Below are positions 1 to 43,048 of a stretch of DNA of 43,048 nucleotides, in pieces (the stretch's first letter is position 1; every line of letters begins with the position of its first letter). This stretch comes from a virus. Below the pieces are notes generated by a model, which saw only the letters and a list, made by a program, of their open reading frames with translations, made no database searches and was not told the origin of the DNA. The position numbers and the translations under genes were made by a program. The DNA is taken from positions 1 to 43,048 of IMG/VR virus record IMGVR_UViG_3300027759_000155. The stretch is one strand, 5' to 3'.

Positions 1-1107
1 GTTCCAACTCCGGCATCATCAGATTCTTCCACCACAATTGCAAGCACTGCATTTGTTAAGGCGCAAGGTTATCTTACATCGGCTCCAGTGTCTTCTGTTG
101 CTGGCAAAACCGGAGCAGTAACATTGGCAAGTGCTGATATAACAGATGCAACTAATCAATCTACTCCAGGCACACTTGTACGGCGAGATCCAAACGGTGA
201 GGGCGTAAGCTTCTCATCAACACAAAGTGAAAGTACAACAATCGCCGCCTTTAACAGCGGCAATTCAGATAATAGTTATCCTTATGCGATAGTTGCTTCT
301 GCAACTGGAGGTGGAGGCATTGGAGGTTATCTATCAGGTGCAAGCAATTATGGAGCGCATATAACTTCTAATACTGGAACTGGAGCGTTAATCACGTCCA
401 CCAGCGGTACCTATCATGCAACATTTGGAAATTCTGGCAACAATCGATCAGCAATCGAGCGTGTTCGTGGTTGGTTTGTTTGGTTTTATAGTACTTTTAC
501 AGGACGCTTAAAGACTGCTGACATTACAGCCAATCGCGAATGGACTCTACCAAATGCAAGTGGTACAATTGCATTGACGAGTGATATTAGAAATAATAAC
601 GGTGATGCAAGTTTTAATACTATTAATATTGCAAGCGCAGTTAATACTGGTAACTATAGTTTTACACGCACAGTTGAAGATTATAATGGTGATGTTCCTG
701 TAACTTATAATCCTACCGTAGTTTTAACTCCAGAGGTTGCAAGCAATAGCAATACCACAACACTAACGCTGCCTGCACGAAATGGTACAGTATTGTTAAG
801 TGACGAAGTTAGTGCAGTATCAGCAAACAATAAAATAGTAAAAAGAGATGGGAGTGGAGGCATATTTGCCACTAACATAACTGGTAGCGGCAATTTAAGT
901 TTTAACCGTGAAATAACGTTTTTCAATGGCGATGAAGAGGAAACTGCAATTGCAAGTGTGACATTAACATGTGTTACTCCTGGTATTGATGGCAACACAA
1001 TAACATTGCCAGCACAAACAGGCACGGTTGCATTAACGTCAGAAGTAACTCAAAGTTTAGTCAATGCGAAAAATTTTGCGGTAGCAATGGCCATTGCTCT
1101 TGGATAA
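1..1107 (+). CDS. Tail fibre / virion structural protein, 5'-truncated
   Basis: The reading frame is open from base 1, so the true start lies upstream; the GTG at 88 is only an internal codon. The visible part (about 368 residues) is rich in Ser, Thr, Gly, Ala and Asn. It carries phrases typical of phage tail-fibre shafts: an IASTAFVKAQGY-like segment, then SVAGKTGAVTL, then three copies of a (T)LPxxxGT(I/V)xLxS(D/E) motif. These are beta-structured repeats found in many myovirus fibres. It is probably a distal fibre or adhesin subunit. No receptor-binding domain or chaperone can be named. It is followed by a late promoter and a second structural gene. The family class is fairly sure, the exact role is inferred. 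Confidence 0.7.
   Translation, partial: VPTPASSDSSTTIASTAFVKAQGYLTSAPVSSVAGKTGAVTLASADITDATNQSTPGTLVRRDPNGEGVSFSSTQSESTTIAAFNSGNSDNSYPYAIVASATGGGGIGGYLSGASNYGAHITSNTGTGALITSTSGTYHATFGNSGNNRSAIERVRGWFVWFYSTFTGRLKTADITANREWTLPNASGTIALTSDIRNNNGDASFNTINIASAVNTGNYSFTRTVEDYNGDVPVTYNPTVVLTPEVASNSNTTTLTLPARNGTVLLSDEVSAVSANNKIVKRDGSGGIFATNITGSGNLSFNREITFFNGDEEETAIASVTLTCVTPGIDGNTITLPAQTGTVALTSEVTQSLVNAKNFAVAMAIALG
541..1042 (+). repeat. Three LPxxxGTVxLxS repeats in tail fibre
   Basis: Protein-level repeats: LPNASGTIALTSD near 547, LPARNGTVLLSDE near 769 and LPAQTGTVALTSE near 1006, about 230 bases apart. The last two units also share the sequence between motifs (a GNxSFxR...NGD block), so they form a degenerate repeat of about 76 residues. 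Confidence 0.65.
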
Positions 1108-1108
1108 A

Positions 1109-1116
1109 TATAAATA
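1109..1116 (+). promoter_or_regulatory. T4-type late promoter box
   Basis: Exact TATAAATA, the -10 element read by a gp55-type sigma factor. It ends 9 bases before the ATG at 1126, leaving room for only a few bases of leader. Confidence 0.8.
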
Positions 1117-1125
1117 GTTAATACA

Positions 1126-1644
1126 ATGAAAAAGCTTATAACCAATTATACTTTTAATAAGACTGCCAAAACAATAACCTTCTTGGATTATTCTGCGGCA
1201 AATCCTATTTCATTGGAAAATATCTTGTTAATTACCAATGTAACTGACAACATAATCATTTATAATTTTGCCGATTCATCTTTTGGTGGAACTGTGGCAA
1301 ACAACGTATTGACACTAACATACAATACAGCTGCAATGTCAAACAGCGACAAGTTGCAAATCTTTTATGATGATGCATCTTTGCCTGCAACCGATGATAG
1401 TGTTCAAGCTATGACTGATGTCGCACTGACACTCAAACGCATTGCAAAAAACATGGAATCACTTCAGGTAGTTGACAGTTTTCAACGTCAACGTGTAGTT
1501 GTTGAGACAATAGCCAACATGAGTACCCTAAGTAACCTTAATAACGTTTCCGCATTTGGTGGTGTTGATCCTAGATTCAATATGGCCGATTGGGCACGAG
1601 CAGCATACAACAGCGGCATTCGCAACAACTTAACATTTTCTTAA
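1126..1644 (+). CDS. Virion structural protein, unknown role
   Basis: A 172-residue protein. The N-terminal half is beta-rich: a LITNYTFNKTAKTITFLDY opening and a DKLQIFYDD segment at about residue 85. The C-terminal half is helical (LKRIAKNMES, then QRQRVVVET) and ends in a short NMADWARAAYNSGIRNN tail. From memory, proteins of this form are common beside tail-fibre genes of T4-like phages from aquatic samples, and they are normally called structural. It has its own late promoter (1109-1116) and lies between two adhesin-like genes, which supports a role in the fibre or baseplate. No enzymatic motif is seen. Confidence 0.6.
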   Translation: MKKLITNYTFNKTAKTITFLDYSAANPISLENILLITNVTDNIIIYNFADSSFGGTVANNVLTLTYNTAAMSNSDKLQIFYDDASLPATDDSVQAMTDVALTLKRIAKNMESLQVVDSFQRQRVVVETIANMSTLSNLNNVSAFGGVDPRFNMADWARAAYNSGIRNNLTFS

Positions 1645-1647
1645 ATA
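1640..1647 (+). promoter_or_regulatory. Variant late promoter box
   Basis: CTTAAATA keeps the TAAATA core and ends 6 bases before the ATG at 1654, the same spacing as the exact late boxes. It is weaker evidence because two of eight positions differ and the site overlaps the previous stop codon. Confidence 0.4.
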
Positions 1648-1653
1648 AAATAT

Positions 1654-4530
1654 ATGTCATATACCAGTCAATTGAAACCTCAAGTCGATCTTCCTGTATG
1701 GGAATGGATGAGATTTGCTCCTGCTGGCACCGTTGCTCTATCATCTACTTGTCGAGATGATCGCTACATCTATTATACAAGTTCCTCTGTGTTTTGGCGT
1801 TATGATACATACAGTGACGGATGGCAACAATTAGCAACACCAGTCATCTCTACAACAAACGTTGTTTCAATGTATTATTCACGTGAGTCCGGCCATAATG
1901 GCAGAGCTATAAGTTCAGGCGGCGGGAACAATACAATTAAAATGGCTGCTCTTAATGGAGCGTGCATGGTTGGCTATAAGATTCGTATTGTCAGCGGAAC
2001 AGGAGCTGGACAGGAACGCACCATCACTGCAGTAAGCGCGCCAACCATTGAAGAACGCGGAGTTGCTGCTGGTAACTTTACTGATCGTTTTCAAGATTCT
2101 GGTTCTACTGGGCCGGCAACAAAGGCATGGAGACTTAATCAGTGGCGCGATTATCAAGGTCGCGGCGAGGCGGGTACAGTTCCTGGAGTAACTCGTAAAA
2201 TTTTATTTAATGGACCAACTTTTGCACCATTTTCTGATCCATACTATGCAGGCATTGTTACAAACTGGGGTGCAGCTGGTTCAGTCGTTTCGGCCAGCAG
2301 CTTTTTTCAATTTGAATCACAAATTGTAACAGTCAATAGCAACTGGACAACCAATCCTGACTCTTCATCAAAATTTGTTATATTGAGTGGCGGCATTTGG
2401 ATGGTTTCGTCAAATGCTGCATCAACTTTCTTTACTACTCAATACTATGATGTATTGGCTGACGTATGGTTCCAAAAAACTTCCAATGGAATCATATTCA
2501 ATGCGGCATTAGGAACGGAAATCAATTTGATTGGATTCAATGAAGCTGGCGGAGCAATTGCAACTGGTACTGCCACAAGCGGTGCAGCAAAATCATTGAC
2601 CAACAGCGCATTAAGTTTAGCAACTGATACATATGCCAATTTTCAAATACGAATTACGGCTGGAACTGGCATAGGACAAACTCGCACAATCTTATACAAT
2701 ACTGCATCAACCATATATATTACTCGTGCATGGGACACAAATCCTTCATCTGATAGTGTATATCAAATTTGGCCTGATACAGATAAACTTTACCTGGTAG
2801 GTAGTGGTATGAGCAGCATTGCTCAATATAGTATTGAAAACGATCAATGGTCAACTGGTCGTCAATATGAAGGCGGGTTTTTACGATCAGGTGCGGCTAC
2901 TGCATCAAATGGTGAATCATTTGCAATAGCCAGCATTACAAAAGCCACTGGTGGCATTACCGTATTAAACGCTACACCTACCGCTGGTGGCACCGGCTAT
3001 CTGGTTGATCAGCTGTTAACTCTTGCTGGTGGTTCTGGCGGAGTTGCACGCATTACCGGTGTGGCTGCAGCCACTGGTGCTGTCACAAGTGTTATACTAG
3101 AAACCTGCGGCAGCGGTTATACATCCTCATCAAGTGGTATTGCAACAACAGTTAATACCACTGGCGGCTCTGGTTGTACATTGGCTGTTACAACTGCGGC
3201 AGAGGTTGCAACCGTTACTTTTGCTACTAACATTGCACCCAATTTTAAAATTGGAGAAAGTGTTACAATTAGCGGTGCAAGTGCGGCCAACTATAACGGA
3301 GTCAAAACCGTTTTGGCTGGAACGGTAACGGGCAACGCGCCTTTTGCTGGTACTATTCAATATGCTGCTCCTGCTGATGCTGCGCCAACCTTTGTTGCAC
3401 ACACCGGAACAACGATAGTGGATTCAACTAAAAATTGGGTTGTTAATGAGCATGTCGGAAAAATTTTTCAATGTACATCGACAGCATCTCCAAGTGCCAC
3501 AGGATTTGCCAGAAAAATAACAGCCAATACAGCCAACACTATCACATGGGTGCAGACTGCTGGCACTATTCCAACATTTGCACGCTACGCAATTATTGAT
3601 GAAAAATGCTTTATGACTGATATGTCTGCAGGATCACGAGTTGCCGGTGGACGCAGCGGCGTTGCAACTGGCGGCACAACCACCACACTTGTTGATTCAA
3701 CTAAAAATTGGCCAATTAATTATTGGAGCAATACTTTACCAACTGGTACAGGCAACTCTGCACGCAAAGTGCGTATTATTGCCGGTACTGGAGTAGGCAA
3801 TGAATTGACTATAACCAACAATACAGCAACCACTTTAACATTTGCTACACAATCATTTACACCTGACACTACAACGCTATATCAAATTTTAGATGGTCAC
3901 GGACAAGCCACTGGCGGGAGCTCAACTACACTGATTGACACCACTCAAAACTGGGGCACCAACGTATGGCTCGGAAAGCGTGTAAGATTTGTAGCAGGTG
4001 ATGCTGGTAGTATTGAAGTTACAATTACAGGTAATACTCAAACGACACTTACATTTGGTACAACCTCCGCAGTAAGCGTAAGCACTGCATACAGTATATT
4101 GGAACCAATACAACGTGGTGCTGGTGCTGGTGCGCAAATCCTTACCAACAGTACAATCACTGCAAATAATAATAGAATTGCAATACTATGGAGAGGGGGT
4201 GGTGTATCGGAAGTTGGGCGTTATAATTTCAATAGCATGCAATATGACGCACTCACTGCATCACCATTTCCTGAAGCACTAACTACTGGCAGCATGTATG
4301 CATATGATGGTGCTGATCGAATCTACTTCCATTCAAATGCAACTGGTCGCATAATGTATTATGATGTAACCAAAAACACTATTACCAACAGCGGTGTGAT
4401 TCCTTATGGTATGGGCGGTGCAATTGTTGGAAACCGTATGGAAATATTTACCACCGTGGATGGCCTAAAATATCTTTACATCATGAGACACAGCAGCAAT
4501 GAAATGTGGAGAACACTACTATTCAACTAA
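1654..4530 (+). CDS. Large virion adhesin with propeller-like ends and repeats
   Basis: A 958-residue protein, the largest structural gene here. The N- and C-terminal parts have Kelch-like spacing of aromatic and glycine residues (FWRYDTYSDGWQQL; IAQYSIENDQWSTG; IMYYDVTKNTITNSG), suggesting beta-propeller blades. The middle holds two repeat types: GG(T/S)GY...GG(S)GG...GAVTSV segments at about residues 445-500, and a DSTKNW...VRI.AGTG.G...IT.NT.TTLTF repeat at about residues 581-818. Both types are common in long virion proteins of T4-like aquatic phages. There is no signal peptide or catalytic motif. It is probably a fibre or surface adhesin that contacts the host or environment. The fold is inferred from pattern only. 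Confidence 0.65.
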   Translation: MSYTSQLKPQVDLPVWEWMRFAPAGTVALSSTCRDDRYIYYTSSSVFWRYDTYSDGWQQLATPVISTTNVVSMYYSRESGHNGRAISSGGGNNTIKMAALNGACMVGYKIRIVSGTGAGQERTITAVSAPTIEERGVAAGNFTDRFQDSGSTGPATKAWRLNQWRDYQGRGEAGTVPGVTRKILFNGPTFAPFSDPYYAGIVTNWGAAGSVVSASSFFQFESQIVTVNSNWTTNPDSSSKFVILSGGIWMVSSNAASTFFTTQYYDVLADVWFQKTSNGIIFNAALGTEINLIGFNEAGGAIATGTATSGAAKSLTNSALSLATDTYANFQIRITAGTGIGQTRTILYNTASTIYITRAWDTNPSSDSVYQIWPDTDKLYLVGSGMSSIAQYSIENDQWSTGRQYEGGFLRSGAATASNGESFAIASITKATGGITVLNATPTAGGTGYLVDQLLTLAGGSGGVARITGVAAATGAVTSVILETCGSGYTSSSSGIATTVNTTGGSGCTLAVTTAAEVATVTFATNIAPNFKIGESVTISGASAANYNGVKTVLAGTVTGNAPFAGTIQYAAPADAAPTFVAHTGTTIVDSTKNWVVNEHVGKIFQCTSTASPSATGFARKITANTANTITWVQTAGTIPTFARYAIIDEKCFMTDMSAGSRVAGGRSGVATGGTTTTLVDSTKNWPINYWSNTLPTGTGNSARKVRIIAGTGVGNELTITNNTATTLTFATQSFTPDTTTLYQILDGHGQATGGSSTTLIDTTQNWGTNVWLGKRVRFVAGDAGSIEVTITGNTQTTLTFGTTSAVSVSTAYSILEPIQRGAGAGAQILTNSTITANNNRIAILWRGGGVSEVGRYNFNSMQYDALTASPFPEALTTGSMYAYDGADRIYFHSNATGRIMYYDVTKNTITNSGVIPYGMGGAIVGNRMEIFTTVDGLKYLYIMRHSSNEMWRTLLFN
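3397..4110 (+). repeat. Tandem DSTKNW/AGTGxG repeats in adhesin
   Basis: Three protein repeats open with TxxVDSTKNW, TTLVDSTKNW and TTLIDTTQNW (near 3409, 3682 and 3923), each followed by a short beta segment. Units two and three are most alike (VRIIAGTGVG, then VRFVAGDAGS). The first two share the DNA word gattcaactaaaaattgg. Confidence 0.6.
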
Positions 4531-4531
4531 T

Positions 4532-4690
4532 ATGACACTAGAAGAAATCAAACAAATTGTCAGCAATAAACTTGCAGCACTAAACAATCAAAAGAATCTT
4601 GCATACATGAATGGCGATTTGGCCACATATGCGCAGCTTGAAGAACAGATAGCAGAAATGCAAAAAGTAATTGATAAACTCAACAGCTGA
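4532..4690 (+). CDS. Small coiled-coil protein
   Basis: A 52-residue protein starting at the first ATG after the previous stop (TAA, one base, ATG). A longer in-frame start at 4499 would overlap the adhesin gene and is less likely. The sequence is entirely helix-forming with heptad-like hydrophobics (IKQIVSNKLAALNNQK, then LEEQIAEMQKVIDKL). Similar small helical proteins sit next to fibre genes in aquatic T4-like phages. The function is unknown. It could be a fibre assembly factor, which is a guess from position. Confidence 0.6.
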   Translation: MTLEEIKQIVSNKLAALNNQKNLAYMNGDLATYAQLEEQIAEMQKVIDKLNS

Positions 4691-4696
4691 GTTTTT
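4676..4696 (+). terminator. Weak hairpin after structural block
   Basis: Arms AAACTCA and TGAGTTT (7 bp, loop ACAGC) span the stop codon of the small coiled-coil gene and are followed by only two further T bases. It lies between two convergent genes, where a terminator would make sense. The short stem and poor T-run keep confidence low. Confidence 0.35.
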
Positions 4697-4712
4697 AGCA
4701 TTTACTCTCGTG

Positions 4713-4901
4713 TTATGCCTCAGGCAAACAAACATCTTTAAACTCATCTTTAGTCAGATGCAGTTTTGCAGAGTTTGCTCTGAAAAATACCTTGTCTCCT
4801 TCAATTCGATACACAATTATATAGTCTACAATACCGCATTTCATGCCGTATAATAGATCTTTAAATTCACTCTTCACATACACACGTTCATTTATTTTCA
4901 T
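4713..4901 (-). CDS. Small minus-strand protein, unknown
   Basis: The only likely gene on the minus strand. From the ATG at 4901 it encodes 62 residues: MKINERVYVKSEFKDLL, a hydrophobic strand (GIVDYIIVYRI), EGDKVFFRAN, and a Lys/Asp-rich end. The beta-rich small-domain look (KINERVYVKSEF, EGDKVFF) resembles SH3- or KOW-like phage proteins, but no family is recognised. A start 8 codons upstream (4925) is possible but would overlap the divergent glf promoter. An AATAAATA box sits 8 bases upstream of the chosen ATG, matching the promoter-to-start spacing of other genes. That spacing is the main reason for this start. Confidence 0.5.
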   Translation of the reverse strand: MKINERVYVKSEFKDLLYGMKCGIVDYIIVYRIEGDKVFFRANSAKLHLTKDEFKDVCLPEA

Positions 4902-4909
4902 ATAGATAT

Positions 4910-4917
4910 TATTTATT
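4910..4917 (-). promoter_or_regulatory. Late-like box, minus strand
   Basis: On the minus strand this reads AATAAATA, one change from TATAAATA, 8 bases before the ATG at 4901. It abuts the -35 of the divergent glf promoter. Confidence 0.4.
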
Positions 4918-4918
4918 A

Positions 4919-4947
4919 TGTACACCGGTAAAGTTTTGTGATAAAAT
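4919..4947 (+). promoter_or_regulatory. Early-type promoter for glf cassette
   Basis: TGTACA (4919-4924), 17-base spacer ending TTTTGTGA, then TAAAAT (4942-4947). It has the same layout as the promoters before the CobS-like ATPase gene and gp43. The ATG follows after 7 bases. Confidence 0.6.
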
Positions 4948-4954
4948 ATAATAT

Positions 4955-5953
4955 ATGAATAAAAATGCTAAAATAATTGGATGTGGACTCTCTGGAATTA
5001 CCGCGGCGGTACTCTTAAGAGAAAAAGGTTATGCTGTTGAAATTTTTGAGACTCGACCACATATTGGTGGAAACTGTTATGATGGGTTGATTTGCAACAC
5101 CCTTGTTCATCACTATGGCCCTCATATTTTTCATACTGATGATGAAGAAGTATACTCCTTCTTGAGTCGATATACAGAATGGACCTCGTTTAAATTGCGG
5201 CCACAAGGAGAGACTCGACTTGGACGGGTCTCACTGCCATACAGTAAAAAGACTGTAGCCGAACTTGGTCGTGAGCTTTCACAGGAAGAGATTGTAGAGT
5301 ATATCTTTAAAGAGTACAGCGAAAAACAATGGGGTGTTGATTTTGATGTTATTCCAAAGACAATTACAAATCGAATTCCAAAGACTGCTGATTGTGAAGA
5401 TCCTACTTGGTTTGAAGGACAAAAATATCAATGTGTTCCAAAGGATGGCTATACTGCAATGTTTGAGCGTATGCTTGAAGGCATCACAGTTCACCTAAAC
5501 TGTACAGAAGATAGTTGGGTAGAGACTCGACAACCCGATGATTTGATTGTTTACACTGGTAAAATTGACTCATATTTCAAGTCTGTCCATGGACGTTTGC
5601 CATATCGTTCTCTTGAATTTAAACACACTGTACTCTGCGAAAAACAGGACACGTTTATTGTCAACCAAAACAACAGCACAAACCCAGCAACACGAGTCTA
5701 TGATCACAGTTATTTTACTCCAACACACACTGGCCCAACTGTTGTTACAAGTGAGTATCCTAAAGAGTGTGGTCCAGGTGATGTGCCATTTTATCCTATT
5801 CCATGGGGTGAGGGACAAGAAAAGTATCGTCAATATGAAGCCATGGCAGACGCTGAAGAGGGTGTAATTTTTGTTGGACGTCTTGCTACATACAAATATC
5901 TTGATATGTGGATGGCAATTAAACATGTTATGATTAAACTCAAAAACTTGTGA
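4955..5953 (+). CDS. glf: UDP-galactopyranose mutase
   Basis: A 332-residue flavoenzyme of the UDP-galactopyranose mutase family, which interconverts UDP-galactopyranose and UDP-galactofuranose, the donor of galactofuranose in surface glycans. Visible marks are an N-terminal dinucleotide-binding loop (GCGLSG, residues 9-14), an acidic end of the second strand (EIFETRPHIGGN), HHYGPHIFHT, the EKQWG segment, GRLPYRSLEFK and the C-terminal flavin-binding signature GRLATYKYLDM. It is somewhat shorter than the roughly 370-residue bacterial enzymes, but all landmark segments are present and in order, so it looks functional. It starts a three-gene overlapping operon with two glycosyltransferase-like genes. 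The gene is driven by an early-type promoter, unlike its late neighbours, suggesting action on host or phage glycans before assembly. Confidence 0.9.
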   Translation: MNKNAKIIGCGLSGITAAVLLREKGYAVEIFETRPHIGGNCYDGLICNTLVHHYGPHIFHTDDEEVYSFLSRYTEWTSFKLRPQGETRLGRVSLPYSKKTVAELGRELSQEEIVEYIFKEYSEKQWGVDFDVIPKTITNRIPKTADCEDPTWFEGQKYQCVPKDGYTAMFERMLEGITVHLNCTEDSWVETRQPDDLIVYTGKIDSYFKSVHGRLPYRSLEFKHTVLCEKQDTFIVNQNNSTNPATRVYDHSYFTPTHTGPTVVTSEYPKECGPGDVPFYPIPWGEGQEKYRQYEAMADAEEGVIFVGRLATYKYLDMWMAIKHVMIKLKNL

Positions 5954-6624
5954 AGCTTGCATTGGTAATACGAGGTCACGTTCGTGATGGTCTGTTTAGT
6001 GTTGACTTAAAACACCACATAGACTATATGCAACAACGTGGCCATGAGGTTGACTTATTTTTACACAGTTGGTCAGAGTCTGAAGCACAGTGTTCTTATC
6101 GTGAGCTTGATCGGTCATATCTTTTTAGTGTGACGCCTGAATATTTGAGTGCTTATTTTAAGGGATATACTGTTAAAAAAATCATAGTTCAGGATGACTC
6201 TAAGATTAAACTTCATGGAAATTTAAATGGGTGTGTGTCATCTACAAAATGTCCAGTTATAGCGTGGAAACGTATGTGGGCTGGAAAATATGAGATTATG
6301 AAATATGTCTATGACGCACATCGCGGAGGTTATGATCAAGTTATAAGCACTCGTTATGACATGTTTACAAATCCAATGTGCGTTACACCAAACTCAGTAT
6401 TAAAATCAATTGTAGGTGCTAATCAACCACTATCATTTAGATATCCGATATGTAAGCAGCTTGGAATGGTTGGCATTGATAATTATTATTGTGGAAACAT
6501 TGCAAAAATGCTTAAATTGACCCATGATTTTTATAAAGATCTTGATCGCATTTCACGACACTATCCATCACTCTCACATCAAGAGGAAATGGTATATAAA
6601 TATGCAAGCGAGCATCTCCTATGA
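5950..6624 (+). CDS. Glycosyltransferase-like protein, paralogue A
   Basis: A 224-residue protein starting at a GTG that overlaps the glf stop by four bases (GTGA). Its opening (LALVIRGHVRDG), the DLFLHSW segment and the STRYDMF motif resemble bacterial and viral polysaccharide-locus proteins with (I/V)xGQxR...VDVFIHTW...RTRFD motifs, generally considered glycosyltransferases. The acidic residue in RYD could bind a metal-nucleotide sugar. This assignment rests on remembered motif patterns, not a search. It is a close paralogue of the next gene. Co-transcription with a mutase that makes UDP-galactofuranose suggests a galactofuranosyltransferase, which is inference. Confidence 0.55.
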   Translation: MKLALVIRGHVRDGLFSVDLKHHIDYMQQRGHEVDLFLHSWSESEAQCSYRELDRSYLFSVTPEYLSAYFKGYTVKKIIVQDDSKIKLHGNLNGCVSSTKCPVIAWKRMWAGKYEIMKYVYDAHRGGYDQVISTRYDMFTNPMCVTPNSVLKSIVGANQPLSFRYPICKQLGMVGIDNYYCGNIAKMLKLTHDFYKDLDRISRHYPSLSHQEEMVYKYASEHLL

Positions 6625-7292
6625 AGCTTGCATTTTGTATACGCGGTCACCTGCGTGACGGACTAACTGACAACAGACTCTTAAACTATATAAGTTTGTT
6701 AAGTAAAAGCCATGAGGTTGACTTATTTTTGCACAGTTGGTCAGAGTCTGAAGCAAAGAGTTCGTATCGCACGCTTGATCAGTCTAAAAGATTTGATGTT
6801 AAGCCAGAACACCTAGAAGATTATTTCCATGGGTGTGCAGTTAAAAAAATTATAATTGATGATGACACACACATGCAATTACATGGAAACCTTGTTGGAC
6901 ACTTACCGGGAAACAAATGTCCAGTCGTTGCATGGAAGCGAATGTGGGCTGGTAAACATGCTCTAATGTCACATGTCTTAAACCATGAAGGTGACTATGA
7001 CAGAGCTGTAAACACCCGGTATGATATGTTTACAACACCAGTGTGCTATACTCCAACTAAAAATTTATTAAAGCTGACTGAAGAGTCTGCATTGTTGTCT
7101 ATCAAATATCCAAAATATTATAGACTCTTAAAGGGAGTTGACAACTACTATGCCGGTTCGGTAAAAACATTGCATTCGATCAGTGATGATTTTCATCATA
7201 ATCTCGATCATATAATACTAAACACCCCTGTACGGGGCTTTCATGAAGAAATTTTCCATAAGCGGCTTGTGGAACTTGGTTATTGCGTTTAG
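6621..7292 (+). CDS. Glycosyltransferase-like protein, paralogue B
   Basis: A 223-residue protein overlapping the previous stop by four bases (ATGA). It aligns end to end with paralogue A: LAFCIRGHLRDG against LALVIRGHVRDG, an identical EVDLFLHSWSESEA, CPVVAWKRMWAGK against CPVIAWKRMWAGK, and NTRYDMFT against STRYDMFT. The DNA is nearly identical over about 45 bases at 6042 and 6709, so this is a tandem duplication that has since diverged, mostly in the last third. Two copies suggest different acceptors or linkages in one short glycan. The function is inferred as for paralogue A. The cassette ends here, with no terminator hairpin seen. Confidence 0.55.
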   Translation: MKLAFCIRGHLRDGLTDNRLLNYISLLSKSHEVDLFLHSWSESEAKSSYRTLDQSKRFDVKPEHLEDYFHGCAVKKIIIDDDTHMQLHGNLVGHLPGNKCPVVAWKRMWAGKHALMSHVLNHEGDYDRAVNTRYDMFTTPVCYTPTKNLLKLTEESALLSIKYPKYYRLLKGVDNYYAGSVKTLHSISDDFHHNLDHIILNTPVRGFHEEIFHKRLVELGYCV

Positions 7293-7305
7293 AAACACAA
7301 CATTT

Positions 7306-7313
7306 TATAAATA
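7306..7313 (+). promoter_or_regulatory. T4-type late promoter box
   Basis: Exact TATAAATA. It lies 9 bases before an ATG at 7323 that opens a 27-codon ORF and 56 bases before the holin-like gene at 7370. Confidence 0.75.
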
Positions 7314-7322
7314 CTATAATAC

Positions 7323-7406
7323 ATGCGCAGACATTATATGATGCTCAAAATTAATAGAATAGTTTATAAATGGAACCAGAAAAATCTTTACTACGGGAAT
7401 TCATAA
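7323..7406 (+). CDS. Possible leader ORF overlapping holin-like gene
   Basis: A 27-codon ORF (MRRHYMMLKINRIVYKWNQK...) whose ATG sits at the normal distance from the late box. It runs past the holin-like start in another frame. It may be a leader peptide that tunes holin translation, or chance. It shows no protein family resemblance. Confidence 0.2.
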   Translation: MRRHYMMLKINRIVYKWNQKNLYYGNS

Positions 7407-7690
7407 ATGGTGGATGGATTATCCCGCTAATTGGCGCGGCAGGAATGTTTGCTCGCCTCCTAACAGCGCACAAACACTACACAATATTAGAACAATTTAA
7501 AAATATATTGTCTGCAGCTATTGCCTCTTCTATTGCTTGGTTTATTTTGGAACAAACAGATATATCAAGTTTTTATAAAGCAATAACATATGGAATTATT
7601 GGTGTTGTATCACCAGAAATTATTGGTGGTATTATAAAGATTGCAAAGCATTTTGAGCGTAGTCCTGAAAAATTCATCAAAAAGCCATGA
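7370..7690 (+). CDS. Holin-like membrane protein
   Basis: A 106-residue protein with three hydrophobic stretches: about residues 14-31 (GGWIIPLIGAAGMFARLL), 44-61 (ILSAAIASSIAWFIL) and 71-92 (AITYGIIGVVSPEIIGGII). The tail is charged and basic (KHFERSPEKFIKKP). Small size, a three-helix layout and a basic C-terminus fit phage holins of the multi-span class, which open the inner membrane for the endolysin. No endolysin gene is visible in this window, so the lysis assignment rests on topology alone. It overlaps a second small membrane-protein gene by four bases. Expression should be late, from the box at 7306. Confidence 0.5.
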   Translation: MEPEKSLLREFINGGWIIPLIGAAGMFARLLTAHKHYTILEQFKNILSAAIASSIAWFILEQTDISSFYKAITYGIIGVVSPEIIGGIIKIAKHFERSPEKFIKKP

Positions 7691-7860
7691 ACCCAAAATG
7701 CATGTTGTTTATTTTAGCTGCAATAGTAATAATTTGCGCATTTATAATGCTTGGTGATGACTGTGCTAATCGCACCCCATATACATTAGACTCTTTTACA
7801 ATTGTAGTGACTATATGTATGGCACTAGGTGCTGGTATATTCATGCCTGATTTAGATTGA
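7687..7860 (+). CDS. Small two-span membrane protein
   Basis: A 57-residue protein starting at an ATGA overlap with the holin-like stop. It has two hydrophobic segments: residues 6-22 (MLFILAAIVIICAFIML) and about 38-53 (TIVVTICMALGAGIFM), joined by a polar loop with two Asp and one Cys. Tight coupling to the holin-like gene suggests an antiholin or accessory lysis protein, but no family is recognised. An alternative is a simple membrane-anchored accessory protein. Confidence 0.5.
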   Translation: MNPKCMLFILAAIVIICAFIMLGDDCANRTPYTLDSFTIVVTICMALGAGIFMPDLD

Positions 7861-7874
7861 GTCTTCTTGTTTAG

Positions 7875-7882
7875 TATAAATA
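7875..7882 (+). promoter_or_regulatory. T4-type late promoter box
   Basis: Exact TATAAATA, 7 bases before the gp13 ATG at 7890. Confidence 0.85.
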
Positions 7883-7889
7883 TTATAAT

Positions 7890-8636
7890 ATGGCAAAACC
7901 AACATCACGTCAAGAATTAATAGACTATTGCTTACGAGCATTGGGAGCTCCCGTACTTGAAATCAATATCGATGAAGATCAAATTGAGGATCGTGTTGAT
8001 GAGGCGCTTCAATTTTATCAAGAGTATCACAGCGATGCTGTTGTTCGAACATTTATTAAACATCAGGTTACACAGACGGACTATGACAACGACTATATTA
8101 CACTGCCTGATCAGCTTATAAGCGTGCTTCGTGTATTAAACCTAGCAACCGGTGATGCTGCTGATATGTTTAGCGTAAAATATCAACTCTTTTTAAATGA
8201 CTTGTATGGTTTACGCAATCCAGAGTCACTTGTAAACTATGAGATGACAAAGCAATATATGAATGCAATTGAACTTATATTGACTGGTAATTCTCAACAA
8301 ATTACGTTTTCTCGTCACATGAATCGTCTTAGCATTCAAGACAACTGGAAAGAATTTGTTTCACTTGGTCAGTACATCATTATTGAAGGCTATCAAACAA
8401 TTAATCCAAATACCTATACTGATGTCTATAATGACATGATGCTTAAAAAATATTTGACGGCTCTCTTAAAACGCCAATGGGGAATTAACCTCATAAAATT
8501 TGAAGGCATGACGCTTCCAAGCGGAGTGACAATAAATGGTCGTGCAATATACGATGATGCACTCAATGATATTGAAAAGATTGAGACCGACTTTGATAGT
8601 AAATATCAAATGCCGCCGGATTTTTTCTGCGGCTAG
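7890..8636 (+). CDS. gp13: Neck protein gp13
   Basis: A 248-residue homologue of the T4 neck (head-completion) protein gp13, shorter than the T4 protein of about 309 residues. Recognition rests on the N-terminal helix pattern (SRQELIDYCLRALGAP, then EDQIEDRVDEALQFYQEYH), the SVLRVLNL strand, the LGQYIIIEGYQ segment near residue 170 and the KRQWGINLIKFEG segment, together with its place as first gene of the 13-14-15-16-17 series. In T4, gp13 with gp14 forms the ring beneath the portal where the tail joins. A GIY-YIG endonuclease gene separates it from gp14. It has its own late promoter. Confidence 0.85.
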   Translation: MAKPTSRQELIDYCLRALGAPVLEINIDEDQIEDRVDEALQFYQEYHSDAVVRTFIKHQVTQTDYDNDYITLPDQLISVLRVLNLATGDAADMFSVKYQLFLNDLYGLRNPESLVNYEMTKQYMNAIELILTGNSQQITFSRHMNRLSIQDNWKEFVSLGQYIIIEGYQTINPNTYTDVYNDMMLKKYLTALLKRQWGINLIKFEGMTLPSGVTINGRAIYDDALNDIEKIETDFDSKYQMPPDFFCG

Positions 8637-8658
8637 TGAATTCTATATAGCTTAATTA

Positions 8659-8666
8659 TATAAATA
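8659..8666 (+). promoter_or_regulatory. Late promoter box of homing gene
   Basis: Exact TATAAATA, only 5 bases before the ATG at 8672. By T4 geometry (+1 six bases after the box) the transcript would begin at the A of ATG. Confidence 0.8.
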
Positions 8667-8671
8667 GAAAT

Positions 8672-9403
8672 ATGAAATATTTTTACTTATATAAAACAAC
8701 TAATTTGATTAGTAATAAATTTTACATTGGTGTTCATGCTTCGCACAAAGAACATGATTTAAACTATTTTGGTTCTGGTATTGCTATCAATAGAGCTATT
8801 GAAAAATATGGAATTGAAAATTTTAAAAATGAAATAATATCGTATCATGAATCACTAAAAGCGGCATATGACGCAGAACGCATTTTAGTAAATGAAGAAT
8901 TAATAAAACAAAAAGATTGCTATAATATGATTTGTGGCGGAGTTGGAGGAAATGGTGAGAATTTGATGACACCTGAAAATTTAATTAGAATGAAATTACC
9001 AAAATCACAAGAAGAAAAAAATAAGATTTCTGAATCATTAAAAGGCAAATGTTATTTAACAGAAGATGGTAGAAGAAGATTAAGTGATGCTGCACGAGGA
9101 AATACATATGCAAAAGGTATGACATACACACATAGTGATGAAGCAAGAGAAGCTATTTCAAAATCACGGTTGGGTAAAAAGATGTCGGAAGAAACTAAGA
9201 AAAAATTTAAAGAAAATAGAAAAGGTAAAGGAACTGGAGAAAATAATGCAATGTCTCGTGAAGAATGCCGAAATAAGGTTAGAGATAGTAAAATTGGTTT
9301 ACAAAAATTAGTTCATCCAGAATATGGTAATAAATTAGCTCGTCCAAATTCTGATAAATGGAGTAATTTAATATCTCAAGGATATATACCACTCAATAGT
9401 TAG
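8672..9403 (+). CDS. GIY-YIG homing endonuclease (Seg-like)
   Basis: A 243-residue free-standing homing endonuclease. The GIY-YIG nuclease core is at the start: YLYKTTN (5-11), FYIGVH (17-22), FGSG (33-36), a basic helix with Arg41, acidic DAERILVNEE and CYNMICGG. The C-terminal half is very basic with NUMOD3-like repeats (SEEKNKISESLKGK-type and GKKMSEETKKKFKE), which bind DNA in this family. Such genes copy themselves into cleaved, endonuclease-free genomes. It separates gp13 from gp14 without disrupting either, is more A+T-rich than its flanks by eye, and carries its own late box. Confidence 0.88.
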   Translation: MKYFYLYKTTNLISNKFYIGVHASHKEHDLNYFGSGIAINRAIEKYGIENFKNEIISYHESLKAAYDAERILVNEELIKQKDCYNMICGGVGGNGENLMTPENLIRMKLPKSQEEKNKISESLKGKCYLTEDGRRRLSDAARGNTYAKGMTYTHSDEAREAISKSRLGKKMSEETKKKFKENRKGKGTGENNAMSREECRNKVRDSKIGLQKLVHPEYGNKLARPNSDKWSNLISQGYIPLNS

Positions 9404-9414
9404 ATTAAATATTC

Positions 9415-9422
9415 TATAAATA
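9415..9422 (+). promoter_or_regulatory. T4-type late promoter box
   Basis: Exact TATAAATA, 6 bases before the gp14 ATG at 9429. Confidence 0.85.
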
Positions 9423-9428
9423 CATATT

Positions 9429-10358
9429 ATGCCTCGTAGTGTTTATTTTAGTCAGACGTATCGTACTGAACAAAATCTTTTAGAAGATTTGATGATAGAA
9501 TCCATGCAAATCATGGGGCATGACGTGTTTTACATTCCTCGTAAAATTGTAAAACAAGACTTTATCTTAAATGAAGATATAATTTCAAGCTTTGATGCTG
9601 CGTTTTCTCTTGAAATGTATGTTGAAAGTGTTGATGGTTTTGAAGGTGATGGTGATCTTATGACCAAATTTGGTTTGGAAGTGCGAGATCAAGTTACACT
9701 TGTCTGCAGTCGTAAACGTTGGAATGCACTCATTGGTCGTCATGGCTATACAAATGACAGTGTACGTCCGCGTGAAGGAGACCTCATCTTTTTACCACTC
9801 TCTGTTGGACTCTTTGAAATTAAATTTGTTGAAGATAAAAATCCGTTTTTCCAACTTGGAGGCAGTGGCCGCAGCAAAGGAAACAACCCAACATTTAAAC
9901 TTATCTGCGAACTCTTCGAATATGGTGGTCAAGAAATTGACACTGGCATTGATAGCATTGATAATATACAGACTGCTCACAGTCAAAGTTATCGTGCTGA
10001 AGTTAATTTTAATGGTGGTCAGATGCATGAGCTTGGTGAAACCCTAACAATAACACTTCCATCTGGAGTTGTTGGCTCGGCCGAAGCGCTTCGCTATGAA
10101 CATATTGGTAATACGGTAATTTTAAGTGTTGGTAACTTAACATTCAACGATGAAAAGTTTCATACATTAGTTAATGGCACAACATTTATAGGTCAGCAGT
10201 CAAATACAACATCAACAATTGTAGATGTAATTGGGTTACTTGATGGTGACGCGGCGCTCTTTGAAAATGACGACCTAACCCAAAACAGTTCATTTGAAGT
10301 TGAAGGTCATGACTATATTGATTTTAGTGAAAGCAACCCATTTGGAGAACCAAGTTAA
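9429..10358 (+). CDS. gp14: Neck protein gp14
   Basis: A 309-residue homologue of T4 neck protein gp14, which joins gp13 to complete the head so that a tail can attach. The N-terminal part (NLLEDLMIESMQIMGHDVFYIPRK, read here in short form; DAAFSLEMYVESVDGFEGDGDLMTKFG) is characteristic of the family. It is longer than the T4 protein (about 256 residues), with an extra beta-rich C-terminal region at about residues 190-290 containing an NTSTIVD-type loop. The gene follows its own late box and is followed closely by gp15, so gp14-17 probably share transcripts. Confidence 0.87.
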   Translation: MPRSVYFSQTYRTEQNLLEDLMIESMQIMGHDVFYIPRKIVKQDFILNEDIISSFDAAFSLEMYVESVDGFEGDGDLMTKFGLEVRDQVTLVCSRKRWNALIGRHGYTNDSVRPREGDLIFLPLSVGLFEIKFVEDKNPFFQLGGSGRSKGNNPTFKLICELFEYGGQEIDTGIDSIDNIQTAHSQSYRAEVNFNGGQMHELGETLTITLPSGVVGSAEALRYEHIGNTVILSVGNLTFNDEKFHTLVNGTTFIGQQSNTTSTIVDVIGLLDGDAALFENDDLTQNSSFEVEGHDYIDFSESNPFGEPS

Positions 10359-10363
10359 AACAT

Positions 10364-11137
10364 ATGTTAAGCGGATCATATTATTATAATGCAAACCTTA
10401 AAAAGATAGTGGCAGTATTTGGCACTCTTTTTAATAATATCTCTATTGCTAAAAGGGTCAATGGTAAAATGACTGGCATACAGCGAGTTCCAATATCATA
10501 CGGTCCACGACAAAAATTCTTAACACGACTTGCTTCAGAGAATGGTGATGAGAATGGTGATGTTGCAATTAAACTACCACGTATGAGTTTTGAAATTGTG
10601 TCTATTGCATATGACTCTACGACAAAATTAAACAAATTAAACAGTCAATCATATCCAGTCACTAATAACTCTGTGAGCAAGTCTCGAATCTATGGTGCAA
10701 CTCCATATCGTTTGAGTATGCAGTTAAATATACTTGCACGTCAACAGGATGATGCACTTCAAATATTTGAACAAATAATTCCGTATTTTACTCCAGAATA
10801 TACTGTTGCTGTAAAAGATCTTGAAGGTCCTGGATCAATTACAAACGTTCCATTTATGTTGACATCGACGTCATTGCAAGATGACTATGAAGGTGATTTT
10901 GAAAACTCTCGTCGAACAATTATTTATTCACTTGATTTTGATATTAAAATTAAGTTTAGAGGAATAGAGAGTGCACCTGGTAAAATTATTAAAACAGTTG
11001 ATGTGAATCTATTTAATACAACCACGTTACAAAACGCAACTGCAATTGATCGTGTGAATGTTAGACTTGGTGATCCTGCAAATGACACTCCAGAGGACTA
11101 CACTGTAGTTACAACATATGGTTTTGATGATGAATAA
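10364..11137 (+). CDS. gp15: Tail completion / sheath stabiliser gp15
   Basis: A 257-residue homologue of T4 gp15, the hexameric ring capping the tail, which binds the last sheath ring and the neck. The family pattern is clear in SGSYYYNANLKKIVAVFG, VPISYGPRQKF, the conserved PRMSFEI strand, MQLNILARQQDDALQIFEQI and IPYFTPEYTVAV. Length is close to T4 (272). It starts five bases after gp14 stops, with no promoter box or Shine-Dalgarno sequence of its own, so it is probably translated from the gp14 transcript. Confidence 0.87.
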   Translation: MLSGSYYYNANLKKIVAVFGTLFNNISIAKRVNGKMTGIQRVPISYGPRQKFLTRLASENGDENGDVAIKLPRMSFEIVSIAYDSTTKLNKLNSQSYPVTNNSVSKSRIYGATPYRLSMQLNILARQQDDALQIFEQIIPYFTPEYTVAVKDLEGPGSITNVPFMLTSTSLQDDYEGDFENSRRTIIYSLDFDIKIKFRGIESAPGKIIKTVDVNLFNTTTLQNATAIDRVNVRLGDPANDTPEDYTVVTTYGFDDE

Positions 11138-11145
11138 GCATTGCT

Positions 11146-11592
11146 ATGAAAAAAGACAAAGAAACCATATTGGCATCACTTGAAAAAAATATAGTGCCAA
11201 TTAAAAATGAAATTGCTGTTGCCAATGGTCAACCAGTTGGACCAAGCAATGACGAAATTATAATTGACGCAGAGGAAGACTACAAGTTTGCTCGTCAACG
11301 TATTAAAAAATTAATAGACACAAGTGATGAGGCAATAAGTACAATGCACGCTCTTGCAACTGATGCAGAACATCCGCGAGCATTTGAGGTCTTGGCTGGA
11401 ATGATAAAGACTGCAGCAGACATAAATGGTCAACTCTTAACACTACAAAAAGAACGTAAAAAAATTGTCCAAGACCCTGAACAGGGCGGAGGTGGTAAAA
11501 GCACCACAACTACAAACAACTCAATATTTGTGGGTACAACTACAGAACTTCAAAAGCTTCTTAAGAAGCATGCATCAGCAATTGATGTATAG
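11146..11592 (+). CDS. gp16: Terminase small subunit gp16
   Basis: A 148-residue small terminase, the regulator that recognises DNA and stimulates the packaging motor. It is helical, with an acidic DAEEDYKFARQRIKKLIDT segment at about residues 44-62, a central helical pair (ALATDAEHPRAFEVLAGMIKT) and a flexible Gly/Thr-rich linker before a C-terminal amphipathic helix (TTELQKLLKKHAS), as in T4 gp16. It lies directly before the large subunit in T4 order. It has no promoter box of its own, so it is likely co-transcribed with gp14 and gp15. Confidence 0.87.
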   Translation: MKKDKETILASLEKNIVPIKNEIAVANGQPVGPSNDEIIIDAEEDYKFARQRIKKLIDTSDEAISTMHALATDAEHPRAFEVLAGMIKTAADINGQLLTLQKERKKIVQDPEQGGGGKSTTTTNNSIFVGTTTELQKLLKKHASAIDV

Positions 11593-11608
11593 TTTACAAA
11601 ATTAAATT

Positions 11609-13204
11609 ATGTCACGTGATCTTGCTACATACAATGGAAACCCTCATATCAAGGGTGATGGAGTTCAACAAAATTTTACAGCACACGAGGTAACTGAATA
11701 CCAAAAGTGCATGAATAGTGTTGCATATTTTTGTGAACACTATGTTAAGGTTATTGATCTTGATCGCGGTCTCGTTCCATTTAAGCTACGAGGTTATCAA
11801 ACAGAATTGGTGCAACACTATTCAGATCACAGATTTAGTGTTGTTCTTGCGCCTCGACAAAGCGGTAAGAGTATTACATCAGTTGCATGGCTACTGCATT
11901 ACGTTATTTTTAATGGTGAGAAAAAGATTGGTGTCCTTGCAAACAAGGGCGCAACATCACGTGAAATGTTAAGTCGACTTACTCTTATGTTGGAAAACTT
12001 ACCGTTTTTCCTGCAGCCTGGATGTAAGGTACTTAATAAAGGCAGCATAAAATTTAGTAATAACAGTGAGATTATTGCGGCCGCTACAAGCAGCAGCAGT
12101 ATTCGTGGACTAAGTATGAACGTAATTTTCATGGACGAGTTTGCATTTGTTCAAAATGCAAATGAATTCTATACAAGTACCTATCCTGTTATTACATCTG
12201 GCCAAGACACAAAGGTTATTATTACAAGTACTCCAAATGGTGTAGGCAATATGTTTTATAAAATATGGGAAGGTTCAGTACAAAAGAGCAATGAGTTTAA
12301 GCCATTTCGCATTCGTTGGCAAGACGTTCCAGGACGCGATGAAGAATGGAAACGTCAAACTATTGCAAACACAAGTGAGCTTCAATTTGAACAGGAGTAT
12401 AGCTGTTCCTTTATTGGTAGTTCTCAAACGCTTATATCATCTGAATCACTCTTAGGACTATCATCAATTGAGCCACTAAAACGACAATATGGAATAAATT
12501 ATTACTATGAACCTGAAGAAGGTCATGAGTATATTATGACTGTTGATGTTAGTAAAGGGCGTGGACAAGACCATAGCACATTTAGTGTAGTTGATATTTC
12601 TAGTATGCCATTTAAAATGGTGTGTACATATCGTGATAACACAGTGTCTCCTCTTATATTTCCAGAACTTATTGTTCGTGCTGCAAAGACATACAACAAC
12701 GCTCTAGCTGTGGTTGAAAATAATGACTCTGGTCAGGTTGTCTGTAACTCACTCTATTACAACTATGAGTATGACAACACATTTGTTCAGAGCAGCGTAA
12801 AGAGTAGTGGTATTGGTGTTACAATGACAAAGCGTGTTAAACGAATTGGTTGTAGTAATCTTAAAGACCTGGTTGAAAGTGGCAAACTTCAAATTGTTGA
12901 TCCTCACACAATTCACGAACTAAGCAGTTTTGAACCAAAGGGTGATAGTTATGCTGCAAGTGGTTCGGCACATGATGACATGGTTATGAATCTTGTCTTA
13001 TTTGCATGGTTTGTTAGCACTGATGCCTTTGGAGGTATGAGTAATGTTGATCTTAAAGAACTACTCTACAGTGATAAAATTCGTGAAATGGAAGAAGACC
13101 TGCCGCCATTTGGAATTATTGATACACCTGCATATGATAAGACGCCAAGCATGTTAGACTATGAACGACAACGACAGGCTATTGATGACTGGAATTCGCT
13201 GTAA
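11609..13204 (+). CDS. gp17: Terminase large subunit gp17
   Basis: The 531-residue packaging motor. The N-terminal ATPase has Walker A APRQSGKS (residues 81-88), Walker B VIFMDE (172-177) and a coupling motif STPNG (207-211). The C-terminal RNase H-like headful nuclease has TVDVSKGRGQDHS with Asp313, VVENNDSG with Glu370, and SAHDDMVM with Asp456/457, giving the expected acidic metal-binding triad. It is a little shorter than T4 gp17 (610). It follows gp16 and has no own promoter box. All key residues appear intact, so it should be active in translocating and cutting concatemeric DNA. Confidence 0.95.
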   Translation: MSRDLATYNGNPHIKGDGVQQNFTAHEVTEYQKCMNSVAYFCEHYVKVIDLDRGLVPFKLRGYQTELVQHYSDHRFSVVLAPRQSGKSITSVAWLLHYVIFNGEKKIGVLANKGATSREMLSRLTLMLENLPFFLQPGCKVLNKGSIKFSNNSEIIAAATSSSSIRGLSMNVIFMDEFAFVQNANEFYTSTYPVITSGQDTKVIITSTPNGVGNMFYKIWEGSVQKSNEFKPFRIRWQDVPGRDEEWKRQTIANTSELQFEQEYSCSFIGSSQTLISSESLLGLSSIEPLKRQYGINYYYEPEEGHEYIMTVDVSKGRGQDHSTFSVVDISSMPFKMVCTYRDNTVSPLIFPELIVRAAKTYNNALAVVENNDSGQVVCNSLYYNYEYDNTFVQSSVKSSGIGVTMTKRVKRIGCSNLKDLVESGKLQIVDPHTIHELSSFEPKGDSYAASGSAHDDMVMNLVLFAWFVSTDAFGGMSNVDLKELLYSDKIREMEEDLPPFGIIDTPAYDKTPSMLDYERQRQAIDDWNSL

Positions 13205-13215
13205 ACGTAACATTT

Positions 13216-13223
13216 TATAAATA
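13216..13223 (+). promoter_or_regulatory. T4-type late promoter box of gp18
   Basis: Exact TATAAATA, but 71 bases before the gp18 ATG. The predicted leader (about 66 bases) is A-rich, contains an 8-codon ORF at 13248-13274 and an AAAGG element about 15 bases before the ATG. Confidence 0.75.
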
Positions 13224-13294
13224 ACAGTAGATTGAAAAATTCTTATTATGTTTCAACTTATAATTAAACACTGAAGAAAGGTAAAAACACATAT

Positions 13295-15007
13295 ATGTCA
13301 TATTTACAAAGCGTCGGGGTTCAAATCACTGAAACTGATTTAACCACAGTAGCACAGCCAACATCAGCATCAATAGGTGCATATGCTGGTCATTTTAATT
13401 GGGGTCCAGCTGACCAAATCATAAATGTTTCCTCTGAGAAACGTTTAGGAGAAACTTTCGGCACTCCCAAAAAGTCAACTGATGCAACATCTGTATCATT
13501 TTTAACAGCAGAAAGTTTCCTTAAATATGGAAACTCTTTGAAAGTTGTTCGTGCTGTTGGTACTACAGCTCGTAACTCTAAGGGTGAAGCTGCAGGTTAC
13601 AACACAATCACTGCAAACGACGTCTTAATTAAAAATAAAGATGCATATGATCTTATGACAACAGGCATTGTTGATGCATTTTATGCACGATGCCCTGGAT
13701 CACTCGGCAATTCTTTAAGTGTTCAATTATTCCATGCAAATAACATGGTTGATGCAGATATTTTAGCAACAAATAAATTATATTTTGCTAATCTGCCAAG
13801 CACAACTACATGGGCATCTGACGTAAGTTCAATAACATACACAAACGATGAAGTTCACGTAATTGTATATGACAAAAATGGTGAATTTACTGGTGTTAAA
13901 GGCACAGTGTTAGAAACATTTGAAGGACTATCCTTTAATGCAAATGCTAAAACTGTAAGTGGAGCATCAAACTATTGGAAAGATGTAATTAACGTTGGTT
14001 CACAATACATTTTTGTCGGTGATCCAACTGATGCACAGACTTTAACAAATAATACATATACTTTAGATGGAAATAGCAAGGGTCTCTATACTTTCACTCT
14101 AGGTGTAGATGGTACACGTTCTATTGCGAATGTTACAACTGCACTTGGTCTTTTTGCTGATTCTGAAACTGTTGATATTTCTCTACTATTTGCTGAAGCA
14201 TTTGAAGATGATACTACTGCAGCAATCAATGATAAACTTGCTATCATTGCAAAAACTCGTAAAGACTGTATGGCATTCCTCTCTGCTCCACTTGAACTCT
14301 ATACATTGAGTACTGATGCAACTAAACTTGCAGAAGTTAAAAGTGCAAAAGACGCGGTTAGCGATTTATCAAGCTTTGCTGTTTTTGACAGTAGCCCAGT
14401 CTATGTCTATAATAAGTATGCTGACAAATATGAATGGGTGCCTGCATGCGGTCATATGGCCGGACTCTGTGCATACACAGACAATGTAGCTGATGCATGG
14501 TTCTCGCCAGCTGGTTATAACCGTGGCCAACTTCGTGGAGTTGTTAAACTTGCATACAATCCAGTACAAGTTGACAGAGACGAACTCTATAGCAACAACA
14601 TCAATCCAATTGTAAATGTTGCTGGTCAAGGTATTGTTCTTCTTGGCGACAAGACTGGACAAACTCGCCCAAGTGCATTTGATCGCATCAATGTTCGTAG
14701 GTTGTTTATCTCTTTACAAAAAGCATGTGCTACTACAGCTAAATTCCAGTTGTTTGAATTTAACGATCAATTTACTCGTAATACATTTATCAACACAATT
14801 GAACCGCTGTTACGCGATGTTCAATCACGTCGTGGTATTACCGATTATAAGATTGTTTGTGACGAAACAAACAATACTGCACAGGTCATTGATACAAATC
14901 GATTTGTAGCTGATATCTATATTAAACCTGCCCGTTCAATTAACTATATCACCCTAAACTTCATTGCAAGTCGTAGTGGTATTGCTTTTAGCGAAATTGG
15001 TGCATAA
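13295..15007 (+). CDS. gp18: Tail sheath protein gp18
   Basis: The 570-residue contractile sheath subunit (T4 gp18, 659). The N-terminal arm and first domain are typical: SPGVQI-like opening (LQSVGVQITETDLT), AYAGHFNWGPAD and AESFLKYGNSLKVVRAVG. The C-terminal half holds the conserved sheath core: SPAGYNRGQLRGVVKLAYNP (read in part), NPIVNVAGQGIVLLGDKT, INVRRLFISLQKA, and a final IYIKPARSINYITLNF strand that forms the inter-subunit mesh. It is a major virion protein with an unusually long leader for this genome, possibly for efficient translation. No frameshift is seen. Confidence 0.95.
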   Translation: MSYLQSVGVQITETDLTTVAQPTSASIGAYAGHFNWGPADQIINVSSEKRLGETFGTPKKSTDATSVSFLTAESFLKYGNSLKVVRAVGTTARNSKGEAAGYNTITANDVLIKNKDAYDLMTTGIVDAFYARCPGSLGNSLSVQLFHANNMVDADILATNKLYFANLPSTTTWASDVSSITYTNDEVHVIVYDKNGEFTGVKGTVLETFEGLSFNANAKTVSGASNYWKDVINVGSQYIFVGDPTDAQTLTNNTYTLDGNSKGLYTFTLGVDGTRSIANVTTALGLFADSETVDISLLFAEAFEDDTTAAINDKLAIIAKTRKDCMAFLSAPLELYTLSTDATKLAEVKSAKDAVSDLSSFAVFDSSPVYVYNKYADKYEWVPACGHMAGLCAYTDNVADAWFSPAGYNRGQLRGVVKLAYNPVQVDRDELYSNNINPIVNVAGQGIVLLGDKTGQTRPSAFDRINVRRLFISLQKACATTAKFQLFEFNDQFTRNTFINTIEPLLRDVQSRRGITDYKIVCDETNNTAQVIDTNRFVADIYIKPARSINYITLNFIASRSGIAFSEIGA

Positions 15008-15021
15008 TCTTAATAAAACAC

Positions 15022-15029
15022 TATAAATA
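15022..15029 (+). promoter_or_regulatory. T4-type late promoter box
   Basis: Exact TATAAATA, 9 bases before the gp19 ATG at 15039. Confidence 0.85.
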
Positions 15030-15038
15030 AATAAAACA

Positions 15039-15584
15039 ATGAGTAATTTATCAAATTTTAAAAACGCGTTTGCTGGTGGCGGAGCTCGTCCCAACCTGTT
15101 TGAAGTTGAACTTTATTTTCCAGAAGGAGTTTCTGGAAATAATGTCTCTTCCAAAAGCAGATTCTTGGTAAAGGGAGCTCAATTGCCTGCAAGTGTAATT
15201 GCACCAATTGAAGTACCATATCGTGGTCGTAAATTAAAGGTTGCTGGTGATCGTACATTCGAACCATGGACAATTACAGTAATTAACGATGTTAATATGG
15301 AAATCCGTAATGCACTTGAAGAGTGGATGAATCTTATCAATAGACATGCATCAAACACTTCTTCTGGTCGTGTTGGTCCATTAAACTACTACAAAGATTT
15401 AGCGGTAAAACAATTGAGTCGTGATGGTTCAAGCGAAGCTCCTACGAAAGTATACACTTTTGTTGGTGCATTTCCAACAAATATTTCGCAAATTGAACTC
15501 AATTACGAAACAAATGATCAGATTGAAGAGTTTACTGTTGAATTTCAATATCAATATTGGACTTCAAATAGTACTCTTGGCTAA
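15039..15584 (+). CDS. gp19: Tail tube protein gp19
   Basis: A 181-residue tail tube subunit (T4 gp19, 163), which stacks in hexameric rings to form the DNA conduit inside the sheath. Family marks are the N-terminal RPNLFEVELYFPEG, a loop ending KGAQLPASVIAPIEVPYRGRKLKVAGDRTFEPWTITV (quoted here in two parts: KGAQLPASVIAPIE and YRGRKLKVAGDR), FEPWTITVIND, and a C-terminal EEFTVEFQYQYW strand. It sits in the T4 order 18-19-20 and has its own late promoter, in keeping with high late expression. Confidence 0.93.
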   Translation: MSNLSNFKNAFAGGGARPNLFEVELYFPEGVSGNNVSSKSRFLVKGAQLPASVIAPIEVPYRGRKLKVAGDRTFEPWTITVINDVNMEIRNALEEWMNLINRHASNTSSGRVGPLNYYKDLAVKQLSRDGSSEAPTKVYTFVGAFPTNISQIELNYETNDQIEEFTVEFQYQYWTSNSTLG

Positions 15585-15594
15585 TATTTTTCGT

Positions 15595-15602
15595 TATAAA
15601 TA
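15595..15602 (+). promoter_or_regulatory. T4-type late promoter box
   Basis: Exact TATAAATA, 6 bases before the gp20 ATG at 15609. Confidence 0.85.
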
Positions 15603-15608
15603 TATATT

Positions 15609-17117
15609 ATGAAGCTATTTGGATATGAATTATCAAAAATAATTGACAAGAAAAACTCTTCTGGAGATTCTAACATACCGTCATTCTCTACCCCAATTGA
15701 GAATGACGGTACTTCTGTATTAGCTAGTAGCAGTGCTTCTGGTTATTATGGACACGTACTCGATATTGACGGTGCATCGCTTACAAACGAAAAAGACACA
15801 ATATTAAAGTGTCGCAGTGCTGCTTCACAACCAGAGTGTGACGCTGCAATTTCTGATATTGTAAATGCTGCAATTGTCTCTGACAGCGATGGTATGCCAG
15901 TCAATATTATTATGAATAATCTTGATCAGCCAGACAGCATTAAGAAAAAAATTCGTGAAGAGTTTGGTGAGTTGCTGGAGCTCCTATCATTTAACTACAA
16001 CGGATATGATATTTTTCGCCGTTGGTATATTGATGGTAAACTCTATTATCACATAATGTTTGACACTAAAAAGCCAAAAGAAGGCATAAAAGAGATTCGA
16101 GCAATTGATCCTTTAAAAATTAAAAAAATTAAAGAGGTTACAAACAAAATTGACAAAACTACTGGAACAAAAACCACTGAGATTACTGGTGAATATTTCT
16201 TGTATTCTGAAGACTGGTCGAGTACCTCTGGTACAAACGGTGTAAAAATTGATCCTAACACTGTTGTCTATGTTCCATCTGGAATATTAGACGAGTCTGG
16301 AAAAGCTGCTGTTTCATATCTTAACAAGAGCGTAAAGCTTGTTAACCAGTTGCGTATGATGGAAGACGCTCTTGTCATCTATCGTATATCACGTGCGCCT
16401 GAGCGTCGTATTTTCTACATTGACATTGGTAACTTACCAAAGGGTAAAGCTGAAGAGTATGTTCAAGGCATTATGGCAAAGTATCGTAATAAACTTGTCT
16501 ATGATGCAACTACTGGCGAGATTCGAGATGATCGTAAGAGCATGAGTATGCTTGAAGACTTTTGGTTGCCTCGTCGAGAAGGTGGTCGTGGAACAGAAAT
16601 TACAACACTGCCTGGTGGCGATAACCTCAGCCAAATTGAGGACGTCATCTTTTTCCAAAAGAAACTCTATCGTTCACTAAACATTCCTGTTAATCGCCTT
16701 GAGGGTGAGACTGGATTTAATATGGGACGTGTCAGTGAAATATCTCGCGAAGAGGTTAAATTTCAAAAGTTTATTAACCGACTTCGTAAAAAATTCTCAA
16801 TTCTCTTTATTGATCTCTTACGCGTACAGTTGATTCTTAAAGGTATTATTACTGAAGATGATTGGGGTAAAATCAAAGAAAACATCTCAATTGACTATGT
16901 TGAAGACAACTTCTTTAGTGAGTTAAAAGACTTTGAAATTATGAAAGAGCGCATTGCAATGCTTGATGCTGTCTCATCACACATTGGTAAATATTACAGT
17001 GAAAAATGGGTGCGTAGTAATCTGCTTAATATGTCTGATGACGAAATTGAAAAGATGAATACTGAAATCTCTGAGGAACAAGGCACTGCCCCTCCTCAAA
17101 CGGATGAAGAAATGTAA
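15609..17117 (+). CDS. gp20: Portal protein gp20
   Basis: The 502-residue portal, the dodecameric ring at one capsid vertex that starts head assembly and passes DNA. Length is close to T4 gp20 (524). Recognisable segments are AASQPECDAAISDIVNAAIV, the FRRWYIDGKLYYHIMFD block, IYRISRAPERRIFYIDIGNLP (in part: ISRAPERRIFYID), KAEEYVQGIMAKYRNKLVYD (in part), the glycine-rich PRREGGRGTEITTLPGG and the helical NRLRKKFSILFIDLLR. The C-terminus is acidic. It is followed by a small core protein, as gene 67 follows 20 in T4. Confidence 0.95.
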   Translation: MKLFGYELSKIIDKKNSSGDSNIPSFSTPIENDGTSVLASSSASGYYGHVLDIDGASLTNEKDTILKCRSAASQPECDAAISDIVNAAIVSDSDGMPVNIIMNNLDQPDSIKKKIREEFGELLELLSFNYNGYDIFRRWYIDGKLYYHIMFDTKKPKEGIKEIRAIDPLKIKKIKEVTNKIDKTTGTKTTEITGEYFLYSEDWSSTSGTNGVKIDPNTVVYVPSGILDESGKAAVSYLNKSVKLVNQLRMMEDALVIYRISRAPERRIFYIDIGNLPKGKAEEYVQGIMAKYRNKLVYDATTGEIRDDRKSMSMLEDFWLPRREGGRGTEITTLPGGDNLSQIEDVIFFQKKLYRSLNIPVNRLEGETGFNMGRVSEISREEVKFQKFINRLRKKFSILFIDLLRVQLILKGIITEDDWGKIKENISIDYVEDNFFSELKDFEIMKERIAMLDAVSSHIGKYYSEKWVRSNLLNMSDDEIEKMNTEISEEQGTAPPQTDEEM

Positions 17118-17125
17118 AATAAATA
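17118..17125 (+). promoter_or_regulatory. Variant late promoter box
   Basis: AATAAATA, one change from consensus, overlapping the gp20 stop region and ending 6 bases before the ATG at 17132. Confidence 0.5.
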
Positions 17126-17131
17126 AACAAT

Positions 17132-17290
17132 ATGGAAACTAAAGAATTAATTCAAAATATATTAGATGGTGAAACAGTGTCTGCTGACGCGGCGTTTAAT
17201 CAACTTCTTCAAGATAAAGCTCGTACAATACTTGACATTAAAAAGGTTGAACTTACTGCAAGTCTCTATAATGATCAAGAGACTCAGTAA
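17132..17290 (+). CDS. Small prohead core-like protein (gp67/68 position)
   Basis: A 52-residue helical protein (METKELIQNILDGETVSADA, AFNQLLQDKARTILDIKKVE, LTASLYNDQETQ). It occupies the T4 gene 67/68 slot between portal and protease. The end of the protein, with a KKVELTASLYN helix, resembles the small prohead core proteins of aquatic T4-like phages, where an Ala-Lys-rich ARKxExA...F/Y pattern is usual. These core pieces help shape the prohead and are cleaved by gp21. The homology is short, so the call is by position and pattern. Confidence 0.6.
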   Translation: METKELIQNILDGETVSADAAFNQLLQDKARTILDIKKVELTASLYNDQETQ

Positions 17291-17301
17291 ATTTAATTTT
17301 G

Positions 17302-17309
17302 TATAAATA
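17302..17309 (+). promoter_or_regulatory. T4-type late promoter box
   Basis: Exact TATAAATA, 5 bases before the ATG at 17315. Confidence 0.8.
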
Positions 17310-17314
17310 CCAAT

Positions 17315-17623
17315 ATGATTCCATACGTCAAAACTACTCCAGTAACGTCAAATAATACGTATACGTTAAATGCTCCGTTTATTGGTAATGATTATATACT
17401 CTATGTTTCTGGAACATTTGGAGGTTGTACAGCAACACTTGGTTATGAGGACGGCTCTGAAGTTTTTGCGCCATTTAGAGATTTAGCTGGAACTGCGTTA
17501 ACGATGACAACATCATCTGCATACATTGTTATTTCTCCGCCAAGTCAAACACTCGCGGTACAAATCACTGGAGCAAGTGGTACTACAAGCATTAAGTTTG
17601 ACCTCGCACATCGCAAAGGATAA
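17315..17623 (+). CDS. Small beta-rich probable virion protein
   Basis: A 102-residue protein made mostly of alternating beta-type segments (NNTYTLNAP, DYILYVSGTFGGCTATLGYED, AYIVISPPSQTLAVQITG, TSIKFDLAH), with Gly/Thr-rich turns. It looks like a beta-sandwich, as in capsid decoration or fibre-tip proteins, but no family is recognised. It stands between the small core protein and the protease, has its own late promoter, and overlaps the next gene by one base (TAATG). Late expression and position support a virion role. Confidence 0.5.
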   Translation: MIPYVKTTPVTSNNTYTLNAPFIGNDYILYVSGTFGGCTATLGYEDGSEVFAPFRDLAGTALTMTTSSAYIVISPPSQTLAVQITGASGTTSIKFDLAHRKG

Positions 17624-18045
17624 TGATACTGCCTAGAAACTATACAGCTCTTGGAAGATCTTTAGGGCGGGCGATCCATGATTATCGACCGGCGATTGGT
17701 AGTGACAATCCTGCAAATGCGGCCGAACCAGATGCTACAGCATGGGTGCTGATGGATGGACCGTTTGGCCCAACTGAAGGAACATTTTATGGTGGTCAAA
17801 GTTGGAGAAAAATGGCTCCGATTGGATATGCACCGTATGGTAATGAAACATATGTTTATGGTGATGAAGTTGTAAGATATGAAACAGGTGTTTGGCTCTA
17901 TTTAAATAATACTCTTGGAGAAATAGCAAGAGCTTATAGTTATGAAGGTCGTCCTTGGTTGGTAACAACATGGAACAACGGTTTTACCGCAGCAAAAATT
18001 ACTTCCTCATATGTAAAAACTACCAATTATCCGGCAGTCCCATAA
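17623..18045 (+). CDS. Hypothetical late protein, probable virion component
   Basis: A 140-residue protein translationally coupled to the previous gene (TAATG). It is rich in Tyr, Gly, Pro and Trp (ILPRNYTALGRSLGRAIHDY, WVLMDGPFGPTEGTFYGGQS, GVWLYLNNTLGEI, YEGRPWLVTTWNNGF). The aromatic, glycine-rich composition suggests an exposed surface or carbohydrate-contacting protein. No family is recognised. Together with its partner it forms a two-gene insertion in the otherwise standard 20-67-21 order, so it may add a species-specific head decoration. Confidence 0.45.
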   Translation: MILPRNYTALGRSLGRAIHDYRPAIGSDNPANAAEPDATAWVLMDGPFGPTEGTFYGGQSWRKMAPIGYAPYGNETYVYGDEVVRYETGVWLYLNNTLGEIARAYSYEGRPWLVTTWNNGFTAAKITSSYVKTTNYPAVP

Positions 18046-18083
18046 TTAGTAGTCTTAAAACAATGTGTTGAAAAGCAGTTTTG

Positions 18084-18091
18084 TATAAATA
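18084..18091 (+). promoter_or_regulatory. T4-type late promoter box
   Basis: Exact TATAAATA, 7 bases before the gp21 ATG at 18099. Confidence 0.85.
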
Positions 18092-18098
18092 GTTTATA

Positions 18099-18749
18099 AT
18101 GAAGTTAATCACTGAACATACAGAAAACATCAAATATTTTTCTGAATCAGCCGAAAATGGCGAAAAGAAATTTATCATTGATGGTGTTTTTATGCAGGCA
18201 GAACAGGTTAATCGTAACCGTCGAGTCTATCCTAAAACTGTGCTTGAAAAAGCAGTCCAAAAGTATGTTACAGAATATGTCAATAAAGGACGTGCTGTAG
18301 GTGAACTTAATCATCCTGAAGGTCCAGCAATTAACCTTGACAAGGTATCACATCGTATTACAGAACTTCAATGGTCTGGAAATGATGTCTATGGAAAAGC
18401 ACTTATACTTGATACCCCGATGGGTAAGATTGTAAAAGGACTGCTTGAAGGTGGTTGCCAACTCGGCGTGTCTAGCCGTGGTATGGGGACAGTTGCAAAT
18501 CGTAATGGTCAAACTATGGTCAATGATGACTTTGTCCTATCAACAGTGGACATTGTTCAGGATCCAAGTGCGCCATCTGCATTTGTCAATGGGATTATGG
18601 AAGGTGTAGAGTATTTCTATGAAGGAAACTCTATTGTTGCCGTAACAGCTGACAAATACAAAGATAAAATTTCAAAAATGACAAAGAACCAAATTGCCGA
18701 AGAGCAAATACAACTCTTTTCAAACTTTTTAAAGGAAATAAAATTTTAA
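18099..18749 (+). CDS. gp21: Prohead core protease gp21
   Basis: A 216-residue serine protease of the T4 prohead, matching T4 gp21 length (212). The catalytic His lies in GELNHPEG (His72) and the nucleophile in QLGVSSRGMG (Ser125 or Ser126), the two signatures of this herpesvirus-protease-like fold. Other marks are MQAEQVNRNRRVYP and DIVQDPSAPSAFVNG. It matures the prohead by cutting scaffold, core and capsid proteins after Glu in (I/L)-x-E sites. It has its own late box and precedes scaffold gp22. Confidence 0.93.
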   Translation: MKLITEHTENIKYFSESAENGEKKFIIDGVFMQAEQVNRNRRVYPKTVLEKAVQKYVTEYVNKGRAVGELNHPEGPAINLDKVSHRITELQWSGNDVYGKALILDTPMGKIVKGLLEGGCQLGVSSRGMGTVANRNGQTMVNDDFVLSTVDIVQDPSAPSAFVNGIMEGVEYFYEGNSIVAVTADKYKDKISKMTKNQIAEEQIQLFSNFLKEIKF

Positions 18750-18800
18750 AAATTTTTAATTATGGACGATACACGTCTAGTGTTGAAGTGAACAAATAGT

Positions 18801-18890
18801 ATGGGTAAATTGAAAAACAGAGACAGAAACGCAGACTTATTTAGGCATGTCGAGTTTCCTCTCCAAACTCTAAAAATAGAAACAAAGTAA
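18801..18890 (+). CDS. Possible 29-residue leader ORF before gp22
   Basis: An ATG-to-TAA ORF encoding MGKLKNRDRNADLFRHVEFP followed by nine residues. It fills most of the 144-base gap between gp21 and gp22 and ends 3 bases before the gp22 ATG. It could be a small basic peptide or simply the untranslated gp22 leader. No late box with normal spacing and no Shine-Dalgarno sequence is seen. Confidence 0.22.
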   Translation: MGKLKNRDRNADLFRHVEFPLQTLKIETK

Positions 18891-18893
18891 TAT

Positions 18894-20114
18894 ATGAAAA
18901 ACACAGAACTTGAAAAAACAGAAGACGTCATCACTGACATCTCCGAAGAAACATTACTTTCTCTCGACGAAAACTTAGAGCTTGATCAGGAAAATACTGA
19001 GATTGCTGAAGGTAAGTGCAAGAAAGAGGAAGAAGAAGAAGAAGAGGAAATGGAAGAAGAAGATGAAGAAGAAATGTCTGAAGCTAAAAAAGTGCAAGAG
19101 GCTGAAGTAAGCTCTGATGAAGAGTTTATGGAGTATGCTAAGAGCATATTGAAAGCTGCTCATGGTGACAAGTATGATGAAGGCAAGGCGATGGCTGCAG
19201 CTGAAGGTATACTTAAAAAGGCAGACGGTGACTATGGTGCTGCAATCGGAATGCTTACAAGCGGACTCGGCGAAGAGATGGATGACATGGAAAAAGACAT
19301 GACAGAAGACACCCAATCCGAAATCGATATCACAGTTGACTCAAGCGATATTTCTCGCCTTGTTGAAAGTGAAGCAGGTTTAACTGAAGAGTTTAAAGAA
19401 AAAGCAACCACTATTTTTGAAGCCGCTGTAAAGAGCAAGGTCAAAGAAGCAGAGGAAGCTCTTAAAGAAAGCTATGCAGTTACTCTTATTGAAGAAGTAG
19501 AAGCAATCAAAGAAGGAATGGTTGATAAAATTGACAACTATCTTACATACGCAGTTGAATGCTGGGTTGAAGACAACAAAGTTGCAATTGAAAGCAGCCT
19601 TCGTACAGAAATTGCTGAAAACTTTATCAAATCGCTTAAGGGTGTATTTGCTGAAAACTACATCGAAGTACCTGAAGGTAAAGTCGACCTCTATGCTAAA
19701 CTCGAAGAAGAAAAAGCTGCTGCAGAAACAAAACTTGCAGAATCGCTTGAACTCGTCTCCGGTCTAGTTGAAAGTGTTGAAAGCCTTTCACGTGAAAAGA
19801 TTATCACTGAATGCACATCTGATCTTGCCGACACTCAAGCTGAAAAGCTTAAGTCATTAATTGAAGACGTTCAATATTCATCTGAAGAAAAATTCCGTTC
19901 TAAAGTAGAAACAATTAAAGAGTTCTACATAAACGGCCCTCTTTTTGATTCAGAATCAAAAACCGTAAATGAAGAAGTTGAAGATTCAACCCATTCATTT
20001 ATAACAACCGAAACCATTGTAGAAAACGAAGGTGAAGCACATGTTTCACCTGCAATGAAAAACTATTTAACCGCTATATCTCGTTTAAACAAAGCTACTA
20101 CAGCAAACATTTAA
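18894..20114 (+). CDS. gp22: Prohead scaffold core protein gp22
   Basis: The 406-residue major scaffold, larger than T4 gp22 (269). It is strongly acidic and helical. A Glu-rich block (residues about 43-65, almost all Glu) is followed by long Lys/Glu coiled-coil-like helices with many L-x-E and I-x-E sites (SRLVESEAGLTEEF, LVESVESL), which suit cleavage by gp21 into small internal peptides. The C-terminal HVSPAMKNYLTAISRLNK segment is a conserved ending that probably contacts the capsid shell. Position between 21 and 23 is diagnostic. Confidence 0.9.
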   Translation: MKNTELEKTEDVITDISEETLLSLDENLELDQENTEIAEGKCKKEEEEEEEEMEEEDEEEMSEAKKVQEAEVSSDEEFMEYAKSILKAAHGDKYDEGKAMAAAEGILKKADGDYGAAIGMLTSGLGEEMDDMEKDMTEDTQSEIDITVDSSDISRLVESEAGLTEEFKEKATTIFEAAVKSKVKEAEEALKESYAVTLIEEVEAIKEGMVDKIDNYLTYAVECWVEDNKVAIESSLRTEIAENFIKSLKGVFAENYIEVPEGKVDLYAKLEEEKAAAETKLAESLELVSGLVESVESLSREKIITECTSDLADTQAEKLKSLIEDVQYSSEEKFRSKVETIKEFYINGPLFDSESKTVNEEVEDSTHSFITTETIVENEGEAHVSPAMKNYLTAISRLNKATTANI

Positions 20115-20170
20115 TAATAGATAACGGTTTTTCAACAACCCCAAAAAACAACAACTAAGAAAATACTATT

Positions 20171-21460
20171 ATGTTTAATTCAGAAACACTCGAAAAAAAG
20201 TGGGCTCCAGTATTGGAAGCTCAAGACGCCCCAAAGTTTAAAGACAACTACCGTAAGTCCATTACAGCAGTTCTTCTTGAAAACCAAGAAAAAGCACTCA
20301 ATGAAGAGCGCTCACAAGCTTCGTTCCTTAACGAAGATAACAACATTGGTGCCGGAACTGGCGCAGTTAAGACCTGGGATCCAGTTCTTATCTCACTTGT
20401 CCGTCGTGCAATGCCAAATATCGTTGCTTACGATATTGCTGGTGTTCAGCCAATGACAATGCCTACTGGTTTGATCTTCGCAATGCGCAGTCAATATCAG
20501 AACGCAGCTGGTGCAAATACTGCTGAAGCACTCTTCAACAAGCCTAACACTGCATTCTCTGGTCCAGTTACAACTGCACAAGGTGAAGCACTTACTGGTG
20601 ATGGTACAAACACAAGCTATATTGATCCAGATCCAACTGTTGGTACAGTTCAAATCGGACGTACTGCTTCTGGTGCTGGTTTTGGTCAAATGGGCTTTAC
20701 TGTTGACAAGACAACTGTTACTGCTAAGACACGCGCTCTTAAAGCAGAATACACAATGGAACTTGCACAAGACCTTAAGTCCGTTCACGGCCTTGATGCT
20801 GAAGCAGAACTTGCTAATATCCTCTCTGTTGAAATCCTTGCGGAAATCAACCGTGAAGTTATTGACACAGTAAACACTAAAGCTGTATCAGGTGCAATCA
20901 ATGGTTCTTTTGACCTTGATCAAGACGCAGACGGCCGTTGGGCAGTTGAAAAATTCAAATCACTTCTTTTCCAAATCGAAGTTGAAGCGAATGCTGTTTC
21001 CAAAGCAACACGTCGTGGTAAGGGTAACGTAGTTATCTGCTCAAGCAACGTTGCATCTGCTCTCGCAGCTGCTGGTGTTCTTGACTATGCTCCAGCACTT
21101 GCAACTAATCTCAATGTTGATGACACTGGCAACGTATTTGCTGGTATGATCAATGGACGTCTTAAAGTGTTCATCGATCCATTCTCTGCTGATGATTATG
21201 TAACTGTTGGTTATCGCGGTGCAAATGCATATGATGCAGGTCTGTTCTATTGCCCATACGTTCCACTTACCATGGTTCGTGCAGTTGATCCTGAAACATT
21301 CCAGCCAAAAATTGGTTTCAAGACTCGTTATGGTCTTGTTGCTAACCCATATGCTGGTGGCGTAAGCAGTGATCCACTTGGTACAAACGGTGCAAACCCA
21401 TACTTCCGTCGCTTCACAGTGACTGGTATCGGTGGTAGCACATACAACAATGCTGCCTAA
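20171..21460 (+). CDS. gp23: Major capsid protein gp23
   Basis: The 429-residue HK97-fold capsid subunit (T4 gp23, 521). Family marks are LVRRAMPNIVAYDIAGVQPM, TGLIFAMRSQY, the conserved ALKAEYTMELAQDLKSVHGLD block (in part), EILAEINREVID, and the C-terminal VGYRGANAYDAGLFYCPYVP (20 residues) with GFKTRYG. The N-terminal 55 residues are probably the delta-domain. A likely gp21 cleavage point is after FLNE at Glu55, inferred from the (I/L)-x-E rule. No exact TATAAATA box precedes it, and the 56-base gap is A/C-rich. A strong terminator follows. Confidence 0.96.
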   Translation: MFNSETLEKKWAPVLEAQDAPKFKDNYRKSITAVLLENQEKALNEERSQASFLNEDNNIGAGTGAVKTWDPVLISLVRRAMPNIVAYDIAGVQPMTMPTGLIFAMRSQYQNAAGANTAEALFNKPNTAFSGPVTTAQGEALTGDGTNTSYIDPDPTVGTVQIGRTASGAGFGQMGFTVDKTTVTAKTRALKAEYTMELAQDLKSVHGLDAEAELANILSVEILAEINREVIDTVNTKAVSGAINGSFDLDQDADGRWAVEKFKSLLFQIEVEANAVSKATRRGKGNVVICSSNVASALAAAGVLDYAPALATNLNVDDTGNVFAGMINGRLKVFIDPFSADDYVTVGYRGANAYDAGLFYCPYVPLTMVRAVDPETFQPKIGFKTRYGLVANPYAGGVSSDPLGTNGANPYFRRFTVTGIGGSTYNNAA

Positions 21461-21495
21461 TCTAAATTTAGTCTTATTACCTTAGGACTACCCCA

Positions 21496-21529
21496 AGAGA
21501 GCCATTCGAAAGAGTGGCTCTCTTTTTTT
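21496..21529 (+). terminator. Strong intrinsic terminator after gp23
   Basis: Arms AGAGAGCCATTC and GAGTGGCTCTCT pair over 12 positions (one G-U) around a GAAA tetraloop, followed by a run of T bases to 21529. This is a textbook Rho-independent terminator closing the major capsid transcript. Confidence 0.93.
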
Positions 21530-21530
21530 G

Positions 21531-21538
21531 CATAAATA
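21531..21538 (+). promoter_or_regulatory. Variant late promoter box
   Basis: CATAAATA, one change from consensus, starting two bases after the terminator T-run and ending 5 bases before the ATG at 21544. Confidence 0.6.
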
Positions 21539-21543
21539 AGCTT

Positions 21544-21996
21544 ATGAATACAAATCTATTATCATTGACTGGATTCAAATTAGCTATTGAATCTGATGAC
21601 TTTAAAAACACTGAATATTTTGCGGTAAGTGCAAGTTTTCCTTCAGTGTCTCTTACTGAAGTTGCAGCAAACTATAGAAATAACCAAGGATTTGTGCCAG
21701 GTGATCGATTGACATTTGATCCAATTACAATAAGAGTAGCAGTTGATGAAAACTTAAATACATACAATGAAATGTTTGGTTGGATGCTACACAACACAAA
21801 GAGTGATGCCTTAAAATCTCATGACATTGCACTGAGTTTTATTACAAGTCACAACAATATATCTCGTGTAGTACGACTTGTAGATGCATTTCCAACAAAC
21901 TTGGGTGGAGTAGAATTTAATGTTCAATCTAGTGAAACTGAATATGCATTTGTTGATGTTACATTTCGCTATGATTATTTTGAATTTCTGGAATGA
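21544..21996 (+). CDS. Tail-tube-fold protein (gp54/gp19-like)
   Basis: A 150-residue protein from the ATG at 21544; an upstream in-frame start at 21514 lies inside the terminator and is rejected. The pattern FKLAIESDDFKNTEYFAVSA, PSVSLTEV, PGDRLTFDPITIRVAVDENL, FGWM and a final VDVTFRYDYFEF strand matches tube-fold proteins of T4-like phages (tail tube or baseplate tube-initiator type). It probably forms the baseplate end of the tube, as gp54 does in T4, or another ring in the tail. The fold is fairly sure, the exact homologue is not. Confidence 0.6.
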   Translation: MNTNLLSLTGFKLAIESDDFKNTEYFAVSASFPSVSLTEVAANYRNNQGFVPGDRLTFDPITIRVAVDENLNTYNEMFGWMLHNTKSDALKSHDIALSFITSHNNISRVVRLVDAFPTNLGGVEFNVQSSETEYAFVDVTFRYDYFEFLE

Positions 21997-22012
21997 TATA
22001 TAATACTATAAT

Positions 22013-22462
22013 ATGCTACAACTTGACGATATACTTAAATTATGGGAAAAAGACAGTCGGATTGATGAAGTCAATCTAGATGAGACGAGTGTTAAGAGTG
22101 CAGCACTGCATTCAAAATATTTGGAACTCTATAGTTTGGCTAAATTAAATCTTAAGAAAAAAGACCTGACTATGGCATATCTGCGTAAAGATAAATGGCT
22201 GTACTATAATGGTAAAATGACAAAGGAGGAGATGGACGAGAAGGGTTGGGTCTATGATCCGTTTCATGGAATGGCAAAACCACTTAAGAGTGATATGGAT
22301 ATGTTTTACAACACTGACTCTGACATTATGAAACTACAGGGTCAAATAGAATATCAGTCTACAATTGTTGATACTTTGAAAGATATTATGGACAACATCA
22401 AGTGGAGACATACCACAATTAAAAATATTATAGATCATAGACGATTTGTATCAGGATCATAG
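22013..22462 (+). CDS. uvsY: Recombination mediator UvsY
   Basis: A 149-residue homologue of T4 UvsY (137), which loads the UvsX recombinase onto gp32-covered single-stranded DNA. Marks are the N-terminal LDDILKLWEKDSRIDEVNLD, LHSKYLELYSLAKL, a LRKDKWLYYNGKM segment in place of the T4 ARLDYYSG stretch, DSDIMKLQGQIEYQ, and the C-terminal IKWRHTTIKNIIDHRRFVSG, which matches the T4 ending IKSRGFAIKHIQDMRAFEAG. The upstream sequence TATAATACTATAAT lies beside the ATG and may be a promoter. A homing gene separates it from uvsW. Confidence 0.88.
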   Translation: MLQLDDILKLWEKDSRIDEVNLDETSVKSAALHSKYLELYSLAKLNLKKKDLTMAYLRKDKWLYYNGKMTKEEMDEKGWVYDPFHGMAKPLKSDMDMFYNTDSDIMKLQGQIEYQSTIVDTLKDIMDNIKWRHTTIKNIIDHRRFVSGS

Positions 22463-22488
22463 TTGATCATGGTTGAATTTGAGTATTT

Positions 22489-22496
22489 GATAAATA
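22489..22496 (+). promoter_or_regulatory. Variant late promoter box of homing gene
   Basis: GATAAATA, one change from consensus, 5 bases before the ATG at 22502. This spacing supports 22502 as the true start of the endonuclease gene. Confidence 0.55.
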
Positions 22497-22501
22497 GTAT
22501 T

Positions 22502-23218
22502 ATGAAAATTCATAAATTAATGATCAAAACTCACTTAATTAGCGGTTTAAAATATTTATGTTATACTAGAACTTCTGGTATATTATACGACAATTATAAA
22601 GGATCTGGTACGCGTTGGAAAAAACATTTAAAAAAACATGGTGACCTTATTAAAACAGAACTTATTTTTGAAACAACTGATAAAGATGAATTTAAAAGAG
22701 TAGCAATACAAAAAAGTATTGAATTTGATGTTGTAAATTCAAATGATTGGGCTAATTTAAAAATTGAAGAAGGAGATGGGGGAGATACTGTATCAAATAA
22801 ACGATGGATTACAAATGGTATTATAGATAAATATTTTAATAAAGATTTGATAATTCCTGAAGGATGGATGCCTGGAAGATCTAATTGTATATTTAATAAT
22901 AGCGACACACAACGTGAATTATGTAAAAGAGTTGATTACAAAAAGAGAGGAGATTCAATTAAAAATGCATGGGATTCTGGTAAGTTTGATAAAAGAGATC
23001 ATAGTAAGTGCGGTACATCTGGTTCATTAAATCCTGCATGCCGACCTGAAGTTAGACGAAAAATTTCAGAAAGCGCATTGTTGCAAAGAGATGAAAGATC
23101 TAAAAGAATGAAACTAACCATGAACAATTTACCAGAATATGAATGTCCGCATTGTAAAAAAATAGGTAAATATAATATGTTTAAATGGCATTTTGATAAT
23201 TGTAAATATAAAAAATAA
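22502..23218 (+). CDS. GIY-YIG-type homing endonuclease with zinc finger
   Basis: A 238-residue free-standing endonuclease. The N-terminus (KLMIKTHLISGLKYLCYTRT, then YKGSGTRWKKHLKKHG) is the phage GIY-YIG variant in which KTH...TGLKYLG replaces the canonical GIY...YIG. A GDGGDTVSNK turn, a short G-W-M-P-G-R DNA-contact segment (WMPGRSN) and a C-terminal Cys-x2-Cys...His-x3-Asn-Cys zinc finger (CPHC, then WHFDNC) complete it. It lies between uvsY and uvsW, ends overlapping the uvsW ATG by one base (TAATG), and carries a late-like box. An upstream in-frame ATG at 22463 would bypass that box and is less likely. Confidence 0.8.
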   Translation: MKIHKLMIKTHLISGLKYLCYTRTSGILYDNYKGSGTRWKKHLKKHGDLIKTELIFETTDKDEFKRVAIQKSIEFDVVNSNDWANLKIEEGDGGDTVSNKRWITNGIIDKYFNKDLIIPEGWMPGRSNCIFNNSDTQRELCKRVDYKKRGDSIKNAWDSGKFDKRDHSKCGTSGSLNPACRPEVRRKISESALLQRDERSKRMKLTMNNLPEYECPHCKKIGKYNMFKWHFDNCKYKK

Positions 23219-24573
23219 TGGCTCAACTACAAATACATAAACTCAATGAAGCATATTTAAAATTGTCTTCAACAGATGGTGGTATTTTAAGAGAAATATC
23301 TGAACATTTTACTTTCTATGCTGAGGGTTATAAATTTGTTCCATCATATAGAAATAAAGTATGGGATGGACGCATTAGATTATATAATATTAAAACATCA
23401 ACACTCCCATATGGACTCTTATTTGATGCATTAAAATTTGCAAAGAGTCGTGACTATTCTGTAGGACTTGACCATGAAATAGTTTCACGTGTGCCTCCAA
23501 GCGCAGATGGCTTGAAAACATTTGCTGGCTCTTTGAAAATTACAAATGGCTCGTCAACTATTTCTCCAAGAGACTATCAGTTGGATGCATATTGTCATGC
23601 ATGTACTGAAGGCCGCAGTCTAATTATATCACCAACTGGATCTGGTAAAAGTCTAATTATTTACCTTACAGTACGTTGGTTTTTAGAACATCATGATGAA
23701 AAGGTATTGATTGTAGTTCCAACTACAAGCCTTGTCGAGCAAATGACAAAAGACTTTGCCGACTATTCTTCACAAGATGACTCTTTTAATGCAGAAGAAG
23801 AGATACATAAAATCTATAGTGGTAAAGAAAAAAATAACTTTGACTCACGCATTGTAATTACCACGTGGCAGAGTGCAATTACATGTCCAACCCCATGGTT
23901 TCGTGAATATGGAATGGTAATTGGTGATGAGGCGCATCTCTTTAAAGCAAAGAGCCTAAATACAATTATGGCAGCGTGTGTAAATGCAAGCTACAGAATT
24001 GGAACTACTGGAACACTTGATGGCAGTGTGTGTAATGAACGTGTCCTAATTGGTAATTTTGGTCCTGTGCACAAAGTTATTTCTACAAAAGAACTTATTG
24101 ATAACGACACACTCGCTGACCTTAAGGTAAAATGTATTGTGTTAAACCATACAGATGAGCTTAAAAAGAGCGTCTCAAAAATGGATTATAAAGGTGAGAT
24201 AGATACATTAGTGTCGTTACAATCTAGAAATAATTTTATTGCTAAGCTGGCCGCCGATCAGACTGGAAACACGCTTGTACTCTTTAACTATGTCGAGAAA
24301 CACGGCAAACCACTGCATGCGCTGATTCGTAGCTTATGCGATGACGCTCGGCAAGTGTTCTATGTGAGTGGTGAAGTAAATGCAACAGATCGCGAAAACA
24401 TTCGTGAAATTACAGATAATCATACAAATCAAACAATTTTAAGATTTGGAAAAAAGAAGATTAAAGTTAATAATGACAGTACCGTAACCCTATCTAATGG
24501 AACTACAAAATTTGCTAAAGACATTACAACCAATGATGATGTATGTGATAAGTGGATATCTGCCTGGGTGTAA
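23218..24573 (+). CDS. uvsW: UvsW helicase, N-terminal fragment (split gene)
   Basis: A 451-residue fragment of the T4 UvsW superfamily 2 DNA/RNA helicase. The N-terminal DNA-binding domain is present (FYAEGYKFVPSYRNKVWDGR). The first RecA-like domain is whole: Walker A SPTGSGKS (138-145), motif Ia VVPTTSLVEQM, DEAH (237-240) and motif III GTTGTL (262-267). The second domain begins normally with NTLVLFNYVEKHGKPL and FYVSGEV, then homology stops near residue 402. A novel tail of about 50 residues (containing KKKIKVNNDSTVTLSNG and AKDITTNDDV) ends the ORF. Motifs V and VI lie in a separate gene at 25460 beyond an HNH endonuclease gene. Neither half alone can make a complete helicase. Confidence 0.9.
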   Translation: MAQLQIHKLNEAYLKLSSTDGGILREISEHFTFYAEGYKFVPSYRNKVWDGRIRLYNIKTSTLPYGLLFDALKFAKSRDYSVGLDHEIVSRVPPSADGLKTFAGSLKITNGSSTISPRDYQLDAYCHACTEGRSLIISPTGSGKSLIIYLTVRWFLEHHDEKVLIVVPTTSLVEQMTKDFADYSSQDDSFNAEEEIHKIYSGKEKNNFDSRIVITTWQSAITCPTPWFREYGMVIGDEAHLFKAKSLNTIMAACVNASYRIGTTGTLDGSVCNERVLIGNFGPVHKVISTKELIDNDTLADLKVKCIVLNHTDELKKSVSKMDYKGEIDTLVSLQSRNNFIAKLAADQTGNTLVLFNYVEKHGKPLHALIRSLCDDARQVFYVSGEVNATDRENIREITDNHTNQTILRFGKKKIKVNNDSTVTLSNGTTKFAKDITTNDDVCDKWISAWV

Positions 24574-24584
24574 TTAGAGGTTTG

Positions 24585-24592
24585 TATAAATA
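24585..24592 (+). promoter_or_regulatory. Late promoter box of HNH gene
   Basis: Exact TATAAATA, 5 bases before the ATG at 24598. It can drive both the HNH gene and the overlapping uvsW C-terminal fragment. Confidence 0.8.
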
Positions 24593-24597
24593 ACTTT

Positions 24598-25473
24598 ATG
24601 TTAATACCAGTACAAAACATAAAGAATTTCTTAATAAGTAAATTAGGAGAACCTGATAATGAAGAAGCATTAGATCAATATATTACCTTTATCATAGAAA
24701 ATGAAGTAAATTATGATACCGATCTGTATTGTGAAAATCATCATATATTACCACAGTGTATTGAACCAAATGATATTACAGTTAAACTAAAATATAATGA
24801 TCATTGTGATGCACACCTATATTTGTTTTTAGCATATAATAGAAATGATTTTCACCGACCATTAAATTTTATGAAACCTGATACTAATATTAGAGGCAAA
24901 GAATACAGCGAAAGTTTAAGCATCGCTAAAAAACAAGCTATGGAAAAATTTAAAAATTCTGATAAGTATGAAGAATACATTGAACAATGTAAAATTAAAA
25001 CTTCGCTAAGAATGAAAGGTGGTTTTGCATCAGAATTAGCTAAGCGTAGATTTGATAATAATGCAAAAGCAAAAGCCGAAATAAGTGAACACTTTAAACA
25101 ATTATGGGCTGACCCTGAGTATAAAAAACGAGTTAAAGAATCAATGATAGCTGAAAGGAATACCCCTGAGGGAAAATTACGAATGAAGCGAGCTGCTCGA
25201 GAATATTGGGATTACAGGTCGATTGAAGAGCGTGAAGAGTTTTCATTAAAAATGCAGGATGTTAATAGTAATGTAGATAAAAGACTAAAGGCCGGTATAT
25301 CAATCAAAGAAAAGTGGACAGACCCTAATTTTAGAGATAAAATGAAAAACCGCAAACATGGGTCAAATTCAACTTCACTTAAAGAAAAGTGGGCTGATCC
25401 AGAATGGAGAGCTATGATGTTGGCAAATAGAAAATTAGCAAAAGAAAGAAAAACACAAAATGAAACCAGATGA
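24598..25473 (+). CDS. HNH homing endonuclease interrupting uvsW
   Basis: A 291-residue HNH-family endonuclease. The nuclease core is ENHHILPQC (residues 46-54, tandem His48-His49) followed by NDHCDAHLYLFLAY (67-80), the usual beta-beta-alpha metal layout with late Asp and His. The basic C-terminal part repeats LWADPEYKKR (169-178), KWTDPNFRDK (239-248) and KWADPEWRAM (264-273), which are probably DNA-binding modules. The gene lies between the two halves of uvsW and overlaps the second by 14 bases, so it inserted within the helicase gene. It carries its own late box. It presumably cuts intact uvsW alleles, by analogy with known homing genes. Confidence 0.85.
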   Translation: MLIPVQNIKNFLISKLGEPDNEEALDQYITFIIENEVNYDTDLYCENHHILPQCIEPNDITVKLKYNDHCDAHLYLFLAYNRNDFHRPLNFMKPDTNIRGKEYSESLSIAKKQAMEKFKNSDKYEEYIEQCKIKTSLRMKGGFASELAKRRFDNNAKAKAEISEHFKQLWADPEYKKRVKESMIAERNTPEGKLRMKRAAREYWDYRSIEEREEFSLKMQDVNSNVDKRLKAGISIKEKWTDPNFRDKMKNRKHGSNSTSLKEKWADPEWRAMMLANRKLAKERKTQNETR

Positions 25474-25783
25474 AGTTAATGTTGGGGAAAGTGGCGTTGT
25501 TATTGTTGCATCAAGCGGGTGCTTCAGCACAGGGATAAATATTAAAAACCTACATCAGATTATCTTTGCCTCACCAACAAAGAGTCAAATACGAGTGCTT
25601 CAAAGCATTGGTCGTGGACTGCGAAAATCAGATAATGGTAACAGAACAACTGTCTATGATATTTCAGATAACTTCTCATGGAAAAAGAAGAAAAACTACA
25701 CAATGACCCATGCAATAGAGCGTATTAAAATATATGCTAAAGAGCAGTTTGACTATAAAATATACGAAATAAACTTACAATGA
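25460..25783 (+). CDS. uvsW: UvsW helicase, C-terminal fragment (split gene)
   Basis: A 107-residue fragment completing UvsW. After a short new N-terminus (MKPDEVNVGESG) homology resumes in the second RecA domain: VVIVASSGCFSTGINIKNLH (motif V), IIFASPTKSQIRVLQSIGRGLRKS in part (motif VI, with arginine finger in QSIGRGLR), then the HAIERIKIYAKEQFDYKIYEI ending (in part). T4 UvsW carries these in the same chain (IIIVASYGVFSTGISVKNLH; QTIGRVLRKH). The ATG overlaps the HNH stop by 14 bases, implying translational coupling. It must associate with the N-terminal fragment to be useful. Frames differ and no frameshift can join them. Confidence 0.88.
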   Translation: MKPDEVNVGESGVVIVASSGCFSTGINIKNLHQIIFASPTKSQIRVLQSIGRGLRKSDNGNRTTVYDISDNFSWKKKKNYTMTHAIERIKIYAKEQFDYKIYEINLQ

Positions 25784-26175
25784 TTGATAAACTATTTGAG
25801 ATTGCGCCACAGCTTGATATTCGAATCCTAACATTAACGAGTGGTAAGACTGTTATTGGAGAATATTGTCTAATAGGCGCAGAAAATGATGCAATACGAC
25901 TTCATTGTCCAATGCAAATTAAACAGATATGCTCAAGTAGTTCAATCTTTTCAGAGATATTTGTTCCACTCATATCAAACAGTGATGATGAATCATGCAT
26001 TGTATATCATGCAGCAATTGAAAGTATGATGAATGCATCACTCGATATTAAGAATAGGTATATTGAATCTCTAATAATTAATAGAGCAAATGCATTTATG
26101 ATGCTATATGAATCAGAATGTTCTGATAATTTATTTGATCCCTCACTTGAACTTGTTAAACAGTTATCATTGTAA
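25780..26175 (+). CDS. Sm-like beta-barrel protein, unknown role
   Basis: A 131-residue protein with an ATGA overlap after uvsW. Residues about 11-45 (LDIRILTLTSGKTVIGEYCL, then AENDAIRLHCPMQI) have the Sm1-like pattern (VxxxLxxGxxxxGxx...D.ixLxxp). Similar small Sm-like proteins accompany replication genes in aquatic T4-like phages. The C-terminal part is helical (IESMMNASLDIKNRYIESL). Sm-fold proteins bind RNA or act as oligomeric scaffolds, but the role here is unknown. It is probably translated in step with uvsW-b. Confidence 0.5.
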   Translation: MIDKLFEIAPQLDIRILTLTSGKTVIGEYCLIGAENDAIRLHCPMQIKQICSSSSIFSEIFVPLISNSDDESCIVYHAAIESMMNASLDIKNRYIESLIINRANAFMMLYESECSDNLFDPSLELVKQLSL

Positions 26176-26266
26176 TAACATTTGTTTACGGTTTATTTGA
26201 TTAGCATTCATTGAATCATAGATTATTATACACAACTCCTGTGGGGATGTAAATAAGAAAATGCAC

Positions 26267-26287
26267 TACACATAAAATAAATGTGTA
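26267..26287. repeat. Inverted repeat at gp55 promoter
   Basis: Perfect 7-bp arms TACACAT and ATGTGTA with a 7-base loop. The right arm overlaps the -35 box (26284-26289), a position fit for an operator. Confidence 0.45.
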
Positions 26288-26311
26288 CAAATACTGAAAA
26301 CTGTTTATAAT
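26284..26311 (+). promoter_or_regulatory. Early-type promoter of gp55
   Basis: TGTACA (26284-26289), 16-base spacer, TATAAT (26306-26311), then only 6 bases to the gp55 ATG at 26318. The 142-base gap from 26176 holds no gene. Confidence 0.65.
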
Positions 26312-26317
26312 AAAGAC

Positions 26318-26911
26318 ATGCAGCAAGAAAAAGTAAAGCGACGATCCCGAGGTGAAGACTATGTAAACAACAAAGAGTTTTCTCAACTAATTAGTGAACA
26401 TGTTGAAGGTGTACGTTCTGACCTCGCGGAAGGTAGAGAGCCACGACCACTAACTAATCATATTGGAGAATGTTTTCTTAAAATTGCCAATGGTCTATCG
26501 CGGAGTCCCAACTTTATGAATTACAGCTATCGTGAAGACATGGTTATGGATGCTGTTGAGAATTGCATTAAAGCTGTAAACAACTACAACTATGATGCAC
26601 CAACACGAAGTGGCAATGCAAATGCTTTCTCTTATTTTACTCAAATCTCTTATTTTGCATTTTTACGTCGAATTGCTAAAGAGAAAAAACATGTTGATAT
26701 TAAAAAGCTGCTAATTGAAAAAGGCAATGTTGGTAACTTTGCTGAATTTGGTGATGGCGAAGAAAACTATAGTGAGTCTCTTATTGAAAAGGTTCGGCAG
26801 AAAAATGATGCCTTCTATAAGGATGAAAATGCTCAACCAAAACCAAGTGCTAAAAGAAAAAGCAGAACAACGGTCGATAAGGCTGGAGCGCTTGATGATT
26901 TTATGTTATGA
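26318..26911 (+). CDS. gp55: Late-transcription sigma factor gp55
   Basis: A 197-residue homologue of T4 gp55 (185), the small sigma-like subunit that directs host RNA polymerase to TATAAATA late promoters. The sigma region 2-like helix block is at about residues 70-124 (YREDMVMDAVENCIKAVNNY, then AFSYFTQISYFAFLRRIAKE). The C-terminus ends ALDDFML, a hydrophobic-acidic tail of the type by which gp55 touches the sliding clamp gp45. It has an early-type promoter, as expected for a gene needed before late transcription. It overlaps gp47 by four bases (ATGA). Confidence 0.9.
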   Translation: MQQEKVKRRSRGEDYVNNKEFSQLISEHVEGVRSDLAEGREPRPLTNHIGECFLKIANGLSRSPNFMNYSYREDMVMDAVENCIKAVNNYNYDAPTRSGNANAFSYFTQISYFAFLRRIAKEKKHVDIKKLLIEKGNVGNFAEFGDGEENYSESLIEKVRQKNDAFYKDENAQPKPSAKRKSRTTVDKAGALDDFML

Positions 26912-27972
26912 AAATTGCGGTATTAACAGACACCCACACTGGGGTAAAAAATGGTAACGATATCTTTCTTGACTATACAGAAAGATTTTATTCTGAGTTG
27001 TTTTTTCCATATTGTCTCAAACATGGAATAAAAAAGATAATTCATCTTGGTGACTATTTTGATCATCGTAAATATTTAAACTACAAAGTCTTATCTCGTA
27101 ATAAAGAGATGTTTTTAGATAAATTGGAGGAGTATGACATGACAATGGATATTATTCCAGGCAATCATGACACATTTTTCCGAAACACAAACTCACTCTG
27201 TAGTCTTACTGAATGCTTACAGCATCAAAGCTCACGTGTTGATGTGATTATGTCACCAACAGTTCGCGAATATGGTGGAATGCGCATTGCGTTGCTGCCC
27301 TGGATTACGGTTGAAAACTATGCAGAGTCAGTAGCCTTTATTGAAAAAGCAAATGCACCAATTATTGGAGCTCACCTTGAACTTGAAGGATTTGAAATGA
27401 TGAAGGGTGCACCGGCTGTAAGTCACGGCATGTCTGCTGGTCTTTTTTCTAGATATGAAATGGTGCTCTCTGGTCACTATCATACAAAGAGTTCACGTGA
27501 CAACATTCATTATTTAGGTGTGCCTTATGAAATTACATGGGCAGACTGTAATGATCCTAAATATTTCCATGTTCTTGACGCTACAACTCGTGAGCTAATT
27601 GAAGTTAGAAATCCAATTACACTATTCAATCGTTTGGTGTATGATGACTCAGTTCAAGTACCGCAACCAATAGTAGGTACTGAGCTCACTGGAACATACG
27701 TTAAGGTTGTAGTTACATCTAAAAAAGACCCATACGCCTTTGACAAATATATTGATTCAATTAATGCAGCAGATCCATTTGATCTTAAAATTGTAGAGTC
27801 ATTTGTAGAATATTCTGCAGACAATATTGACGATGAATCAATTGAGGTATCAGACACACCATCTCTACTAAACAGTTATGTTAATGCAATTGAAACTGAC
27901 CTTGATAAAGAGAGAATAAAAAGAAAATTGCAAGAACTATACGTAGAATCACAACTAACTGACAACATATGA
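26908..27972 (+). CDS. gp47: Recombination nuclease subunit gp47
   Basis: A 354-residue homologue of T4 gp47 and bacterial SbcD/Mre11, the metallophosphoesterase nuclease that resects DNA ends. Metal-binding motifs appear in order: DTHTG (8-12), LGDYFDHR (47-54), PGNHD (84-88), GAHLE and LSGHYHT. It acts with gp46 at double-strand breaks to feed recombination-dependent replication and to help degrade host DNA. It is overlapped by gp55 before and gp46 after (ATGA type), so the three are an operon. Confidence 0.94.
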   Translation: MKIAVLTDTHTGVKNGNDIFLDYTERFYSELFFPYCLKHGIKKIIHLGDYFDHRKYLNYKVLSRNKEMFLDKLEEYDMTMDIIPGNHDTFFRNTNSLCSLTECLQHQSSRVDVIMSPTVREYGGMRIALLPWITVENYAESVAFIEKANAPIIGAHLELEGFEMMKGAPAVSHGMSAGLFSRYEMVLSGHYHTKSSRDNIHYLGVPYEITWADCNDPKYFHVLDATTRELIEVRNPITLFNRLVYDDSVQVPQPIVGTELTGTYVKVVVTSKKDPYAFDKYIDSINAADPFDLKIVESFVEYSADNIDDESIEVSDTPSLLNSYVNAIETDLDKERIKRKLQELYVESQLTDNI

Positions 27973-29696
27973 TTATTTTTACAAAGTTAAGTTATAAAAA
28001 CTTTTTGAGCGTTGGCGACAACGAGATCTCGATAGATTTGAATGATTCAAAATCTACTCTTATTGTAGGACACAACGGATCAGGAAAGTCTCTTATGCTC
28101 GATGCTCTTTCTTTTGCGCTCTTTGGCAAACCTCATCGTAATATCAACAAGCCACAATTGGTCAATAGCATCAATGGTAAAAACTGTCTGGTAACAATCC
28201 ACTTTAAACTTAATAGTTCTGAATACAAAATTATTCGTGGTTTAAAACCAAATATTTTTGAAATTTGGCAAAATGGAATATTGGTTAATCAAGAGTCTCA
28301 TTCACGTGACTATCAAAAACTACTTGAGACTAATATCTTAAAACTCAATCATAAGAGTTTTCATCAGGTTGTTGTGCTTGGAAGCAGTAACTTTATTCCA
28401 TTTATGCAACTTAGTACGCATCATCGACGGGAAGTTATTGAAGACCTGCTTGATATTAGCGTCTTTAGTAAGATGAATGGACTTTTAAAAGAGAGTTCCA
28501 CAAAATTGCGTGATCAAATACGAGACTCTGAAAATCATATTTCCACAATAAAGGAAAAGATAAGTCTTCAACTTGCACACATAACAAGCCTACAACAATT
28601 GAGTGAAACAAACAACTCACAATATTTAGAAGAGATTAATAGCCTAAATAAAAACATAAAGGATATGTTGACTGAAAATACTGCACTCACTTTGGAGTAC
28701 AGCAATTATTATGGCAAAAACTCTCAGCAACTAAAAAGAAATGAGAAGACAAAATCTACACTTGTCTCATATCAACGACAAATTAAGGACAATATTACAA
28801 AACTTGTAAATGATGCAAAGTTTTATGAGACCAATGACAGTTGCCCTACATGCAGTCAAAATATCGACACTGATTTTAGACAGACTAAAATAGATGGGTG
28901 TAAGCACAGTGCTAAAGAATTAAATGCTGGCTACACACAATTAAAAGATTCTTTAGATGAAGTTGAGCGTGCATTAAAGACAACAACCGATGAAATAAGT
29001 CGCCTAAATCAACTAAACAATAAAGTACAAAGCAATCAAACTATAATTGAAGGCCTAGAAAAGCGAATCCAAAAACTAGTTGAGTTGACGCACACTCATC
29101 ATGAAGCTTCTGAAGTGACTGATGCACAGACAACCTTAAATGTGTTACACGTTGAAAAAGATAGTTTAGAAGACTATCGTGCACAGCAACTTGAGGAGAG
29201 AATGTACAATGAAGTTATTGCTGAGCTCTTAAAAGACACTGGTATAAAGACAAAAATTATTCGTCAATATCTTCCAGTTATGAACAAGCTTATTAATCAA
29301 TACTTGCAAATTCTTGACTTTTTTGTCCTCTTTAACCTTGATGAAAACTTTACCGAAACAATCCGCTCTCGCCACCGCGATGATTTTACCTATAGTTCAT
29401 TTAGTGAGGGGGAACGTACTAGAATTGATTTGAGCCTACTATTTGCATGGAGGCAAATTGCCAAAATGAAAAATAGCAGCAACACTAACATTTTAATTCT
29501 TGATGAAATTTTTGATAGCTCGCTTGATTCTGATGGAGTAGATTATCTGCTGAGTATAATGCAATCACTTGGCAATGAAACTAAAGTGTATGTCATAACA
29601 CATAAACCAGAGTCATTTGAAAGATCTTTTGACAGAAAAATTATTGCAAGTAAAAAAGGAAATTACACCACATATGATGTCGAGTACTTGAAGTAG
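27969..29696 (+). CDS. gp46: Recombination nuclease ATPase gp46
   Basis: A 575-residue SbcC/Rad50-type SMC ATPase. Walker A GHNGSGKS (34-41), Q-loop-type VVVLGSSNFIPFMQL, a central coiled coil with the zinc-hook CPTC (292-295), ABC signature FSEGERTRIDLSLL (478-491), Walker B ILILDE (508-513) and a D-loop SSLD (517-520). Length matches T4 gp46 (560). It partners gp47 as the end-processing complex. The gene is intact. A GIY-YIG gene follows immediately after it. Confidence 0.95.
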   Translation: MIIFTKLSYKNFLSVGDNEISIDLNDSKSTLIVGHNGSGKSLMLDALSFALFGKPHRNINKPQLVNSINGKNCLVTIHFKLNSSEYKIIRGLKPNIFEIWQNGILVNQESHSRDYQKLLETNILKLNHKSFHQVVVLGSSNFIPFMQLSTHHRREVIEDLLDISVFSKMNGLLKESSTKLRDQIRDSENHISTIKEKISLQLAHITSLQQLSETNNSQYLEEINSLNKNIKDMLTENTALTLEYSNYYGKNSQQLKRNEKTKSTLVSYQRQIKDNITKLVNDAKFYETNDSCPTCSQNIDTDFRQTKIDGCKHSAKELNAGYTQLKDSLDEVERALKTTTDEISRLNQLNNKVQSNQTIIEGLEKRIQKLVELTHTHHEASEVTDAQTTLNVLHVEKDSLEDYRAQQLEERMYNEVIAELLKDTGIKTKIIRQYLPVMNKLINQYLQILDFFVLFNLDENFTETIRSRHRDDFTYSSFSEGERTRIDLSLLFAWRQIAKMKNSSNTNILILDEIFDSSLDSDGVDYLLSIMQSLGNETKVYVITHKPESFERSFDRKIIASKKGNYTTYDVEYLK

Positions 29697-29703
29697 ATGA
29701 TTT

Positions 29704-29711
29704 TATAAATA
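29704..29711 (+). promoter_or_regulatory. Late promoter box of homing gene
   Basis: Exact TATAAATA, 20 bases before the ATG at 29732. It gives a short leader of about 15 bases with no Shine-Dalgarno sequence. Confidence 0.7.
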
Positions 29712-29731
29712 GATCTATACACTACTTCTAT

Positions 29732-30436
29732 ATGTACTGCGTCTATTTAACTACATACTCTGGAAATAAACTTCCACCATATTATATTGGTTCAACATCA
29801 CTTGAGAATATTAAGAATGGATATAAAGGAAGCGTATCCTCATTAGAATTTAAGAAACTATGGGATGATGAAATTCGAGATAATTTAGAATTTTTTACAG
29901 TAAAAATACTATCAGAACACTCAACACGCAAAGAAGCAATGGTTGCTGAGTTGAATTATCAGATTCAATATGACGTAGTAAAAAGTTCTGAATATATTAA
30001 TAAGTCATTGGCACAACCAGATGGATTTTTTGGTATGGACGTATCCGGTTCTAAAAACCCAATGTATGGTAAAAACAGAACTGGAGAAAAACATAAGGGA
30101 GGTGAAAACATTTCAAGTGCATTAAAAGCTCGATATGCTTCTGGTGCACTCGATCACGTTAAAGATATTGCGCGCAATAGATGTATTGAAAATAATCCAA
30201 TGAAATCTGCTGAAGCTATGGTTAAGGCTAAGATTAGTTGGAAAAAAAATAATAGGAATATTGGCGAAAAAAATCCAATGTTTGGGAAAAAATCACCTAT
30301 GGCTGGAAAAAAACTTTACACTGATGGCAAAATTACCCGCAGTTTTATTGAAAACGAGCAGCCTGATGGCTGGATATTAGGAAGACATTCTTCTCAAAAG
30401 GTTAAAAACTTCACAGAAATTAAAGAAATGTCCTAA
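29732..30436 (+). CDS. GIY-YIG homing endonuclease (third)
   Basis: A 234-residue free-standing endonuclease. The GIY-YIG core is YCVYLTTYSG (2-11) and YYIGSTS (17-23), then YKGS, with an acidic AELNYQIQYDVV helix. NUMOD-like motifs follow: GSKNPMYGKNRTGEKH, GEKNPMFGKKSPMAGKK and a final DGWILGRHS DNA-contact motif. It is inserted between gp46 and the VWA gene without breaking either. It differs strongly from the other two GIY-YIG genes, so the three are separate arrivals rather than recent duplicates. Confidence 0.87.
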   Translation: MYCVYLTTYSGNKLPPYYIGSTSLENIKNGYKGSVSSLEFKKLWDDEIRDNLEFFTVKILSEHSTRKEAMVAELNYQIQYDVVKSSEYINKSLAQPDGFFGMDVSGSKNPMYGKNRTGEKHKGGENISSALKARYASGALDHVKDIARNRCIENNPMKSAEAMVKAKISWKKNNRNIGEKNPMFGKKSPMAGKKLYTDGKITRSFIENEQPDGWILGRHSSQKVKNFTEIKEMS

Positions 30437-30512
30437 TCCAGTCATTTTTTGCTCGAAAATAGGTTGCCAAGTCATTGGTACCAAATAGACGTCACTTTTT
30501 TTCACTTTTTTA

Positions 30513-30541
30513 TTTACAGTGGGCAAAATTTGTGGTATTAT
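30513..30541 (+). promoter_or_regulatory. Sigma70-like promoter of VWA gene
   Basis: TTTACA (30513-30518), 17-base spacer ending TTTGTGG, TATTAT (30536-30541), ATG 9 bases later at 30551. An overlapping TATAAT at 30539-30544 is an alternative -10 but with a 20-base spacer. Confidence 0.6.
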
Positions 30542-30550
30542 AATACCATA

Positions 30551-32872
30551 ATGACGGCAACAGTTAATCGAGAGTCTCAAACTAAACTAGCTAAGCTCTT
30601 AGCTAAAGAGAATATTCAAGTTGCAATTGGTAATTACACCACTGCATTCTTCGATGTCAAAAACAGAATTTTAGGTTTGCCATCATGGAACACTGCAAAT
30701 AAATATGTGTCTGACCTTCTTATTGGTCATGAAGTTGGACATGCACTTCATACTCCTGAAGATGGCATCAGTCGGTTTAAAGCAGAATTGCCTGGAGTTC
30801 CTTTTGACATTGGAAACATTGTGGAAGACATTCGAATTGAACGTCTCATCAAATCTAATTATCCAGGTCTTGTGTACTCCTTCAAAGAAGGTTATAGTCA
30901 CTTTGTGAAAAATGACTTTTTTAAAATTAACGGTGTCGACCTTGCAACATTTGGTTTTGCAGATCGACTTAATATTCATGCAAAAATTGGTGAATTTGTC
31001 GATGTGCCACTAAATACTGCCGAACGTGACATCTATAATAGGTGTTATGCTGCAGTAACTTTTGAAGATGTTTTGGATATTTGTAAGGACATTGCCAAGA
31101 TGATCAAAAATGAGTCGCAACCACAGCAAAAACAAAAGGGCAAATCAGATCCAAATGGTGAGAAGAGTCCATCTGCTGGCAATGACTCTATAGATCAAGA
31201 GTCTGAAGGTGATCAAGAGTCTGAAGATGATGCACAAAGCTCTGAAAAGAAAAATAGCTCAGATTCTGAAGACGATTCAAGTAGCGACACCTCATCATTA
31301 AACGGTGAAGATTGGACAGGTGGTGCATCTGCTACTGAGTCTGAACAACAGTCCTTTGAAGAGACTGAAAAAAAATCTGCTATTGAGAGTAAAGATGATG
31401 GCGGTGATATTGCCAACAATGAAACACTCTCCAAAGAACTTGAATCTCACACAATGAAGTCTGTTGATGAAAACATCAAAGCATTGCAGGACGATGACAA
31501 TATAAGTCATGTCGCAAATTCTCCATATTTGAAAGACTTGCTCTCAACTATAATTCCTATTGAAGAAGTTATGCGTGATCGTCGTGAGACAAATCCAGTT
31601 AACTATAATGCAATTTTAAATTCTGAAGTGTTTACGACCGAGTGGAAAACATTCAAAAGTCATACTGAAAAGAGTATTTCATCCCTTGTTAAAGAGTTTG
31701 AGAGACGCAAAGCAGCATATCAATATTCACGTTCTAAACAATCAAGAACTGGATCAATTGATGTCAATCGGCTCTACTCATACAAATATGAGGATCAAAT
31801 TTTCAAGAGTGTTACATCATTGGCTGATGCAAAATCACATGGTATGATTTTCTTCATCGACTATTCTGGTTCAATGCAAGGTACAATTGGTCGAGTTATT
31901 GATCAGACCTTGCAACTAGTGTACTTTTGTAAAGCTGTTGCAATTCCATTTGAAGTCTATGGATTTACCACTACTGATGAGTTTTATGGCACTGATCCGG
32001 TTCGTGCAGTAGAATGTAAACTTCCAGGTTATAACATGTGTTTTAATGACGTAAAAATTATTAACGTATTGAGCTCAAAACTGAATAAAAACAATTTTGA
32101 CTTGGCATGCCGTGAACTTAAAGCGCAATGCCCGCAATATGCCAAACTCGGTACTCAATCATGGCCAAGTGGACGTTTTCCACTTGGTGGAATGCATGAA
32201 AGATTTTCTGGTACACCACTTGTTGAAACTGTTATTGTTGCACATGAAATTGTAAAGAAATTCAAGCGTGAATATCCAATTCAAAAATTGAATGTCATCT
32301 TTTTGACTGATGGTGAAGAGCGTCCAGTCCAGTTTTCTAAAAACTCAGTCGGCGAAAAATATGAAAAGCCAGTCAAGGCCGAAAATGCCAATAACATCAA
32401 AATCACGATTGAAGGAAAGACCTTAGAATTTAAACGTAGAATGTCACGCAATATGTATGCTGAGGTTATTAATAATCTCAAAACTACACTTGGAGTTACT
32501 ACGATTGGATTTTTCATTGCAAACTATAAGTCTGACTATTCTAAACATTGTATTGCTGCTATTCAAAATAGTGGTAAACACAAAGACATTACGTGGACCG
32601 ATGCATGTGCAAAGTTTAAAACCATTCAACGCGCATCTAAAAAAGACAAGTGCGTCTCTATTGACAATGGATTTAATTTTGATTCATACTTTGTATTTGA
32701 ATCCAAAAACGATTTGAACATTGATGATGACAGTGAATTTGAAATTGGTGACTTTGAAGACTCCACCGCAACGTCTTCACAAAACAAAATTGCACGCGCA
32801 TTTACTAAATACACCTCTGAAAAGCGACTCTCCAGAGTGTTTCTCAACAAATTCACACAAACCATCGCGTAA
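30551..32872 (+). CDS. VWA protein with zinc-peptidase motif (CobT-like)
   Basis: A 773-residue protein starting at the ATG next to the promoter; an upstream in-frame ATG at 30449 would include the promoter and is rejected. The N-terminal domain has a HEVGH zinc motif (60-64) and a downstream NIVEDIRIE (89-97) that can supply the third ligand, as in glu-zincin peptidases. A long acidic Ser/Asp/Glu linker covers about residues 195-290. The C-terminal half is a von Willebrand A domain with MIDAS motif DYSGSM (near residue 437), plus FLTDGEE. VWA proteins of this kind pair with MoxR/CobS-type AAA+ ATPases, one of which is the next gene. Substrate unknown. Confidence 0.8.
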   Translation: MTATVNRESQTKLAKLLAKENIQVAIGNYTTAFFDVKNRILGLPSWNTANKYVSDLLIGHEVGHALHTPEDGISRFKAELPGVPFDIGNIVEDIRIERLIKSNYPGLVYSFKEGYSHFVKNDFFKINGVDLATFGFADRLNIHAKIGEFVDVPLNTAERDIYNRCYAAVTFEDVLDICKDIAKMIKNESQPQQKQKGKSDPNGEKSPSAGNDSIDQESEGDQESEDDAQSSEKKNSSDSEDDSSSDTSSLNGEDWTGGASATESEQQSFEETEKKSAIESKDDGGDIANNETLSKELESHTMKSVDENIKALQDDDNISHVANSPYLKDLLSTIIPIEEVMRDRRETNPVNYNAILNSEVFTTEWKTFKSHTEKSISSLVKEFERRKAAYQYSRSKQSRTGSIDVNRLYSYKYEDQIFKSVTSLADAKSHGMIFFIDYSGSMQGTIGRVIDQTLQLVYFCKAVAIPFEVYGFTTTDEFYGTDPVRAVECKLPGYNMCFNDVKIINVLSSKLNKNNFDLACRELKAQCPQYAKLGTQSWPSGRFPLGGMHERFSGTPLVETVIVAHEIVKKFKREYPIQKLNVIFLTDGEERPVQFSKNSVGEKYEKPVKAENANNIKITIEGKTLEFKRRMSRNMYAEVINNLKTTLGVTTIGFFIANYKSDYSKHCIAAIQNSGKHKDITWTDACAKFKTIQRASKKDKCVSIDNGFNFDSYFVFESKNDLNIDDDSEFEIGDFEDSTATSSQNKIARAFTKYTSEKRLSRVFLNKFTQTIA

Positions 32873-32881
32873 AATGTGAAA

Positions 32882-32903
32882 AAAGTGAGTTTTTTATCAC
32901 TTT
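32882..32903. repeat. Inverted repeat after VWA gene
   Basis: Perfect 7-bp arms AAAGTGA and TCACTTT with an 8-base T-rich loop, ending 4 bases before the -35 of the next promoter. There is no T-run after it, so it is more likely an operator or weak terminator. Confidence 0.4.
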
Positions 32904-32907
32904 CTTA

Positions 32908-32936
32908 TGTACAAATCCTAAGTTTTTGTGTATAAT
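32908..32936 (+). promoter_or_regulatory. Early-type promoter of CobS-like ATPase
   Basis: TGTACA (32908-32913), 17-base spacer ending TTTTTGTG, TATAAT (32931-32936). The ATG is 41 bases downstream, the longest early leader here; it is C/A-rich (repeated CACA). Confidence 0.7.
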
Positions 32937-32977
32937 GACTCTGTAAGCAATACAACACACCCCACACACACACTAAT

Positions 32978-34180
32978 ATGCTAGACAAAGTAAAAATAGA
33001 AACCGTCCTCAACGAGCTCCTCACGGCTCATAAAGGTTCAACGCAACTTCTTTCGTCAAAAACGGTTTTTGAAGTTGGTCGTTCTCATGGTCTTAAGTTC
33101 AGAGAAATTGATGAAAACCTAATTAAGCGTGCTCGCAAAGTTGGTCGTGGAAAACTCGATCTATCTGCAATCTCTGGAAAACCCCAGGAGTCCAGCCAAG
33201 TCATGACGAAAAGTCCGGAACCCGAAAAATTTAATTTGGCATGTACTGTCTCTTCAGTTACAAATGATGATGTCTTTATTCCAACCATCGATCAAACGTT
33301 TGTAAAATGGGGAGAGTATAAAAACATCCAACAAATTATTCAATCTCGCACTTTCTTTCCGGTCTATATTTCTGGAATGTCTGGAAATGGTAAGACCTTT
33401 ATGGTTGAACAAGCATGCGCTAAACTAAAGCGTGAATATGTGCGAGTTCAAATCTCTCCTGAAACTGATGAAGATGATCTTATTGGCGGTTTTCGGCTTG
33501 TAAATGGCGAAACCGTTTTCCACAAAGGTCCAGTCATCAAGGCAATGGAACGCGGTTGCATTCTTCTTATTGACGAACTTGACCGTGGCTCAAACAAAAT
33601 TATGTGTCTTCAAGGTGTTCTTGAAGGTAAGCCTGTAATGATCAAGAAAATTGGTGAAGTAGTTCACCCTGCCCCAGGATTTAACGTCATCGCCACTGCA
33701 AACACAAAGGGTCGTGGCTCTGAAGACGGCCGATATAGCGCGGCAAACATTATTGATGAAGCCTTTATTGAGCGATTTGTAGCCACGATCGATCAGCCAT
33801 ATCCTCCATTTAAAATTGAACACAGCATTGTGGCAAAACACATGGAGTCTATGAGTGTTAACGATCCAGAGTTTACTGATAAGCTTGTTGCATGGAGCAA
33901 CGTGATTCGCAAAACCTATGATGCGGATGGTGTTGATGAACTAATCTCTACTCGTCGTCTATGTCACATCGTCAAAGCATACAGTATCTTCAATGATCGC
34001 CTTACCGCAATCAGTATGTGTATTGCCCGCTTTGAACAAGAGACACGCGAAGCTTTCCTTGATCTTTACACGAAAATCGATGTAAACTCAATTAAAGTCA
34101 ATGAAGATGGTACAGTTGTGACAGACTCAGACTCTCCACAATTGACCGCAGCATCTACTGACAACGACGTCCCATTCTAA
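32978..34180 (+). CDS. MoxR/CobS-like AAA+ ATPase
   Basis: A 400-residue AAA+ ATPase. An N-terminal helical region (to about residue 100) is followed by Walker A GMSGNGKT (133-140), the DEDDLIGGFRL pore-side motif, Walker B CILLIDE (194-200), sensor 1 IATANT (238-243) and an arginine-finger segment IIDEAFIERF (258-267). The family includes MoxR ATPases and the CobS cobaltochelatase subunit, and phage members are usually labelled CobS. No cobalamin gene is nearby. Its partner is more likely the adjacent VWA-zincin protein, giving a remodelling or assembly machine. The acidic, Asp/Ser-rich tail ends NDVPF. Confidence 0.88.
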   Translation: MLDKVKIETVLNELLTAHKGSTQLLSSKTVFEVGRSHGLKFREIDENLIKRARKVGRGKLDLSAISGKPQESSQVMTKSPEPEKFNLACTVSSVTNDDVFIPTIDQTFVKWGEYKNIQQIIQSRTFFPVYISGMSGNGKTFMVEQACAKLKREYVRVQISPETDEDDLIGGFRLVNGETVFHKGPVIKAMERGCILLIDELDRGSNKIMCLQGVLEGKPVMIKKIGEVVHPAPGFNVIATANTKGRGSEDGRYSAANIIDEAFIERFVATIDQPYPPFKIEHSIVAKHMESMSVNDPEFTDKLVAWSNVIRKTYDADGVDELISTRRLCHIVKAYSIFNDRLTAISMCIARFEQETREAFLDLYTKIDVNSIKVNEDGTVVTDSDSPQLTAASTDNDVPF

Positions 34181-34184
34181 ACCC

Positions 34185-34208
34185 TTTGATGTGTGGTCCT
34201 ACATCAAA
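34185..34208. repeat. Hairpin between ATPase and HTH genes
   Basis: Perfect 8-bp arms TTTGATGT and ACATCAAA, 8-base loop, no T-run. It lies just after the ATPase stop and 49 bases before the HTH gene. It may be an RNA processing site or an operator; it does not look like a terminator. Confidence 0.4.
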
Positions 34209-34256
34209 CATAAAAACTGGCCAAAACAAAAAAAAGAAAAACAAAAATAAACGTAT

Positions 34257-34511
34257 ATGACTAAGAAACAAACACAGAGACTGACCCGCCTTGCTAACGC
34301 CATGACACAGGCAGATGCAATTTATTCTTTCCTTCAAGAGGGAAATGAATTTTCTGCAGCTGAAGCAAAGCAGAGCGGTATTGCTGATCCTTCGCGCGTG
34401 ATCAGCAAACTTCGTGCAGAAGGTTTTGCAATCTACCTTAATGATCGCAAGACCCGTACTGGTGATAAGGTTCGCCGTTATCGCCTTGGAACTCCACGTG
34501 CTAATGCGTAA
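34257..34511 (+). CDS. Small helix-turn-helix protein
   Basis: An 84-residue basic protein with a winged-helix-like layout: helices RLTRLANAMTQADAIYSFLQ and SAAEAKQSGI, the recognition helix DPSRVISKLRAEG, then a beta wing (AIYLNDRKTRTGDKVRRYRL). This matches the small HTH family common near the clamp gene in aquatic T4-like phages. It probably binds DNA and may regulate the early genes around it, though targets are unknown. A strong terminator follows directly, so it is likely the last gene of the VWA-ATPase transcript. Confidence 0.7.
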   Translation: MTKKQTQRLTRLANAMTQADAIYSFLQEGNEFSAAEAKQSGIADPSRVISKLRAEGFAIYLNDRKTRTGDKVRRYRLGTPRANA

Positions 34512-34519
34512 TTCAAATC

Positions 34520-34555
34520 GGCGGGTAGACTCATGTAGAGTCTACCCGCCTTTTT
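34520..34555 (+). terminator. Strong intrinsic terminator before gp45
   Basis: Perfect 13-bp arms GGCGGGTAGACTC and GAGTCTACCCGCC, 5-base loop, then TTTTT. It separates the VWA/ATPase/HTH unit from the replisome genes. Confidence 0.94.
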
Positions 34556-34582
34556 ATGCTTAAATTTTAAAATAAAAATCAC

Positions 34583-34612
34583 TATCAGCTCACAAAAGCT
34601 GATATATAAAAT
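34583..34612 (+). promoter_or_regulatory. Probable gp45 promoter with inverted repeat
   Basis: An inverted repeat TATCAGCT / AGCTGATA (34583-34604, 6-base loop) is followed at once by a TATAAAAT -10-like stretch (34605-34612), 7 bases before the gp45 ATG. No TGTACA -35 is present, so this may need an activator or be repressed at the repeat. That is inference. Confidence 0.45.
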
Positions 34613-34619
34613 AGCAAAT

Positions 34620-35297
34620 ATGATTAAACTATCCTCACAAACACTTGACATTCTGAAGAACTTTTCAGGTATCAATTCAAATCTAGTCATTAAGGCTGGA
34701 GAACCGCTTGCCACAATTTCTGAAGCAAAAAATATTATGGCAATTGCCAATATTTCTGAACAGTTTAACAGCAATTTTGGTATTTATGACCTCAACGAAT
34801 TTATCAGCATGTTTTCACTTATGCAAGATCCTGAACTTGATGTCACTGAAAGCAGCATCCTTTTTAAATCTGGAAGAAGCAAAGCATCCTATCGTTTTGC
34901 AGATGAGAGTATCTTAACTTCTCCTAAGAGTAAAATTACAATGCCTCAAACTGATTTGACTGTAAAAATTAGTGGTGAAATGCTGTCACAAGTTCGCAAA
35001 GCAGCTGGTGTGCTTGGACACTCTATTCTCGCTATCTCTGGAGAAAATGGTGTTGTAACTCTTAATATTGTAGATCCTAAAAACTCTTCAGCAAATAGTT
35101 TCTCACTTGTAATTGATGAAGCAAATGCACAAACCGAAACTTTTGATCTGCAGTTTATGATTGCAAACCTTAAGGTACTTCCCGGTGACTACACCGTTGA
35201 TATTGCCTATTCTTCTAAGCTTATTAGTCATTGGAAAAACACATCACAAGACGTACAATACTATATTGCTCTCGAAAAAACATCCTCAAATAACTAA
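34620..35297 (+). CDS. gp45: Sliding clamp gp45
   Basis: The 225-residue trimeric sliding clamp, matching T4 gp45 (228). Family marks are the N-terminal IKLSSQTLDILKNFSGINSN (20 residues), SEAKNIMAIANISEQF, the FGIYDLNEFISMFSL strand-helix and the domain-2 opening VKISGEMLSQVRKAAGVLGH, with a C-terminal PGDYTVDIAYSSKLISHW. It tethers DNA polymerase to DNA and, bound to gp55 at TATAAATA promoters, activates late transcription. It opens the clamp, clamp-loader, RegA and polymerase run in T4 order, after a strong terminator. Confidence 0.95.
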   Translation: MIKLSSQTLDILKNFSGINSNLVIKAGEPLATISEAKNIMAIANISEQFNSNFGIYDLNEFISMFSLMQDPELDVTESSILFKSGRSKASYRFADESILTSPKSKITMPQTDLTVKISGEMLSQVRKAAGVLGHSILAISGENGVVTLNIVDPKNSSANSFSLVIDEANAQTETFDLQFMIANLKVLPGDYTVDIAYSSKLISHWKNTSQDVQYYIALEKTSSNN

Positions 35298-35303
35298 AAA
35301 AAT

Positions 35304-35570
35304 ATGGAAACAACAACAACAACAGATACACAACTAAAACTAACAAACGATGTTATTCTTATGAGTAACATCATCAATGTCGCCTCTCGTCGTGGAGCAT
35401 TTGAAGCAAATGAATTTACCATTGTTGGTAATCTACACGAAAAACTAGTAGCTCTTATTCCAAAAGAAGAGCCGGTTGAAGAGTCTACTGCAGAATCTAC
35501 AAACACCTCTGCAGATGATGACGGACAAATTCAATTTGAATTTGTCCAAGGCGTTGATGCCACAAACTAA
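35304..35570 (+). CDS. Small acidic protein in replisome operon
   Basis: An 88-residue protein 6 bases after gp45. The N-terminal half has a helix pattern (LTNDVILMSNIINVASRRGA, then FEANEFTIVGNLHEKL) seen in small proteins located between clamp genes of aquatic T4-like phages. The C-terminus is acidic and low in complexity (EEPVEESTAES, then SADDDGQIQFEF). The function is unknown. It is not recognisable as the T4 late co-activator gp33, although an acidic helical protein here would be a reasonable candidate to test. Confidence 0.55.
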   Translation: METTTTTDTQLKLTNDVILMSNIINVASRRGAFEANEFTIVGNLHEKLVALIPKEEPVEESTAESTNTSADDDGQIQFEFVQGVDATN

Positions 35571-35588
35571 ACCTCACACAAATATATT

Positions 35589-35843
35589 ATGATTGACTTG
35601 ACAGACCCTAAAACACAAAAAGAACTGCGTGATGCAGTAAAAGAAATTAGCATTCAACTTGCACAAATGGATGATTGCCGAGATCAAATTAAAGAAATTA
35701 TTAATGCATCAGCTGATGCCTTTAATTTGCCAAAGCCATTGATTCGCAAAGTGTCAAGACTATACCATAAGAAAAACGCAGCACAATTCGAAAATGAAGC
35801 GGCTGAGATTAAAAATGTGTACAAGCATATTACTTTGGTATAA
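35589..35843 (+). CDS. dsbA: dsDNA-binding protein DsbA
   Basis: An 84-residue helical protein resembling T4 DsbA (89), a double-stranded DNA-binding protein that helps transcription from late promoters. The second half is the match: PKPLIRKVSRLYHKKNAAQF followed by ENEAAEIKNVYKHI, corresponding to T4 MFNRLLALYHKDNRDVFEAE followed by TEEVVELYDTVF. The first half is an amphipathic helix (ELRDAVKEISIQLAQMDDCRD). It fits functionally with gp55, gp45 and many late boxes. The early-type promoter for gp44 begins inside its last codons. Confidence 0.7.
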   Translation: MIDLTDPKTQKELRDAVKEISIQLAQMDDCRDQIKEIINASADAFNLPKPLIRKVSRLYHKKNAAQFENEAAEIKNVYKHITLV

Positions 35844-35846
35844 GAT
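35818..35846 (+). promoter_or_regulatory. Early-type promoter of gp44
   Basis: TGTACA (35818-35823), 17-base spacer, TAAGAT (35841-35846), ATG 6 bases later. It lies mostly inside the end of dsbA, so chance cannot be excluded, but -35, spacer and start spacing match the class. Confidence 0.45.
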
Positions 35847-35852
35847 TGACCT

Positions 35853-36800
35853 ATGAAGACAGACGAATATTTGTGGTGCGAAAAATACCGCCCCCGCACA
35901 ATTGATGAATGCATCTTGCCAAGTGAGTTAAAGTCTACCTTTAACGAGCTTGTGCAGGGTGGGCAACTTCCAAACTTGTTGCTCTCAGGAACAGCAGGAC
36001 TTGGAAAAACTACGGTTGCAAAGGCGTTATGCAATATGCTGGGACTTGATTATATCCTAATCAACGGTTCTGAAGAGAGTGGAATCGATGTATTGCGAAA
36101 TAAGATTAAGCAGTTTGCAAGCACAGTATCGCTGTCTGGTGGTTATAAGGTAGTCATTCTTGATGAGGCTGACTACCTTAATCCACAAAGTACACAACCT
36201 GCGCTGCGTGGTTTTATTGAAGAGTTTAGCAACAACTGCCGATTTATTCTTACATGCAATTTCAAGAATCGTATTATTAGTCCATTGCATTCACGATGTT
36301 CAGTAATTGAATTTAATACGACTAAAAAATCTTTGGCATCTCTTGCTGGAGACTTTATGAAACGTCTGACCTTTATTCTTAAAACTGAAGGAATTAAATA
36401 CACTGATAAAACTATTGCTGAATTAATTATTCGTTATGCTCCTGACTGGAGACGAGTCATCAATGAATGTCAACGTTACAGCACGAGTGGAGAAATTCCA
36501 ACAGCAATTCTTGTTGGCATGAGCGATGAAAACATTGCAGAACTTGCAAACTATTTAAAGTCAAAAGATTTTAAGAGTATGCGAAATTGGGTTGTCAATA
36601 ATAGTAGTCTTGACAGCAGTGTTGTATTTAGAAAAATCTATGACAGTCTCTATGACATTGCATTGCCAGCATCTATTCCTTCTGCAGTTCTTATTCTTGC
36701 AGACTATAGTTATAAAGCAGCATTTGTAAGTGACAGAGAACTTAATATGGTTGCATGTTTAACTGAACTTATGGGAAATGTCGAATGGACGAAAAAGTAA
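35853..36800 (+). CDS. gp44: Clamp loader large subunit gp44
   Basis: A 315-residue AAA+ clamp loader, matching T4 gp44 (319). WCEKYRPRTIDECILP opening (8-23), Walker A GTAGLGKT (46-53), Walker B VVILDEAD (100-107), sensor 1 TCNFKNRI and the SRC arginine-finger motif HSRCSVIEF (146-154). The C-terminal collar helix region follows. With gp62 it opens and loads gp45 at primer ends. Stop and start overlap with gp62 by 16 bases. Confidence 0.95.
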   Translation: MKTDEYLWCEKYRPRTIDECILPSELKSTFNELVQGGQLPNLLLSGTAGLGKTTVAKALCNMLGLDYILINGSEESGIDVLRNKIKQFASTVSLSGGYKVVILDEADYLNPQSTQPALRGFIEEFSNNCRFILTCNFKNRIISPLHSRCSVIEFNTTKKSLASLAGDFMKRLTFILKTEGIKYTDKTIAELIIRYAPDWRRVINECQRYSTSGEIPTAILVGMSDENIAELANYLKSKDFKSMRNWVVNNSSLDSSVVFRKIYDSLYDIALPASIPSAVLILADYSYKAAFVSDRELNMVACLTELMGNVEWTKK

Positions 36801-37225
36801 AAAAATTATCGCCATTTGATTTTATCAACTCCATTAACAGTGGAGCCGTTGGTGAAAATTTAATGGAAGACTGCACTGCTGATACGAGTGAATCACTTCC
36901 AGATCAAGGTCGTGCTGATAAACAATATGTCCCATTTATCGTTAATCGTGGATTGTCATATTTTCAAGACACTGTCTTGTTTGCAAATGAAATGAATATA
37001 CATTGCAGTCTACCTGCTAAAATGCAATATGACTTTTTAAAATTGGCGATTCGACCTCGTAAACGCTTTAGTAAATGGGGTAAACGACAAGATGATGGAG
37101 AACACATCTCGTATATTATGAAGGAGTATCAATACAGTTCAGAGGCAGCACGAAATGTGTTGCATCTGTTTTCTCAACAACAATTACAAACATTAAAGAA
37201 AAAATATGACACAGGAGGAAAATAA
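36785..37225 (+). CDS. gp62: Clamp loader small subunit gp62
   Basis: A 146-residue small clamp-loader subunit, shorter than T4 gp62 (187) and more like the compact version in aquatic T4-like phages. Marks are SPFDFINSIN, the conserved VNRGLSYFQDTVLFANEMN (19 residues), LPAKMQYDFLKLAIRPRKRF and SKWGKRQDD, then a helix pair ending QQLQTLKKKYD. It overlaps gp44 by 16 bases, suggesting coupled translation, as the T4 pair is also coupled, to set the 4:1 ratio. Confidence 0.88.
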   Translation: MDEKVKKLSPFDFINSINSGAVGENLMEDCTADTSESLPDQGRADKQYVPFIVNRGLSYFQDTVLFANEMNIHCSLPAKMQYDFLKLAIRPRKRFSKWGKRQDDGEHISYIMKEYQYSSEAARNVLHLFSQQQLQTLKKKYDTGGK

Positions 37226-37418
37226 CATAATTGAGGCTGAAGTAGTTGAATCTAGTGTAATTGATCCAATGAAAATTACAATTGATCCACGAAAAGTTTT
37301 GATGCGAATGTTGGCTCGTGGATGGAGAACACAATCTACAAAGAAAAACTTGTCTCCAAATCGCGTTGAGAAGCGTAGAAAACGCAACAAACAGACAAAG
37401 AAGAGTCGCCGGCGATAG
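37206..37418 (+). CDS. Small basic protein overlapping gp62
   Basis: A 70-residue protein starting inside gp62 (20-base overlap). The first third is acidic (EENNIIEAEVVES), the middle reads IDPMKITIDPRKVLMRMLARGW, and the last 24 residues are strongly basic (NRVEKRRKRNKQTKKSRRR). The basic tail suggests nucleic-acid binding. No family is recognised. The overlap and high-charge tail make it less certain, but the frame is clean and fills the gap before regA. Confidence 0.5.
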   Translation: MTQEENNIIEAEVVESSVIDPMKITIDPRKVLMRMLARGWRTQSTKKNLSPNRVEKRRKRNKQTKKSRRR

Positions 37419-37437
37419 ACGCGTAATGTTGGTATAT

Positions 37438-37445
37438 TATAAATA
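37438..37445 (+). promoter_or_regulatory. Late promoter box before regA
   Basis: Exact TATAAATA, 17 bases before the ATG at 37463. It is unexpected for regA, which acts early in T4. Confidence 0.65.
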
Positions 37446-37462
37446 CATAGTATATCAATATT

Positions 37463-37900
37463 ATGAGCAACTTATATTTGGACAATGACATTGTCGATTG
37501 GACACCATCTCAAATGCTTGAGGTGTATCTTGCCGACCCCGATGATTTTTTAAAGGTTAAAGAGACACTTTCTCGCATTGGTGTGTGTTCAAAACGCGAT
37601 GGCAATACTCTTTTCCAAAGTTGTCATATTCTTCATAAACAAGGGCGTTACTTTATAGTTCATTTTAAAGAACTCTTTATGTTAGATGGAAAACCATCTA
37701 CATTTACATATGAAGATCAGTGCAGACGTAACACAATTGCAACCCTACTTTCAGATTGGAATTTACTTTCACTTGCAAATCGAGCAGCTATAAACGGCAC
37801 GTCTTCACTAAAACAAATAAAAATTATTTCTCATAGTGATAAACCGAATTGGAATTTACAGTCAAAATATAGCATTGGAAATGTAAATAAAAAAGCATGA
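37463..37900 (+). CDS. regA: Translational repressor RegA
   Basis: A 145-residue homologue of T4 RegA (122), which binds early mRNAs near start codons and represses them. DPDDFLKVKETLSRIGVCSK, LFQSCHILHKQGRYFIVHFK, then DQCRRNTIATLLSDWNLLSL and a final LQSKYSIGN match T4 segments PEDFLKVKETL, LYQSCHILQKKGLYYIVHFK, VRRDSIAWLLEDWGL and PKYTIGN. The T4 start MIEITLKKPEDFL lines up with an internal ATG at 37514 (MLEVYLADPDDFL), so the first 17 residues are an extension or that ATG is the true start. It lies in its T4 place between 62 and 43. Confidence 0.92.
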   Translation: MSNLYLDNDIVDWTPSQMLEVYLADPDDFLKVKETLSRIGVCSKRDGNTLFQSCHILHKQGRYFIVHFKELFMLDGKPSTFTYEDQCRRNTIATLLSDWNLLSLANRAAINGTSSLKQIKIISHSDKPNWNLQSKYSIGNVNKKA

Positions 37901-38583
37901 AATCCTATATAGAATACAATCAAGATTCCCTGCAAGAAGAGGCTGATTATTATTCAGCACTCCAAATTATTGAGTCTGGATATGCTCTAAATGAAGGAAT
38001 CTTGGATAGACTCACGTCTGGAGTAAAGTCTAAACTTGACTTTATAAAGTCTATTGCAAGTTATGCACAGATGAAGCTTGAGGATATAGTCACACTCTTT
38101 AAAGACAGCCGAGTATTTAAGTTTTTCAATGCTATACGTTTTAATTTGGCAAACTTATGGAAGTTTGTAAAAACCGGTTTGGATGCATACACAAAGATTC
38201 AAAGAGCAATTGCTGAATATATTTCAAAAACAAAAGTAGGAAAGTGGACAACTGAAGCACTTGCTGGTCTGGATAAATTTCTACAATCACATCCTGTAGT
38301 TGGCCGTATTGGAGGAGTTGCTGTAGCTGGTATGCTACTCTATATTTGGATGAATATGTCATTTACTGGAGACTTTAATTATGACTTTGATTTTGCTGAT
38401 ATTTTAGCTGCAATAGGTGGTAAATATTCCCTTGCAACTCTATTTGGTGGAGCTGATGGCACACGAATGCTGTTACTCTTTGCAACTGGTATGATTGGTT
38501 TAACCTTCCCATGGCCTGGGCCTACACACGTAAAGTTTGTAGTTGCACTCATAAATGGTTTACGTAAACTAGTAAAACAATAA
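37897..38583 (+). CDS. Membrane protein, unknown function
   Basis: A 228-residue protein overlapping regA by four bases (ATGA). A long amphipathic helical part (ILDRLTSGVKSKLDFIKSIA, then FFNAIRFNLANLWKFVKTGL) precedes two likely membrane spans at about residues 134-152 (VVGRIGGVAVAGMLLYIWM) and 190-206 (RMLLLFATGMIGLTFPW). It has no signal peptide and no recognised family. Location between regA and polymerase is not a T4 feature. It may target the host membrane, or be carried in the head and injected. Both are speculation. Confidence 0.5.
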   Translation: MKSYIEYNQDSLQEEADYYSALQIIESGYALNEGILDRLTSGVKSKLDFIKSIASYAQMKLEDIVTLFKDSRVFKFFNAIRFNLANLWKFVKTGLDAYTKIQRAIAEYISKTKVGKWTTEALAGLDKFLQSHPVVGRIGGVAVAGMLLYIWMNMSFTGDFNYDFDFADILAAIGGKYSLATLFGGADGTRMLLLFATGMIGLTFPWPGPTHVKFVVALINGLRKLVKQ

Positions 38584-38619
38584 ACTCCGCAATATTTCTC
38601 ATTTTGAGAAATGAATCTA

Positions 38620-38627
38620 TATAAATA
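38620..38627 (+). promoter_or_regulatory. T4-type late promoter box
   Basis: Exact TATAAATA, 6 bases before the ATG at 38634. Confidence 0.78.
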
Positions 38628-38633
38628 TATTAT

Positions 38634-39548
38634 ATGTGTGTAGTCGCAGTCAAGTACATCAAAAAATATGGTTGGGTCGGTGCAAAAAACCGAGATCGCA
38701 ATTATTCTACCTCAATTAAGGTAGTAAACTCAAACCGTGATGGCATACAACGCCTCTTTATTGATGATCAAACAACACGCTGGACTGAAGGTGTTAATGA
38801 ATATGGCCTGTCAATTATCTCTGCATCTTTTAGTGTAAAGAGCGATGAGAAAGAAGGCGAAAAGGTGATGTCAAAAGACAAGAAAAAGAAAGCAATTGTA
38901 AGTCCAGACGGGCTCGCAATTCGTAATGCACTTCGTCGCAAAACTCCAAAAGAGGCTGCGCAATATCTTATTGAAAAAGAACTTGCTGGGGCAACATTTA
39001 TCTTTAATCCTGAAAAGTGTTACCTTCTTGAAGGTGGATTTACTGTTAAAAAGGATGATGCTACAGTTGAAAACCCACGTAAGTACATCTACAACCTTAA
39101 AGAAATAACACAAGACGAAGATCACTGTGTTCGTACAAATCATGGCATTGACTTAAAGATGCTTGGATATAGCGCAAAGGCATCTGATCCGCATCTTCAA
39201 GCTGCACGCAAAAGTTCAGAGACGCGTTGGGAAATTGTAAACAACTATCTTCGCGATAATGTAATTAATGACCCACATGAATTTCTTGAGGCTATGTCTC
39301 AAAAACCAAACAAGGATAAGTTTATGAATCCAATTCGTACTGGAGACATTAAAAAAGCTGAGATGGTTACAACAGGCCAACTCTTACTTGTTGCAAAAGA
39401 GCGTACACTTCATTATCGTCCTATATATTCCGCTGTAGAGTTTGACTATAAAAAATTAAACTCTGAAGAGGCCAAAACATTCTTTGAAATTATTTCTAGT
39501 AGAAAATTACTTTCTTTCAAAGAATATGTGCTGCCCGAATATAAATAA
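38634..39548 (+). CDS. Ntn-hydrolase (Cys nucleophile), NRDE/C45-like
   Basis: A 304-residue protein with the hallmarks of N-terminal-nucleophile amidohydrolases: Cys2 directly after Met (MCVVAVKY), GAKNRDRNY at 17-25 (compare GxNxD in choloylglycine hydrolases and ANRDE in TANGO2 proteins), GVNEYGLSIISA at about 53-65 (compare GMNEKGL) and RTNHGI near 163. Removal of Met would expose Cys as nucleophile. The family cleaves amide bonds in acyl-amino acids, penicillins or peptides. The substrate cannot be told. It has its own late promoter, so it may act in lysis, host-wall change or virion processing. No signal peptide is present. Confidence 0.7.
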   Translation: MCVVAVKYIKKYGWVGAKNRDRNYSTSIKVVNSNRDGIQRLFIDDQTTRWTEGVNEYGLSIISASFSVKSDEKEGEKVMSKDKKKKAIVSPDGLAIRNALRRKTPKEAAQYLIEKELAGATFIFNPEKCYLLEGGFTVKKDDATVENPRKYIYNLKEITQDEDHCVRTNHGIDLKMLGYSAKASDPHLQAARKSSETRWEIVNNYLRDNVINDPHEFLEAMSQKPNKDKFMNPIRTGDIKKAEMVTTGQLLLVAKERTLHYRPIYSAVEFDYKKLNSEEAKTFFEIISSRKLLSFKEYVLPEYK

Positions 39549-39560
39549 ATTTGTGTAGCC

Positions 39561-39611
39561 ATGGTGGTTGCACCAACAGATGCCAGAATTGGGTCTGTTG
39601 TATACAAATAA
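39561..39611 (+). CDS. Possible 16-residue leader ORF before hsp20
   Basis: ATG-TAA micro-ORF MVVAPTDARIGSVVYK in the 88-base gap between the Ntn-hydrolase gene and hsp20. The APTDARIGS wording recalls phage fibre proteins, so it may be a gene remnant, a leader peptide or chance. Confidence 0.18.
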   Translation: MVVAPTDARIGSVVYK

Positions 39612-39623
39612 AACTCGCTTAAT

Positions 39624-39629
39624 AGGAGA
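39624..39629 (+). promoter_or_regulatory. Shine-Dalgarno site of hsp20
   Basis: AGGAGA, 7 bases before the ATG at 39637. It is the only textbook ribosome-binding site seen in the window and fixes the hsp20 start against an upstream ATG at 39568. Confidence 0.75.
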
Positions 39630-39636
39630 AACGAAA

Positions 39637-40038
39637 ATGAAAATAAATACATACACGCCGTTTGGCATTGGGTTTGATCAACTCTTTAATGAGTTTGATC
39701 TGCGTCATAAAGAAAACAGTAATGTTTATCCACCACATAACGTGGTAAAACTAACAGATGACTCATATGTTATTGAGCTTGCTGTTGCCGGGTTCTGTCA
39801 GTCAGAGCTAAACATTGAAACAGTAGAGCATTCGTTGGTAATTACCGGCGAAAAAGCTGAAAAGGATGAACGAGAATATTCTCATAAGGGAATTAGTGCT
39901 CGCAAATTCACACGACGCTTTACATTGGCAGAGTATGTCCATGTAAGTGAGGCTTCTCTACAAAATGGAATCTTGAGTATTTCACTCGATAGAATAATTC
40001 CTGAAGAGAAAAAACCTCGCACAATTGCGATAAAATAA
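39637..40038 (+). CDS. hsp20: Small heat-shock protein Hsp20
   Basis: A 133-residue alpha-crystallin-type chaperone. After a short N-terminal arm (PFGIGFDQLFNEF) come the beta strands VIELAVAGFCQSELNIETVE, LVITGEKAE, a Lys/Glu loop, ARKFTRRFTLAEYVHVSEAS and the family signature LQNGILSISL, with an I-x-I-type C-terminal end (TIAIK). It holds unfolded proteins in a soluble form. Hsp20 is common in aquatic T4-like phages. The strong Shine-Dalgarno sequence sets it apart from its neighbours and hints at a different origin or stronger translation. Confidence 0.92.
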   Translation: MKINTYTPFGIGFDQLFNEFDLRHKENSNVYPPHNVVKLTDDSYVIELAVAGFCQSELNIETVEHSLVITGEKAEKDEREYSHKGISARKFTRRFTLAEYVHVSEASLQNGILSISLDRIIPEEKKPRTIAIK

Positions 40039-40062
40039 TACCCGCAATTTAAAAAACTAAAT

Positions 40063-40100
40063 CAAACTGGTAAAGATTTGTGTACATCTTTACCAGTTTG
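40063..40100. repeat. Perfect 15-bp inverted repeat at gp43 promoter
   Basis: Arms CAAACTGGTAAAGAT and ATCTTTACCAGTTTG are perfectly complementary, with an 8-base loop TTGTGTAC. The repeat contains the -35 box (40081-40086) of the polymerase promoter and ends 3 bases before its -10. No T-run follows. Confidence 0.85.
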
Positions 40101-40109
40101 TGTTATAAT
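40081..40109 (+). promoter_or_regulatory. Early-type promoter of DNA polymerase
   Basis: TGTACA (40081-40086), 17-base spacer ending TTTGTGT, TATAAT (40104-40109), ATG 8 bases later at 40118. The predicted leader is at most a few bases. Confidence 0.75.
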
Positions 40110-40117
40110 ATGCTAAC

Positions 40118-42679
40118 ATGATTGAAGGATTCTATACTTGCATTGACAGAAAAATGAATACCTTGCTCTACCGCGGGTATGACGCAGATGGACAAAAAGT
40201 CTATAACACCTATAAGTTTAGACCGGTCATGTATCTAGAGAGCAAGGATAAAAACGCAAAATGGAAGTCTCTTGATGGCCTTCCACTTGAGCCATTGCGA
40301 TTTGACAGTATGTCAGATTGCCGTGCATTTGTCAAGAGCTATGAAGATGTTGATGGCTTTAAAGTCTATGGAAATGATCGTCATATTCCGGCGTTTATTC
40401 AAGCAGAGTTTCCAAACGAAATTTCTTACAACTCAAAGAAAATTGATGTTGTCTCTCTTGACATTGAGTGCCGATCAGACAATGGTTTCCCTGAACCGTC
40501 TGTAGCGGACCAAGAAATTACTGCAATTGGTCTTAAGAGTAGTCGCCTCGACTATTACATAATCTGGGGGCTAAAGGAGTATAACTCTTCACAATCAAAG
40601 GTACCACATCTTAAAAAAGAGTTTCGTAGATTTGAAACTGAAGCAGAATTGCTACATGACTTTATTTCTTGGTGGTTTGATACACTCAACACTCCCGATG
40701 TAGTTACAGGTTGGAACATTCGCCTATTCGATATTCCATATCTTGTAAATCGACTCTCACGTGTACTTGGAACTGATGCAGCTAAAAAGATGTCTCCATG
40801 GAATTATGTAGAACAAAAATCGGTTGTGATTAAAGGCAAAGAAAACTTTCTCTATAACCTCTATGGCATTCAGCAACTTGACTATCTTGATCTCTTTAAA
40901 AAGTTTGCAGCAAACACGTATGGTGCACAAGAGTCATATCGTCTAGACTTTATTGCTGAAGTTGTGCTTGGTCAAAATAAACTTGACTATAGTGAATATG
41001 GCACACTTACTGAACTTTACGAACGCGACTATCAAACGTTTATTGACTACAACATTGTTGACATTGAACTTATTGAACGACTTGAGGCAAAACTAGGGCT
41101 GATCAATCTTGTCTTTACACTTTCATATTTTGGTGGTGTAAACTATGGTGACACGCTTGGCACAGTTGCAATTTGGGACAGCATTATTTTCCGCAAACTT
41201 GCAAGTCGAAAAATTGCAATTCCACCAAACACTCACTCGTTTAAAACAGACTATGCTGGTGGATTTGTTAAAGAGCCACAAGTCGGTCGTCATGAATGGG
41301 TTATGAGCTTTGACCTTAACAGTCTCTATCCAAACCTTATTGTACAATACAACATGAGTCCAGAGACAATACTTCCACACTCAAAGGTTGCGGCATTGCA
41401 ATCGAATGGTGTAGATAAAATCCTAAACTCAGATCAGCAGTGGTCGCCATCAGAAAATGTCGCAGTTGCTGCAAATGGTGCAGCATTTAAATGTGATAAG
41501 CAAGGCATTCTTCCAGAGATTATTGAAGAACTATATAACCAACGTGTTGCAGTAAAACGCAAAATGCTTGACTTTGAGTCAGAAGCTGAGCTCCTCGATA
41601 AAGGTTCACGCCGATACAAAGAACTACAAATTGAAATTGACCGATCAAGTAACAAACAAATGTGTTTAAAGATTCTACTAAACAGTTTGTATGGTGCTGC
41701 GGCAAATAAATATTTCCGATACTTTAACATTGATATTGCTGAAGGCATTACACTATCAGGTCAGTTGGCTATTCACACTGCAGAAAAGGCGGTAAACGAG
41801 TATCTGTCGAAGGCTCTTAAAGACAAGACTCCTAAAGATCGTATTACTGCATCTGACACAGACTCTATTTACATTAACTTATGTGACGTTATTGACACAT
41901 GCAAGCCTAAAGATCCTCATGAGTTTTTAATCAAGTTTGGTAAAGAAGCACTCGAGCCGGTTATTAAATCTGCATATGAGTCTCTTGCACAAAAAACTGG
42001 TGTCTATAAAAACACAATGGTTATGAAGGTAGAAAAGATTAGCAGTGTAGCAATCTTTACCGCCAAAAAACGATACATCTTAAATGTGCTCTCGAGTGAA
42101 GGCGTACGCTATGCAGAGCCTAAAATTGTGATGAAAGGCATCGAAGCTATCAAGAGTAGTACTCCAAAGATTTGTCGCGATGAGTTTAAGAAAATATTTA
42201 AAATTCTTGTTACTGAGCGTGAGCGTGACATTCAAGCCGAAGTCGCCAAATTCAGAGACGTGTTTGATGCCTATGATGTAGAAAAAATGGCGTTTCCTCG
42301 AGGTGTCACAGATATTGCAAAATGGTCACAACGAGTGGGTGCTGGTGACAATAAAGTACCATACAAGAAGGGCACTCCTATGAATAGTCGTGCAGCAATT
42401 ATGTACAATCATTTGCTTAAACAACAAGGTCTTACGCAAAAATATCACCTTATCAAAGGTGGCGATAAAATCAAATACACGTTCTTGCGTAAAAATAACC
42501 CCACTCGTGAAAACGTAATTGGCTTTTTGGATGTTCTTCCACCAGAGTTTAACCTACATCAGTGGGTTGATCGTGATCACCTTTTTGAAAAAACATTTTT
42601 AGAGCCGCTTCAACTTGTCCTGAACGCAGTTCATTGGAAAGCAATACCGGTTGCAACACTTGAAGATTTCTTTAGTTGA
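40118..42679 (+). CDS. gp43: DNA polymerase gp43
   Basis: The 853-residue family B replicative polymerase (T4 gp43, about 898). Exonuclease motif I VSLDIECRS (Asp115, Glu117), Exo II-type VVTGWNIRLFDIPYLVNRL (in part), Exo III YNIVDIELIERL; polymerase motif A SFDLNSLYPNLIVQYN (near 398), motif B KQMCLKILLNSLYGAAANKY (in part), and motif C SDTDSIYI (near 580). The C-terminus ends ATLEDFFS, a hydrophobic-acidic tail suited to binding clamp gp45. It is intact with no intron or intein. It has its own early-type promoter inside a strong inverted repeat, a possible autoregulation site. Confidence 0.97.
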   Translation: MIEGFYTCIDRKMNTLLYRGYDADGQKVYNTYKFRPVMYLESKDKNAKWKSLDGLPLEPLRFDSMSDCRAFVKSYEDVDGFKVYGNDRHIPAFIQAEFPNEISYNSKKIDVVSLDIECRSDNGFPEPSVADQEITAIGLKSSRLDYYIIWGLKEYNSSQSKVPHLKKEFRRFETEAELLHDFISWWFDTLNTPDVVTGWNIRLFDIPYLVNRLSRVLGTDAAKKMSPWNYVEQKSVVIKGKENFLYNLYGIQQLDYLDLFKKFAANTYGAQESYRLDFIAEVVLGQNKLDYSEYGTLTELYERDYQTFIDYNIVDIELIERLEAKLGLINLVFTLSYFGGVNYGDTLGTVAIWDSIIFRKLASRKIAIPPNTHSFKTDYAGGFVKEPQVGRHEWVMSFDLNSLYPNLIVQYNMSPETILPHSKVAALQSNGVDKILNSDQQWSPSENVAVAANGAAFKCDKQGILPEIIEELYNQRVAVKRKMLDFESEAELLDKGSRRYKELQIEIDRSSNKQMCLKILLNSLYGAAANKYFRYFNIDIAEGITLSGQLAIHTAEKAVNEYLSKALKDKTPKDRITASDTDSIYINLCDVIDTCKPKDPHEFLIKFGKEALEPVIKSAYESLAQKTGVYKNTMVMKVEKISSVAIFTAKKRYILNVLSSEGVRYAEPKIVMKGIEAIKSSTPKICRDEFKKIFKILVTERERDIQAEVAKFRDVFDAYDVEKMAFPRGVTDIAKWSQRVGAGDNKVPYKKGTPMNSRAAIMYNHLLKQQGLTQKYHLIKGGDKIKYTFLRKNNPTRENVIGFLDVLPPEFNLHQWVDRDHLFEKTFLEPLQLVLNAVHWKAIPVATLEDFFS

Positions 42680-42696
42680 AACAAAATATATAAGAT

Positions 42697-43048
42697 ATGA
42701 ATACAAATTGGGTAAAAGACATATATGATATGCATACAAAATATGGTGTGCACGATGTGATTAAAACATTTGATGCTGAAAAGCTAAGACAGTTTTTGCA
42801 GTTTAGATTGAGTTTTCTTGAAGAGGAACTCAATGAAACTCAAGCGGCTGTAAGTGCATTTGACGCCGAAGAGGTTGTTGATGGACTTATTGACTTGTGC
42901 GTTGTAGCAATTGGTACACTTGACGCATTTGGAGTAAATGCCTACTCTGCATGGAAAACTGTCTATGATGCAAATATGAATAAAGAGGTTGGCATCAAAG
43001 AAGGTCGGCCAAACCCACTTGGACTTCCAGATTTAGTAAAACCAGTAG
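42697..43048 (+). CDS. All-alpha NTP pyrophosphohydrolase (MazG-like), 3'-truncated
   Basis: The frame is open to the last base, so the C-terminus is missing; 117 codons are visible. The helical pattern FRLSFLEEELNETQAAVSAF, EEVVDGLIDLCVVAIGTLDA, then FGVNAYSAWKTVYDANMNKE and GRPNPLGLPDL fits the all-alpha NTP pyrophosphatase superfamily (MazG/PRA-PH-like): a metal-binding E-E-E-x-x-E and a second E-x-x-D-x-x-x-D helix. Such enzymes hydrolyse nucleoside triphosphates to monophosphates and are common in aquatic T4-like phages, where they may adjust nucleotide pools. It follows gp43 by 17 bases. Confidence 0.78.
   Translation, partial: MNTNWVKDIYDMHTKYGVHDVIKTFDAEKLRQFLQFRLSFLEEELNETQAAVSAFDAEEVVDGLIDLCVVAIGTLDAFGVNAYSAWKTVYDANMNKEVGIKEGRPNPLGLPDLVKPV

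Follow-up and report, generated by a model that had tools for sequence, protein, structure and literature searches.

A UDP-galactopyranose mutase cassette of a T4-like phage and a possible role in DNA glycosylation

A phage gene for UDP-galactopyranose mutase (UGM) followed by two transferase-like genes raises the question of which acceptor would receive galactofuranose (Galf). We analysed such a cassette in a 43,048-nucleotide stretch of viral DNA (IMG/VR record IMGVR_UViG_3300027759_000155, positions 1 to 43,048), called the window in the following. The window belongs to a T4-like myovirus, as T4-type terminase, neck and head-tail genes and late promoters are all present.

Layout and promoter of the cassette

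The cassette and its borders comprise the following features.

4713..4925, minus strand: small divergent gene of 70 aa, the upstream border of the cassette, with 36 ORFs at the same place in related loci
4919..4947, plus strand: early-type promoter TGTACA-17-TAAAAT, 7 nt 5' of the UGM start codon, kept in relatives
4955..5953, plus strand: UGM, 332 aa, recognised by a Pfam GLF match of 185 bits, PDB homologues and invariant catalytic residues
5950..6624, plus strand: A, predicted GT-A glycosyltransferase of 224 aa with a GTG start, from an AF2 model and Foldseek PDB matches
6621..7292, plus strand: B, paralogue of A, 223 aa, 48% identical to A and in the same alignment (A1)
7306..7313, plus strand: T4-type late box TATAAATA, 3' of the cassette and 5' of the holin-like gene
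7370..7690, plus strand: holin-like gene, the downstream border in relatives, from weak Phage_holin_3_3 and phrog holin matches and synteny

UGM, A and B are co-oriented and overlap by 4 nt at each junction (GTGA for UGM/A, ATGA for A/B). The same overlap was found in all 11 distinct junctions of UGM with an A/B gene and in 10 of 11 junctions between two A/B genes. Because the overlaps recur in relatives they are not due to chance, and they suggest coupled translation of the cassette genes. A preliminary description of the locus as a mutase followed by two overlapping, co-oriented paralogues with four-base overlaps was thus borne out by the coordinates, the GLF score, the A/B identity and the recurring overlaps.

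A generic sigma-70 scan of the window returned 62 sites versus 52.4 ± 7.6 expected from shuffles and gave no support for a promoter. A phage-specific promoter class was defined as T[TG]TACA-N16..18-TA[TAG]AAT. In a relative of 173,760 bp, IMGVR_UViG_3300044729_003129 (G001), the coding strand had 23 sites of this class and the opposite strand 2, with about 1.2 expected per strand; the window had 4 forward sites and 1 reverse site with 0.5 expected. The form (G)T[TG]TACA-17-TAAAAT 5' of UGM was conserved in relatives despite changes in the spacer. Upstream of 26.3 kb in the window UGM was the only gene with a promoter of the class, and between about 18.7 and 83.3 kb of G001 the UGM promoter was the sole one. 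A T4 early pattern whose gap was set to 14 or more yielded zero matches, because the real gap is shorter. The sigma-70-like form of the class and its position in the genome indicate that it is probably an early one. On the other hand, the virion genes flanking the cassette carry T4 late boxes, and TATAAATA was found 16 times in the window versus 3.8 expected. The difference between an early-type cassette promoter and late boxes at its virion neighbours, also claimed beforehand, held against these counts. In the window (7875-7890, 8659-8672, 9415-9429, 15022-15039, 18084-18099, 38620-38634, and others) and in G001 the late boxes usually end 5-9 nt 5' of a start codon; given T4 spacing, many late transcripts would then have little or no leader.

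The mutase and its two predicted transferases

By its sequence the gene at 4955-5953 is a member of the UDP-galactopyranose mutase family. Its Pfam GLF score of 185 bits compares with a cut-off of 26.3, the GLF domain and an N-terminal FAD/NAD-binding Rossmann domain are both present, and a PDB sequence search retrieved UGMs of known structure with E-values down to 3e-58. The active-site positions checked, i.e. the H60/H63-type loop, Y155, W160, R174, R280, Y314, R343, Y349 and D351 in Klebsiella numbering, were placed on the viral UGM through alignment to the PDB homologues and were the same in all 71 viral sequences. These residues presumably serve the substrate and flavin sites. Compared with Glf (PF03275, PHROG 9677) the phage protein has a full domain match and keeps the active-site His, Tyr, Trp, Arg and Asp, yet it lacks about 35 residues relative to the Klebsiella and Deinococcus enzymes, in a gap between two aligned parts, and has Trp in place of Klebsiella Tyr185.

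UGM in phages as such is already known from scores of genomes; 88 of 50,697 phage records matched it. Phage UGM genes are mentioned in PMC6630229, PMC10611076 and PMC9611531, whose relevant passages give no system or acceptor, and the portions of the literature consulted assign these genes solely a host cell-wall role. The preliminary description knew of no phage galactofuranosylation system of this form; the genes had been recorded before, and the passages that mention them name neither a system nor an acceptor.

The paralogues are less easily placed. None of the 33 A/B members reached the cut-off of a Pfam family, and a PDB sequence search gave no match either. Yet an AF2 model from the 33 sequences had a pLDDT of 90.1, and Foldseek matched it at E<1e-3 to ABO transferases, glycogenin, the collagen galactosyltransferase COLGALT1 and one GDP-mannose pyrophosphorylase. 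Viral structure matches included cyanophage proteins listed without function and annotated glycosyltransferases. The PDB matches had TM-scores of 0.38-0.48 at about 10% identity. Because these TM-scores are modest, they support assignment of A/B to the GT-A nucleotide-sugar-binding fold class and do not extend to sugar and acceptor. At this level the predicted structure agrees with the transferase-like character first ascribed to the paralogues. A/B share the predicted fold class with GT6 (ABO), GT8 (glycogenin) and GT25 (COLGALT1) but have an invariant R135-x-D137 in place of D-x-D, where the fourth core strand ends and this metal motif is expected.

A/B genes diverge fast, with 45-61% identity where UGM is 80-85% identical. 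The A/B gene of single-copy relatives is B-like, being 60% identical to B and 47% to A. A scan of bacterial genomes with an A/B pattern of limited reach produced 85 matches and no relatives among them. A/B thus appear to be a family still without a name, missing from Pfam and with a GT-A fold by prediction, whose members have so far come from viral contigs only. That they may be galactofuranosyltransferases is suggested solely by their operon with UGM.

Relatives and a candidate DNA glycosyltransferase

The cassette is syntenic in more than 30 viral contigs (L003-L036 and L067) with the order small reverse-strand gene, cassette, holin-like gene and gp13-like gene, and with 0, 1 or 2 A/B copies. 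Counted over distinct UGM sequences with the holin-like gene in the locus, 13 had two copies, 8 had one and 2 had none, zero cases being counted on fetched loci. In L028, L029 and L031 UGM directly precedes the holin-like gene without A/B. Because the tree places the L028 UGM within an A/B-bearing group, A/B were probably lost there. An A/B gene 5' of UGM was seen in L035, L046-L048, L060, L065, L078 and L079. In L079 a uvsW-like gene, A/B, UGM, a 222-aa gene, an SbcD-like metallophosphatase gene and an SMC/SbcC-like gene follow each other in the replication block of a T4-like phage. Scans for further loci of the L079 and L060 types gave nothing useful. The idea of a cyanophage was dropped, as psbA was absent from eight relatives, most of them fragments. 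A phage contig (L112:212-7271) holds a long glycan cluster of GT90, UGM, an A/B relative, a pyruvyl transferase, GT92, a sulfotransferase, GT25 and two more transferases.

In the clade of the window, candidate genes for DNA modification are known only from one long relative, G001, whose single UGM is the orthologue of that of the window (84% identity). Its gene g136 shares about 60% identity with T4-like genes that bear a dCMP hydroxymethylase annotation, and has Asp at the position where thymidylate synthase has Asn. The order g136, g138, uvsX in G001 equals the T4 order 42, b-gt, uvsX; in T4 b-gt lies between gene 42 and uvsX (PMC6024577). For g138 (L122:17145-18173) a moderately confident model (pLDDT 77.7) had T4 beta-glucosyltransferase (BGT; 1qkj) as its top PDB fold match with an E-value of 1.3e-5 and a TM-score of 0.5; a PDB sequence search with g138 returned no match to BGT. 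We regard g138 as a predicted BGT-type DNA glycosyltransferase. Gene order and predicted fold are thus shared with the T4 system of DNA glucosylation, whereas the pairing of g138 with UGM implies another donor sugar, and g138 lies outside the window. Both g136 and g138 are missing from the window; by comparison with G001 they would be expected about 17 kb past its end.

The g138 family, phrog_14998, is listed without function; it has a BGT-like predicted fold and lies beside UGM in many phages. Homologues adjoin UGM in C48C1, in T4-like phages of Aeromonas, Stenotrophomonas and Erwinia (FBB1), in DSL-LC01 and in eight viral contigs (L148-L154 and L157). The locus was seen in full for Aeromonas phage AhMtk13a, and adjacency in the other Aeromonas records, with the cultured phages 25, Aes012 and phiAS4 among those that pair UGM with g138, and in the Stenotrophomonas records was taken from coordinates. 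In C48C1 a Tet/JBP oxygenase gene is the next gene upstream of the pair. A dCMP-hydroxymethylase-like gene precedes the pair in L154, as do genes of the ThyX type and for a sugar epimerase in L150, and in L153 an epimerase gene follows. Gordonia phages also carry g138 homologues, and none of the organism names listed with the UGM matches was Gordonia. Gordonia hosts make UDP-Galf for their own cell wall.

A search for g138 in 21 UGM records, mostly fragments, was positive for G001 and C48C1 only. G001 was also the only contig to combine an A/B-type UGM with g138, most contigs being fragments. No UGM was found on the other g138 contigs of the clade, which lack the terminase region too. One of the contigs with g138, L146, has the sample number of a near-identical contig of the window, and no link to the phage of the window was found.

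The system also resembles the cytosine arabinosylation of the RB69 type in that both occur in T4-like phages with donor-sugar genes of their own (PMC6024577, PMC13390438), with UGM in place of the arabinose genes. In Gualtarvirus an arabinose module of the RB69 type, close to a dCMP hydroxymethylase gene, contains a g138 homologue, while RB69 itself had no g138 match. Arabinose genes without a known arabinosyltransferase have been noted in some phages of a group that infects Morganellaceae (PMC8056088). The g138 family could fill this gap, on the assumption that Gualtarvirus belongs to that group.

DNA, host surface or virion as the acceptor

We favor, with slightly less than even confidence, the view that UDP-Galf feeds DNA glycosylation with A and B as further transferases, and we treat modification of the host surface as a close rival. 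Early in infection the phage UGM would convert UDP-galactopyranose to UDP-galactofuranose, and the main consumer would be DNA glycosylation. A g138-like enzyme of BGT type would put the sugar on hydroxymethyl- or hydroxy-cytosine of the phage DNA, which should shield it against host nucleases, and A and B may lengthen or diversify the sugar on the DNA, in the manner of second transferases in other T4-like phages, or act on another acceptor. We infer for this that the phage of the window carries g138 as G001 does. Gene 42 relatives may yield 5-hydroxy- rather than 5-hydroxymethyl-dCMP (PMC13390438), hence the exact modified base could be either. DNA of the RB69 type has one or two arabinoses that are thought to be added sequentially (PMC13390438), a parallel for the use of several transferases.

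DNA glycosylation is favored by the T4-like gene set of G001 with its single UGM, by the pairing of g138 homologues with UGM, by the retention of UGM where A/B were lost and by the early-type promoter. A role of A/B as the DNA transferase of its lineage fits L079, one incomplete contig of 83,606 bp, in which a dCMP-hydroxymethylase-type gene 62% identical to g136 is followed by uvsX, A/B and UGM are present, and g138 was found neither between gene 42 and uvsX nor elsewhere on the contig. Against DNA glycosylation stand the absence of g138 and g136 from the window and the moderate quality of the g138 model. Furthermore, the tree places the UGM of the window in another subfamily than the g138-adjacent UGMs, so that this clade would have exchanged or relocated its mutase. 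This subfamily often co-occurs with genes of a surface-glycan type, i.e. GT1, GT14/Branch, GT90 and methyltransferases, which keeps modification of the host surface a close second. There A and B would use early-made UDP-Galf to modify a host glycan, the LPS core or another, and thereby keep competing phages from adsorbing, a possibility we take seriously while leaning against it. The early-type promoter would suit it as well, as would the fast divergence of A/B relative to UGM, the neighbouring pyruvyl- and sulfotransferase genes in L112 and the position of the cassette beside a highly variable putative fibre gene. The same role has been proposed for glycosyltransferases of the host-recognition cluster of pelagimyophages, likewise aquatic T4-like phages with transferases near variable tail-fibre genes (PMC7029224); those are mostly GT8, whereas A/B belong to no Pfam family and lie with UGM under an early-type promoter. 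Yet L028, L029 and L031 retain UGM without A/B, a lipid-carrier or flippase gene was not recognised beside the cassette, the A/B-UGM pair of L079 sits in a replication block, and the one UGM of G001 coexists with g138.

The two other explanations are much weaker. Bacterial UGM can use UDP-arabinose, and the mutase might act on another UDP-sugar of this kind to provide a pentofuranose for DNA. The g138 homologues in arabinose modules and the arabinose on RB69-type DNA (PMC13390438) argue for this, but none of the UGMs examined had a recognisable arabinose-module gene as a neighbour, and the epimerase genes by g138-UGM pairs would fit a supply of UDP-galactose; we consider it very improbable. 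Decoration of the virion, in which the target of A and B would be a structural protein, for instance the fibre next to the cassette, accords with the location of the cassette between structural genes in this clade. It is unlikely, as the promoter is early-type rather than late and the A/B-UGM pair of L079 lies far from a structural setting, beside uvsW and SbcCD-like genes. Among the acceptors proposed in the preliminary description DNA has thus gained comparative support through g138, while the virion has lost ground.

Extending the preferred reading, DNA glycosylation, to other phages, we propose as possible but somewhat doubtful that several lineages put Galf on DNA, where UGM would supply the BGT-like g138 family and A/B would extend or vary the sugar in the clade of the window. 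In the literature searched, with most subscription papers and all preprints outside, neither galactofuranose in DNA nor a paper linking phage UGM to DNA modification was found; an earlier mention of UGM with Tet/JBP is possible. With UGM a known family and A/B an unnamed one, the whole would be a new form of phage glycosylation with a putative acceptor. The pairing of UGM with a BGT-like protein, a Tet/JBP oxygenase and dCMP-hydroxymethylase-type genes points to a directly testable role, the provision of a new DNA sugar. If true, this sugar would come from a donor many hosts do not make and would arm the DNA in a further way, of relevance to evasion of restriction and CRISPR.

Finally, some features of the locus and its relatives deserve mention. 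The putative fibre gene directly 5' of the cassette (1654-4530) is hypervariable; in L004 the fibre is 55% identical and UGM 99%. A GIY-YIG/NUMOD3 homing endonuclease gene (8672-9403) lies between the gp13-like and neck genes, and of this gene L015-L018 and L034 show no more than an ORF 96% identical to the last 50 residues of the endonuclease, possibly an insertion remnant. In the relative L177 (G002:C1:13525-16127) the gene of the terminase large subunit seems split in two, perhaps by an intron or a homing gene. In the UGM operon of AhMtk13a the g138 homologue is followed by a gene of 348 aa (L129:7117-8163), which has counterparts in Aeromonas phages 31 and 44RR, both without a g138 match.
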